DNA from: Gammaproteobacteria bacterium
Lineage (GTDB): Bacteria > Pseudomonadota > Gammaproteobacteria > Pseudomonadales > Azotimanducaceae
Direction of reading: 5' to 3'
DNA: 44,958 nucleotides
Assembly (NCBI GenBank): GCA_026705345.1
Contig: JAPPAV010000135.1
Location: 1 to 44,958, forward strand
The notes below the pieces were generated by a model. That model searched no databases, had not been told where the DNA came from, and worked only from the letters and a program-made list of their open reading frames with translations. Of the stretch, positions 1 to 44,958 are shown piece by piece (the first letter of the stretch is position 1; each line of letters starts with the position of its first letter). A program made the translations under genes and the position numbers.

Positions 1-873
1 TACGTCGGCAACAGCCCGCTGAGCCGCACGGACCCGACCGGCTACTGCTACGCGGTGGGTCCGCTGTGCCAGGTCGCCGGCGGCGGGTTCACCAACGTGA
101 CGCAAGCGCTTACGAGCTGGAACATGTCGTGGCGCATTCCGATATTCGCGACGGTCACCTGGGGCCGGGTGTCGTTCGGCGTTGGCGGCTCGCTGTGGAG
201 CGGCGAGGGCGGCGGATTCTTCGGCCGCGGCGGATTCTTCAGGCCGTACGTGACCTTCCGGATCGGCCTGCCGTTTCCGGTCTTCGACCCGCGAGTCCTC
301 ATGGTTGGTCTCGGGCAGGAGATGTCTCCCGCGGACGAGAAGATCGTCGGGGCAGTCGTCGCCGGCGGGAGGGTGGTCTGGGACTTCGTCATCGGCGACA
401 CGATCGACGCCGCCGTCGACACCGGCGTGGCCGCCACCGAGGGAGACTGGGGCGGGGTCGTGGTTGGCGCTGCCACGTTGGGCTGCGAGGTTGGTAAGCT
501 GTGCAAGGCAGTCGGCAAAGTAGCAAGACTCATTCCCGGATCGGACCGGGTCCTGGACCGGGCGGGAAGGTGGGTTCGCGGCGTCTTCCGGTCGAACACC
601 GACATCGACGACGTAGCGCAAGGAATCGGTGGAGGGCACGCGTTTCGGAAACATGCCGGTGAGTTTGGATTCGAGACCCCGGAAGAAATGGTGCAACACG
701 TGGAACGTGTGATGCGCAAGCCGACCGCGACACGAAGCCAGCAAAGCGGCAGGACCGGCTATTGGGACGATGCGACGCAGTCGGTGGTCATACATGACCC
801 TTCCCATCTCGATGGTGGAACCGTGTTTCGGCCCAGGGATGGTCGCGCTTACTTCGACGAAAAGCTTGAATAG
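1..873 (+). CDS. RHS-repeat polymorphic toxin, C-terminal part (5' end outside window)
   Basis: The frame is open from base 1, so only the last 290 residues are seen. They begin with the end of an RHS core (YVGNSPLS..DPTGY), the conserved junction before the variable tip. A Gly-rich, partly hydrophobic pre-toxin stretch follows (about residues 20-190). The last ~90 residues form a compact domain with an H-A-F-R-K-H motif, a GRTGYWD turn, VVIHDP and a terminal GTVFRP..GRAYF segment. This layout is typical of small RNase toxins of the BECR/colicin E5-D-RelE group. I infer an RNase from the pattern only and cannot name the family. The stop lies 13 bases before the first immunity-like gene, as expected for a toxin-immunity pair. 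RHS proteins are usually delivered by type VI secretion or exported, and the toxin tip acts in a rival cell. Confidence 0.8.
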   Translation, partial: YVGNSPLSRTDPTGYCYAVGPLCQVAGGGFTNVTQALTSWNMSWRIPIFATVTWGRVSFGVGGSLWSGEGGGFFGRGGFFRPYVTFRIGLPFPVFDPRVLMVGLGQEMSPADEKIVGAVVAGGRVVWDFVIGDTIDAAVDTGVAATEGDWGGVVVGAATLGCEVGKLCKAVGKVARLIPGSDRVLDRAGRWVRGVFRSNTDIDDVAQGIGGGHAFRKHAGEFGFETPEEMVQHVERVMRKPTATRSQQSGRTGYWDDATQSVVIHDPSHLDGGTVFRPRDGRAYFDEKLE

Positions 874-886
874 GGGTGTAGCACCA

Positions 887-1246
887 ATGAAGATCATCGA
901 TAGTGCAAGCAACGGAATAACGCTGTCGGTTGACCAAGAGGAACTTCGAGCGATCAAATGCTCGCTTGGAGAGTCCATCGAAGTGATCGAACCTTGTGCG
1001 TTCAAGGCACGAATGGGAGTTGCAGCGGACGAAGTCAGGCGACTCACAAAGGCACTCACCGCCGTCTATCGAAGTCGCGGAAGAAGGAAGGAGATTCTTG
1101 TCAGCAATCAGGAACTCGCGACTATCAGGAACGGGTTGATGGCATCTCTCGATATTGATGATTGGGAGTTCCATCCTCGAATGGGATTCACAAAGGCTCA
1201 GGTGAGAAGCGTCCTAGCCGAGGTCAGCGGCCTTGTTCCGGGCTAG
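887..1246 (+). CDS. Putative immunity protein, family A copy 1
   Basis: A 119-residue soluble protein without signal peptide or membrane segment. It starts 13 bases after the RHS toxin stop behind a G-rich Shine-Dalgarno-like stretch, so it is the likely cognate immunity protein. The sequence has two similar halves. Residues about 14-60 (QEELRAIK..L.ES.EV....F..RMGV...EVR.L) match about 68-117 (NQELATIR..L.ASLDI...F..RMGF..AQVR.V). Two paralogs lie at 1455 and 2794. I do not recognise a named family. The immunity role is inferred from position. Its base composition looks less GC-rich than the metabolic genes downstream. Confidence 0.7.
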   Translation: MKIIDSASNGITLSVDQEELRAIKCSLGESIEVIEPCAFKARMGVAADEVRRLTKALTAVYRSRGRRKEILVSNQELATIRNGLMASLDIDDWEFHPRMGFTKAQVRSVLAEVSGLVPG

Positions 1247-1458
1247 CCGCGCATCGCAAAGCGTGGTCGGGGGTGACTCGAAATTCCCGGTACACGCGAT
1301 TCCCATCTGACGTGTCGCCGCCCGAAGTCGTGCATGTCGAAGGCGGCGCGGGCGTCACAAGGACCCGTCTGACGGAGGACTGTGTTTCGTCCTTTCGCGC
1401 TGACAAAGGACGACGCTACTTCGAGGAGCTGGTGGTTCAATCAAGAGGGGCACGATGA
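1247..1458 (+). pseudogene. Remnant of a second RHS toxin tail
   Basis: Between immunity copies A1 and A2 lies an open stretch with no start of its own. Its end (DKGRRYFEEL, near 1405-1435) resembles the end of the intact toxin (DGRAYFDEKL). Just upstream, a neighbouring frame reads TVFRP as in the intact toxin, which suggests an internal frameshift. The frame ends in a TGA that overlaps the ATG of the next immunity gene (ATGA at 1455-1458), the coupling expected of a toxin-immunity pair. I read it as the 3' stub of a displaced toxin. Confidence 0.5.
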
Positions 1459-1814
1459 GGGTCATCGACCAAACGGCCGGCATCACGAAACTATCGATCG
1501 ACCAAGAGGAACTGAGGGCTATTAAGTCCTCTCTCGTGGAAGCTCTGGAAGTGGTCGACGATCACGTACTGGAGAATCGGATGGGGGTAGGAGAGGCCGG
1601 TGTGAGGAAACTCATGGAGGAGCTCAAGGTCGCTTACCAAAGGGCAGGGAATAGGAAGCTGGTCTCTCTCGATGAACGGGAATTAGGTACGATCAAAAGT
1701 GCGTTAGTAGCATCTCTTGAACTCGAGGATTGGGAGTTCCCGATTCGAATGGGTTTCACAAAGCTGGAGGTGAGAAATGTCCTCGCCGAGGTCAGTGACC
1801 TTGTGTCCGACTAG
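1455..1814 (+). CDS. Putative immunity protein, family A copy 2
   Basis: A 119-residue paralog of the gene at 887. It keeps the same two-repeat structure: QEELRAIKSSL..A.EV with RMGV in the first half, and ERELGTIKSALVASLELEDWEF with RMGF in the second. The ATG overlaps the stop of the upstream toxin-tail remnant by 4 bases, so it was probably the partner of that lost toxin. No signal peptide is seen. It would now be an orphan immunity gene unless it is still transcribed with the RHS operon. Confidence 0.7.
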   Translation: MRVIDQTAGITKLSIDQEELRAIKSSLVEALEVVDDHVLENRMGVGEAGVRKLMEELKVAYQRAGNRKLVSLDERELGTIKSALVASLELEDWEFPIRMGFTKLEVRNVLAEVSDLVSD

Positions 1815-2148
1815 CCAACTCGGCGATGCAAACGCCACCGGGGGGAGTCCCACGGGAACGACGTGTCGACGTTTGCGGACGTTCGATACGCTGGGCCGGG
1901 CGACGGACCCGGTCGTCTTGGAGGCGTGGTCCGGCCTGGGCTGGGACCTGTTCTCGTACGTTGGCAACAGCGCCTTGAGCACGGACCCGACCGGCTACTG
2001 CTACGCGGCGGGCCCGCTGCGCCAGGTCGCCGGCTTCTTCGGGCGCGGCGGTTTCTTCAGGCAGTACGTGACCTTCCGGATCGGCCTTGCTGGGATGCGA
2101 CGTGTTCAAGCCTTGCAAAGGGGCCTACAGATTGCTGAAGATCGATGA
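1815..2148 (+). pseudogene. Orphan RHS tip (core end without a toxin)
   Basis: Directly after the A2 stop, the frame reads an RHS core end (GRATDPVVLEAW..., then YVGNSALSTDPTGY) that closely matches the start of the window. Compared with the intact tip, the segment between the QVAG and GFFGRGGFF motifs is missing. After YVTFRIGL the sequence jumps to a part resembling the LGCEVGKLCK region of the intact protein, now read in another frame (LGCDVFKPCK, from about 2088). It therefore carries two internal deletions and a frameshift. The residual frame ends in a TGA overlapping the ATG of the next immunity gene (2145-2148). It is a displaced C-terminal tip, not an expressed toxin. Confidence 0.7.
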
Positions 2149-2549
2149 CGGACAAGAGAAACGGAGGTCTGCGGTACGAGGATCTTGGGGCGAAGATGGT
2201 GGAAGAGTTTCCGGAACTCGAAGATGCATACCGAAAGGAGCTCGAGTGGTGGAGTCCGGACGAACCAGGTCCTCATGTTGTGTACGGCAACCTACTCAAT
2301 CCCTACATCATCCGACTGTTGGAGTCGGAGGACTCACCCGAGACCGTACAAAGGGCGTTCGATCTGGTGGAGACGCTGCTTGCACACGAGGATGTTTACG
2401 TGCAGCAAGTCGCTATGGTCACCGTTCTTGAAGAGCTGCAGGGAAAGCCTGAATGGTTGAGGTTGATGAAGCCGCACGCGGGTCCATTGGCCAGACAGGC
2501 GGTTCGAGAACTAGCCCAATTCTGGCGCGGCGAGTTGCTTGAATGGTGA
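2145..2549 (+). CDS. Putative immunity protein, family B copy 1
   Basis: A 134-residue acidic, mostly helical soluble protein, with motifs FPELEDAY, EWW, GPHVVYG, NPYIIRLLES and MVTVLEEL. A paralog at 4914 shares all of these, and a broken piece of a third copy lies at 5381. The layout (a FPELE..Y start and PH-[VI]-[VI]-[YF]-G) recalls the small DUF7674-type proteins often seen near polymorphic toxins; that family assignment is tentative. It overlaps the orphan RHS tip stop by 4 bases, which supports an immunity role. Confidence 0.65.
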   Translation: MTDKRNGGLRYEDLGAKMVEEFPELEDAYRKELEWWSPDEPGPHVVYGNLLNPYIIRLLESEDSPETVQRAFDLVETLLAHEDVYVQQVAMVTVLEELQGKPEWLRLMKPHAGPLARQAVRELAQFWRGELLEW

Positions 2550-2596
2550 CGAGGAGCGGGTCAGCGAGACGTGGTGGAACATGATTCCGACGGGGC

Positions 2597-2720
2597 GGTT
2601 TGAAAGCTAAGGCGAGGCGCAGACGGCAGCGACGAGTTGCGCCGAAGATGTATTTTGACGGCAAGTCCATCGGGCAGATTGTCAAGGAACCGTGACAGGC
2701 TCGCCGGACGAATGCAATGA
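2597..2720 (+). pseudogene. Remnant of a family C immunity-like gene
   Basis: Bases from about 2631 match the middle of the gene at 6750: MYFDGKSIGQIVKE here against MYLDGKFIGQIIKE there. The acidic core is deleted, and the match resumes at the 3' end, where the last 21 bases through the TGA at 2718-2720 are the same as the end of the 6750 gene. There is no usable start or continuous frame. It is a deleted third copy of family C. Confidence 0.65.
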
Positions 2721-2793
2721 TTCTGTTGTTCGCCTACGCGCGAACCTGACGCTTGAAATATGTGGATTCGTTCACTGACGGGAAGGTGGCACG

Positions 2794-3168
2794 ATGAAGA
2801 TTGTCGAGAAGTCTAACGACAGGACGACACTGCGAGTTCATCGGGAGGAACTGAGGGCCTTTCTCGGCGCTATCGGAGAGGCATTCGAAGTGGTTGAGCG
2901 TCCTGTTTTCGAGACTCGAATGGGAGCCACAGCAGCAGACGTGAGAAGGATCGAGGACGAACTCGCCATCGTATATCGCAAGAAAGGCAGAAGGAAGAAG
3001 ATCTGCGTCAGCGAACAAGAACTCGTGACGATCCGAAACGCTCTGACCGCGTCGCTCGAATTGGACGATTGGGAGTTCCCTATCCGAATGGGGTTCACAA
3101 AGGCGGAGGTGAGAAGTATCCTCGCCGAGGTCAGTGACATAGTGACATGTGGTGTTCTTACACGTTGA
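2794..3168 (+). CDS. Putative immunity protein, family A copy 3
   Basis: A 124-residue paralog of the genes at 887 and 1455, with the same duplicated half-motifs (REELRAFLGAI.EAFEV with RMGA, then EQELVTIRNALTASLELDDWEF with RMGF). A good Shine-Dalgarno (GGAAGGTGG) precedes the ATG. The C-terminus extends a few residues beyond the other copies. No toxin fragment adjoins it, so its partner is lost. Its role is inferred from the paralogs. Confidence 0.7.
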   Translation: MKIVEKSNDRTTLRVHREELRAFLGAIGEAFEVVERPVFETRMGATAADVRRIEDELAIVYRKKGRRKKICVSEQELVTIRNALTASLELDDWEFPIRMGFTKAEVRSILAEVSDIVTCGVLTR

Positions 3169-3182
3169 GTTGTAGACACACG

Positions 3183-3225
3183 CGACTTCGATCCTACGTG
3201 CCGCTAGGCCGCTAGGCCGAAGTCG
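3183..3225. repeat. Inverted repeat with tandem octamers between immunity genes
   Basis: CGACTTCG (3183-3190) and CGAAGTCG (3218-3225) form 8-bp inverted arms. The octamer GCCGCTAG occurs twice in tandem between them (3200-3215). It lies just after immunity copy A3 and could be a weak terminator or a recombination scar. There is no T-run. Confidence 0.35.
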
Positions 3226-3312
3226 TACAGGTTAGCCGCGACTGGCGGGCGAGACCGGACCTGGGCTGGGGCGAGTCAGCCCCGCAAACCACCAGAATCT
3301 CGAAGCCGCGAT

Positions 3313-4833
3313 ATGAGACGATGGTCCCTCCCAGCCAAGTGGTGCGAACCCGTAATGCGGTTGTTCGGTAGTCGGTTGAGACGGGCACTTCGACGCGGAC
3401 TCGAGTCGGATGGGGGCATCTACGAGTGCCTTCAGGCAGTGAGGGATTACAAAATCCGCTCCCGTGCCGATGTCAAGGCAATTGTCCAAGCGCTGGTCGA
3501 CGTTCCCAACGAGTCGACGGAGCTCGCCGCGCTCCTTGAACAGGTTGATAAGAACAGTCCTGCGCACGCGGAACTTAGACAGATCGGCGTTCAAGAGCTG
3601 GTACGGGTATTCGATGGGCACTTGGACCGCGGCGTTGGGGACGCTAGATACATGATGGATGTCCTCCGTGTCTTGGCGATGTACGGTGGGAGTGAAGGTG
3701 CCCAACGGATCGTGGGGGCGGCCGGAACCCCATCCTTGGCGGCAGTTGGCAGAGGCGGCTACTGGTACGCCGTCCTGCGGTCCCTACCGGACGGTGCCGA
3801 CCGGGAATTCGTGTTCGAGACGCTCGCCGATCCTCTGTCGGCCGGGCCCGTCGTGGATGCCCTTCTGGAAGCGGGGAACATGCTGGCACTTGCGGGCGGC
3901 TTGCGGAAACACCCGTTCGACTCCGTCGAGGGATGCGACCAACTTCGGCGCTGGCTCGCCGCTGACGACCCAGACAACCGGTTGAATGCGACCGTTGCCC
4001 TCGCGTTCATGGAATCGCCGCTTCGCGACGACTTGCTCGGGACTGCCATGGAACACGCCGACCCGTACGTCCGGATCGAAGCTGCCTGGGTGTCGGCCAG
4101 AGCGGGAGACCCCGGCGGACTGGATGCGCTGGCCGACTTCTGTCGAACGCCCCAGCATGCCGTGGTCGCAATCAGGTACTTGGAGGAACTGGAAAGAGAC
4201 GATGTTGTCCCGAGTAGCGCAAACGACCCGGGGTTCCGTGCCAAGGCCGAGTTCGCCAACTGGCTTGCTCACCCAAGCGAACTGGGAAGGTCGCCGGATC
4301 GGTTGGAGATCACCGACCACCGGCTGCTCGACTGGCCACCGGCCGGAGACCGAATTCCACTGTGGATTGTCCGCTACGAGATCGACAGCGACTCGACCCA
4401 GGGCGATCCGCAGTCTGACTGCGGGCTTGTAGGCAGCACAACCTGGTGTTTCTTCGAGCGACTCATGGATCACTGGTCCACGGAGGACTGCTACGCCGTC
4501 CATTGTTGCTGGGAGTTGGGACTGTATCCCGATGAAGCGGACGACTCCCCCGAATACTCGCGGCTGTTGACCGAATACCGAGACGGGCTACTCGAGAACG
4601 CCGTGGTCACGCATATCCTCAGGATTCCGCGAAGGGTCAAATATCCCCGTCGCGTCGTGGCGCTCGCCTCCGCCAGCAAGGAAGGCGAATCGGGCTACGC
4701 GGTGCTCGACGGGCCCGACAGCCGTTGGTACAGCAAAGCCGACCTGCCTGACGGCAGCTATGAGGAGGAAACGCTCGTGATGATCCATGTGGGACGCAAG
4801 TTGCTTGAATTCGACGGTCCTCCGAACCGTTGA
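3313..4833 (+). CDS. HEAT-repeat-like protein in the immunity array
   Basis: A 506-residue soluble protein. About residues 20-310 are alpha-helical with repeated patterns such as DVLRVLAMYGG, NATVALAFMES and YVRIEAAWVSARAGD, as in HEAT/armadillo solenoids. The C-terminal ~200 residues (LWIVRYEI, GLVGSTTWCFF, HWSTEDCYAVHCCWEL, YPRRVVALAS) look like a separate mixed alpha/beta domain. No signal peptide or catalytic motif is evident. It sits in the same direction as the flanking immunity-like genes. A large immunity protein or a regulator of the array are both possible. The start may instead be the ATG at 3355. Confidence 0.6.
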   Translation: MRRWSLPAKWCEPVMRLFGSRLRRALRRGLESDGGIYECLQAVRDYKIRSRADVKAIVQALVDVPNESTELAALLEQVDKNSPAHAELRQIGVQELVRVFDGHLDRGVGDARYMMDVLRVLAMYGGSEGAQRIVGAAGTPSLAAVGRGGYWYAVLRSLPDGADREFVFETLADPLSAGPVVDALLEAGNMLALAGGLRKHPFDSVEGCDQLRRWLAADDPDNRLNATVALAFMESPLRDDLLGTAMEHADPYVRIEAAWVSARAGDPGGLDALADFCRTPQHAVVAIRYLEELERDDVVPSSANDPGFRAKAEFANWLAHPSELGRSPDRLEITDHRLLDWPPAGDRIPLWIVRYEIDSDSTQGDPQSDCGLVGSTTWCFFERLMDHWSTEDCYAVHCCWELGLYPDEADDSPEYSRLLTEYRDGLLENAVVTHILRIPRRVKYPRRVVALASASKEGESGYAVLDGPDSRWYSKADLPDGSYEEETLVMIHVGRKLLEFDGPPNR

Positions 4834-4913
4834 CCCCTGCAACCGAATTCGATCGGGAATCGGGTGCGTGCGCGACGACGATAGGCGCGTTTGGGAACGA
4901 AGCGGATCAATCG

Positions 4914-5315
4914 ATGACGGGCAAGTCGAAAGGCGCGTTGCAATACGACGATCTAGCCGCGTGGCTGATCGAGGAGATTCCCGAGCTTGAAGACGCCTAC
5001 AAGAGAGAGATGGAATGGTGGGGCCAGGAGAGACCCGGGCCTCACATCATCTTCGGAGATGTCCTGACCCCGTACATCATCCTGTTGCTGGAGTCCGGGG
5101 AGCGCACGCAGGCGACCAAAAGAGTATTTTCGGTGTTGGAGACCATGTTGGCAGATCACGACATTGAAGTGCAGTCGGTTGCCGTGGTCACAGTCTTTGA
5201 ACGGCTCGTAGGGAATCGCGACTGGCTGAGATCGATGAAGGCGTTCGCGGGTCCGCGGGCGAGAGAAGCAGTACGAGACCTCATTGAGGGTTCGGAGAGT
5301 GAGCGGGACTGGTAA
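4914..5315 (+). CDS. Putative immunity protein, family B copy 2
   Basis: A 133-residue paralog of the gene at 2145. Both share IPELEDAY/FPELEDAY, the EWW pair, GPHIIFG/GPHVVYG, the PYII-LLES segment and a V-A-VVTV(F/L)E helix. The frame is open further upstream, but the ATG at 4914 matches the start of copy 1 (MT-K) and is preferred. It lies between the HEAT-like gene and a broken third copy. Soluble; an immunity role is inferred from its paralog's overlap with an RHS tip. Confidence 0.65.
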   Translation: MTGKSKGALQYDDLAAWLIEEIPELEDAYKREMEWWGQERPGPHIIFGDVLTPYIILLLESGERTQATKRVFSVLETMLADHDIEVQSVAVVTVFERLVGNRDWLRSMKAFAGPRAREAVRDLIEGSESERDW

Positions 5316-5380
5316 GGCAATGAGTGTCAGGAATCAGTGTGTGGGGCCGATTGGCAGAACCCGATTCCGGTCAGCCGACA

Positions 5381-5488
5381 CCTGTAACCCTTGAGGCATT
5401 GATCGCCGATGAGGATGTCCATTTGGAGGTCGCGGTGGTAACCGTGCTTGAACGTCCCGACGGAGCCGGATTGAGGCGTTTCAAGTGA
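5381..5488 (+). pseudogene. Remnant of a family B immunity gene
   Basis: The frame reads VTLEALIADEDVHLEVAVVT, then VLERPDG, and ends FK before a TGA at 5486-5488. This matches the middle of copy B2 (VLETMLADHDIEVQSVAVVT, then VFERLVGN). Both the N-terminal half and the C-terminus are missing. It is a tandem-duplication leftover rather than a gene. Confidence 0.65.
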
Positions 5489-5518
5489 TCGGACGGGGCG
5501 AGGTACGATTCGGGCACG

Positions 5519-5827
5519 ATGGGAGTCGACGAGGGTTCATTGATGGATAGTCTCGAGTTGCGAAGAAAGAGGGCAAGGGTTCTTCGCAGGAAGGGATTCT
5601 GGACACTCGTGGCAAGCGCGCCCGAATACGAGGAGCTGTTCGTGGAGATGTACTACGACGAAGACCTGATCGGTCGCATCAGCAAAGAGAAAGGTGGAGG
5701 GCAGATGGAGATCGAGTTCGGCGACGACGAAGCGTTGCCCGGATCCATCTGCCGAAAGGCCGATCTTGACGGTTTCTTGAGCTGTGTCCAGACGGCACGC
5801 GACAGACTTGCCGGCCGGATGCCGTAG
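5519..5827 (+). CDS. Putative immunity protein, family C copy 1
   Basis: A 102-residue acidic protein. The conserved block is EYEELFVEMYYDEDLIGRI, then QMEIEFGD, SICRKADLDGFL and VQTARDRLAGRM, shared with the gene at 6750. A basic N-terminal extension (RRKRARVLRRK) is specific to this copy. The start could be the ATG at 5519 or the one at 5543. The pattern of a short beta-rich core followed by a C-terminal helix is common among RHS-associated immunity proteins. I do not recognise a named family. Confidence 0.6.
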   Translation: MGVDEGSLMDSLELRRKRARVLRRKGFWTLVASAPEYEELFVEMYYDEDLIGRISKEKGGGQMEIEFGDDEALPGSICRKADLDGFLSCVQTARDRLAGRMP

Positions 5828-6003
5828 GAGACGGATGCCGGCTTGCCCCGTGTGGCAGGACAAGTCGGCGACCGCACGGGGCTGACCCCGCAAGTGGAGC
5901 GAGTTCGCACAAAGTGGGTGTGAGTTCTTCGAGGGAACGCGGAAACCCGCCGCCGAAGAAACCCTTGCCATGATGAATCAGTAGCAGGCGACGGGAAGTG
6001 CCA

Positions 6004-6654
6004 ATGACGACCTTCTACCGCATAGGGGACCGGACGCTGTTCGCGCGCGGCATGCCGTGGATCGCGGGGTTCGCAGAAGGTGTCGTGCGCACCGGCGAGT
6101 GCCCGGTCTGCGGGGCGGTCCGCCTTCAGCCCACGCCGGTCATGCTTGCGCGCTTGGACCCGAAGCGGGGAACGCAGTGGCCGGACATGATCGGCGACGG
6201 GCACCTCGTGTGGCTGTTCATCGGGTCGGGCAGTTTCGTGGAAGCGCTTCGGGCGGAAGGCATCCGCGTTGAGCTGGGCGGCCGCATCAGCTTCACCGGC
6301 CCGGCACCGAAGCGTTTGTCCTTGGACGACGCGCCAGACTACTACTGGGTGAACCCCGATCGGCACCGGGCGGCGAAGATGGACTATGCCGCGAGCGGCT
6401 TCGTCGGCGTGGAGCGGTGCGCGTCGTGCGGGCGGCAGTCGTACGACATCAGGGCGTCGAGGTCGGACGAAAGCCCGAGAGTGTTCGAGTACGACGCGTC
6501 CTCGGGCCTGGACCTGTTCACGACCGACATGGGGATGGGGTTCTACTGCACGGAACGCGTGCTCGAGTGCGCGACGAAGCACCGGCTGACGAACGTCGCG
6601 TTCCGGCCGGTGGAGCAGGGTCCGTTTGAGAAGCCGGTGACGTACTGGAGGTAG
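6004..6654 (+). CDS. Double-CXXCG (SitI6/Gmx_para) family protein, likely immunity protein
   Basis: A 216-residue protein with two zinc-knuckle-like motifs, ECPVCG (Cys33, Cys36) and CASCG (Cys139, Cys142), about 105 residues apart. This spacing, the Trp/Phe-rich middle and the D-x-F-T-T-D-x-G-x-G-F-Y-C-T segment near the end match the Myxococcus double-CXXCG paralogous family (Gmx_para_CXXCG). Members of that family were later shown to be immunity proteins of the SitA toxin system. Here it sits among RHS immunity-like genes. I chose the ATG at 6004, with GGGAAG just upstream; an in-frame GTG lies at 5998. Confidence 0.75.
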   Translation: MTTFYRIGDRTLFARGMPWIAGFAEGVVRTGECPVCGAVRLQPTPVMLARLDPKRGTQWPDMIGDGHLVWLFIGSGSFVEALRAEGIRVELGGRISFTGPAPKRLSLDDAPDYYWVNPDRHRAAKMDYAASGFVGVERCASCGRQSYDIRASRSDESPRVFEYDASSGLDLFTTDMGMGFYCTERVLECATKHRLTNVAFRPVEQGPFEKPVTYWR

Positions 6655-6749
6655 AAGCCGTCGGAATACGGGAAGTCGAAAGACCGGGAGTACGTGTGCC
6701 GCAGCTAGGCTTCCTCGGGCCGCCGCAACAACTACGCTGAGACAAGGCC

Positions 6750-7001
6750 ATGGCATATCGTGGAATAGGATTCGAAACAATGATCGCCAGTCCATACGAG
6801 TACGAGGAACTGGTTGCCGAGATGTACCTGGACGGCAAGTTCATCGGGCAGATCATCAAGGAAAAAGGGGACGACCAGATGGAGATCGAGTTTGGCGATC
6901 CCGCGGCGGCGACCGACGCGATCTGTCGGAAGGCCGATCTGGATGGTTTTCTCGAATGTGTTCAGACGGCGCGGGACCGGCTCGCCGGACGAATGCAATG
7001 A
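6750..7001 (+). CDS. Putative immunity protein, family C copy 2
   Basis: An 83-residue paralog of the 5519 gene (EYEELVAEMYLDGKFIGQII, QMEIEFGD, ICRKADLDGFLE, VQTARDRLAGRM) without the basic N-terminal extension. A deleted third copy lies at 2597-2720 and shares its exact 3' end. The protein is small, acidic and soluble, with no signal peptide. It is placed in the immunity array by position and paralogy. Confidence 0.6.
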   Translation: MAYRGIGFETMIASPYEYEELVAEMYLDGKFIGQIIKEKGDDQMEIEFGDPAAATDAICRKADLDGFLECVQTARDRLAGRMQ

Positions 7002-7071
7002 GCGGGCTCTAGGCTTGGAAGGGCGGCCAGTCCCAATAGAACGCGTATGTTGAGCAACCCGGAGTCCTGAC

Positions 7072-7782
7072 ATGTCGGACGGAGAGGCAATTGGGATCGA
7101 GACGCGGCCCCGCCCCCGCGTTCGTTTCGTAGCGGAGCAGCTAGGAGTGCCGGAGGATGAACTGAAGAGTGCCGTCGTGCGGCGGTGGCTGGAGCAGGCG
7201 GATACGCATCCGCTGCGTGCATACCTTGCCCAGGTAGCCTATGACCGGAAAGGGGAAACAAGCGTTGCACTGTGCATTGCATCTGACAGAGACCCCGATG
7301 AACAGCTGGTCGTAGCCGCTGCCGACGAGTTCCGCGGCCTATTCGGACGGCATGAACACCTCGACATTTTCTTCGTGGACGAGCGGCAGGAGAGACGGCT
7401 ACGCCAGGTGTGCTGCCCGTTTTTCAGTTCGGCGCGAGTTGCCGCACCAGACTTTTGGCTACGTTCTTCGGAGGGGTACAACCTAGAAGACCCGAGGGCG
7501 TGCTACAAGGAGCGGCGGCTCTCGGGAGGACACCCAGACGGATACCTGGTGTGCGAAATCGACCCGCCAATCATCGGCCAGGCGTATGGACTTGGTGCCC
7601 ACGATATCGACAGGGTCGTGTTCGCCAGCCGCCATGGGGGAGTCTCGCTATTCCCAATCGGCGAATGGCCCGCGTACGTGCATGTGGCTCGGTTGACTGT
7701 GCATCTGGCCGAGGATGAGTTTGCGCTGAGACCCACCGACCTTCGGCTCATTGCGTGGGCGGAGCTATATGAGAGTCGATAG
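7072..7782 (+). CDS. SseB C-terminal-domain-like protein
   Basis: A 236-residue soluble protein. Residues about 55-120 (VALCIASDRDPDE, FRGLFGRHEHLDIFFVD, CCPFFSSA) resemble the C-terminal domain of SseB (enhanced serine sensitivity) proteins, a fold often found in immunity proteins and antitoxin-like contexts. The second half (DPRACYKERRL, DGYLVCEIDPPI, DRVVFASRHGG, WPAYVHVARL) is a separate beta-rich domain that I cannot name. It is the last gene of the same-strand array before the metabolic operon. A role as immunity protein is inferred from position. Confidence 0.5.
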   Translation: MSDGEAIGIETRPRPRVRFVAEQLGVPEDELKSAVVRRWLEQADTHPLRAYLAQVAYDRKGETSVALCIASDRDPDEQLVVAAADEFRGLFGRHEHLDIFFVDERQERRLRQVCCPFFSSARVAAPDFWLRSSEGYNLEDPRACYKERRLSGGHPDGYLVCEIDPPIIGQAYGLGAHDIDRVVFASRHGGVSLFPIGEWPAYVHVARLTVHLAEDEFALRPTDLRLIAWAELYESR

Positions 7783-8033
7783 GAGGTCGCCCCGGGTGGT
7801 GCGCTGTCCGCTCCTGTGGCCCGGATTCGCGGCGCGCGGGCGTTGGGTGCGACCGTGGACGTGGGACGGCACAAGCCCGTCCCCGATGGTGTCTCCGCAG
7901 CCGCGTCCTCGCCACCAAGGACTTGCTGTGCACCCAGCAGCCGTGCGCGGCTAGACGCCGCGGCGCACCGCTGGACGCAGTGCGGCTGAGTTGCTAAAAA
8001 GACCTATTGTCTTAAGCGAAGGTCTGGCTAGCC
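7783..8033. other. Boundary spacer with a degenerate palindromic repeat
   Basis: This 251-base gap separates the immunity array from the catabolic operon. It holds an imperfect copy of the dispersed palindrome (GGGACGGC, ACAAG, CCCGTCCC at 7863-7883), the only copy near the array. No convincing gene or promoter was seen. Confidence 0.5.
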
Positions 8034-9131
8034 ATGTCAAGTTTGCTGCCGAAGCGCGTCACCATCACCGACGACACCATGCGGGAGGGCCTGCAAATCG
8101 AGAGCCCCGACATCCCGGTGTCCGAGAAGCTCCGACTCCTCGACGCCTTGGGCGAGACCGGAGCGAAGGTGATCTCCATCGGTTCCTTCGCGCACCCCAA
8201 GTGGACGCCGTCGATGGCTTGCATCGACGAGATCGCCCAGCAGTTCGTGCCCAAGCCCGGCATCAGGTACACGGCGGCCGTCTTCAACAAGAAGGGCTTC
8301 GACAGGGCGGATTCGTACTACCCGAAGATCGACGTCCGCGGCCGCCGCTTTGGAACCCATGTGGAACTCTGCGATTCGTTCGCGCGGCGCAACTACAACC
8401 GTACGCAGGCCCAGCAGATCGCCGGTATGGACGGATCCATTGCCGGTGCCAAGGCCGCAGGTGCCGAAACCGCGTCCGTGGCGCTCGGTAATCCGTTCGG
8501 CTCCAACTTCGAAGGGCCGTTCAGCCTCGAGACGCGCATGGAGTTCCTGGGGATGATGGTCGACAAGTGGCACGACGCCGGCATCCGGGTCACGAAGGTG
8601 TCCTTCCTCGACGCGATGGGCTGGAACATGCCCCATGAGGTTCGCGAAACCTTGACCGCCATCCGGGACCGATACCCGGAAGTGGAGACCTTCCACATGC
8701 ACCTCCACAACACGCGTGGCGCGACCATGGCGAGCTTCTACGAAGCGCTGATGCTCGGTGCCACCGAGTTCGATACCTCCATCGGGGGCATGGGCGGTTG
8801 TCCGTACTGCGGCAACGGTCGTGCGGCGGGCCATGTGCCCACCGAGGATTTCGTCCACCTTTGCCACGAGATGGGCATCGAGACCGGCTACGATCTCGAC
8901 AAGCTGATCGAGGCCGCCGCGATTGCGGAGGAGGTGGTCGGCCACCCGTTGTGGGGCCATGTGTCGAAGGCGGGTCCGCGACCGCACGACAACGAGCTGT
9001 ATCCGCTGGAGATGCCGTTCGTCGAGACCCTGGAGGAAGCCGCACACTTCCGCAATGGTCCGGCGGTCTACGAGGGGCAGATTTCGCCGTGGCAGCAGGG
9101 CAGCGCCTTGATCGGAGGAGCGCAAGCCTAG
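8034..9131 (+). CDS. HMG-CoA lyase-like enzyme (HMGL/DRE-TIM metallolyase family)
   Basis: A 365-residue TIM-barrel lyase or aldolase. The N-terminal metal/substrate motif is DDTMREGLQ (residues 13-21). The metal histidines are in HMHLHN (221-226). The active-site loop GGCPYCGNGRAAGHVPTED carries Cys256 where HMG-CoA lyases have their catalytic loop cysteine. It is longer than typical HMG-CoA lyase (about 300 aa), and its loop differs from the usual GGCPYA..GN form. The substrate may therefore be HMG-CoA or a related 3-hydroxy-3-methyl acyl-CoA. It heads an operon with a biotin-dependent carboxylase and an enoyl-CoA hydratase, the gene set of leucine (liuE-B-D-C) or acyclic terpene degradation. 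Confidence 0.8.
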   Translation: MSSLLPKRVTITDDTMREGLQIESPDIPVSEKLRLLDALGETGAKVISIGSFAHPKWTPSMACIDEIAQQFVPKPGIRYTAAVFNKKGFDRADSYYPKIDVRGRRFGTHVELCDSFARRNYNRTQAQQIAGMDGSIAGAKAAGAETASVALGNPFGSNFEGPFSLETRMEFLGMMVDKWHDAGIRVTKVSFLDAMGWNMPHEVRETLTAIRDRYPEVETFHMHLHNTRGATMASFYEALMLGATEFDTSIGGMGGCPYCGNGRAAGHVPTEDFVHLCHEMGIETGYDLDKLIEAAAIAEEVVGHPLWGHVSKAGPRPHDNELYPLEMPFVETLEEAAHFRNGPAVYEGQISPWQQGSALIGGAQA

Positions 9132-9257
9132 CTCGGAGTAAGGGGCCACTCGGCGACCGTAGACCGACCTCAGGGCGATCGGGGATCTGCAGTTGCACGT
9201 GTTCGTTTTCCGAGGCCGGAGTCCACGAATGGGCGATTCAAGCAAGTAGGGGGAAGA

Positions 9258-11015
9258 ATGTCCGTCATCCAAACGAGTCCCGGCCACGCCGCGCAGCACG
9301 GGGTCAACCGACGTGAAGTCTCGGTGATTCGATCCAGGCTAGACACGCGCTCGGAGCAGTACCAGATCAACCGACGGCAGATGCTGGACAAGCTCGCCTT
9401 CCTGGACGAACTCTATGAACAGGCGGCCGGGGGCGGCGGCCCGGAGGCGATGGAGCGCCTGCGCACCCGCGACAAGATGCCGATCCGGGAACGGGTCGCC
9501 AAGGTGCTCGATCCGGACTCGCCGTTCCTCGAGATCAGCCCGTTGGCCGCCTGGCATTCGCACTACACAATCGGTTCCGGGTTCACCGTCGGCATCGGGG
9601 TCATCTCGGGTGTCGAGTGCGTGATTCTCGGCCACGACCCGTCGGTGCGCGCGGGTTCCATGAACCACTTCAATTCGAAGAAGCTGATGCGCGGCTTGGA
9701 GATCGCCCGCGAGAACCGCATGCCCTACGTGCAGTTCGTCGAATCCGCCGGCGCGGATCTCGGCGCCGGTGGCCGTGGCGGCGGTGGAGGCGGCGGCCCG
9801 CGGCCCAAGCTGACCCCCGAGGAAGAACGTGCCGCGTTCGAACGCGGCGTGATGGACGGATTGCGTGGCTCGACGGGCCACTTCGCCGAGTCGGGACGTC
9901 TGTTCTACGAGATCACGGAACTGTCGAAGATGCGCATTCCGACGATCTCGGTGGTGTTCGGCGTGTCGACGGCGGGCGGTGCCTACCAGCCGGGCATGAG
10001 CGACTACAACATCTTCATTCGCGGTCGATCGCGGGTGTCCCTTGGTGGACCACCCTTGGTGAAGATGGCGACCGGCGAGGATGCCGACGGCGAAGAGCTC
10101 TCCGGCGCCCTGATGCACACCACGCTGTCGGGGCTCGGCGACTACCTGGCGGAAACCGAGGTCGACGGGATCCGCCTGTGCCGGGAGGTCGTGGCGCACC
10201 TCAACTGGCGCAAGCTGGGCCCCGGTCCGAGCCTGCCGCCGGACGAGCCCGTCTACGACAAGGAGGAGCTTCTGGGCATCCTCGGGGAGGATCTGACCAT
10301 CCCCTTCGACATGCGGGACGTCATCGCCCGCATTGTCGACGGCTCCCGGTTCGAGGAATTCAAGCCGCTGTACGGTCCGACGCTGGTGTGCGGCTGGTCG
10401 TCCATCCACGGCTATCCCATCGGCATTCTGGGCAACAACGGGGTGCTGATGTCCGAGTCCTCCGAGAAGGCGTCGCAGTTCATCCAACTCTGCAACCAGG
10501 TGGACGTGCCGCTTCTGTTCCTGCACAACATCACCGGCTACATCGTCGGCACCGACTTCGAGCAGCGCGGCATCACCAAGAACGGCTCGAAGATGATCAA
10601 CGCCGTGTCCAACTCCACGGTACCGCACATCACCGTGATCGTCGGCGCGTCCTACGGCGCGGGCAACTACGGCATGAGCGGTCGAGCCTATGGCACCCGG
10701 TTCGCGTACACCTGGCCCACCGCGAAGATCGCCGTCATGGGTCCCAAGCAGCAGGCCGGCGTCATGACCATCGTGCAGCGGGCCGCCGCCGAGCGGCGCG
10801 GGCTCGAGTTCGACGAACAAGCCGATGCCAAGCGCGTGGAGCGGGCGGAATACCAGTTGGAGGAGGCCTCCAAGGGCCTCTTCGCCACGTCCCGGGTGGC
10901 CGACGACGGCATGATCGACCCTCGCGACACCCGCGACTTCATCGGCATCTCGCTGTCCGCCTGCCACAACAACGTGGTCCAGGGCACCAAGGAGTTCGGC
11001 ACATGGCGGATGTAA
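9258..11015 (+). CDS. Acyl-CoA carboxylase carboxyltransferase (beta) subunit
   Basis: A 585-residue carboxyltransferase of the methylcrotonyl/geranyl/propionyl-CoA carboxylase type, which transfers CO2 from carboxybiotin to an acyl-CoA. Crotonase-fold halves are visible: VQFVESAGADL, then STAGGAYQPGMSDY in the N-half, and LFLHNITGYIVGTDFEQRG, GASYGAGNYGMSGRAY and AVMGPKQQAGVM in the C-half. A Gly-rich insertion (residues about 168-182) with a charged stretch after it sits where LiuB/AtuC proteins have a short loop, so the substrate site may differ. A strong Shine-Dalgarno (GGGGGAAGA) precedes the ATG. Its end overlaps the biotin carboxylase start by 13 bases. Confidence 0.88.
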   Translation: MSVIQTSPGHAAQHGVNRREVSVIRSRLDTRSEQYQINRRQMLDKLAFLDELYEQAAGGGGPEAMERLRTRDKMPIRERVAKVLDPDSPFLEISPLAAWHSHYTIGSGFTVGIGVISGVECVILGHDPSVRAGSMNHFNSKKLMRGLEIARENRMPYVQFVESAGADLGAGGRGGGGGGGPRPKLTPEEERAAFERGVMDGLRGSTGHFAESGRLFYEITELSKMRIPTISVVFGVSTAGGAYQPGMSDYNIFIRGRSRVSLGGPPLVKMATGEDADGEELSGALMHTTLSGLGDYLAETEVDGIRLCREVVAHLNWRKLGPGPSLPPDEPVYDKEELLGILGEDLTIPFDMRDVIARIVDGSRFEEFKPLYGPTLVCGWSSIHGYPIGILGNNGVLMSESSEKASQFIQLCNQVDVPLLFLHNITGYIVGTDFEQRGITKNGSKMINAVSNSTVPHITVIVGASYGAGNYGMSGRAYGTRFAYTWPTAKIAVMGPKQQAGVMTIVQRAAAERRGLEFDEQADAKRVERAEYQLEEASKGLFATSRVADDGMIDPRDTRDFIGISLSACHNNVVQGTKEFGTWRM

Positions 11016-13000
11016 CGATCAAGCCGATCCGCCGCCTGCTGATCGCCAATCGCGGCGAGATCGCGCGACGGATCATCCGCACAGCCCATGAGATGGGTAT
11101 GGCGACCGTTGCGGTTTATGCGGACGGCGATGTAGGAGCGCCTTTTGTCTTGGAAGCGGACTCGGCGATCGCCCTCAACGGCAAGACCTCCGCCGAGACC
11201 TACCTGGATATCGACAAGGTCCTCGGAGCTTGCCGGCGATCCGGTGCCGATGCGGTCCATCCGGGCTACGGTTTCCTGTCGGAGAACGCGACATTCGCCA
11301 AGGCCGTGATCGATGCGGGCCTGCGCTGGGTCGGGCCGTCGCCGGACGCGATCGGCCAGATGGGCGACAAGCTGGCGGCGAAACGGCTGATCGTGGAAGC
11401 TGACGTTCCAACGCTGCCGGCCATCGAACTCACCGCCGACGAAGATCTCGGGGCAGCGGCGGAGAAGATCGGCTACCCGGTGCTTGTCAAGGCGTCGGCC
11501 GGCGGCGGCGGGCGCGGCATGCGGATCGTCGAGACACCCGACGAACTGCCGGCAGCCGTGGAGGGCGCGCGACGGGAAGCCGGGGCGGCGTTCGGCGACG
11601 ACACGCTGTTCCTGGAACGATGGCTCACTGCCGCTCGCCACGTGGAGATCCAGATACTGGGCGACAACCACGGCAACCTGGTTCACCTGTTCGAGCGCGA
11701 GTGTTCGATTCAACGGCGTCACCAGAAAATCATCGAAGAAGCCCCTTCGCCCGCGGTGGACGACGAACTACGGGCCGCGATGGGCGAAGCGGCCGTGTCT
11801 GCGGCGCGGCGCATCGGCTACTCGTCGGCCGGCACGGTGGAGTTCCTGCTTGCCGGACGGGAGTTCTTCTTTTTGGAAGTGAACACCCGCCTGCAGGTCG
11901 AGCATCCCGTGACTGAAGAGATCACCGGTCTCGACCTGGTCCGTGAGCAACTGCGGGTCGCCGAAGGGGAGCCCTTGGGCTACGGCCAGGACGATCTTAA
12001 GTTCAGCGGCCATGCCATCGAGGCGCGCATCTACGCGGAAGATCCCGCGCGGAACTTCCTGCCGTCGCCGGGTACGGTGGACGTGTGGCAGCCCGCTGCG
12101 GATGGCTTGGCGCGCTTCGACTCCGGCGTCGAGTCGGGTAGCGACGTGAGCGTCGAGTTCGATCCGATGATCGCCAAGGTCATCGCCCACGCGCCGACCC
12201 GGCGCGAAGCCGCGGCGCGTCTGGCCCGAGCGCTCGAACGAACGTCCCTACAGGGACTGCGGAACAACCGCGACTTCCTGGTGGCGACGCTGCGCGAACC
12301 GGCGTTCCTTGCCGGGGACACGACGACCGATTTCATCGAACGCGTGGCGCCGGCCCGGATCCGTGACCTGTCGGCGGAGAACCTCGCCGATGCGGTCACC
12401 GCGGCCGTCATGTGTGCGCAGGCGATTCGGCGGGCCAACGCGAAGGTCCTGCGCGGTTTCGCGAGTGGCTGGCGCAACTCGGTGATGCCGCCGGAACGAA
12501 CGACGTTCAAGTACGCCGACCTGGAGATCCCGGTGAGCTACCGCTCGCGCCGGGACGGGACGTTTGCCATGACCGTTGCGGAACAGGACAGGACCGTTGC
12601 CGCGTTCAGCGCGGGCGTCGGCGGGGCGGATCTCGAGATCGACGGACGACGAGTGCAGTTCGCCGTGGCCGGCGGCGGCGAGAAGTGGTTCGTCCACGGC
12701 GCGGACTACGACGTCGAACTCGTCGAATTGCCGCGCCTGCCGCTGCCCGAGCAATACGAGATCAAGGGCGGTTTGACGGCGCCGATGCCCGGCAACGTGC
12801 TCGCCACCCACATCGCGGAAGGCGAGGCGGTGACGGAAGGCCAGCTACTGCTCGTGCTGGAGGCGATGAAGATGCAGCACCGCATCACCGCCCCGTTCGA
12901 CGGCACGGTGAAAGAGGTCCACGTCGAAGAAGGGCAGCAGGTGGACAACGGTGCGCTGCTGGTGCTGCTCGAAGAAGCCGGTGAATCCGGCGAAGGCTAG
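11003..13000 (+). CDS. Acyl-CoA carboxylase biotin carboxylase/biotin carrier (alpha) subunit
   Basis: A 665-residue alpha subunit that carboxylates its own biotin with ATP and bicarbonate. The biotin carboxylase N-domain begins LLIANRGEIARRI. The ATP-grasp glycine loop is KASAGGGGRGM (about 162-172), and the catalytic segment EVNTRLQVEHPVTEE is at about 292-306. The C-terminal biotinyl domain has the canonical EAMKM with Lys623. The ATG at 11003 lies inside the end of the carboxyltransferase gene (13-base overlap, other frame), so the two subunits are co-translated. It resembles MCC alpha (LiuD) or geranyl-CoA carboxylase AtuF; the sequence does not settle which substrate. Confidence 0.9.
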   Translation: MADVTIKPIRRLLIANRGEIARRIIRTAHEMGMATVAVYADGDVGAPFVLEADSAIALNGKTSAETYLDIDKVLGACRRSGADAVHPGYGFLSENATFAKAVIDAGLRWVGPSPDAIGQMGDKLAAKRLIVEADVPTLPAIELTADEDLGAAAEKIGYPVLVKASAGGGGRGMRIVETPDELPAAVEGARREAGAAFGDDTLFLERWLTAARHVEIQILGDNHGNLVHLFERECSIQRRHQKIIEEAPSPAVDDELRAAMGEAAVSAARRIGYSSAGTVEFLLAGREFFFLEVNTRLQVEHPVTEEITGLDLVREQLRVAEGEPLGYGQDDLKFSGHAIEARIYAEDPARNFLPSPGTVDVWQPAADGLARFDSGVESGSDVSVEFDPMIAKVIAHAPTRREAAARLARALERTSLQGLRNNRDFLVATLREPAFLAGDTTTDFIERVAPARIRDLSAENLADAVTAAVMCAQAIRRANAKVLRGFASGWRNSVMPPERTTFKYADLEIPVSYRSRRDGTFAMTVAEQDRTVAAFSAGVGGADLEIDGRRVQFAVAGGGEKWFVHGADYDVELVELPRLPLPEQYEIKGGLTAPMPGNVLATHIAEGEAVTEGQLLLVLEAMKMQHRITAPFDGTVKEVHVEEGQQVDNGALLVLLEEAGESGEG

Positions 13001-13012
13001 GAAGAGACCGTG

Positions 13013-13069
13013 GGGACGGGCTTGTCCCGTCCCGGGAACAGACCGTAGGGGACGGGCTTGTCCCGTCCC
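13013..13069. repeat. Tandem pair of dispersed palindromic repeats
   Basis: Two perfect hairpins, each GGGACGGG-CTTGT-CCCGTCCC, lie at 13013-13033 and 13049-13069. They sit in a near-duplicated unit beginning GACCGT. They lie between the biotin carboxylase and hydratase genes and belong to a family also seen at 7863, 16165-16227, 22912 and 27193. They have no poly-T tail, so an attenuator or mRNA-end role is only possible. Confidence 0.8.
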
Positions 13070-13099
13070 GTGCCCGACCGTAAAGCTAGGGGAGACAGC

Positions 13100-13879
13100 A
13101 TGCCTGAACTGCAAGCCACCATTTACGAGGTGAAGAACGGCGCGGCCTGGATCACGCTGAACCGGCCGCAGAACCGCAACGCGTTATCGGCAATACTCGT
13201 CAGCGAGCTCTACGACCATCTGCTCGCGGCGAACGACGATCCCGCCGCGCGTTCCATCGTCATCACGGGCACCGATCCGGCTTTTTGCGCCGGCGCGGAT
13301 CTCAAGAGTCCTCCCGGCGCCTCGGTGGAGGGTCGCCGGGCGGTGCCGTATCCGCAGGTGCTGACCACCATCCAGGACAGCCCGAAGCCGGTTATCGCTG
13401 CCGTCAACGGGGCCGCGTTCGCCGGCGGCCTGGGCCTCGTCGGGGCGGCCGATATCGTGATTACCGCCGAGGAGGTCCAGTTCAGCTTCAGCGAAGTGCG
13501 CATCGGCGTGATCCCGGCCGTGATCTCGGTGGTCTGCATTCCGAAGCTCGGTACCCACCATGCGATGCGCCTGTTCGTCACGGGCAAGCGCTTCACGGGC
13601 GCCGAGGCCGTGGAGATGGGTTTTGCACATCGCGCGGTGCCGAGGGCGGAACTGGAGGCCGCCGTGAACGAGGAGATCGACATGATCAACCGCGGTGGAC
13701 CCAACGCCGTGGTCGAGTGCAAGAAGCTCGTCCGGCGTGTCCCGCTCCTGAACCGCGAGGACGGCTTTGCCGAGACCGCCGAATGGAGTGGCCGGATGTT
13801 CCGCAGCGAGGAAGGGGCGGAAGGCATGGCAGCGTTCCGGGAGAAACGAGACGCGGCTTGGGTTAGCAGCGAGGAATGA
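13100..13879 (+). CDS. Enoyl-CoA hydratase/isomerase family protein
   Basis: A 259-residue crotonase-fold enzyme. The CoA/oxyanion motifs are AFCAGADLK and NGAAFAGGLGLVGAADIVI. FSEVRIGVIPA supplies the glutamate equivalent to the second catalytic Glu of hydratases, while the first catalytic Glu position appears replaced. This is seen in several methylglutaconyl- and isohexenylglutaconyl-CoA hydratases (LiuC/AtuE-like) as well as in isomerases. The ATG at 13100 follows an AGGGGAG Shine-Dalgarno. It probably acts between the carboxylase and the lyase of this operon, hydrating the 3-methylglutaconyl-type product. The frame is open upstream through the palindromes, but those codons are not part of the family. 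Confidence 0.8.
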   Translation: MPELQATIYEVKNGAAWITLNRPQNRNALSAILVSELYDHLLAANDDPAARSIVITGTDPAFCAGADLKSPPGASVEGRRAVPYPQVLTTIQDSPKPVIAAVNGAAFAGGLGLVGAADIVITAEEVQFSFSEVRIGVIPAVISVVCIPKLGTHHAMRLFVTGKRFTGAEAVEMGFAHRAVPRAELEAAVNEEIDMINRGGPNAVVECKKLVRRVPLLNREDGFAETAEWSGRMFRSEEGAEGMAAFREKRDAAWVSSEE

Positions 13880-15405
13880 GGTTTGACGCCGTTCGAATCG
13901 TCGCCGTGTTGCTGGCGGCGATTGTTGTACTCGGCGTTTCAGCGGCGACCCAGCCCGAGCACTATTGCGGCTTCCAAGCCGCTGCTGAACAGGATCCCGC
14001 AACTGGCCTGATCGTCGGCGCCGATGTCCTGGTCCCGGCGGGCACCGGGCGTGGTTATGCCGTCCACTTGCGCTTCAACGGGACGATCGGCGCCGTGGGA
14101 TTGTTCGACGCCGTCCGGGAAGACTACCCGAACGCCGCGGTTCTCGATTGCCGGGGCAGGGCGGTGCTATCCCCCGGATTCGTCAATGCCCATGAGCACC
14201 CGGCCTACAGCTATGCCTATCCAGACCCGAACCTGAACCCAAACTACGCGCACAGGGACGAATGGCGGTTCGGGCTTGTCGGCAAAGTGCAATTGCCTTC
14301 GCCGATACCCTACTACCACGTTCCGGACGGCGAGGAGACGCGTACGGCGGCCTTGGTAGCCATGGAGTTGCGCCACCTGCTTGGCGGTGCCACGACCATC
14401 GCAGGGTCCGGTGGCGTGCCGGGCGTGGTACGGAACGTGGGACTCCACGAACGGCCCGGTGACGTTGTGCTCTACGACTTCGAGGCCGATGTCTCGACGT
14501 TCCCCTTTTCGTATCGGGCCCTTGAAGATCTGGCGGAGGAATGTGCAGGAGGGGCTAGACGCGCCTTCGCCCCGTTGGACGACGACAACCTGACATTCGC
14601 GGCCTATGTGGCCCATGTCGGCGAGGGCCGTCAGGGCAACTGTGCCGCGAGGGGAGAGGTCGGGCGTTTCCTGGAGCGTGCCCGGCGGGTCGAACGACGC
14701 TATTCGATGGTGCACGGCATCGCCACGACGCCAGCGGACTACAAGGCGATGCGCGAACACGACGTGACCCTGGTGTGGTCGCCCAGGTCGAACCTCTCCC
14801 TCTACGGCGAAACGATCGATCTCGAAGCTGCGCTGGCGCAACAGCTGCGGATCGCCATCGCGACGGACTGGTCGCCGAGCGGGTCGTTCAACATGCGCGA
14901 AGAGGCGCGATGTGCCGCCGACGTGGCTGCGTCGGCTGGTGTCGACGTGCCCGCCGACGCGCTGTGGCGGATGGCGACTGCAAACGCAGCCTACGCGCTC
15001 GGGCTGGAACGCGACATCGGGTCCATCCGGGCCGGTTTGCGAGCCGACCTGGTGCTGGTCAAGTCCGGCGACGAGAATCCGTATCGGACAATGCTGACGG
15101 CGCGTAGCGAGGACACGCTCGCGACGTGGATCGATGGCCGGGTCGTGCTGCTGTCGCCGACGATCGCAACGGCGTTTCCCGAACGGGATTGCATGGCCGT
15201 GGCCGGTCTATCGCCCGAGGTGTGCGGCGTTCTCGACGGGTTCGGGTGGTCGGGCGAGAGGTTTGCGTCGCTTGCCGAGGGAACCGTTGCGCTGACCGAC
15301 GCGCGCGGTCAGGCACCTTGTCACGCTAGGGGCGCTGCCCGTGGGCCGTCGCGGTCGCGAACCGACCGGCCATCACCAGGTAGGCCGCCGCCGACAATGC
15401 CGTGA
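13876..15405 (+). CDS. Membrane-anchored amidohydrolase-family protein
   Basis: A 509-residue protein. Residues 7-24 form a hydrophobic signal/anchor segment (VRIVAVLLAAIVVLGVSAA), so the enzyme is probably periplasmic. The amidohydrolase metal motif is NAHEHPAY (His106, His108). Later conserved pieces are GGATTI, SMVHGI, TLVWSPRSNLSLYG and ATDWSPSGSFN, followed by the AYALGLERDIGSIRAGLRADLVL closing strand typical of the family. The start overlaps the hydratase stop by 4 bases (ATGA). The last ~27 residues are Arg/Pro/Ser-rich and are read antisense to the end of the converging permease gene, so they are probably an unselected read-through tail. Substrate unknown. Confidence 0.75.
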   Translation: MRFDAVRIVAVLLAAIVVLGVSAATQPEHYCGFQAAAEQDPATGLIVGADVLVPAGTGRGYAVHLRFNGTIGAVGLFDAVREDYPNAAVLDCRGRAVLSPGFVNAHEHPAYSYAYPDPNLNPNYAHRDEWRFGLVGKVQLPSPIPYYHVPDGEETRTAALVAMELRHLLGGATTIAGSGGVPGVVRNVGLHERPGDVVLYDFEADVSTFPFSYRALEDLAEECAGGARRAFAPLDDDNLTFAAYVAHVGEGRQGNCAARGEVGRFLERARRVERRYSMVHGIATTPADYKAMREHDVTLVWSPRSNLSLYGETIDLEAALAQQLRIAIATDWSPSGSFNMREEARCAADVAASAGVDVPADALWRMATANAAYALGLERDIGSIRAGLRADLVLVKSGDENPYRTMLTARSEDTLATWIDGRVVLLSPTIATAFPERDCMAVAGLSPEVCGVLDGFGWSGERFASLAEGTVALTDARGQAPCHARGAARGPSRSRTDRPSPGRPPPTMP

Positions 15406-16057
15406 CGCCGAACAGCATGCACATCACCACGATCTGGTAGCGCACCGCGATCAGGGGCTCGATCCCGGCCAGGATTTGGCCCGTCATCATGCCGGGGAGT
15501 GCGACGAGGCCGACCGCGAACAACGTGTTGACTTGCGGGATCAGCGCCGCGTTCAGGGCAGTCGGCAGGGCTTCGGCGGCGGCGGTGCCGGTGGCGAGCT
15601 CGGCGTCGTAGCGCTCGGCCGCCAGGCTCACCGCGTTCATGGCCGCCGAGAAGATCATGCCGGCCAGCGGAATTGCGTAGCGCGGGTCGTACCACGGGTC
15701 CAGCGACAGAACGCCTTGGGTTACCAGAACCAGGGTTAGCAACCCGCTGGCCGCAACCGCCGCAAACGCGATGGCGTACCGGGATGGGGTACGGCGACCC
15801 AGCGGACGAAGGGCGATCCAGGATGCGACGGCCATCATCACCAGCAGCACGGCAAGCACGATGTACGGTTGGTCGGCATTGAAGATATAGGTCAGCACGT
15901 AGCCGATCACGAGAAGCTGGATGAGCATGCGTGCCGTGGCATAGAGCCCGTTCCACGCGCCGAGCGAATAGCGCACCAGGATCACGATCGCCACGACAAC
16001 CGGTACGAAGGCGACAATGAGCCTCAGCAGGGAGATTTCCGGGATCGAGGATTCCAT
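15326..16057 (-). CDS. FetB/YbbM-type ABC transporter permease
   Basis: A 243-residue integral membrane protein with about seven hydrophobic segments. It matches the UPF0014/FetB family (ARMLIQLLVIGYVLTYIF, MNAVSLAAERYDAEL, ALPGMMTGQILAG, QIVVMCMLFGVTALSA). E. coli FetAB is linked to iron homeostasis and oxidative stress resistance. The partner ATPase FetA is not adjacent on either side. I start at the ATG at 16057, where GGAG lies 7 bases upstream and the family N-terminus begins; an in-frame ATG at 16129 would add 24 unrelated residues. Its 3' end overlaps the amidohydrolase by 80 bases, tail to tail. Confidence 0.8.
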   Translation of the reverse strand: MESSIPEISLLRLIVAFVPVVVAIVILVRYSLGAWNGLYATARMLIQLLVIGYVLTYIFNADQPYIVLAVLLVMMAVASWIALRPLGRRTPSRYAIAFAAVAASGLLTLVLVTQGVLSLDPWYDPRYAIPLAGMIFSAAMNAVSLAAERYDAELATGTAAAEALPTALNAALIPQVNTLFAVGLVALPGMMTGQILAGIEPLIAVRYQIVVMCMLFGVTALSAAAYLVMAGRFATATAHGQRP

Positions 16058-16164
16058 GCCATGTCTCCGCGGCTGACCGTGGGACGATGATACGGCGAGG
16101 CGGCGCATGTCCTCGTGCAAGCTGCTCACGTGTCCCCCAAACGTGCTTCTGCGCAGGCTCGTAG

Positions 16165-16227
16165 GGGCGACCCTTGTGGTCGCCCGTTGCGGAGTATCAC
16201 GTTGCCGGGACGGGACAAGCCCGTCCC
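16165..16227. repeat. Two dispersed palindromes in opposite orientation
   Basis: The first is GGGCGACC-CTTGT-GGTCGCCC at 16165-16185. The second is GGGACGGG-ACAAG-CCCGTCCC at 16207-16227. Both have perfect 8-bp arms and five-base loops that are reverse complements of each other (CTTGT/ACAAG). They fill the gap between the permease start and the end of the kinase gene, both on the minus strand. Confidence 0.8.
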
Positions 16228-16249
16228 TATCGGTGCTCTTCCGGGCGAA

Positions 16250-17344
16250 TCAAATCAATTGCATCGCGTTTTGAATGAGCCGCGGCAAACCGTCCGCGAC
16301 GGTCTCCATGCGTGGATCGGTTGAGTCGCCGACCTTCCATCGATGGTGCAGCTGCTGGACCACCGTTCCCGACTTCCACAGCGCAAAGGCTTCGTACCAG
16401 CCGATGTCGGCGAGGTCGAGCCCGCTCTTGGTCGCGTAGCGCTCCGTGACTGCCGCCCGTGACGGCAAACCGACTCGTTGCATGCCGTCGTAGCTGAACC
16501 GCTTGGAGTCCTCCGTGTCGGTCGGGTCGGGCCAATAGTTCAGCAATGTGCCGACGTCGATGAGGGGATCGCCCAGCGTGGTCATGTCCCAGTCGAAGAA
16601 GGACGTGACCCGGTCGGGATCCCGAGGGTCGAAGAGGCAATTGTCGAGTTTCAGGTCGTTGTGGACGAGGGAGACGCGCTGCGGCTCCGGTCGGGAGTCT
16701 TCGAGACGAGCGTGGACGGCGGACATCTCGGCGTCGTAGCGATCGTCGGCCACCAGATCCCAGCGTTGCTTCCACCCCTTCAGTTGCCGGGCGACGAAAC
16801 CGTCGGGTCTTCCCAGGCGGTCGAGATCAACCGCCTCGGGGTCCAGGGTGTGGAATTCGGCGATCCGCTCCACCAGCGCCATCCCGATGCGCGGGCCGAT
16901 GTCCCGGTGATGGCGCATGGTGGGAGGGACGACGCCACGGATAACCTCGCCCACGCGCCGTTCCATCACGAAGAAGTCCGCGCCGCCGATGGTGTGGTCG
17001 TCGCAGAAGAGATACGCCCTGGGGGCCGCGTCGAAGATCCGCCACAGCCGGGACAGTACGCGGTACTCCCGTTTCATGTCGTGGGCGCCCGGCGCCAGGT
17101 CGCCAAAGGGTGGCCGGCGCAACACCAGCTCGGACTTGCCGAACCGGATGAGATAGGTCAGGTTGGCGGAGCCGTTTGGAAACTGCAGAACCTCGAAACG
17201 TCCAGCGGCGTCGAACAGGTCGCCCGGAAGATTCGCGCGCAGGTAGTCCTCTATCCTGGGCCAGTCCAGATCCTCTCCGGGACGCACCGGCGCGAGTTCC
17301 GGCAACGCCTCGTCGGCGAACGGATCGACTTCGGTTCGTTGCAA
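16250..17344 (-). CDS. Aminoglycoside phosphotransferase-fold (APH) family protein
   Basis: A 364-residue kinase-fold protein of the ACAD10/FadE36-like phosphotransferase group, common in acyl-CoA metabolism and terpene or sterol degradation loci. Nucleotide-fold features are FPNGSANLTYLI and LVLRRPP in the N-lobe, the Brenner catalytic loop HNDLKLDN (His228, Asp230, Asn235) and the metal motif FFDWDM..LGDP. I choose the TTG at 17344: a strong GGGGGGAC Shine-Dalgarno sits nine bases before it, and the family N-terminus begins just after it. The open frame continues to an ATG at 17470, but those 42 residues are not family-like and cover the divergent promoter. Confidence 0.8.
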   Translation of the reverse strand: MQRTEVDPFADEALPELAPVRPGEDLDWPRIEDYLRANLPGDLFDAAGRFEVLQFPNGSANLTYLIRFGKSELVLRRPPFGDLAPGAHDMKREYRVLSRLWRIFDAAPRAYLFCDDHTIGGADFFVMERRVGEVIRGVVPPTMRHHRDIGPRIGMALVERIAEFHTLDPEAVDLDRLGRPDGFVARQLKGWKQRWDLVADDRYDAEMSAVHARLEDSRPEPQRVSLVHNDLKLDNCLFDPRDPDRVTSFFDWDMTTLGDPLIDVGTLLNYWPDPTDTEDSKRFSYDGMQRVGLPSRAAVTERYATKSGLDLADIGWYEAFALWKSGTVVQQLHHRWKVGDSTDPRMETVADGLPRLIQNAMQLI

Positions 17345-17452
17345 CGCTTTTGTCCCCCCTGCGTTCGGAAGAATGGCGCACCGGCGAACGGTTGTCACCG
17401 GCTCTGGCGAGCTTTCTGGGCGAAAGCCTGTGCAAAACGTGTGAGATTCCGG

Positions 17453-17480
17453 TTGACGGATCGTCGACACTGGATATAAT
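17453..17480 (+). promoter_or_regulatory. Sigma70-type promoter for the DUF222 gene
   Basis: TTGACG (17453-17458) and TATAAT (17475-17480) are 16 bases apart, close to the sigma70 consensus. They lie about 90 bases before the ATG at 17573 and point at it. This is the clearest promoter in the window. Confidence 0.75.
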
Positions 17481-17572
17481 CACAGTTATTTGACGACCCC
17501 GTCCAACACTGCGGATGTCGAGGTCGTCGCGAGTGGCCGGCCTGCTGGTCGGCGCCAAGTGAGGAATCAAAC

Positions 17573-18013
17573 ATGAACGCCGCCGCGACTTCCCTTCAAC
17601 CTCTCGAATCCGTGGCCGACGATCTCGTCTCGAGTTGCCGGACTATCTCACGACACGGCTATCGCCTGCTCGTCCTGTTGCGCGAGTTCGACATGCGCAG
17701 GGGCTACCGGGAAGCGCGCGGCAAGGGTCGGTGTGCCGCAGACAGTGCCGAGTGGCTGGATGCACGGTGCGGGATCGGACGCGACGCCGTACGCGACAAG
17801 CTCCGTGTGGCGTACGCGCTGCTCAACCTGCCGCAGATCGAGGCGGCCTTCGAAGACGGCGAACTGACTTTCGTCAAGGTTCGGTCCCTGATCGAGGTGG
17901 CGACGTTCGCCAACGAAGGGACGTTGCTCGAACTCGCGCGCACGATGACGGACGCCCAGGTGGGGAAGTACTGTCGGCGGCTTGGTGCCCGCGACCGTCG
18001 CAAGGGGCGGTAG
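17573..18013 (+). CDS. Truncated DUF222 (HNH-associated) protein
   Basis: A 146-residue protein matching only the N-terminal part of DUF222 proteins: GYRLLVLLREFD, WLDARCGIGRDAVRDKLRVA, LPQIEAAFEDGELTFVKVR, then QVGKYCRR. Full-length family members run several hundred residues and usually end in an HNH nuclease domain, which is absent. The frame stops soon after a basic RDRRKGR tail, and the following bases lead straight into arsC. It is probably a 3'-truncated remnant that keeps its promoter. Whether the stub has a function is unknown. Confidence 0.7.
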   Translation: MNAAATSLQPLESVADDLVSSCRTISRHGYRLLVLLREFDMRRGYREARGKGRCAADSAEWLDARCGIGRDAVRDKLRVAYALLNLPQIEAAFEDGELTFVKVRSLIEVATFANEGTLLELARTMTDAQVGKYCRRLGARDRRKGR

Positions 18014-18102
18014 CGGCCCATTCTAGCGGTTCGTCGGGAGCATCGCGTGTGGTGGGTTGCGCCGATATACTCGTTGCGGAGGCCAGCAAGGGGAGCGCAT
18101 CC

Positions 18103-18453
18103 ATGGCGCGAGTCGTTCTCTACCACAACCCGGCATGCAGCAAATCGCGTGGCGCCAGGGAGATACTCGAGGAGCGGAATGTCGACTTCGACATCGTCGA
18201 GTACCTGAAGGCACCGCTGGGCGAGGCGGATCTCCGACGCATTCTCGAGTTGGTTGACGACCCGCCGGCGGAATTGGTCCGCAAGGACGGGAACTTTCGG
18301 GAACTCGGTTTGAACGCCGGGGACTACAACACGGCGGACGCAGTGGTCGGGCTGCTACTCGAACATCCGAAGCTGATGCAGCGTCCGGTCGTCGCGCGGG
18401 GCGACCGAGCGGTCATCGCTCGCCCCTCGGAGAAGGTCGAAGACTTGCTCTGA
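18103..18453 (+). CDS. arsC: Arsenate reductase (ArsC, glutaredoxin-dependent type)
   Basis: A 116-residue thioredoxin-fold protein. The N-terminus is VVLYHNPACSKSRGA with catalytic Cys12 in the C-S-K-S-R motif. Other ArsC marks are DIVEYLKAPL, LVRKDG and MQRPVV, whose Arg binds the arsenate/thiolate. Length is normal for ArsC/YfgD-type reductases. There is a good AAGGGGAG Shine-Dalgarno. No arsR or arsB is present, so it may be a housekeeping YfgD/ArsC homolog rather than part of an ars operon. It is followed after 17 bases by an MFS transporter, so co-transcription is likely. Confidence 0.88.
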   Translation: MARVVLYHNPACSKSRGAREILEERNVDFDIVEYLKAPLGEADLRRILELVDDPPAELVRKDGNFRELGLNAGDYNTADAVVGLLLEHPKLMQRPVVARGDRAVIARPSEKVEDLL

Positions 18454-18470
18454 ACCGGGCCTCCGACGCA

Positions 18471-19772
18471 ATGACTCTCGTTCTCAGCGAACTGCGCTGG
18501 CTGCGCTTCGGGGCGTTCAGCGCATTCTATTTCGCTCAAGGGGTACCAATAGGGCTGTTGGCGTTCGCCATGCCGGCGTGGCTCGCCGAACAGCAAGCGA
18601 GCGTCAGCGAGATCGCCTTGTTCACGTCCGTTGTGTCCATCCCCTGGGCGTTCAAGCTAGTGGCTGGTCCGTTCATGGACCGCTTGACGTTTCTGCCAAT
18701 GGGATTTCGGCGGCCTTGGGTGCTGTTCGCGCAGGCGGGCCTGACTCTGTGCCTGGTGGCCGTCGCTCTCACGCCGTTCGACGCCGGCGCGTTGGGCTCC
18801 CTGGTGGTTGTTGGATTCGCGACCAATGCCTTCGCCGCCACGCAGGACGTCGCGGTCGACGGCATGGCCATCGATGTTCTGCCGGTTGACGAACGAGGCA
18901 GGGCGAACGCGTTCATGGCATTCGGGCAAGTAGCCGGGTCCTCGTCGTTCGGGGCGCTTTGCGGCACGTTGTTGCCGGTCGTCGGCCTTAAGCAGACTGC
19001 GTCTGTGTGTGCGGCCACAGTGGCAGTCATCTTCGTGTTCGTCGCCTTGGTGCGCGAGCGGCCAGGTGAGCGGCTGTTGCCGTGGACGGCTGGCGAGGCC
19101 ACGCAACGCCTGGAAGCGACCTCGTTGCGGGTCGTCGACAACTTCCGTGACCTATTCCGGGTGCTTGCACTGCCGATGAGCCTCCTGTTGGTGGCGGCAT
19201 CGTTTGCCTACTTTCTGCGGGGTGGGCTCGTCACCCCGGTGTTTGCCGCGTTTGCTGTCCAGGATCTCGGCCTGTCCACCGCCGAATACAGTGGGTTCAT
19301 CAGCGTATTGAGCATTGCTGCCGCAGTGGTCGGCGTGGCGCTCGGGCCGTTCATCGACCGGTTCGGTGCGAGGCGGTTTCTCATTGGGGCGTTGATTATT
19401 GGGGCTGTCTCTCACTTCATCGGCGGTCTGTTGGCGGACCGCACGAGTGATCTCGTGGCGTTTGGCGCCGTGGCTGCCGTCGTCTACCTCGTGGGCCAAG
19501 TCGTCTTCATCACCGTGATCGCCCTGTTCATGAACCTTTGCTGGACCAAGGTTGCTGCCACCCAGTTCGCGGTCTATATGGCCCTTGCCAACGTGGGGAT
19601 CGCTACCGGCGGCTTGCTCTTCGTCCCGTTTGCCGACCATCTGACCTTCGGCCAGGACTTCCACATCATGGCTGGCCTATTCGTCTTGTCGGCATTGGGG
19701 TTGCGGTTCTTCCAGGAGGGCGCCCACTCCCAACGGCTCGAAGAACTCAGGGCCCGAGCGGCGCAGGTGTAG
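18471..19772 (+). CDS. MFS transporter, AmpG/RhtX-like
   Basis: A 433-residue protein with about 12 hydrophobic segments. The N-terminus (LRFGAFSAFYFAQGVPIGLL) and the loop WAFKLVAGPFMDRL are typical of AmpG/SLC33-type carriers, as is NAFAATQDVAVDGMAIDVL. Known relatives import muropeptides or siderophores. Substrate here cannot be read from sequence. It lies 17 bases after arsC. Confidence 0.8.
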   Translation: MTLVLSELRWLRFGAFSAFYFAQGVPIGLLAFAMPAWLAEQQASVSEIALFTSVVSIPWAFKLVAGPFMDRLTFLPMGFRRPWVLFAQAGLTLCLVAVALTPFDAGALGSLVVVGFATNAFAATQDVAVDGMAIDVLPVDERGRANAFMAFGQVAGSSSFGALCGTLLPVVGLKQTASVCAATVAVIFVFVALVRERPGERLLPWTAGEATQRLEATSLRVVDNFRDLFRVLALPMSLLLVAASFAYFLRGGLVTPVFAAFAVQDLGLSTAEYSGFISVLSIAAAVVGVALGPFIDRFGARRFLIGALIIGAVSHFIGGLLADRTSDLVAFGAVAAVVYLVGQVVFITVIALFMNLCWTKVAATQFAVYMALANVGIATGGLLFVPFADHLTFGQDFHIMAGLFVLSALGLRFFQEGAHSQRLEELRARAAQV

Positions 19773-20030
19773 TGGAATCGTCCACCTGGTAGCGGAATCG
19801 CCGTCGGCGTTGACGCGTGCCTGGCCCCTCTCGCCCTCGAAGTCCCAATGCGCTGCTGTGTCGTCGATGTCGAGGGAGGCAAGCAACGGCCAGGGCGTGT
19901 CCGCGACATAGTCGAACGGTTCGCCGTTCTGAAACGTCAGGCAGCGACCGTTGGCACTGACCCTGAGCGGACCGTCGAACGCAACGGTACCTGTGCGGCA
20001 GGCACAGGCGAGTACGAGCGCCAGCCGCAT
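19773..20030 (-). pseudogene. Fragment of an apiosidase-like (DUF4038) secreted protein
   Basis: On the minus strand an ATG at 20030 is followed by a short hydrophobic leader (LALVLACAC) and LRVSANGRCLTFQNGEPF, then DTPWPLLASLD. This is the opening strand pattern of DUF4038 apiosidase-like glycosidases (G.YL....GkPF...DT.W.LL..L). The similarity then fades, and the frame runs into the end of the MFS gene on the other strand. Full family members exceed 400 residues. It starts 12 bases after the LLM oxidoreductase stop and is probably a decayed gene end. Confidence 0.45.
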
Positions 20031-20042
20031 CGTGATCGGATG

Positions 20043-20987
20043 CTAGCGGAACTCGGGCATTACCTCTTCGGCGAACAACTGCGCCGGTTCCTGCGTGTCC
20101 TTGCCGAAGAACTCGATGACGAACATCGTGCATCCCAAGTCGACGTGCTTCTGGATCTGTTCGGCACAGCGTTCGGGGGGCCCGGTGATTGCCAGCGGTC
20201 CCTTGGGGTCGCCCATATGACCGCCGAAGATGCGCTGGGCCTGATCGGCCATCGGACCAGCCCGCCCGGCGTCCGGCGCAATGGTGACTAGGCACTGCTG
20301 GCTGGCCACGATCTCGCCCGCATCGCGCCCGATTGCGTCGCAGTGGCGGTGCAGCACGTTGATCTTGCGGTCGAGCAGCGCCTGCTGGCCGGCCAGGTTG
20401 TTCCAAATGTCGGCTTCCCGGGCGGCGATCTTCATGGTGACCTGTTCACCGGCGCCGCCGATTAGGATGGGCACCTTGCGAGGCGGTTTGGGTTGGCAGA
20501 CCACGCCGCTCGCCTTGACGTAGTCGCCGTCGAACGTGACCTCGTCCTCGTCCCCCCACATCCGCTTGAGAAGCTCGACTGTCTCCGCGAGTTGTCGCAG
20601 GCGTTCCCCTGTGTCGTGGAACGGCATGCCGAAGTCGGTGAACTCCCGGGGCATCCAGCCACCGCCGAGCCCGGCGATGACTCGGCCACCCGCGATGTTG
20701 TCCACGGAGGCGATCACCTTGCCGAGTTGCGCGGGATTGCGCATCCCGGCGGGTGTCACGAGCGTGCCGAGTTCGACGCGTTCGGTGATGGCGGCGACCG
20801 CGGCGATCATCGACCAGGCTTCGAGAATCGGAAGTTGCGGCGACTGCGGGCCGTAGAGGTGGTCGCATACCCAGAGCGAATCGAAGCCCATCGATTCGAA
20901 GGCGCGCGCGGCACCGGCGGCCGCCACCCAGGGTCGTTTTATCTGGGGCAGGGTGACGCCGAAGTGGGGCATTGCGTTGGCGGTCAT
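20043..20987 (-). CDS. LLM-class (luciferase-like, F420/flavin) oxidoreductase
   Basis: A 314-residue TIM-barrel flavin- or F420-dependent oxidoreductase. Family marks are MPHFGVTLPQ, ARAFESMGFDSLWVCDHL, RVELGTLVTP..RNPAQLGK, GGRVIAGLGGGW, and PKPPRKVPILIGG near the middle. The cofactor, flavin or F420, cannot be decided. The ATG at 20987 follows GAGGACC and is divergent from the NHL gene at 21062, so the 75-base gap must hold both promoters. Confidence 0.82.
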   Translation of the reverse strand: MTANAMPHFGVTLPQIKRPWVAAAGAARAFESMGFDSLWVCDHLYGPQSPQLPILEAWSMIAAVAAITERVELGTLVTPAGMRNPAQLGKVIASVDNIAGGRVIAGLGGGWMPREFTDFGMPFHDTGERLRQLAETVELLKRMWGDEDEVTFDGDYVKASGVVCQPKPPRKVPILIGGAGEQVTMKIAAREADIWNNLAGQQALLDRKINVLHRHCDAIGRDAGEIVASQQCLVTIAPDAGRAGPMADQAQRIFGGHMGDPKGPLAITGPPERCAEQIQKHVDLGCTMFVIEFFGKDTQEPAQLFAEEVMPEFR

Positions 20988-21061
20988 GGTGGTCCTCGAC
21001 GGTTGCGGCTGGGGTGCGGGGCCAGCGTATCATCAAGTACGGGTTTGATAGGGACACCCAC

Positions 21062-22030
21062 ATGGCGCAGATCGAGTTCGAGGTCGTCGAAGGCTGGGAG
21101 AAGCTTCCCGAGGGCTGGAGTTTCGTGGAGGTCGCCGGCGTCGCGACGGATTCGAAGGACCGGGTCTATGCCTTCAACCGGGGGGAGCACCCGATGATCG
21201 TGTTCGATGCCGACGGCAGTTTCCTCGATGCCTGGGGCGAGGGCGTTTTCACCAATGCCCACGGCATCTACATCGGTCCGGACGATCTCGTCTACGCGGC
21301 CGACAATTTCGATCACACGGTGCGCATCTTCACGCCGGACGGAAAGCTGTTGCGGACTCTGGGCGAAAAGGACAAGCCCGCCGACACCGGGTTCGTGCCG
21401 GGGCGGTCGGCGGTGCAGTTCGGCGGCGGGCCGTTCAACCGCGTGACCAACGTGGCGCTGTCCACCCTAGGTGAGATGTATGTGGCGGACGGCTACGGCA
21501 ATGCCCGGGTCCACAAGTTCTCGGCGACCGGGGACTACCAGTTCTCCTGGGGCGAACCGGGCCGCGGCCCGGGTGAATTCCGACTGCCCCACGCCATTGC
21601 CGTCGATCGCGACAATACGGTCTACGTCGCGGACCGGGAGAACTCGCGCATCCAGGTGTTCAAGGCCAACGGGGACTACGTCAAGGAATGGGACCACATC
21701 GTCCGTCCCGACGACCTCTACATCGACGATGACGACATCCTCTACGTGGCCGAACTGGGCGAGATCGCGGGGCAGAGTCCGGACCACGAGATCCTGCCGC
21801 ATACGCCCCATGCGCGGGTGACGGTCATGGACCTGGATGGCGAGGTCATCACCCGCTTCGGGGGCAAGGATCCGGTGCGACCGGGCAATTTCTTCGCTCC
21901 TCACGGAATCTGGTCCGACTCCAAGGGCGACCTCTACGTCGCCGAAGTGGTCTACAGCGGCGGCGGCAACCGGGGTCTCGTGCCGCTCGATTGCCACTCG
22001 CTGCAGAAATTCGCACGCATACACGCGTAG
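21062..22030 (+). CDS. NHL-repeat beta-propeller, peptidyl-hydroxyglycine lyase-like
   Basis: A 322-residue six-bladed NHL propeller with repeated D-(G)-x-x-Y-V-A-D blades (VYAADNFDHTVRIF, MYVADGYGNARVHKF, VYVADRENSRIQVF, LYVAEV). Three blades begin with a histidine in the same place: His67 (NAHGI), His177 (LPHAIAVD) and His281 (APHGIW). The spacing is about 105 residues, as for the three zinc-binding His of peptidyl-alpha-hydroxyglycine amidating lyase. No signal peptide is seen. Many bacterial homologs carry this annotation without proven activity. The neighbour is a glutaminyl cyclase. Confidence 0.7.
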   Translation: MAQIEFEVVEGWEKLPEGWSFVEVAGVATDSKDRVYAFNRGEHPMIVFDADGSFLDAWGEGVFTNAHGIYIGPDDLVYAADNFDHTVRIFTPDGKLLRTLGEKDKPADTGFVPGRSAVQFGGGPFNRVTNVALSTLGEMYVADGYGNARVHKFSATGDYQFSWGEPGRGPGEFRLPHAIAVDRDNTVYVADRENSRIQVFKANGDYVKEWDHIVRPDDLYIDDDDILYVAELGEIAGQSPDHEILPHTPHARVTVMDLDGEVITRFGGKDPVRPGNFFAPHGIWSDSKGDLYVAEVVYSGGGNRGLVPLDCHSLQKFARIHA

Positions 22031-22095
22031 TCGCGCAACGCAGCCGAGTGATCGAGTCGCTGCTTGGTTCGACCGACGTGCGCGTGCTCAGGCGT

Positions 22096-22842
22096 ATGGC
22101 CGCGTTTTGCGTGTTGGGCATCGGGCTCAGCGTTCCGGCGGCGGAGTCCTTGACCGTCAAGGTGCACCGCAAGATCCCGCACGACCCGACGGCATACACC
22201 CAGGGTCTCTTGTGGTGGCAGGGGAAGCTCTACGAGAGCACTGGGCGACGCGGCCAATCCCAACTGCGTCGGATCGACCCGGCCTCCGGGACCGTCGAGC
22301 ATCACGTCCGGATTCCGGTGTTGTTCTTCGGCGAGGGGCTCGCCCGGGCGGGACAGCGCCTCGTCATGTTGACCTGGAAGGCCGAACGGGCGTACGTGTT
22401 CGGGCTGCCGCGCCTCGACCGCGTCTCAACGCTGAGCTACCGGGGCGAAGGCTGGGGTCTCTGTCACGATGGCCGCCGATTCGTGATGAGTGACGGTTCG
22501 GACGTGTTGAGCTTCCGGGACAGCGAGTCGTTCGTCGTCGTCGGACGGGTGGCTGTGACCTTCGAAGGTGCCCCGCTCGCGCATCTGAACGAACTGGAAT
22601 GCGTCCACGGCGAGGTCTACGCCAATGTCTTCCAAACGGACACCATCGTGCGAATCGACCCGGCGACCGGAGGCGTTACGGCGCGCGTCGACGCGACGGG
22701 TCTTCGCGATGCGGCCGAGGCCCAAGGCGGCGACGTACTGAACGGCATCGCCTACGCTCCCGAACTGGAGCGGTTCTTCGTCACCGGCAAGCTATGGCCT
22801 GCCATGTTCGAAGTGACGTTCGTGGACGAGTCCGCCCCCTAG
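22096..22842 (+). CDS. Glutaminyl-peptide cyclotransferase (glutamine cyclotransferase family)
   Basis: About 248 residues with a short signal peptide (FCVLGIGLSVPAAES), so exported. The five-bladed propeller family is recognised by HDPTAYTQGLLWWQGKLYESTG, then EGWGLCHDGRRFVMSDGS, LNELECVHGEVYANVFQTDTIVRIDP and LNGIAYAPELERFFVTGKLWP. The family turns N-terminal Gln into pyroglutamate. The start may be one of the in-frame GTGs at 22078 or 22084, which would give the leader a basic RR stretch. It lies about 65 bases after the NHL gene, so co-transcription is likely. Confidence 0.82.
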   Translation: MAAFCVLGIGLSVPAAESLTVKVHRKIPHDPTAYTQGLLWWQGKLYESTGRRGQSQLRRIDPASGTVEHHVRIPVLFFGEGLARAGQRLVMLTWKAERAYVFGLPRLDRVSTLSYRGEGWGLCHDGRRFVMSDGSDVLSFRDSESFVVVGRVAVTFEGAPLAHLNELECVHGEVYANVFQTDTIVRIDPATGGVTARVDATGLRDAAEAQGGDVLNGIAYAPELERFFVTGKLWPAMFEVTFVDESAP

Positions 22843-22930
22843 GGGGCAACGCTATCGCGCCCGTTAGGGCGCGCCGTCGGCCGTGCAGTGTGCCCGCCGC
22901 ACCTTGGGCCCGGAACGGACAAGCCCGTCC
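22834..22930. terminator. Hairpins between converging genes, with a degenerate dispersed repeat
   Basis: A perfect 14-base palindrome GCCCCCTAGGGGGC (22834-22847) covers the cyclotransferase stop codon. A second hairpin, CGCGCCC-GTTA-GGGCGCG (22856-22873), follows. A decayed copy of the ACAAG-loop repeat is at 22912-22930. The genes on both sides converge here, so a bidirectional transcription end is plausible, though there is no U-run. Confidence 0.5.
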
Positions 22931-22931
22931 C

Positions 22932-23987
22932 CTACGTCGCGTCTCTGCGGCGGCGTACGGACTCGGCCAGTTCGCCCAGGCATGCCACGGTGTCGTCCCA
23001 GCCGATGCAGGCGTCGGTGACGCTTTGCCCATAGACCAATTCCGAGCCGAGGTTCTGCCGGCCCTCGACAAGATTGCTCTCGACCATGACGCCCATGATC
23101 TTGTCCTCGCCGTCGGCGATCTGGCCCGCGAGATCCTGGCAGACGGCGATCTGACGACGGTGATCCTTCTGGCTGTTGGCGTGGCTCGCATCCACCATGA
23201 GGCGGTCGTTCAAGGCGCCTTGTCCGAGAATCCGGCTGGCATAGTGCACCGAGGGGTTGTCGAAGTTGGTCTTGCCGCCGCCGCCGCGGAGGATGATGTG
23301 GCAGTCGTCGTTGCCGGCCGTGGAGAAGATGGCCGAGTGGCCCGCCTTTGTAACCGACAGGAAGATGTGGGAATGCAACGCCGACTTCACGGCGTCGGCA
23401 GCGACCTGGATGTCGCCGTCGGTACTGTTCTTGAAGCCGGTGGGGCATGACAGTCCGGACGCAAGCTGGCGGTGAATCTGGCTCTCCGTGGTCCGCGCAC
23501 CGATGGCCGCCCAGCACACGAGGTCGCCGACGTATTGCGGGGTGATGGGATCGAGGTACTCCGTGCCGGTGCCGAGCCCCATCCCCACGATGTCGCGTAG
23601 CAGGGCTCGCGCCGTGTGCAGCCCCAGGTCGATGTCGAAGGAATCGTCGAGATTGGGATCGTTGATCAGCCCCTTCCAGCCAACCGTGGTCCGGGGCTTC
23701 TCGAAATAAACGCGCATGACGACGAGCAGGTCCCGGGCCAGGGCATCGGCCTGTTCCTTCAGCCGCCCGGCGTATTCGCGTGCGGCGTTCGGGTCGTGGA
23801 TGGAGCACGGCCCGACGATGACCAGCAGACGCGGATCGCGTCCGGCAATGATGTCGCTTGCGTGGCGGCGCACGTTGAACACCAGGGTCGAGTGCTCCGG
23901 CGCAAGTGGCAGTTCGTCGATCAGTTCCGAGGGCGCGCGTACTTCCGCCATGCCGGTGATCCGAACGTCGTCCGTTAGATACTGCAT
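22932..23987 (-). CDS. aroG: 3-deoxy-7-phosphoheptulonate (DAHP) synthase, class I
   Basis: A 351-residue AroF/G/H-type DAHP synthase, the first step of the shikimate pathway (PEP plus erythrose-4-phosphate). Near-invariant motifs are VIVGPCSIHDP (residues about 56-66), MRVYFEKPRTTVGWKGLINDP (about 90-110), IGARTTESQ..R.LASGLSCPTGFKN, CHIILRGG and GVMVESNLVEG. It keeps an N-terminal extension like that of E. coli AroG (QYLTDDVRI), which in the family forms part of the feedback-inhibitor site, so allosteric control by an aromatic amino acid is likely. Which one cannot be read from sequence. Confidence 0.93.
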   Translation of the reverse strand: MQYLTDDVRITGMAEVRAPSELIDELPLAPEHSTLVFNVRRHASDIIAGRDPRLLVIVGPCSIHDPNAAREYAGRLKEQADALARDLLVVMRVYFEKPRTTVGWKGLINDPNLDDSFDIDLGLHTARALLRDIVGMGLGTGTEYLDPITPQYVGDLVCWAAIGARTTESQIHRQLASGLSCPTGFKNSTDGDIQVAADAVKSALHSHIFLSVTKAGHSAIFSTAGNDDCHIILRGGGGKTNFDNPSVHYASRILGQGALNDRLMVDASHANSQKDHRRQIAVCQDLAGQIADGEDKIMGVMVESNLVEGRQNLGSELVYGQSVTDACIGWDDTVACLGELAESVRRRRDAT

Positions 23988-24061
23988 GCCTTAAAAAGTC
24001 GATTCAGCGAAACCAACCTGCAAACTTAGCGCGTACATGGCCGGATGTACAATTGCGGCAC

Positions 24062-24679
24062 ATGACGACTCGTTCGCGTTCGGCGTATTTCCAAGCTCTC
24101 GGCATCGATGTCTGGGTGCGTCGTGGCAAGCGTGCGTCTGCCGGACAAGCCCTCGCGTCGAAGGGCGATATGCGTGAACCGGCAACGCCGGTGTCCAGGC
24201 CGACGCAACCGGTCGTCCAGCAACCTCGCCAATCGCCCCCGCGTGTTCCCGCGCCGGTCCGGCACGGGCCTCGAGCCGAGGAGGCGTTCCGGGTCAGATG
24301 CTTCCACTACGGGCGCGTATTCGCGGCGTTGTCTGCAGACGCTTGGCCTATGCGCCGGTTGCTCCTCGATGTGGCCTGGGCGATGAATGGCTTCGAGCAG
24401 GCCGAGAAGCGGGATCTTGTGTTTGATTGGCCCCAACCCGGGGCGGTCGCCGATGGTGGCGCGAAGGCGTTCGAGGCGTTCGTTCGGCATCAGACCCGCA
24501 CCCGGGAGGGAGTTCGCGTGGTCGTCTCGGGTAACCATGTCGCGACGCTGCTCGGCTTGGCGGCGCCGAACGAATCCCGCGTGCTGGACGGTCGATTGTA
24601 CGTTCGGCCCGATGCGTTGGATGCCGTGGGCAAGCGTAGGATCTGGCGGTTGATTCAGGAAATGAAAGGATCGGCATGA
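24062..24679 (+). CDS. Possible DNA polymerase III psi subunit (HolD-like)
   Basis: A 205-residue protein. The N-terminus (AYFQALGIDVWVRR) matches the L-x-x-(M/L)-G-I-x-x-W-x-x-R start of HolD psi subunits. The end (GRLYVRPDALDAVGKRRIWRLIQEM) matches their closing P..L......KR..W..L pattern. A Pro-rich linker (about 45-70) joins the two parts. In E. coli holD lies a few genes upstream of prfC, and here prfC is the next gene. I choose the ATG at 24062; a TTG at 24053 is in frame. A TACAAT box ends only eight bases upstream, so the transcript could be nearly leaderless. Longer than E. coli HolD (137 aa); a tentative call. Confidence 0.45.
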   Translation: MTTRSRSAYFQALGIDVWVRRGKRASAGQALASKGDMREPATPVSRPTQPVVQQPRQSPPRVPAPVRHGPRAEEAFRVRCFHYGRVFAALSADAWPMRRLLLDVAWAMNGFEQAEKRDLVFDWPQPGAVADGGAKAFEAFVRHQTRTREGVRVVVSGNHVATLLGLAAPNESRVLDGRLYVRPDALDAVGKRRIWRLIQEMKGSA

Positions 24680-24704
24680 TCGTCGCCCAGCCCGGTCGTG
24701 CGGC

Positions 24705-24710
24705 TATAAT
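24705..24710 (+). promoter_or_regulatory. Possible -10 box upstream of prfC
   Basis: A perfect TATAAT sits 30 bases before the chosen prfC start, in the 60-base gap after the HolD-like gene. No good -35 hexamer is seen at the right distance. Confidence 0.35.
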
Positions 24711-24739
24711 CCGCCGCCCGCGGAGAACTCCATAGACAT

Positions 24740-26365
<1,626 letters not shown>

Positions 26366-26380
26366 TCGGACGGAACGGAC

Positions 26381-27157
26381 TTGGACCTTCCGCTAGCAGA
26401 GGACCTGCGACGCTTCCTCGACGGCGGGGACGATCCCGTGGAGGGTGCCCTGATCGTTGCGCACATCGTCGACGAGACCGCCGACGCTGACTGGGCACGA
26501 GACGAGATCGGACGTCTCGCCGACGCCGTCGGGGCCTTGGGCGAGGTCACACCGCGCCGGGTCGTCGAACAGTTCGCGGGACAGGGATTCCGAGGCGCCG
26601 ACGACAACTACTACGACGTCGACAACTCTGTGCTCGACCACGTCCTGCGAACACGGCGAGGCATCCCGATCTCGCTTGGCGTAGTGCTCATCGGCATTGC
26701 GCAGCGACTCGGCCTCGACGCGCTGGGAGTCAATTTCCCGCGCCACTTCCTGGTGACCGTTGGCGATCTGCTGGTCGATCCGTACGCGGCTTCGCCGACT
26801 TCCGTCGAGAACTGCCGGCGATGGCTCAAGGAGAACAAGGTGGACGAAGCCGGCGCCTTCAACATCGCGGACGCCGGCGACATCGCCATGCGCATGCTGA
26901 ACAACGTACGCATGCTCGTTCAACGTCGAGGCGACTTCTCGCGGGCCCTCGAGCTATCGGACTACCAGTTGCTCATCGCGCCGGATTCGTACGGCCTGTA
27001 CGTGGAACGGGCGGACGCATGGCTCGGCCTGCGCGCCCCGGAGATGGTCGTCCACGAGCTGGAACAGGCGGTTCGCTACGCACCCGACGAGGCCATGGCG
27101 GAGCGACTGCGGGAACGCATCGGGCAGGCGCGGCGACTACAGTCTGTCGTGAACTGA
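26381..27157 (+). CDS. SirB1 family protein (transglutaminase-like fold with TPR)
   Basis: A 258-residue protein. The Transglut_core2 region has the marks FRGADDNYYDVDNSVLDHVLRTRRGIPISL, then VNFPRHFLVTVGD..VDPY; in this family most transglutaminase catalytic residues are not conserved as an active triad. The C-terminal third (about 170-250) reads as two TPR-like helical hairpins (RRGDFSRALELSDYQLLIAP, ELEQAVRYAPDEAMAERL). The biochemical role of SirB1 is not established. The start is a TTG at 26381, 15 bases after the prfC stop, so it is probably in the same operon. Confidence 0.85.
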   Translation: MDLPLAEDLRRFLDGGDDPVEGALIVAHIVDETADADWARDEIGRLADAVGALGEVTPRRVVEQFAGQGFRGADDNYYDVDNSVLDHVLRTRRGIPISLGVVLIGIAQRLGLDALGVNFPRHFLVTVGDLLVDPYAASPTSVENCRRWLKENKVDEAGAFNIADAGDIAMRMLNNVRMLVQRRGDFSRALELSDYQLLIAPDSYGLYVERADAWLGLRAPEMVVHELEQAVRYAPDEAMAERLRERIGQARRLQSVVN

Positions 27158-27192
27158 TCGTCAAACGGCCCTAGGTGCTCAGACGAGGATTG

Positions 27193-27283
27193 CCGTAGGG
27201 GCGACCCTTGTGGTCGCCCGCGTCGACGGAACCGAAGCCCGTGTTGTGGCGAACACGGGCGGGGACAAGCCCCGCCCCTACGG
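27193..27283. repeat. Compound palindromic element with 11-bp terminal inverted repeats
   Basis: The ends CCGTAGGGGCG (27193-27203) and CGCCCCTACGG (27273-27283) are perfect inverted repeats. Inside are three hairpins: GGGCGACC-CTTGT-GGTCGCCC (27199-27219), CCCGTGTT/AACACGGG (27238-27259) and GGGCGGGG-ACAAG-CCCCGCCC (27257-27277). It is the most complete member of the dispersed repeat family and looks like a small non-autonomous REP/MITE-type unit. It lies between the converging sirB1 and fabY genes. Confidence 0.75.
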
Positions 27284-27321
27284 AACTTTGCTCAACTTCG
27301 AGGTGACCCGCCTCGAGAACG

Positions 27322-29166
27322 CTAGTCCGAAAACGGGTTGGTCGTTGTCAGCGAGATTGGCTGGCCGTAGCCGGGAACGCTGATCTCGTTGGCGGAGATC
27401 TGCAGGTCGTTGCCGTCGAGAACCCCCTGACCATACTGGTAGATCGTCGTCGCGTCGCCTCTGGTCTCGGCGGCATCGTAGTCGAGAGCCCTGCCATGGA
27501 CGGCATCGTTCCGTTGGGCATGTCGCCGCATCGCCTGCTCGCCATGCCGCGCCCTCAGCAACTCCCGGGTGACGTGGGGGCTCAGGATCACCCCGGTGGC
27601 GTTGTTGCCGCCGAACCCCTTTGAGTTGATGAAGGCGATGTCCAGGGACGCCGGGTCGATCTCGACGTGTTCGGGAGCGATGCGCAGGTTGCTGTGGTGC
27701 ACGTCGCCGGCTGGGCCGTCGATGGTCGCGATGCCGGGGATCCAGCCGTATCGCCAGGTGCCGAGCGCCGAGGAGGTCTGGTCCCCGGACGCCGGTGCCA
27801 GAGTGTGGCCGATATAGGCCTTCACTGCGGCCACGTTCCAGCGGTCGATGCCGAAGACCTTGGCCATCTCGTTCAGGATGTGCGACTCGGTGACGCGGTT
27901 TTGCGGCGTTCCGGTGCCGTGGGCGTGCACGTACGAGCGGTGCCGGACCGCGTCCTCGCCTAGGATGGCCCGTGCGCAGGCCATCGCCTTGGCGAGGGTG
28001 ACGTAGTTTCCGATGCCGGGACCCGGGATCGACTTCTTGTAGCCGTCGGCATTGACGAAGACGTCGCCGACAGCGGCGTGGATGTCGGCACCGAGTTCAA
28101 GGGCCAGGGCGTCGTCGGTGACCACGACGTAGACCGCGGCTTCGGCCAGGGTGAACCCGCAATTCTCGGCGAAGGGCCGGCAAGCTCGCCGGTTGTCGAC
28201 GGCATTGGCGCCGTCGAGGGCCATCAGGGCCTCGTCTTCGGCCAACGCACCCATCGTTCGGTAGGCCTCGACCACTTCCGGCACGATCGGCGCTTCGGCG
28301 CCGCCCACGACCGCAACCCGGCAACGCCCGGCACGAATCTCGTCCACGGCGGCCTTGAGGTTGTAGAGGAAGGTGGCACATGCCCCGATGACGCCGGCCG
28401 TCTGGCCGAGGCTGCCGATCACGTAGGCGTTGACGAAGTCGACGGGCATTTCGGGTAGTCCAAGGGCCGCCTGTTTGGCGGTCGGGCGGCGGCCCATCAT
28501 CGGCGCCTGCATCATCCCGCCGTTGCTGTAGTTGTCCAGCTGACCCATCGCACTACCCGAGTAGGCGGCAAACTCGTCCGGCCGGACATGCTTCTTGAAC
28601 GCCTCCCAGGGAATGCCAACCGACTGCACGGCATCGGAAGCCCCGTAGACGTTCAGTTGAAGACCCCGGGGGTGGTTTCGCGACGGATAGAGCTTGCTCG
28701 GTTCGAAGCCGGCGGGGGTTTGTCCGGCGGAGGTCACCTTTGACGACCGCCTGTCCGGTATCAACACGTCGAGCCGCTCGGTGGTGACTTCGATCCGTCC
28801 ATCTTCGCGCTCGTGCAACGACCACCCCGTCGGAATCTCGTCGGGTAGGTCGCGTCTCGAAATCGTGAAGCTGACCGGACCGGAGGGCGGCTGCGCCAGC
28901 CGGGCATTGCGCTGCCACCCGATGCTGTCCGGGTCGAAACAATCGATGCGCCGGATCAGCGTGTTGTCGAGGATGTGCTGGCGGACGGACTCGTCGGTGG
29001 GATCGCCATCGACGTTCATGAGTCCGGCCAGGCTCGCGAAGGTGTCATCCGCCGCGTTCTTGCCGAGCACGTCGATGACGGTGCGCCGGTAGGCGTGGTC
29101 GAAGGAAACCCGACCCGCTGGATTGATTCCGCCGAATCCGACGATTACAGGCACTGGCGAACTCAT
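27322..29166 (-). CDS. fabY: FabY-type beta-ketoacyl synthase
   Basis: A 614-residue condensing enzyme. Its length and opening (VPVIVGFGGINPAGR) match Pseudomonas aeruginosa FabY, which starts fatty acid synthesis by condensing acetyl-CoA with malonyl-ACP, the FabH job. The Cys-His-His triad is visible: Cys263 in IGACATF, His416 in HAHGTGT and His454 in YIGHTLAP. The Gly-rich KS end is NSKGFGGNNATG. The frame is open far upstream, but the ATG at 29166 begins the family N-terminus. It lies 29 bases after a thiolase gene in one operon and points away from a fused acetyl-CoA carboxylase-like gene, which would make its malonyl substrate. Confidence 0.85.
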   Translation of the reverse strand: MSSPVPVIVGFGGINPAGRVSFDHAYRRTVIDVLGKNAADDTFASLAGLMNVDGDPTDESVRQHILDNTLIRRIDCFDPDSIGWQRNARLAQPPSGPVSFTISRRDLPDEIPTGWSLHEREDGRIEVTTERLDVLIPDRRSSKVTSAGQTPAGFEPSKLYPSRNHPRGLQLNVYGASDAVQSVGIPWEAFKKHVRPDEFAAYSGSAMGQLDNYSNGGMMQAPMMGRRPTAKQAALGLPEMPVDFVNAYVIGSLGQTAGVIGACATFLYNLKAAVDEIRAGRCRVAVVGGAEAPIVPEVVEAYRTMGALAEDEALMALDGANAVDNRRACRPFAENCGFTLAEAAVYVVVTDDALALELGADIHAAVGDVFVNADGYKKSIPGPGIGNYVTLAKAMACARAILGEDAVRHRSYVHAHGTGTPQNRVTESHILNEMAKVFGIDRWNVAAVKAYIGHTLAPASGDQTSSALGTWRYGWIPGIATIDGPAGDVHHSNLRIAPEHVEIDPASLDIAFINSKGFGGNNATGVILSPHVTRELLRARHGEQAMRRHAQRNDAVHGRALDYDAAETRGDATTIYQYGQGVLDGNDLQISANEISVPGYGQPISLTTTNPFSD

Positions 29167-29195
29167 TGGATACCCCGTGGTCGGCGTTTGCGAGT

Positions 29196-30344
29196 CTACA
29201 CGCCTTCGATGGCTATGGCGGTCGCTTCGCCGCCCCCGATGCAGAGCGAGGCGACACCGCGTTTGCCGCCTCGGGCACGAAGAGCGTGGATCAAGGTCAC
29301 GATCAGCCGGCTGCCGGTGGAACCGATGGGATGGCCCTGGGCGCACGCGCCCCCGTAGACATTCACCTTGTCGGGATCCAAGCCGAGTTCGTTCATGGCG
29401 ATCATGGGTACGCAGGCGAACGCCTCGTTGATCTCGAAGATATCGACGTCGTCCTTCGACCACCCGACCTTGTTGAGCAGCCCGGCGATGGCGCCGGCGG
29501 GGGCCAGCGTGAACTTTGCAGGGTGAATCGAGTTCGTCGCATGGCCGACGATCCGGGCCAACGGTTCGGCTTGGCCGGCGATCGCCTCGTCGCCGACGAG
29601 GAGGGCGGAGGCCCCGTCGGAAATCGACGACGCATTGGCCGCGGTGATGGTTCCGTCCTTCTTGAACGCGGGTCTAAGCGTCGGAATACGCTCGATCTTC
29701 GACCGGCCGGGTTGCTCGTCCTCGGCGACCTCATCCATGGGGCTTATCTCGGCGTCGAGCGCCCCGGACGCCATCGCGGCCCGTGCCTTGGTGACCGAAC
29801 CGATGGCGAACTCGTCCATTGCTTCCCGGGTTAGTTGATGTTCGTCGGCGGTATCCTGAGCGAAGCTGCCCATGGAGCCGCCGGTTTCGGCGTCTTCCAG
29901 ACCGTCGAGGAACATGGCGTCGGCAAGTTCGGCATGGCCCATGCGCAGACCGGCTCGGGCTTTCTGCATCAGGTAGGGAGCATTGGACATACTCTCCATT
30001 CCTCCGGCGACGATGCAGCGTGCGCTTTGGGCGCGAATCAGATCGGTTGCCAGCATGGCGGCCTTCATGCCGGAACCACAGACCTTGTTGACGGTCGTCG
30101 CGCCGACCCCGTCGGGAATGCCGGCGAGTCTCATGGCTTGGCGCGCGGGCGCTTGCTTGACGCCGGCGCTGACCACGCAGCCCAGGAACACCTCGTCGAT
30201 GGCGTCAGGGTCGACCTGGGCGTTCTCGACGGTCGCCTTTACGGCGTGGGCGCCGAGTTCCGGGGCGGTCCGGTTCGAAAGCGCCCCTTGAAAACTGCCG
30301 ATCGGCGTCCGCTGGGCGCTGAGTATGTAGGCGTGCTCGGTCAT
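29196..30344 (-). CDS. Thiolase (acetyl-CoA C-acetyltransferase)
   Basis: A 382-residue thiolase with the full catalytic set: Cys89 ([10 protein letters not shown]), His338 ([16 protein letters not shown]) and Cys368 (SLCIGGGEA). The INEAFACVP motif of biosynthetic/acetoacetyl-CoA thiolases is present. It interconverts two acetyl-CoA and acetoacetyl-CoA, or cleaves longer 3-ketoacyl-CoAs. Its ATG overlaps the end of moaB by 4 bases, and fabY follows 29 bases after its stop. Length (about 390 is normal) suggests a complete gene. Confidence 0.9.
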
Positions 30345-30880
30345 GGGGTCTCCGTCTTGTCTTGGCCTTCGCGGAACCGCGGCAACAGCTCGGCGAAGTT
30401 GCAGGGCTTGAAACTTGCGTCGAACTGGTTTCCGAGGATCTTGTCCCACGCGGTCCGGCACGCATTGGTGGATCCGGGCATGGCGAATACCAGGGTCGCG
30501 TTGGCGAGGCCCGCGACGGCCCGGGACTGGATCGTCGAACTGCCGATCTCCGAGTACGACACCTGGCGGAAGAGTTCGCCGAAGCCGTCGATGGTCTTGT
30601 CGAATAGGGGGGCCAGGGCCTCCGGCGTGCTATCCCGCCCGGTGAAACCCGTGCCGCCGGTGGTGAGGATTGCATCAACCCCCGGATCGGCGATCCAGGC
30701 GCTCACCACGGCGCGAATCTCGTAGACGTCGTCGCGCACGATCCGGCGCCCCCGGAGTCGATGGCCGGCCTGTTCGAGCCGGTCGACGAGCACGTCGCCC
30801 GAGGTGTCCTCGTCCGGTCCCCGGGTGTCCGAAACCGTCAATACAGCGATGGCGAGAGCCTGGTCGGCGGGGTGAGACAT
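30341..30880 (-). CDS. moaB: Molybdenum cofactor biosynthesis protein MoaB
   Basis: A 179-residue MoaB/MogA-fold protein that acts on molybdopterin (adenylation in the family). Motifs are [56 protein letters not shown] and [18 protein letters not shown]. No other moa/moe gene is in the window. It is the first gene of a three-gene operon with the thiolase and fabY, joined by a 4-base overlap. A functional link to fatty acid synthesis is not obvious. Confidence 0.93.
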
Positions 30881-30946
30881 GTCGGGTATCGCGGTGATTT
30901 TGGGGCGAAAATCGGTGTCAATCCCATGCTGGATTTAGCACCGAGT

Positions 30947-31015
30947 TTGTGGAATCGTTCACACCCTACTATACAGCGCCCAGCGATTGAGCAACTTAAG
31001 AGAGTCAGAGACTCT
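30947..31015 (+). promoter_or_regulatory. Candidate promoter and leader hairpin of the fused carboxylase
   Basis: TTGTGG (30947-30952) and TATACA (30970-30975) have a 17-base spacer. A small perfect hairpin AGAGTC-AGA-GACTCT follows at 31001-31015 in the ~100-base leader. This placement argues that the upstream in-frame ATG at 30926 is not the start codon. Confidence 0.5.
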
Positions 31016-31078
31016 AACCACGGAGTAGCAAGCGAAGGGAAGCCGCATGCGGACAACACCGCAAAGCGCGATAGAGCG

Positions 31079-34000
31079 ATGGACAAGAACGCCTTAGGCG
31101 ACCTGTATCTGATCGCCGAGAACCTCGCCCAGGACTCGTCGCTGGTCCCGGAGGCGGAGAAGGAGTTCGATCCGCCCCTGCGCGGCGTCCTGACCGAGGC
31201 AGAAGTCCTGCGTCAAGCCGACGTGCTCGACAACATGGACATCGACTCGTACATCGAGGCGGTCGTCGCCAACGCCGAAGACCCGAAGCGAATTCCCGCG
31301 CCGGACGTGATTCGCCGGCTTGGCGACGTGGTGAGCGAGGATCGCGACGGACCGTTCTACGCCGCCGAGGTCACGATGGACTTCGATGGCGAGCCAAGGC
31401 GTATCGGCTTCATCGCGCAGAACCGGGCCGTGCGCAGCGGCGAGTGGATGCCGGAGCACCATCTGAAGGCCGCCCATGCCATCGTGGAGTTCGCCAATCG
31501 CTCCATACCCATCGTCAGTCTCATGGACACGCCCGGGGCGGCCGGCGACGAGGTTGCCAACAAGAACAACCAGTCGCACAGCATTTCCCGGCTGATTGCG
31601 GAAATGTCCAACACCGATGTTCCGAATCTGGGCGTGGTCTACGGCCTCGGCTACTCGGGCGGCGCGATTCCGCTGGCCGCCAGCAACCTGATCCTGTCGT
31701 TGCGCGATGGCGTGTTCAGCACCATCCAGCCGAAGGGGCTCGCAAGCATCGCCCGGCGGCTGAACCTTTCCTGGCAGCAGTGCGCGAAACAGGTGGGACT
31801 GTCGCCCTACGAACTGCGCCGGCAAGGCAATATCGACGCCATCGTCGACTACGTTCCGGGCGAGGACATCGAAAACCTGCGTCTGGCCATCGTGTCGGGC
31901 ATTCAACACGTGGAGGAGGGGATCAAGCGCTTCGTCCGGGAGAATCCCTACGTTCTCGACGAATACCGCCGCAGCATCGGGCGCTATTTGGATCCGTCCG
32001 AACGACTGCGCAAGGTGCAGGCGAGCGCCGCGCTCAAACTGACCAAGAACCCCACCGAATATCTCAACGTTTTCGGAATCGCGTACCGCTACCTGCGCTA
32101 CCTTCGCGTGCGCCGACGTATCAAAGCCACCTCCACGCAGTCCTACGGACGATTATCGGAACAGGAACTGCCGGCGGGCGAACTGGCCGCACGCACGGAC
32201 CGCGAACGGCGCGAGACCTTCCTGCGATGGCTCCAGGATCCGGACCGGGTGATCTACGACGATTCCCTGTCCCGCGCCTGGAAGAACTATGTCGACCGGA
32301 AGCAGACGGTCCACGACGAACGCGGACGCATCATGCAGTTCATTTTCGGCGAGCGTCGCCAGAACTACGAGGACGCCCGCCGCACGCTCATCTCGACGGT
32401 CGGCATGTACCTCTACAATCGATGGAAGAACGACGCCTCGGGCAATTTCCGTTCGCTGAAGTCGTTCGCCGAGAACGTCTCGGAGACGCGGCATTTGTTC
32501 CGGGTTTCGGAACTCAATGAACCGCGCGAGCTGATCAACGCGATTCGCGAGGACGAGGTGCTTGGTCCGGCATTGCGTCAGCGGTTTACCCACGAAGGCA
32601 TGAAATTGTTCGGCGACGTGGCCGACAAATCGGACGCCTTCCTGCGCGAGCAAATCGCCGCCGAACTCAACATGGCGATTACCGAGGGTCCCTTGGCGGA
32701 GTCGGCGCTCGGCGGTTCGTTGTCGTCCCAGGCTCGCAACGCCGTGAATGGCGAGGCGTCGACCATCGTGGCCAACCGCCTGATTCTCGACGACCGGCTT
32801 GGCACGGGCATGGAAAGACTCGAAACCGAAGGCAGCGAACCCGTTCTGTCGGACATGACCGTCGTCGATGTCGTCCTTCACGAAGAGTTGCGGGATGACT
32901 ATGCGCAGGAGTGCGAGAACCTGCTGCTGTTCGACCAAGTCTACGATCACCTGATCGCCAATCTCGAATCCATCGCCGAGGAGGCGGAATCGACCCGCGC
33001 GCTATCGAAGTCGTCGCTGAGCCGGTTGATCGAAACGGCCTTGGCAGAGGCGGCAAAGAGTCTGTCCGAGGACGATGCGGCCGCGCAACGTTTCACGACC
33101 CAGTTCTTCGACTGGTACATGAGGACTTCGAAGATGCCTCGTTCCAACCGGTTCTTCCGGGATGTCGAGGAGTGGAAGAAGAACGCAAGTCCCCATGTAT
33201 CGGACACGCTCTTCGTCGTGGTCACGTTCATGTTCGAGAAGCTGCTCGCATCCTATCTGCAGTCGGAAAGGGAAGGGCGGCGCTACGACGGTCGCATCGC
33301 ACCGCGCAACATCGGTCGCCGCAAGGATTTCTGGAATCGCCTGATTCAGGCCTATCGCGATCTACTGATCCGTGAAACGCTACAGAGGTACAAGCGTGCG
33401 AAGGTCACCGGCTACGGCGCGTTCATCGAGCGTTTCTTCTCGGAGTTCGAGGAATTGAACGGCGATCTGATCAGTTCGGATCCGCACCGTTTTCCGGGTT
33501 TGCGGGTTTCCATCGAGGGCGCCCTGCAGAAGGGCACGGCACCCTGCGGGGTGGTGACGGGAATCGGTCGTTTCGACAACAGGTCGGAGGGTTTGCGCGT
33601 CGGCACCGTGATCTCCAATCTCGAGTTCAAGGCCGGCGCATTCGACATGGCGAGTGCCGAGAAATTCTGCAAGCTCATGGTTGCGTGTGCGGAACAGAGC
33701 CTGCCCATCGTCTGCTTCATTTCGTCGAGCGGCATGCAGACGATGGAAGGCGCCGGCGCACTGTTTTCGATGGCGGCGATCAACGACCGCATCACCCGAT
33801 TCGTGCGCGACTACGACCTGCCGGTGATCGTGTTCGGTTTCGGTGATTGCACCGGCGGCGCCCAGGCCAGTTTCGTCACCCATCCGCTGGTTCAAACGTA
33901 CTACTTCTCGGGTGCCAGCATGCCCTTCGCTGGCCAGATCGTCGTGTCGAGCTACCTGCCGTCGGACTCCCATCTGTCCAACTACCTGTTCAACGAGCCG

Positions 34001-35941
34001 GGGTCGATGCAAGGCCTCGTGCAGCACCCGTTCCTGCCCCAACTCGACGACGAGCTGCGCAAGATCGACCCCGAGATCCCCGTTCCCCAGGAAACGGTGG
34101 AGGACGTCGTCAATCGGATCATGGCGGGGGTTCTCACCCAGGAGAAGCCCGCGGTAACCCCGCGCCGACAGTTCAGCGAAGGCGAACTGTTCCGTCCGGT
34201 CAGGAAGATGCTGGTCCACGCCAGGGGCTGCACGGCGGTGAAACTCGTACGCGTCGCGCAGAAGCACGGCGTCGGCGTCGTCCTGGTGCAGTCCGACCCC
34301 GACATGGAGTCGGTGCCGGTGGACATGCTCGGCGCCAAGGATGCCGTGGTCTGCATCGGCGGCAATACGCCGGACGAGAGCTACTTGAATGCCCGTTCGG
34401 TGGTGCGCATCGCCGAGGACGAGCGTGTGGACTCGCTGCACCCGGGAATCGGATTCCTGTCCGAGAACGCGCAGTTCGCGGAGTTGGTTCGGTCCCGGGG
34501 GATCAACTTCGTCGGCCCGCCGGTGGCGAGCATGGAAACCATGGGCAACAAGTCGAACGCGATTGCCACGGCGTTGGATCATGGCGTGCCCGTGGTACCG
34601 GGCAGCCACGGCATCCTGACCGACGGCGACCGCGCCGCTGAGACCGCGGCGTCCATCGGCTACCCGGTGCTGATCAAGGCCGTGCACGGGGGTGGCGGCA
34701 AGGGCATCCAGGTCGTCGAAACCGCGGACGACTTCCACGAGGCCTTCCACCGCGTGTCTGTGGAGGCGCGCGCCGCGTTCGGCAACGGTGACGTCTATTT
34801 GGAACGCTACGTCACATCGTTGCGCCACATCGAGGTCCAGGTGCTGCGCGACTCACACGGCACCACCAAGGTGCTCGGGCTCCGTGACTGCAGCGTGCAG
34901 CGCGACAAGCAGAAGGTGATCGAAGAGTCGGGCTCGACGATGCTGCCGGGCGAACAGGGCGATGCGGTGCGGCGTCATGCCGCCGCCTTGGCGGATGCCG
35001 TCGGCTACGTGGGTGCGGGAACCGTGGAGTTCATCTACGACCTCGACTCCGGCGAGGTCTACTTCATGGAGATGAACACGCGGCTGCAGGTCGAGCATCC
35101 CGTTACCGAATGGGTTTCCGGCGTCGACATCGTCGGCGAGCAACTGCGCATCGCGGCGGGGGAGAGCATCGAGGATCTGGCGATCGGCGACGACGGCTAT
35201 GCCATCGAGGCGCGCATCAACGCGGAAAAGGTGGTCGAGTCGTCCACGGGCGAGCTCCTCTTTGCACCGAGCCCCGGCGCGATCACCGAATGCGAGTTTC
35301 CCCAGGAGGACGGCATCGACATCATTGCCGCCGCTGGCGAGGGTCGCTTCGTGTCGCCCTACTACGACAGCATGATCGCGCAGATCATTGCGCGCGGACC
35401 CGATCGGACGTCGGTCGCACGGAAGCTCGCCGACTATCTCGATCGCGTACGAATCCGCGGCATTGCAACGAACGTCGTCTTGGTCAAGCGGGTGTTGCGT
35501 GACGAAGTCTTCCAGCGCGGCGACTACGACACGGGCTACTTGCCGGAGCTCTTGGGGCGCGTCGATGCCCGGGAGTTGATGGCGGAGATCGCCGACGCGG
35601 CCGGCGCGGCCGACGGTGCCATCGGTCGGGAATCCATCGCGATCGAGGACAGCGACGAACTCAAGGTGCTCGCCCCGTCGACCGGCATCCTCTATCTCAC
35701 GCCGTCGCCAAGCGAACCGCAATACGTCGTTGTCGGCGACCGCGTCTCGACGGCGGCGACGTTGTGCCAGCTCGAGGCGTTCAAGATCTTCGCCCCGGTG
35801 CACCTTGGCGACTTCAATTCGCCGGACCAACCGCCGCTGTACGAGCCCGACCGGCAGTTCGAGATCACCCGCGTCAACGTCAGCGGCGGCCAACAGGTGA
35901 ACGCGGGCGACCTGCTGTTCGTCGTGCGGCCGGTTATCTAA
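31079..35941 (+). CDS. Single-chain acetyl-CoA carboxylase-like protein (AccA-AccD-BC-biotinyl fusion)
   Basis: A 1620-residue cytoplasmic protein. Residues about 80-280 are AccA-like (SIPIVSLMDTPGAAGDE, YGLGYSGGAIPLAAS, FSTIQPKGLASI). About 280-800 is a helical, charged region I cannot assign. About 800-980 is AccD-like (GVVTGIGRFD, ISSSGMQTMEGAGALF, GFGDCTGGAQASF) without the AccD zinc finger. About 1035-1475 is biotin carboxylase (HPGIGFLSENAQFAELV, KAVHGGGGKGIQVV, RDCSVQRDKQKVIEE, FMEMNTRLQVEHPVTE). The last 90 residues are biotinyl-like with EAFKI (Lys1569) in place of EAMKM, and an extra loop after the lysine. The expected reaction is acetyl-CoA to malonyl-CoA. The start ATG at 31079 lies before the first family-like residues; ATG 30926 is in frame but falls in the promoter. 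Divergent from moaB-thiolase-fabY. Confidence 0.82.
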   Translation: MDKNALGDLYLIAENLAQDSSLVPEAEKEFDPPLRGVLTEAEVLRQADVLDNMDIDSYIEAVVANAEDPKRIPAPDVIRRLGDVVSEDRDGPFYAAEVTMDFDGEPRRIGFIAQNRAVRSGEWMPEHHLKAAHAIVEFANRSIPIVSLMDTPGAAGDEVANKNNQSHSISRLIAEMSNTDVPNLGVVYGLGYSGGAIPLAASNLILSLRDGVFSTIQPKGLASIARRLNLSWQQCAKQVGLSPYELRRQGNIDAIVDYVPGEDIENLRLAIVSGIQHVEEGIKRFVRENPYVLDEYRRSIGRYLDPSERLRKVQASAALKLTKNPTEYLNVFGIAYRYLRYLRVRRRIKATSTQSYGRLSEQELPAGELAARTDRERRETFLRWLQDPDRVIYDDSLSRAWKNYVDRKQTVHDERGRIMQFIFGERRQNYEDARRTLISTVGMYLYNRWKNDASGNFRSLKSFAENVSETRHLFRVSELNEPRELINAIREDEVLGPALRQRFTHEGMKLFGDVADKSDAFLREQIAAELNMAITEGPLAESALGGSLSSQARNAVNGEASTIVANRLILDDRLGTGMERLETEGSEPVLSDMTVVDVVLHEELRDDYAQECENLLLFDQVYDHLIANLESIAEEAESTRALSKSSLSRLIETALAEAAKSLSEDDAAAQRFTTQFFDWYMRTSKMPRSNRFFRDVEEWKKNASPHVSDTLFVVVTFMFEKLLASYLQSEREGRRYDGRIAPRNIGRRKDFWNRLIQAYRDLLIRETLQRYKRAKVTGYGAFIERFFSEFEELNGDLISSDPHRFPGLRVSIEGALQKGTAPCGVVTGIGRFDNRSEGLRVGTVISNLEFKAGAFDMASAEKFCKLMVACAEQSLPIVCFISSSGMQTMEGAGALFSMAAINDRITRFVRDYDLPVIVFGFGDCTGGAQASFVTHPLVQTYYFSGASMPFAGQIVVSSYLPSDSHLSNYLFNEPGSMQGLVQHPFLPQLDDELRKIDPEIPVPQETVEDVVNRIMAGVLTQEKPAVTPRRQFSEGELFRPVRKMLVHARGCTAVKLVRVAQKHGVGVVLVQSDPDMESVPVDMLGAKDAVVCIGGNTPDESYLNARSVVRIAEDERVDSLHPGIGFLSENAQFAELVRSRGINFVGPPVASMETMGNKSNAIATALDHGVPVVPGSHGILTDGDRAAETAASIGYPVLIKAVHGGGGKGIQVVETADDFHEAFHRVSVEARAAFGNGDVYLERYVTSLRHIEVQVLRDSHGTTKVLGLRDCSVQRDKQKVIEESGSTMLPGEQGDAVRRHAAALADAVGYVGAGTVEFIYDLDSGEVYFMEMNTRLQVEHPVTEWVSGVDIVGEQLRIAAGESIEDLAIGDDGYAIEARINAEKVVESSTGELLFAPSPGAITECEFPQEDGIDIIAAAGEGRFVSPYYDSMIAQIIARGPDRTSVARKLADYLDRVRIRGIATNVVLVKRVLRDEVFQRGDYDTGYLPELLGRVDARELMAEIADAAGAADGAIGRESIAIEDSDELKVLAPSTGILYLTPSPSEPQYVVVGDRVSTAATLCQLEAFKIFAPVHLGDFNSPDQPPLYEPDRQFEITRVNVSGGQQVNAGDLLFVVRPVI

Positions 35942-37026
35942 CGCAAGGCTGCGATAACGCGGTCCACCACGCCCGCGGCATCGCCCGCCCAGCGCGTGAC
36001 GACAACCAGGCGGTGTTCCGGTACGACGCACACCAGGTTGCCGCCGGCACCGAGCGCGGCGAAGGCGCGTGCCGACGCCCGCGGCCAGGCCTGGCGGTCG
36101 CCGTTCAGCCACCAGAGGAAGCCGTAGCGCCGATTGACGGGGCAGGGTGTCAACGCCTGGTCGATGGACGGCTCCGATAGGATGCATCGACCGTCCCACT
36201 CCCCGCGCGCCAGCATCAGAAGGCCGTAGCGGGCGTGGTCGTACGCGCTGATCCAAAGCCCGCCGCCCCAATGCGCGCCGCCGGGAACGGACTCGAACGT
36301 CGCGTCACCAATGGATACCCGGGCATTGTCGTAGGCGTGCCATTGCCAGGACGCGGTGGCTCCAATGGGGTCCATGACCTCGCGCCGCAGTACGTTCGCC
36401 AACGGCTCGCGCCAGACGTGCAACGCGGCAAGAGCCAGTGCATTCACCCGAATGTCGTTGTACTCCCAGAACTCACCCGGCCGACGCAGTTGCCTGGGTT
36501 GGCCCTTCTTGGCCGTGGCCTGGCCGACGCCGCGGTTGTGATCCACCGTGTCGGGGATGCCGAACAGACTGCCGGACCATTCGCTGGTCTGCTGCAGCAG
36601 ATGACGCCAGGTCACCTTGCCGTTCCGGGGTCCGTCGAACAGGGAACCGCCGACGTAGTCCGATGCGCAGTCGTCGACGCTTTCGATCAACCCGCGGTCG
36701 ACGGCCACCGCGACGCACGCCCAGAGGTAGCTCTTGGTGGCGCTGAAGGTCATGTCGACGCGCTCGGGCGTTCCCCATTCGGCGACCAAGAGACCGTCCT
36801 TGACGACAAGGCCGCTCGCGGCGCCGCGTGGCCTGGTTGGACCGATCAGGCGGTTGAACGGCGGCGGATCGTCGCGGCAAACCATGGTGCCGACATCGAC
36901 CGGCCAGTCGATCTCCGACGTCTCGGCATAGTTGCGCGCCCTCGCCAACGCGGCCGCATCGAAACCGAGTGACGCCGGTGATGCCAGGCGCCAGCCGGAC
37001 GATGGCGGGAAATGGAGACTGTTCAT
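35938..37026 (-). CDS. Serine hydrolase, beta-lactamase/class C-like
   Basis: A 362-residue protein of the beta-lactamase-related hydrolase group. The nucleophile motif S-x-x-K is in TFSATKSYLW, the Y-x-N tyrosine in EYNDIRVN, and the closing strand is in RYGFLWWLNGD and ALGAGGNLVCVVPEHRLVVV. No clear signal peptide, so it is probably cytoplasmic; many such enzymes are esterases or peptidases rather than lactamases. The start is the ATG at 37026. The frame is open further into the Uma2 region, but that part is antisense shadow. Its 3' end overlaps the fused carboxylase stop by 4 bases. Confidence 0.8.
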   Translation of the reverse strand: MNSLHFPPSSGWRLASPASLGFDAAALARARNYAETSEIDWPVDVGTMVCRDDPPPFNRLIGPTRPRGAASGLVVKDGLLVAEWGTPERVDMTFSATKSYLWACVAVAVDRGLIESVDDCASDYVGGSLFDGPRNGKVTWRHLLQQTSEWSGSLFGIPDTVDHNRGVGQATAKKGQPRQLRRPGEFWEYNDIRVNALALAALHVWREPLANVLRREVMDPIGATASWQWHAYDNARVSIGDATFESVPGGAHWGGGLWISAYDHARYGLLMLARGEWDGRCILSEPSIDQALTPCPVNRRYGFLWWLNGDRQAWPRASARAFAALGAGGNLVCVVPEHRLVVVTRWAGDAAGVVDRVIAALR

Positions 37027-37068
37027 GACGCGCAAGATAGCAGTCGGTGGCGTTCCATGGCGACGGCT

Positions 37069-37099
37069 ACTGCACCGTGCAGTCGTACTATAATGTACG
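37069..37099 (+). promoter_or_regulatory. Two adjacent palindromes around a TATAAT box
   Basis: ACTGCAC-C-GTGCAGT (37069-37083) is a perfect palindrome. Immediately after it, CGTAC-TATAAT-GTACG (37084-37099) flanks a consensus -10 hexamer at 37089-37094 with 5-bp arms. They lie in the divergent gap between the serine hydrolase and the Uma2 pair. This is a likely operator over a promoter for the Uma2 genes. Confidence 0.5.
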
Positions 37100-37179
37100 A
37101 AGTCATTGTTTATATTGACTTTTTTTTCTGAGCGATGCTGCAATGTCGTCTCCCCCGAGCCCGAAAACGAAGAGGAGAC

Positions 37180-38253
37180 GTGGCGGAGGCATCGCGGGAT
37201 CGAATTGCCGACCGCGAATCGCCGGATCGGGGCGAGCCGTCGGTAGGGCGGCGGAGCGCCAACGCGGATGCGTGGGTACCGTACGAGGAGCCGTCCGCTG
37301 ACGACGAGGGCGTGGCCTACGGGTTTCCTGGCTGCCGGCCGATTCGCATCTCGCGCAACGAAATCACCGATTTCGAGGGTCGGTTCGAATACTGGGACGC
37401 CGACACCGAGATCGCCTGGCAAGCGTGCGAGCCGACGAGCATCTACCACGAGTTGCCGGGGCGGCGGCTCGCCCGTCTGACGGAGCGGATTGCGGCGGCG
37501 CGGGGCGCGCCGGTCGAGTCCTACGGCAGTGGGGATCTGATGGTCCGCGATGCCGAGGGCAGGGCGCGCATCATCCAGCAGGCGGACGACGTGCTCTACC
37601 TGCACCCGGCCAAGGTCCGCAAACTCGGCCAAGCGATAGAGGTCGGCCACGACGACCTGCCGGATGTCGTGCTGGAGGTGGATCTGACGACCGACGTCCG
37701 CTAACGCAAGATGGGCACCTACGAGGAATGGGGCTTCCGGGAACTTTGGGTGGAGATCCCGGAGAATCGAGCCCCGAGCCGGCCGAACCGCAAACCGGGG
37801 GTAACGATCCGCATACTCGGTCCGCATGGCTACGAGGAGACCCGAGAGAGCCGGGCGTTTCCGACCTGGACGGCGGACGAGATCCACGCCGCGCTGAACG
37901 AGGACGCGCTGTCCGCGTCGACCGTTGCCGTGCTGCGCCGGGTCGGGCGGGCGCTCGGCGAGCAGGGCGGCACGGGCACGGACGACGATCCCTTCATGAG
38001 AGTCGAACGGGCGCAGAGCCGTCGGGAGGGCATTGAGAAGGGAATTGGGAAGGGAATTGAGAGAGGCGTCGAGATGGGTCGCCTCGAAATGCTGGCGGAA
38101 GCCCTCGCGGCCCGGGGCGTCGTGACGTCGACGCGCCTTGAGGAACACGCCGGTTCAATCGTCACGGTACCGCTACCGGTCTTGATGCGTGCGGCGCTCG
38201 CCTGTCGCGACGAAGCCGACTTCCTGCGCCGCATCGAGGCTGCGGCGGGGTAG
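37180..38253 (+). pseudogene. Uma2-family endonuclease-fold gene, copy 1, broken by a nonsense codon
   Basis: One frame carries the whole protein except for a TAA at 37702-37704, where the intact downstream copy has TAC (Tyr). The stop falls right after PDVVLEVDLTTDVR, between the acidic residues and the lysine region of the PD-(D/E)XK core, so the first product would lack the end of the active site. Otherwise it is about as well preserved as copy 2. It has an extra EGIEKGIGKGIERG repeat near the C-terminus. The GTG at 37180 matches the start of copy 2; an ATG at 37135 is also in frame. If the TAA is read through or is a sequencing error, this is a full gene. Confidence 0.75.
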
Positions 38254-38295
38254 ATCCAGGTGCGTCGGCGTGTGGCGGAGAGTACAGAGGAAAGC

Positions 38296-39303
38296 ATGGC
38301 GGCGCGGGATCGAATGACGTCCCAGAGCGGATCGGGTGACCCGGACAAGCCGTTGGCCAAGCGGTGGAGCAACCACGTGGATGGGTGGGTGCCGGAGGCG
38401 CGGCCCGAGGAGGACGTCGGCGCGGCCTACGGGTTTCCCGGCTGCCGGCCGATCCTCATTTCGCGCAGTGAAATCACCGACTTCGAGGGTCGGTTCGAAT
38501 ACTGGGACGCCGACACGGAGATCGCCTGGCAAGTGTGCGAGCCGACCAGCGTCTACCACGAGTTGCCGGGCCAGGAGCTCGCCCGCTTGACCGAGCGGAT
38601 CGCGGCGGTGCGCGGTGCGCCGATCAAGTCCTATGGCACGGGAGATCTGCTCGTCCGCGACGACCAAGGCGAGAAGCGCGTGATCATGCAACCGGACCAG
38701 ACCCTCTACCTGCACCCGCACAAGGTGCGTCGGTTGGGCCACGCGATCGAGATCGGCCAGGACGACCTGCCGGATGTCGTGTTGGAGGTGGATCTGACCA
38801 CCGACGTCCGCTACCGGAAGATGGGCCTCTACGAGGAATGGGGCTTCCGGGAGCTTTGGGTCGAGACGTCTGAAAACCGGGCACCGAGCCGGCCGAACCG
38901 CAAGCCGGGGGTCACGATCCGCGTGCTCGGTCCGAATGGCTACGAGGAGACACCGGAGAGCCGGGCGTTTCCGACCTGGACGGCGGACGAGATCCACGCC
39001 GCGCTGAACGAGGAGGCCTTGTCCGCGTCCACCGTTGCCGTGCTGCGCCGGGTGGGACGGGCGCTCGGCGAGCAGGGCGGCACGAGTACCGACGACGATC
39101 CGTTCATGCGAGTCGAACGGGAGCAGAGCCGTTACGAAACGCTGGCCGAAACCCTCGCCGCCCGGGGCATCGCGACGTCGACACGCCTCGAAGCACACGC
39201 CGGCTTATTCGTCGCGGTACCGGTTCCGTTCTTGATGCGCGCGGCGCTCGCCTGTCGCGACGAGGCGGACTTCCTGCGCCGCATCGAGGCTGCGGCGAGC
39301 TAG
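38296..39303 (+). CDS. Uma2-family (DUF820) protein, PD-(D/E)XK nuclease fold, copy 2
   Basis: A 335-residue intact tandem paralog of the preceding pseudogene. The Uma2 core is LPDVVLEVDLTTDVRYRKMGLYEEWGFRELWVE, equivalent to the family pattern PD.v.EV.......K...Y...G..E.W. The C-terminal half carries a helical ARG/EARADF-type tail (ALACRDEADFLRRIEAA) shared with many Uma2 and DUF4351 proteins. Their role is not established. The ATG at 38296 follows AGAGGAAA; the frame also opens with a GTG at 38260. Not clearly linked to the his genes downstream. Confidence 0.75.
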   Translation: MAARDRMTSQSGSGDPDKPLAKRWSNHVDGWVPEARPEEDVGAAYGFPGCRPILISRSEITDFEGRFEYWDADTEIAWQVCEPTSVYHELPGQELARLTERIAAVRGAPIKSYGTGDLLVRDDQGEKRVIMQPDQTLYLHPHKVRRLGHAIEIGQDDLPDVVLEVDLTTDVRYRKMGLYEEWGFRELWVETSENRAPSRPNRKPGVTIRVLGPNGYEETPESRAFPTWTADEIHAALNEEALSASTVAVLRRVGRALGEQGGTSTDDDPFMRVEREQSRYETLAETLAARGIATSTRLEAHAGLFVAVPVPFLMRAALACRDEADFLRRIEAAAS

Positions 39304-39363
39304 ATCCGATGTTGCCGACGCAAGCCGGTAGAATGCGCGTTTTTGCTCGGTTGCTCGCCAGCC

Positions 39364-39987
39364 ATGGTCGTCATCGTCGACTACGACGCCGGAAATCTGA
39401 AGAGCGTAGAGCGGGCCTGCCGCGAGGTGGGCCTTTCGGCCGAAATATCTAGTGACCCGAACCGGATACGAGAGGCCAAGCGGGTCATCTTCCCTGGGGT
39501 CGGCGCGGCGGGCAGCGCGATGCGCAGTCTGGCTGCCAGTGGCGTAGACCGGGCCTTGGCGGACGCGTTTGAAACCGGCACGCCGATACTCGGCATTTGC
39601 CTCGGCCTGCAGATTTCCCTCGAGTACTCGGAAGAGAACGATACGGACACGCTCGGTCTGCTGCCGGGCGAAGTCCATCGGTTCCGGCTCGACGACCCCG
39701 ATCTCAAGGTGCCGCACATGGGCTGGAACGCGGTGCACGTAATCCGACCCCATCCAGTGTTCGACGGTGTCCAACTCGGTGACGAGTTCTACTTCGTGCA
39801 CGCCTATCGGCCGATTCCCGAGAGACCGACGGATGTCATCGCCGAGTCCGTCTACGAGGGTCCGTTCTGTTCGGCGCTGGGCCGGGGCAACTACGTGGCG
39901 ACCCAGTTCCACCCCGAGAAGAGCGGCCGGGTCGGACTGCGGCTCCTCGAACGGTTCGCTGACTGGGACGGGCGAGTCGATGCTTAG
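39364..39987 (+). CDS. hisH: Imidazole glycerol phosphate synthase glutaminase subunit
   Basis: A 207-residue class I glutamine amidotransferase that feeds ammonia to HisF in histidine synthesis. The triad is Cys79 (ILGICLGLQ), His183 and Glu185 (TQFHPEKSG). The HisH N-terminus [14 protein letters not shown] and VPHMGWN are diagnostic. The stop overlaps the start of hisF by 8 bases, as usual for this complex. The ATG at 39364 begins the family N-terminus. Confidence 0.92.
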
Positions 39988-40759
39988 CAAGCGTCTCATC
40001 GCCTGCTTGGACGTGCGCGATGGCCACCTCGCAAAGAGCGTCAAGTTCGTCGATACCAGGAATATCGGCGACCCCGTGGCCAAGGCGCGCGAATACTACT
40101 TGGACGGCTTGGACGAGCTGGTGTTCTACGACATCACCGCCTCCAGCGAAGGGCGGCGGATCATCCTCGACGTCGTCGAGGCGGTGGCCGAGCAGGTGTT
40201 CATCCCGTTGTCCGTGGGTGGCGGCGTGGCGTCGGTGGCGGACGCCACCGACCTCCGCCTGGCAGGCGCCGAGAAGATCAACGTCAACTCCGCAGCGGTC
40301 CGGCGACCGGCGGTCATCGCCGAGTGTGCCGACGCCATCGGCGACCAGAACGTGGTGCTGTCGATGGACATCCGCCGGGTGGAGCCGTCCGCCGACATGC
40401 CGTCGGGCTACGAGATCGTCATCAATGGGGGACGCAAGCCGATGGGAATCGACGCCCTTTCGTGGGCCAAGGAGGGCGAACGACTCGGTGCGGGCGAACT
40501 CGTGGTCAACTCCATCGACGCGGACGGCACCCGGGAGGGATATGAACTGAACCTCACGCGCATGCTCTCACAAGCCGTGCGCATTCCCGTCATCGCCTCG
40601 GGCGGCGCGGGGAAGCCCGACCACCTCTACGATGTGCTCACCGACGGCAAGGCGGATGCCGCGCTGGTGGCGTCCATGGTCCACTACGGCGACTACACGG
40701 TGTCGGGCTTGAAGCGCCACCTGCACGAACGTGGTGTCAAGATGCGTATGTCCTGGTGA
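39980..40759 (+). CDS. hisF: Imidazole glycerol phosphate synthase cyclase subunit
   Basis: A 259-residue (beta/alpha)8 barrel that makes IGP and AICAR from PRFAR with ammonia from HisH. The catalytic aspartates Asp11 (CLDVRDG) and Asp130 (LSMDI) fall at the same numbers as in Thermotoga HisF. Other marks are [37 protein letters not shown] and VIASGGAG. The phosphate-binding first loop ([14 protein letters not shown]) differs somewhat from common HisF (KGV.F.NLRDAGDP). No other his gene is near, so this pair is unlinked from the main pathway. WbuZ-type sugar amidation is a less likely alternative. Confidence 0.9.
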
Positions 40760-41736
40760 TGGCGATGAAGGCGATACAGATTCAGAACGGCGACCTCGTC
40801 TGGATGGAGACGGAAGAACCGTCGTTGGGACCCGGCGAGGTGCGCATCGAGAACCACGCGACAGCCGTGAACCGCGCTGACTTGGCCCAGCGGTCTGGCG
40901 GCTATCCGCCGCCGCCCGGTGCCAGTCCCGTGCTCGGCCTCGAGTGCGCCGGCGTCGTCACGGCGGTGGGCGAAGGGGTCACCCGTGTGGCAGCGGGCGA
41001 CGAAGTGTGCGCCTTGCTTGCAGGCGGCGGCTATGCGGAAACCGTGGTTGTGCCAGCCGGCCAGGTCCTGAAGAAACCCGCCAATCTCACCTTCGAGGAA
41101 GCGGCGTCGATCCCCGAGGTATTCGCCACGGCCTACCTCAACCTCTACATGGAGGCACGTCTGAAAAAGGGCGAGTACGCGGTGATCCACGCCGGCGCGA
41201 GCGGCGTCGGCACCGCCGCCATCCACATGTGCGCCGCATTCGGCAACCCGGTGTTCGTTACTGCGGGATCGCAGGACAAGATCGACCGCTGCATCGAGCT
41301 CGGCGCGGATGCCGGCATGAACCGGCACGAAGGGGACTTCACCGAGGCGGTCAGGACGTGGACCGACGGGCGCGGCGCCGACGTGATCCTCGATCCCGTG
41401 GGCGGCGCCTACTTGGCAGCCAACCTGGCGAGCTTGGCGACGGATGGACGGCTCGTGATCATCGGCCTGCTCGGCGGCGCGAGGGCCGACGTGGCATTGG
41501 GAACGATGATGGTCAAGCGCTTGCGCATCATCGGCTCGACCTTGCGGGCACGCTCCATCGCTGCCAAAGCGACGATCATGGATGCCTTGAAGGAACGGGT
41601 CTGGCCGCTCTTGGAAGACGGCACGATCCGACCCGTGATCGAACGCGTTTACCCGGTCGAAGAAGCGGGTAGCGCCCACGACCTGATCGCGGGCAATCGG
41701 ACTTTCGGGAAGGTCGTGCTGAGAATCAGCGCTTGA
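40759..41736 (+). CDS. NAD(P)H-quinone oxidoreductase, zinc-free MDR family (QOR/PIG3-like)
   Basis: A 325-residue medium-chain dehydrogenase/reductase. The N-domain has NRADLAQRSGGYPPPPGASPVLGLECAG, the substrate-loop signature of PIG3-type quinone oxidoreductases. The Rossmann glycine motif is HAGASGVGTAAIHM, and VILDPVGGAYLAANLA follows. Structural zinc cysteines are absent. The ATG at 40759 overlaps the hisF stop (TGATG), so it is co-translated with hisHF; an ATG at 40765 is the alternative. Confidence 0.87.
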   Translation: MAMKAIQIQNGDLVWMETEEPSLGPGEVRIENHATAVNRADLAQRSGGYPPPPGASPVLGLECAGVVTAVGEGVTRVAAGDEVCALLAGGGYAETVVVPAGQVLKKPANLTFEEAASIPEVFATAYLNLYMEARLKKGEYAVIHAGASGVGTAAIHMCAAFGNPVFVTAGSQDKIDRCIELGADAGMNRHEGDFTEAVRTWTDGRGADVILDPVGGAYLAANLASLATDGRLVIIGLLGGARADVALGTMMVKRLRIIGSTLRARSIAAKATIMDALKERVWPLLEDGTIRPVIERVYPVEEAGSAHDLIAGNRTFGKVVLRISA

Positions 41737-41925
41737 CGGAGGGTAGACGCTCCGCCGAGTTTCGTCACAAAAGTGGCGACTTCCAGCAAATGCCGCAAGA
41801 GCTAGCGACGAAGGACTTGTCACCAAACGACTCGTTGACTGTTTCCCTCGCCCTCGAAACTGCGATGGATTCGCTAGAAACGCCTGACCGATGCACCAAT
41901 TCCATGAGTGAACGTGTCGGCAAGC

Positions 41926-43101
41926 TCAGTTCGGCGGACGCGGCAAGAGACTGAGCGTCCTCATCATTTCCTCGGCGAAGACCGGTGCCGCTACGGAGAT
42001 CCAATCCGGATCTGTCTCATCGCCGGTCTCGTAGGTGATCGAGGGGATACCGTAGGTGTCGAAGAAGTAGTTCTTGGCGTTGGCGGCCTCGGACTTGCTG
42101 GGTCGGTGGGTGAACTCGAGATCCGGCCGACTGTTGCGCACGCGCTGGAACCAATCGGCGGCAATGGCGTGTGCGCTGCCGTCGCCGTCTTGGGGTCGCT
42201 GGGTGTAGAAGAGATGGGTTTCGGTTAGCTGGGTGGCATGGAAATCGAGCATGAGGCGCAGCGTGACGCCACGCGTGTCCAGGTCGGTAAGCAGATTCCT
42301 GACGCTTCGGGTCTCGGGTTGCCGGAAGGGACCCCAATCCCGGTTCAGGTCGGTCTTGCCGGCATTGTGGCGCCAGTGACCGTGTGCGACGCCGTCGGGA
42401 TTGACCAGGGGCACCGTGATCACCGTGAAGATCTCCCGGAACGCACGCGCAAGTTCGGTATCCGCGAGCACCGTGTCGACGAACGCGTTCATGGTGAGGG
42501 CGCCGGTGATCTCCGGCGGGTGCTGGCGACCGATGAACAGGACCCCCTGCGCCTTGGGGCCGGTTTCCGCCACCGAGATCGGGCGCCCGTTGATGCTGCG
42601 CCCGAGTACGCGCACGGCTACGTCGCCTCGCTGCGCCAGCGACAGCGTCCAGGTGTCGTAGAAGCGGGTCGTAAGGAGCTGTTGCGACGCGATCCACACG
42701 GGTGCTTCTGCAAGTGGTATGCGCAACGCCAATCGCTTGTTGTCCTCGGACACCGCCACCGCCCGATCCGGCATGCGTTGCCAACTGGTGCCGTCGAGAC
42801 TGACCTTGGGCCAGAACCGGTCGGCGTCCGCGTCCACGAATCCCATCAGCACAACAGCTTCGCCCTTCCGCTTCGGACTCGCCCGGAAGGCATACCACGG
42901 CATTGGCACCTGGACCTTCGAGTCCTCCGGGCGGATGGTGATGACGAACTTGCCGTCGCGCACGTCGCAGCGGTGGAACGCGCCGCCCTCGAAGTGGGTG
43001 TCGAGGAGTGCGATGTCGTTCTCGCAATACTGGTCTGCGCCGGAAACGGCGGTGGCGAGCCCAGCGGCCCCCGCTGCCGCGAACCAGGCACGCCAACGCA
43101 T
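41926..43101 (-). CDS. Secreted M14 family zinc carboxypeptidase
   Basis: A 391-residue protein with an N-terminal leader (FAAAGAAGLATAVSG), so exported. An N-terminal beta domain precedes the M14 catalytic domain. The zinc motif is H-x-x-E in GRQHPPEITG, and the third ligand is likely DFHATQ. NPDGVAHGHWRHNAGKTDLNRDW is the typical substrate-binding strand and loop. The ATG at 43101 is 4 bases after the stop of the TonB receptor gene. The pair suggests peptide uptake and processing. Confidence 0.85.
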   Translation of the reverse strand: MRWRAWFAAAGAAGLATAVSGADQYCENDIALLDTHFEGGAFHRCDVRDGKFVITIRPEDSKVQVPMPWYAFRASPKRKGEAVVLMGFVDADADRFWPKVSLDGTSWQRMPDRAVAVSEDNKRLALRIPLAEAPVWIASQQLLTTRFYDTWTLSLAQRGDVAVRVLGRSINGRPISVAETGPKAQGVLFIGRQHPPEITGALTMNAFVDTVLADTELARAFREIFTVITVPLVNPDGVAHGHWRHNAGKTDLNRDWGPFRQPETRSVRNLLTDLDTRGVTLRLMLDFHATQLTETHLFYTQRPQDGDGSAHAIAADWFQRVRNSRPDLEFTHRPSKSEAANAKNYFFDTYGIPSITYETGDETDPDWISVAAPVFAEEMMRTLSLLPRPPN

Positions 43102-43105
43102 GCGG

Positions 43106-44958
43106 CTACTCCATCTCGGCCCTGAGCTCGACGTAGTACCGGGCACCGAGATCCTGGTGCATGTCCGCGAAGTAGCCGAAGAACCTGTCGGCAAGCGGTG
43201 CCCGTTCATTGGTGATGTTCAGGCTGCCGAGGCGGATCCGGCCGCTCCGATCATTCCCGAGGTCGAACCGGTAGGCTAGGTAGGCGTTGAACGTCCGCAT
43301 GCTGGGAACGACCCACTCGGCGCCGTCGTCAAGCGTCAGCGACCTCTGCACGAAGTCGCCCACGTAGAGCGACGACAGGGATGCGCTCCACGCCTTGTAG
43401 CCCCAGCGCAGCCGGGTCGATGTCTTCCACTTGGGGTTGCCGTTTTGGCGAACCAGATTCTGGAAACCCGCTACCGGGAAGTTGGCGGGAAGTACGCCGT
43501 CTTCCTGGGCCGCAAGCAGAACACCGGCATCGCCGCCCGGATCCTGCTGGAAATGGCGCAGTCGGGCCATCTGGTGACTCAGCGAGAACTCGCCGAACCG
43601 GGTCTCGGCCTCGTAGTAGATGCCGTAGTCGGTGCCGTGGATCGTGCGCTTGTCGAGGTTGGCGTAGCGGTCGTCGACGTAGGCGATTCGTCCTGCCGGA
43701 CATATTCCCGCTGCGTTGAAGATCTCGATCTCGTCGTCGTCCGGTTCGCCTCGGACGATCGCGGGATTGCCGACCACGCCGCCACAGTTGCTGGTACCGC
43801 TATTGATGCGCAGCAACAGATCGAGCAGCGAGTGATTCTCCTCCCCGAGCAGGCCAATGGTGTCTTCCTTCTCGTTCCACCAGGTGTCGACGGTAAGCGT
43901 CACGCCCTCGAAGGGCGTGACCACGGCGCCGAGCGAGCGGTTGTCGGAACTCTCGGGGATGAGATTCTGGCTACCCTGCGCGATTCGCTGCGTGGAGTAG
44001 CGGCAGCTCAGCGTGTCCTGGTCGGGATCGCCGCCGTTGTCGGCGGCGTAGACGCACGTCCAGTCGGTCCGGGTGTTCTGGCGAGCCACGATATCCTCGT
44101 TGATGGTCACGAGGTTGGGCGCGCGGAAGGCTCCGGACCAGGAGCCCCTGAGCAACAGCCGTTCGTGCGGGCGGAAACCAAACGCTATCTTGCCGACGGT
44201 GGTGTTGCCGACATCGGAGAAGTCCTCGTAGCGCAATGCGAGTTGCAGATCGAGGCTCTCGTGAACTGGCACGGCGAGCTCGCCGAACGCCGAGAACACG
44301 TTGTGTTCGCCCCTGCTGTCTGGCGTCGGGCTCGAGTTCACGACATCGGACACGTAGGGCCAGGTGTCGCCCTGGAAGTCCGTGAAGACGATCGTTCCGT
44401 CGAGGCGTGGATCCCGGTCGTCGACGAAGGATTCGCGCCGAAACTCCGCCCCGGCGAGCAGTCCCACGGGACCGGCCGGCAAGCTGAAGATGTCGTACGT
44501 GGATGCCTTGAAGTCGACCAGTAGCAGCTCGGTTTCGTTGTCGCGGCGGACATCCACCAGGGTGCGCTCGATGTTCGTGTTCTCGCGTCCTGCAAACGGG
44601 TTGTAGGCGGCAGGAGTCGGATCCTCGAGGGCCTCCTGCATGAGGGTGTTGGAGATCCGGTTGCGGGTCACGTCGTTTTTCTCTGCGCGGGACCAGACGA
44701 TGGCCGTGTCCCAGTCCCAGTCCTCCCAGGCGCCCCGAAATCCCTGCAGGAAGCGCAAGGTCGTGCCGTCGTTGTCGACGATGCGCGGTGCCTCGGTCCA
44801 GCGTCCGTTGTCGATCCACAGCCTGACGCCGGTACAGGGAACATCGGGGATCACCGCGTCGGGCAGCCGGTTCGGGGAGCCGCAAGGGCCCAGCGGGTTG
44901 TAGTAGTTCTCCTCGCCGACCTGGAGTTTCACGGTGGAGAACGAGGCCGACGCGTGAC
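43106..44958 (-). CDS. TonB-dependent receptor, C-terminal part (5' end outside window)
   Basis: The minus-strand frame is open to the window edge, so at least 617 residues of the C-terminal part are present and the plug domain is missing. The barrel shows YNPFAGRENT, GLLAGAEFRRESF, GEHNVFSAFGELAVP, LQLALRYEDFSDVGNTTVGKIAFGFRP, GSWSGAFRAPNLV and NPKWKTSTRLRWGYKAWSASLSS, a pattern shared with large peptide- or carbohydrate-linked TonB receptors. A GTG at 44932 is internal to the frame and is not a start. It is an outer-membrane active importer; the substrate is unknown, though the coupled carboxypeptidase hints at peptides. Confidence 0.88.
   Translation of the reverse strand, partial: HASASFSTVKLQVGEENYYNPLGPCGSPNRLPDAVIPDVPCTGVRLWIDNGRWTEAPRIVDNDGTTLRFLQGFRGAWEDWDWDTAIVWSRAEKNDVTRNRISNTLMQEALEDPTPAAYNPFAGRENTNIERTLVDVRRDNETELLLVDFKASTYDIFSLPAGPVGLLAGAEFRRESFVDDRDPRLDGTIVFTDFQGDTWPYVSDVVNSSPTPDSRGEHNVFSAFGELAVPVHESLDLQLALRYEDFSDVGNTTVGKIAFGFRPHERLLLRGSWSGAFRAPNLVTINEDIVARQNTRTDWTCVYAADNGGDPDQDTLSCRYSTQRIAQGSQNLIPESSDNRSLGAVVTPFEGVTLTVDTWWNEKEDTIGLLGEENHSLLDLLLRINSGTSNCGGVVGNPAIVRGEPDDDEIEIFNAAGICPAGRIAYVDDRYANLDKRTIHGTDYGIYYEAETRFGEFSLSHQMARLRHFQQDPGGDAGVLLAAQEDGVLPANFPVAGFQNLVRQNGNPKWKTSTRLRWGYKAWSASLSSLYVGDFVQRSLTLDDGAEWVVPSMRTFNAYLAYRFDLGNDRSGRIRLGSLNITNERAPLADRFFGYFADMHQDLGARYYVELRAEME

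Follow-up and report, generated by a model that had tools for sequence, protein, structure and literature searches.

A gene of the window (the whole stretch of 44,958 nucleotides analyzed here) almost certainly encodes, judging by its sequence, the orthologue of Shewanella oneidensis AccS (AccADCB), a complete one-chain acetyl-CoA carboxylase (ACC) that takes the place of AccABCD in this lineage (Table 1). ACC carries out the first step of fatty-acid synthesis. This one-chain layout is unusual and real, but it was already known from S. oneidensis, and the additions made here, a changed biotin motif and a selected orphan accB, are modest. Many AccS members were added beyond Shewanella, in an uncultured Pseudomonadales group and in a Thalassolituus/Oceanobacter/Bermanella group, as judged by the names of the nearest loci. 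In the family of the window's genome, the presence of AccS goes with the absence of accA, accD, and accC over cut-off, and accB is often left behind.

The best match among solved structures was PDB 9kkm_A/9w4a, "Acetyl-CoA carboxylase multifunctional enzyme AccADCB" (1,517 aa; 1,664 bits in total). It covered residues 114 to 576 (457 bits) and 689 to 1725 (1,208 bits) of the window chain, with the order conserved. The 9kkm entry, released on 2025-11-19, is titled as an acetyl-CoA carboxyltransferase holoenzyme dimer of S. oneidensis with the mutation E1238A. From the species, the name, and the equal length (1,517 aa), it probably corresponds to SO_0840. According to the excerpt of PMC4793157 available, homologues of AccABCD were not found in S. 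oneidensis, AccS (SO_0840, 1,517 aa) stands in their place, and an additional AccB (SO_0511, 152 aa) is on record. Excerpts of PMC11602165 describe accS as encoding a multiple-domain ACCase with a domain order unlike that of eukaryotes, and AccS as biotinylated, with a band near 170 kDa. In the same excerpts, AccR, a LysR-type regulator, activates accS; an accR mutant underproduces AccS, and its growth recovered with accS and also with E. coli accA, accD, and accBC.

The window protein resembles S. oneidensis AccS in the CTalpha-middle-CTbeta-BC-BCCP arrangement, with similarity along most of the chain, as well as in the replacement of AccABCD and the presence of an extra AccB in the genome. 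The earlier note knew of no characterized enzyme with this layout and allowed that a published one would overturn its claim. S. oneidensis AccS has the same layout (PMC4793157, PMC11602165; PDB 9kkm, 9w4a), and the claim of novelty therefore fails. A literature search by the PDB codes 9kkm and 9w4a, and for a Shewanella single chain studied by cryo-EM, found no paper. A search for "AccADCB" found one paper, which uses the name in a Berkiella gene list, and the excerpt of PMC3199775 contains no mention of Shewanella. By analogy with S. oneidensis and the family, the window protein would share the biotinylation, the reaction, and the oligomeric state of AccS.

Table 1. Features of the window and of its genome discussed in the text
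Feature	Position	Strand	Remarks
accS, single-chain acetyl-CoA carboxylase	31079..35941	+	1620 aa
CT-alpha (AccA-like) domain	31328..31960	+	residues ~190-400; DTPGA and SGGA motifs align with 3 accA proteins
Middle region, mostly helical	31961..33400	+	no Pfam match; model matches S. oneidensis AccS (9kkm)
CT-beta (AccD-like) domain without zinc finger	33428..34090	+	profile, motif alignment
Biotin carboxylase domain, ATP-grasp	34199..35554	+	GGGGKG, QKVIEES, EFIYD, MEMNTRLQVEHP, and ARINAE align with BC proteins
Biotin carboxyl carrier domain, C-terminal	35591..35926	+	profile and alignment with 9kkm
Codon of the presumed biotinyl lysine K1675	35783..35785	+	EAFKI; aligned S. oneidensis AccS has EAMKM
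moaB	30341..30880	-	divergent, upstream of accS; TIGR02667, 269 bits (cut-off 222.4)
Thiolase gene	29196-30461	-	beyond moaB; TIGR01930, 386 bits (240.55)
Ketoacyl-synthase-like gene	27322-29463	-	beyond the thiolase gene
Orphan accB	L008:1501-1926 (G000:C51:7699-8118)		between aroQ and prmA, accC missing; intact ESMKM

Reading frame and start of the gene

The open frame runs from 30761 to 35941 on the forward strand (1,726 aa), and residues of the window chain are numbered in this frame, counted from 30761. Two candidate starts were considered. The ATG at 30761 falls within moaB on the opposite strand. In five close relatives (L016, L017, L018, L021, and L027), the DNA was matched from residue 1 by tblastn, and the stop-to-stop frames start only at about residue 79 to 90; in most of the remaining loci, the match begins at about residue 95 to 115. 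Because 30761 is antisense to moaB and the frame is closed upstream in the five close relatives, we rejected this start and kept 31079, the start (1,620 aa) chosen in the earlier note. An unbroken frame of more than 1,600 aa, aligned from about residue 115 or earlier to the end, was found in 41 of the 52 tblastn loci; an artefact of assembly or frame was therefore rejected.

Domains of the chain

The presence of AccA-like, AccD-like, biotin carboxylase (BC), and biotinyl-like domains in one gene had been proposed from the letters of the sequence, and profiles and alignments agree with it. From the N to the C terminus, the chain consists of CT-alpha, a helical stretch that no Pfam family matched, CT-beta without a zinc finger, BC, and a biotinyl domain; the positions of the profile matches confirmed this order as first read. 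Pfam ACCA matched residues 227 to 368 with 91 bits (cut-off, 23), and a BC profile matched residues 1147 to 1598 with 478 bits. The Pfam models for ACCA, Carboxyl_trans, and biotin carboxylase exceeded their curated cut-offs, and the NCBIfam models all fell short of theirs: AccA_sub in CT-alpha (residues 219 to 393, 107 bits), TIGR00515 in CT-beta (residues 895 to 1088, 39 bits), and TIGR00531 in the carrier (residues 1611 to 1680, 38 bits). The Pfam biotinyl models were likewise under cut-off (Biotin_lipoyl_2, 20.7 of 29.8; Biotin_lipoyl, 14.6 of 22.1); the assignment of the carrier domain is therefore drawn mainly from the alignment with 9kkm.

The CT motifs aligned with accA and accD of relatives, and the BC motifs aligned with 4mv1, with other BC chains, and with accC of relatives. 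The possibility that the first and third parts lie outside the carboxyltransferase family was rejected, since both profiles and alignments place them inside it. No CxxC was present anywhere in the window chain, whereas three accD proteins from relatives contain two apiece, in agreement with the proposed lack of a zinc finger in the AccD part.

No Pfam family matched residues ~400 to 890. An AlphaFold model of residues 390 to 900, computed from 38 aligned sequences (the window and 37 of the 47 mapped locus stretches), had a mean pLDDT of 80.9 and a pTM of 0.75. When this model was compared with the PDB by Foldseek, the only match at an E value of ≤0.001 was to 9kkm (9kkm_A, E = 8.6e-15; TM of 0.51 by query length, in a loose superposition with an rmsd of 15 Å), and eukaryotic ACC was not matched. 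The middle region is therefore of the same fold as in S. oneidensis AccS, although its parts may be arranged differently, with no wider fold recognized. By analogy with S. oneidensis and the family, it may act as a scaffold. Residues 577 to 688 (32489-32824) are extra to the alignment with S. oneidensis AccS, where they have no counterpart; L052 and L168 likewise left these residues unaligned.

Comparison with other ACCs

The split bacterial ACC of the E. coli type (AccABCD) is built of CTalpha, CTbeta, BC, and BCCP modules homologous to those of the window protein. It has separate chains and a zinc finger in CTbeta, whereas the window protein is one chain with a CTbeta lacking the finger, an added middle region, and NCBIfam scores under the cut-offs. 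Eukaryotic ACC, like the window protein, holds every activity in one chain, but its order is BC-BCCP-CT in the excerpt of PMC3199775. In the window chain, the CT parts lead and BC and the carrier end the chain, all in one frame, so the contrast that had been drawn with both the eukaryotic order and the split bacterial enzymes holds.

Two other kinds of single chain are known. The multidomain ACC of Saccharopolyspora erythraea has the order BC-BCCP-CT. The long-chain acyl-CoA carboxylase (LCC) of mycobacteria and pseudomonads contains BC, BCCP, and CT in a single, BC-first chain of about 1,100 aa. The S. erythraea enzyme shares with the window protein its nature as a single-chain bacterial ACC and differs from it in domain order; LCC, also a single chain with BC, BCCP, and CT, differs in order and length. 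The excerpt of PMC6491548 presents the S. erythraea protein (SACE_4237) as a multidomain single-chain bacterial ACC feeding fatty-acid synthesis.

Stand-alone acc genes in related genomes

We compared 38 genomes, the window's own (G000; 5.07 Mb, 151 contigs, 100% complete by estimate) and its relatives, of which G000 to G024 form the family and G025 to G037 belong to other families of the order. A profile search of G000 found no accA, accC, or accD over the curated cut-off and one stand-alone accB over it. A search of the genome for separate accABCD had been suggested in the earlier note, and this outcome is as expected for a replacement of the split ACC. The AccS middle region was found in 25 of the 38 genomes, that is, in 24 of the 25 family genomes (not in G017) and, weakly, in G030.

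Over cut-off, accA was present in 12, accD in 13, and accC in 14 of the 38 genomes. The family accounted for none of 25 in the case of accA and accD and for 1 of 25 in the case of accC (G017, which is without AccS), so that every one of the 24 family genomes with AccS was without accA, accD, and accC over cut-off. The corresponding counts in the other families were 12/13, 13/13, and 13/13; the accA of G036 is a contig-edge fragment slightly under the cut-off. In a class-wide sample of 185 genomes drawn evenly and including G000, accA was over cut-off in at least 175, and AccS chains were found in at least four: G000, G213 (1,522 aa), G076 (1,618 aa), and G237 (1,532 aa; L168, G237:C28). The chain of G237 occurs together with stand-alone accA and accB, and G030 has an AccS-like chain of 1,527 aa (L145, G030:C8) together with stand-alone accA, accB, accC, and accD. 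AccS thus does not serve as the only ACC in every case.

These counts bear on a different reading, in which the window chain carboxylates a longer or different substrate (propionyl- or long-chain acyl-CoA) and acetyl-CoA is carboxylated elsewhere. This could be argued from the CT parts, which score far under the curated cut-offs of the accA and accD models, from the several other BC-bearing chains of G000 (the accC model gave 15 matches in all, none over cut-off), and from the accA found beside an AccS-like chain in G030, with its full set, and in G237. However, the 24 AccS-bearing family genomes are all without accA and accD over cut-off. Furthermore, in the excerpts of PMC11602165, S. oneidensis AccS is treated as the ACCase, and the effect of its underproduction is relieved by the E. 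coli acc genes. We therefore regard another substrate as extremely improbable and retain a one-chain ACC. In such an enzyme, the BC domain would carboxylate biotin with ATP and bicarbonate, the biotin being attached to the lysine in the C-terminal carrier. The single chain takes over from AccABCD in this lineage.

G017 (family f1) had accB and two accC genes over cut-off, one accC with an internal TGA; the AccS middle region, accA, and accD were not found in it at the thresholds used. Either an incomplete assembly or another carboxyltransferase may account for this gene set.

Biotin motif and orphan accB

All 48 rows read, among them two pieces of the window, retain the lysine of the biotin motif. 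The motif is EAMKM in S. oneidensis, in the Thalassolituus-type group (EAMKL in L050), and in G016 and G023; it is EAMKI in G018 to G020 and L040, and EAFKI or EAFKV in the window's clade. In a midpoint-rooted FastTree phylogeny of 55 chains, the 21 EAFK members formed one clade (support, 0.985), whose only two other members were truncated and without the motif. The 55 chains remained after a length limit of 1,400 aa and removal of the duplicates L141 (= L064) and L142 (= L028). L135, L136, and L144 to L149 were left out, the frame of L043 is broken partway and gave a long branch, and L021, L029, and L046 had no readable motif. Since the EAFK members fall in one clade, the Met-to-Phe change is most simply of single origin, and this replacement next to the biotinyl lysine (EAMKM to EAFKI/V) may be a new detail.

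An accB gene was over cut-off in 34 of the 38 genomes. Of the 24 family genomes with AccS, 20 have it, the exceptions being G001, G021, G022, and G024. At the loci of the other families, a BC gene follows accB in 13 of 13 and aroQ lies upstream in 12 of 13. We read the accB neighborhoods of 16 of the 20 AccS-bearing family genomes (G007, G008, G012, and G013 left out). Two, G016 and G023, retain accC, a divergent gene beside accB that scored 551 and 565 bits, under the cut-off, with the BC motifs retained. The other 14 have aroQ-accB without a BC match in up to 1.5 kb per side, with prmA next in 13 and a contig edge in 1. The order aroQ-accB-prmA was also found in L105, from the genome of L040. 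Among these 15 orphan genes (the 14 and L105), the median dN/dS was 0.24 (84 of 105 pairs), compared with 0.16 for aroQ (86 of 105 pairs), pairs with a dS of ≥2 or not computable being excluded (21 and 19 of 105, respectively). ESMKM was intact in 15 of 15. From these values, the orphan accB looks to be kept by selection. A literature search on orphan accB gave nothing on the subject among the matches listed; the retention of accB where aroQ-accB-accC has lost accC may be a new detail, an additional AccB being already recorded in S. oneidensis.

The left-over accB and the altered motif pose a concrete question, namely, the number of carriers per single-chain ACC. With a separate accB in G000, the enzyme may use a carrier besides the one in its chain. 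Among 33 genomes behind the tblastn loci, mostly of the Thalassolituus type (completeness not stated; L036 left out), accB was over cut-off in one, and the AccS-bearing G213 and G076 had no accB over cut-off. Therefore, AccS in general does not require accB. The genomes with EAFKV (L028, L055, L059, L060, L066, and L065, the last with a split frame) likewise had no accB over cut-off; nor was one found in G021, which carries EAFKI and has a completeness score of 100%. Motif change and accB retention are thus not simply coupled, and the EAFK motif by itself was rejected as the explanation of the kept accB.

One could still suppose that the in-chain carrier of the EAFK clade is no longer biotinylated and that AccS draws in trans on the biotin of the orphan AccB. 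The single origin of EAFK (21 members and 2 truncated ones) is consistent with such a switch, as are the retained ESMKM and the purifying selection on the orphan gene. But the AccS lysine is kept in every row, the EAFKV genomes and G021 are without accB over cut-off, and the orphan also occurs alongside EAMKI (G018 to G020 and L040). S. oneidensis, moreover, has an extra AccB, and yet its EAMKM AccS is biotinylated (excerpts of PMC4793157 and PMC11602165). In the part of PMC11602165 available, two bands, AccS and LiuD, are described on a streptavidin blot and no AccB band is mentioned, which argues against a large pool of biotinylated AccB in S. oneidensis, unless it ran outside the range shown. 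We consider a full handover to AccB very unlikely. Somewhat less doubtful, though still unlikely and offered as a speculation, is that two carriers operate in the EAFK clade: the domain within the chain, in which EAMK became EAFK on a single occasion, and a selected free AccB, left after the loss of accC, accA, and accD. Acting in trans, this AccB might load carboxyl-biotin or relay it; alternatively, it might signal the status of biotin or of ACC to the cell.

Genomic neighborhood

In 26 of the tblastn loci L016 to L066, those other than L052 and the Thalassolituus-type group, moaB was found beside accS in 23 and the synthase gene in 22; part of the misses fall on short contigs, and L067 is not in the neighbor table. 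Neither gene adjoins accS in G016 and G023. A different ketoacyl-synthase-like stretch (~26 to 28% identity) is located directly upstream in 16 of 24 Thalassolituus-type loci. The immediate divergent neighbor of the window's accS is not a LysR gene but moaB, whereas in Shewanella it is the regulator gene accR, according to the excerpts of PMC11602165. Elsewhere in the window, at 9617-13000, there is a second biotin-dependent carboxylase chain, with BC, a BT domain of the MCC-alpha type, and BCCP; the ~470 residues preceding its BC match are without a Pfam hit and probably reflect an over-long start.
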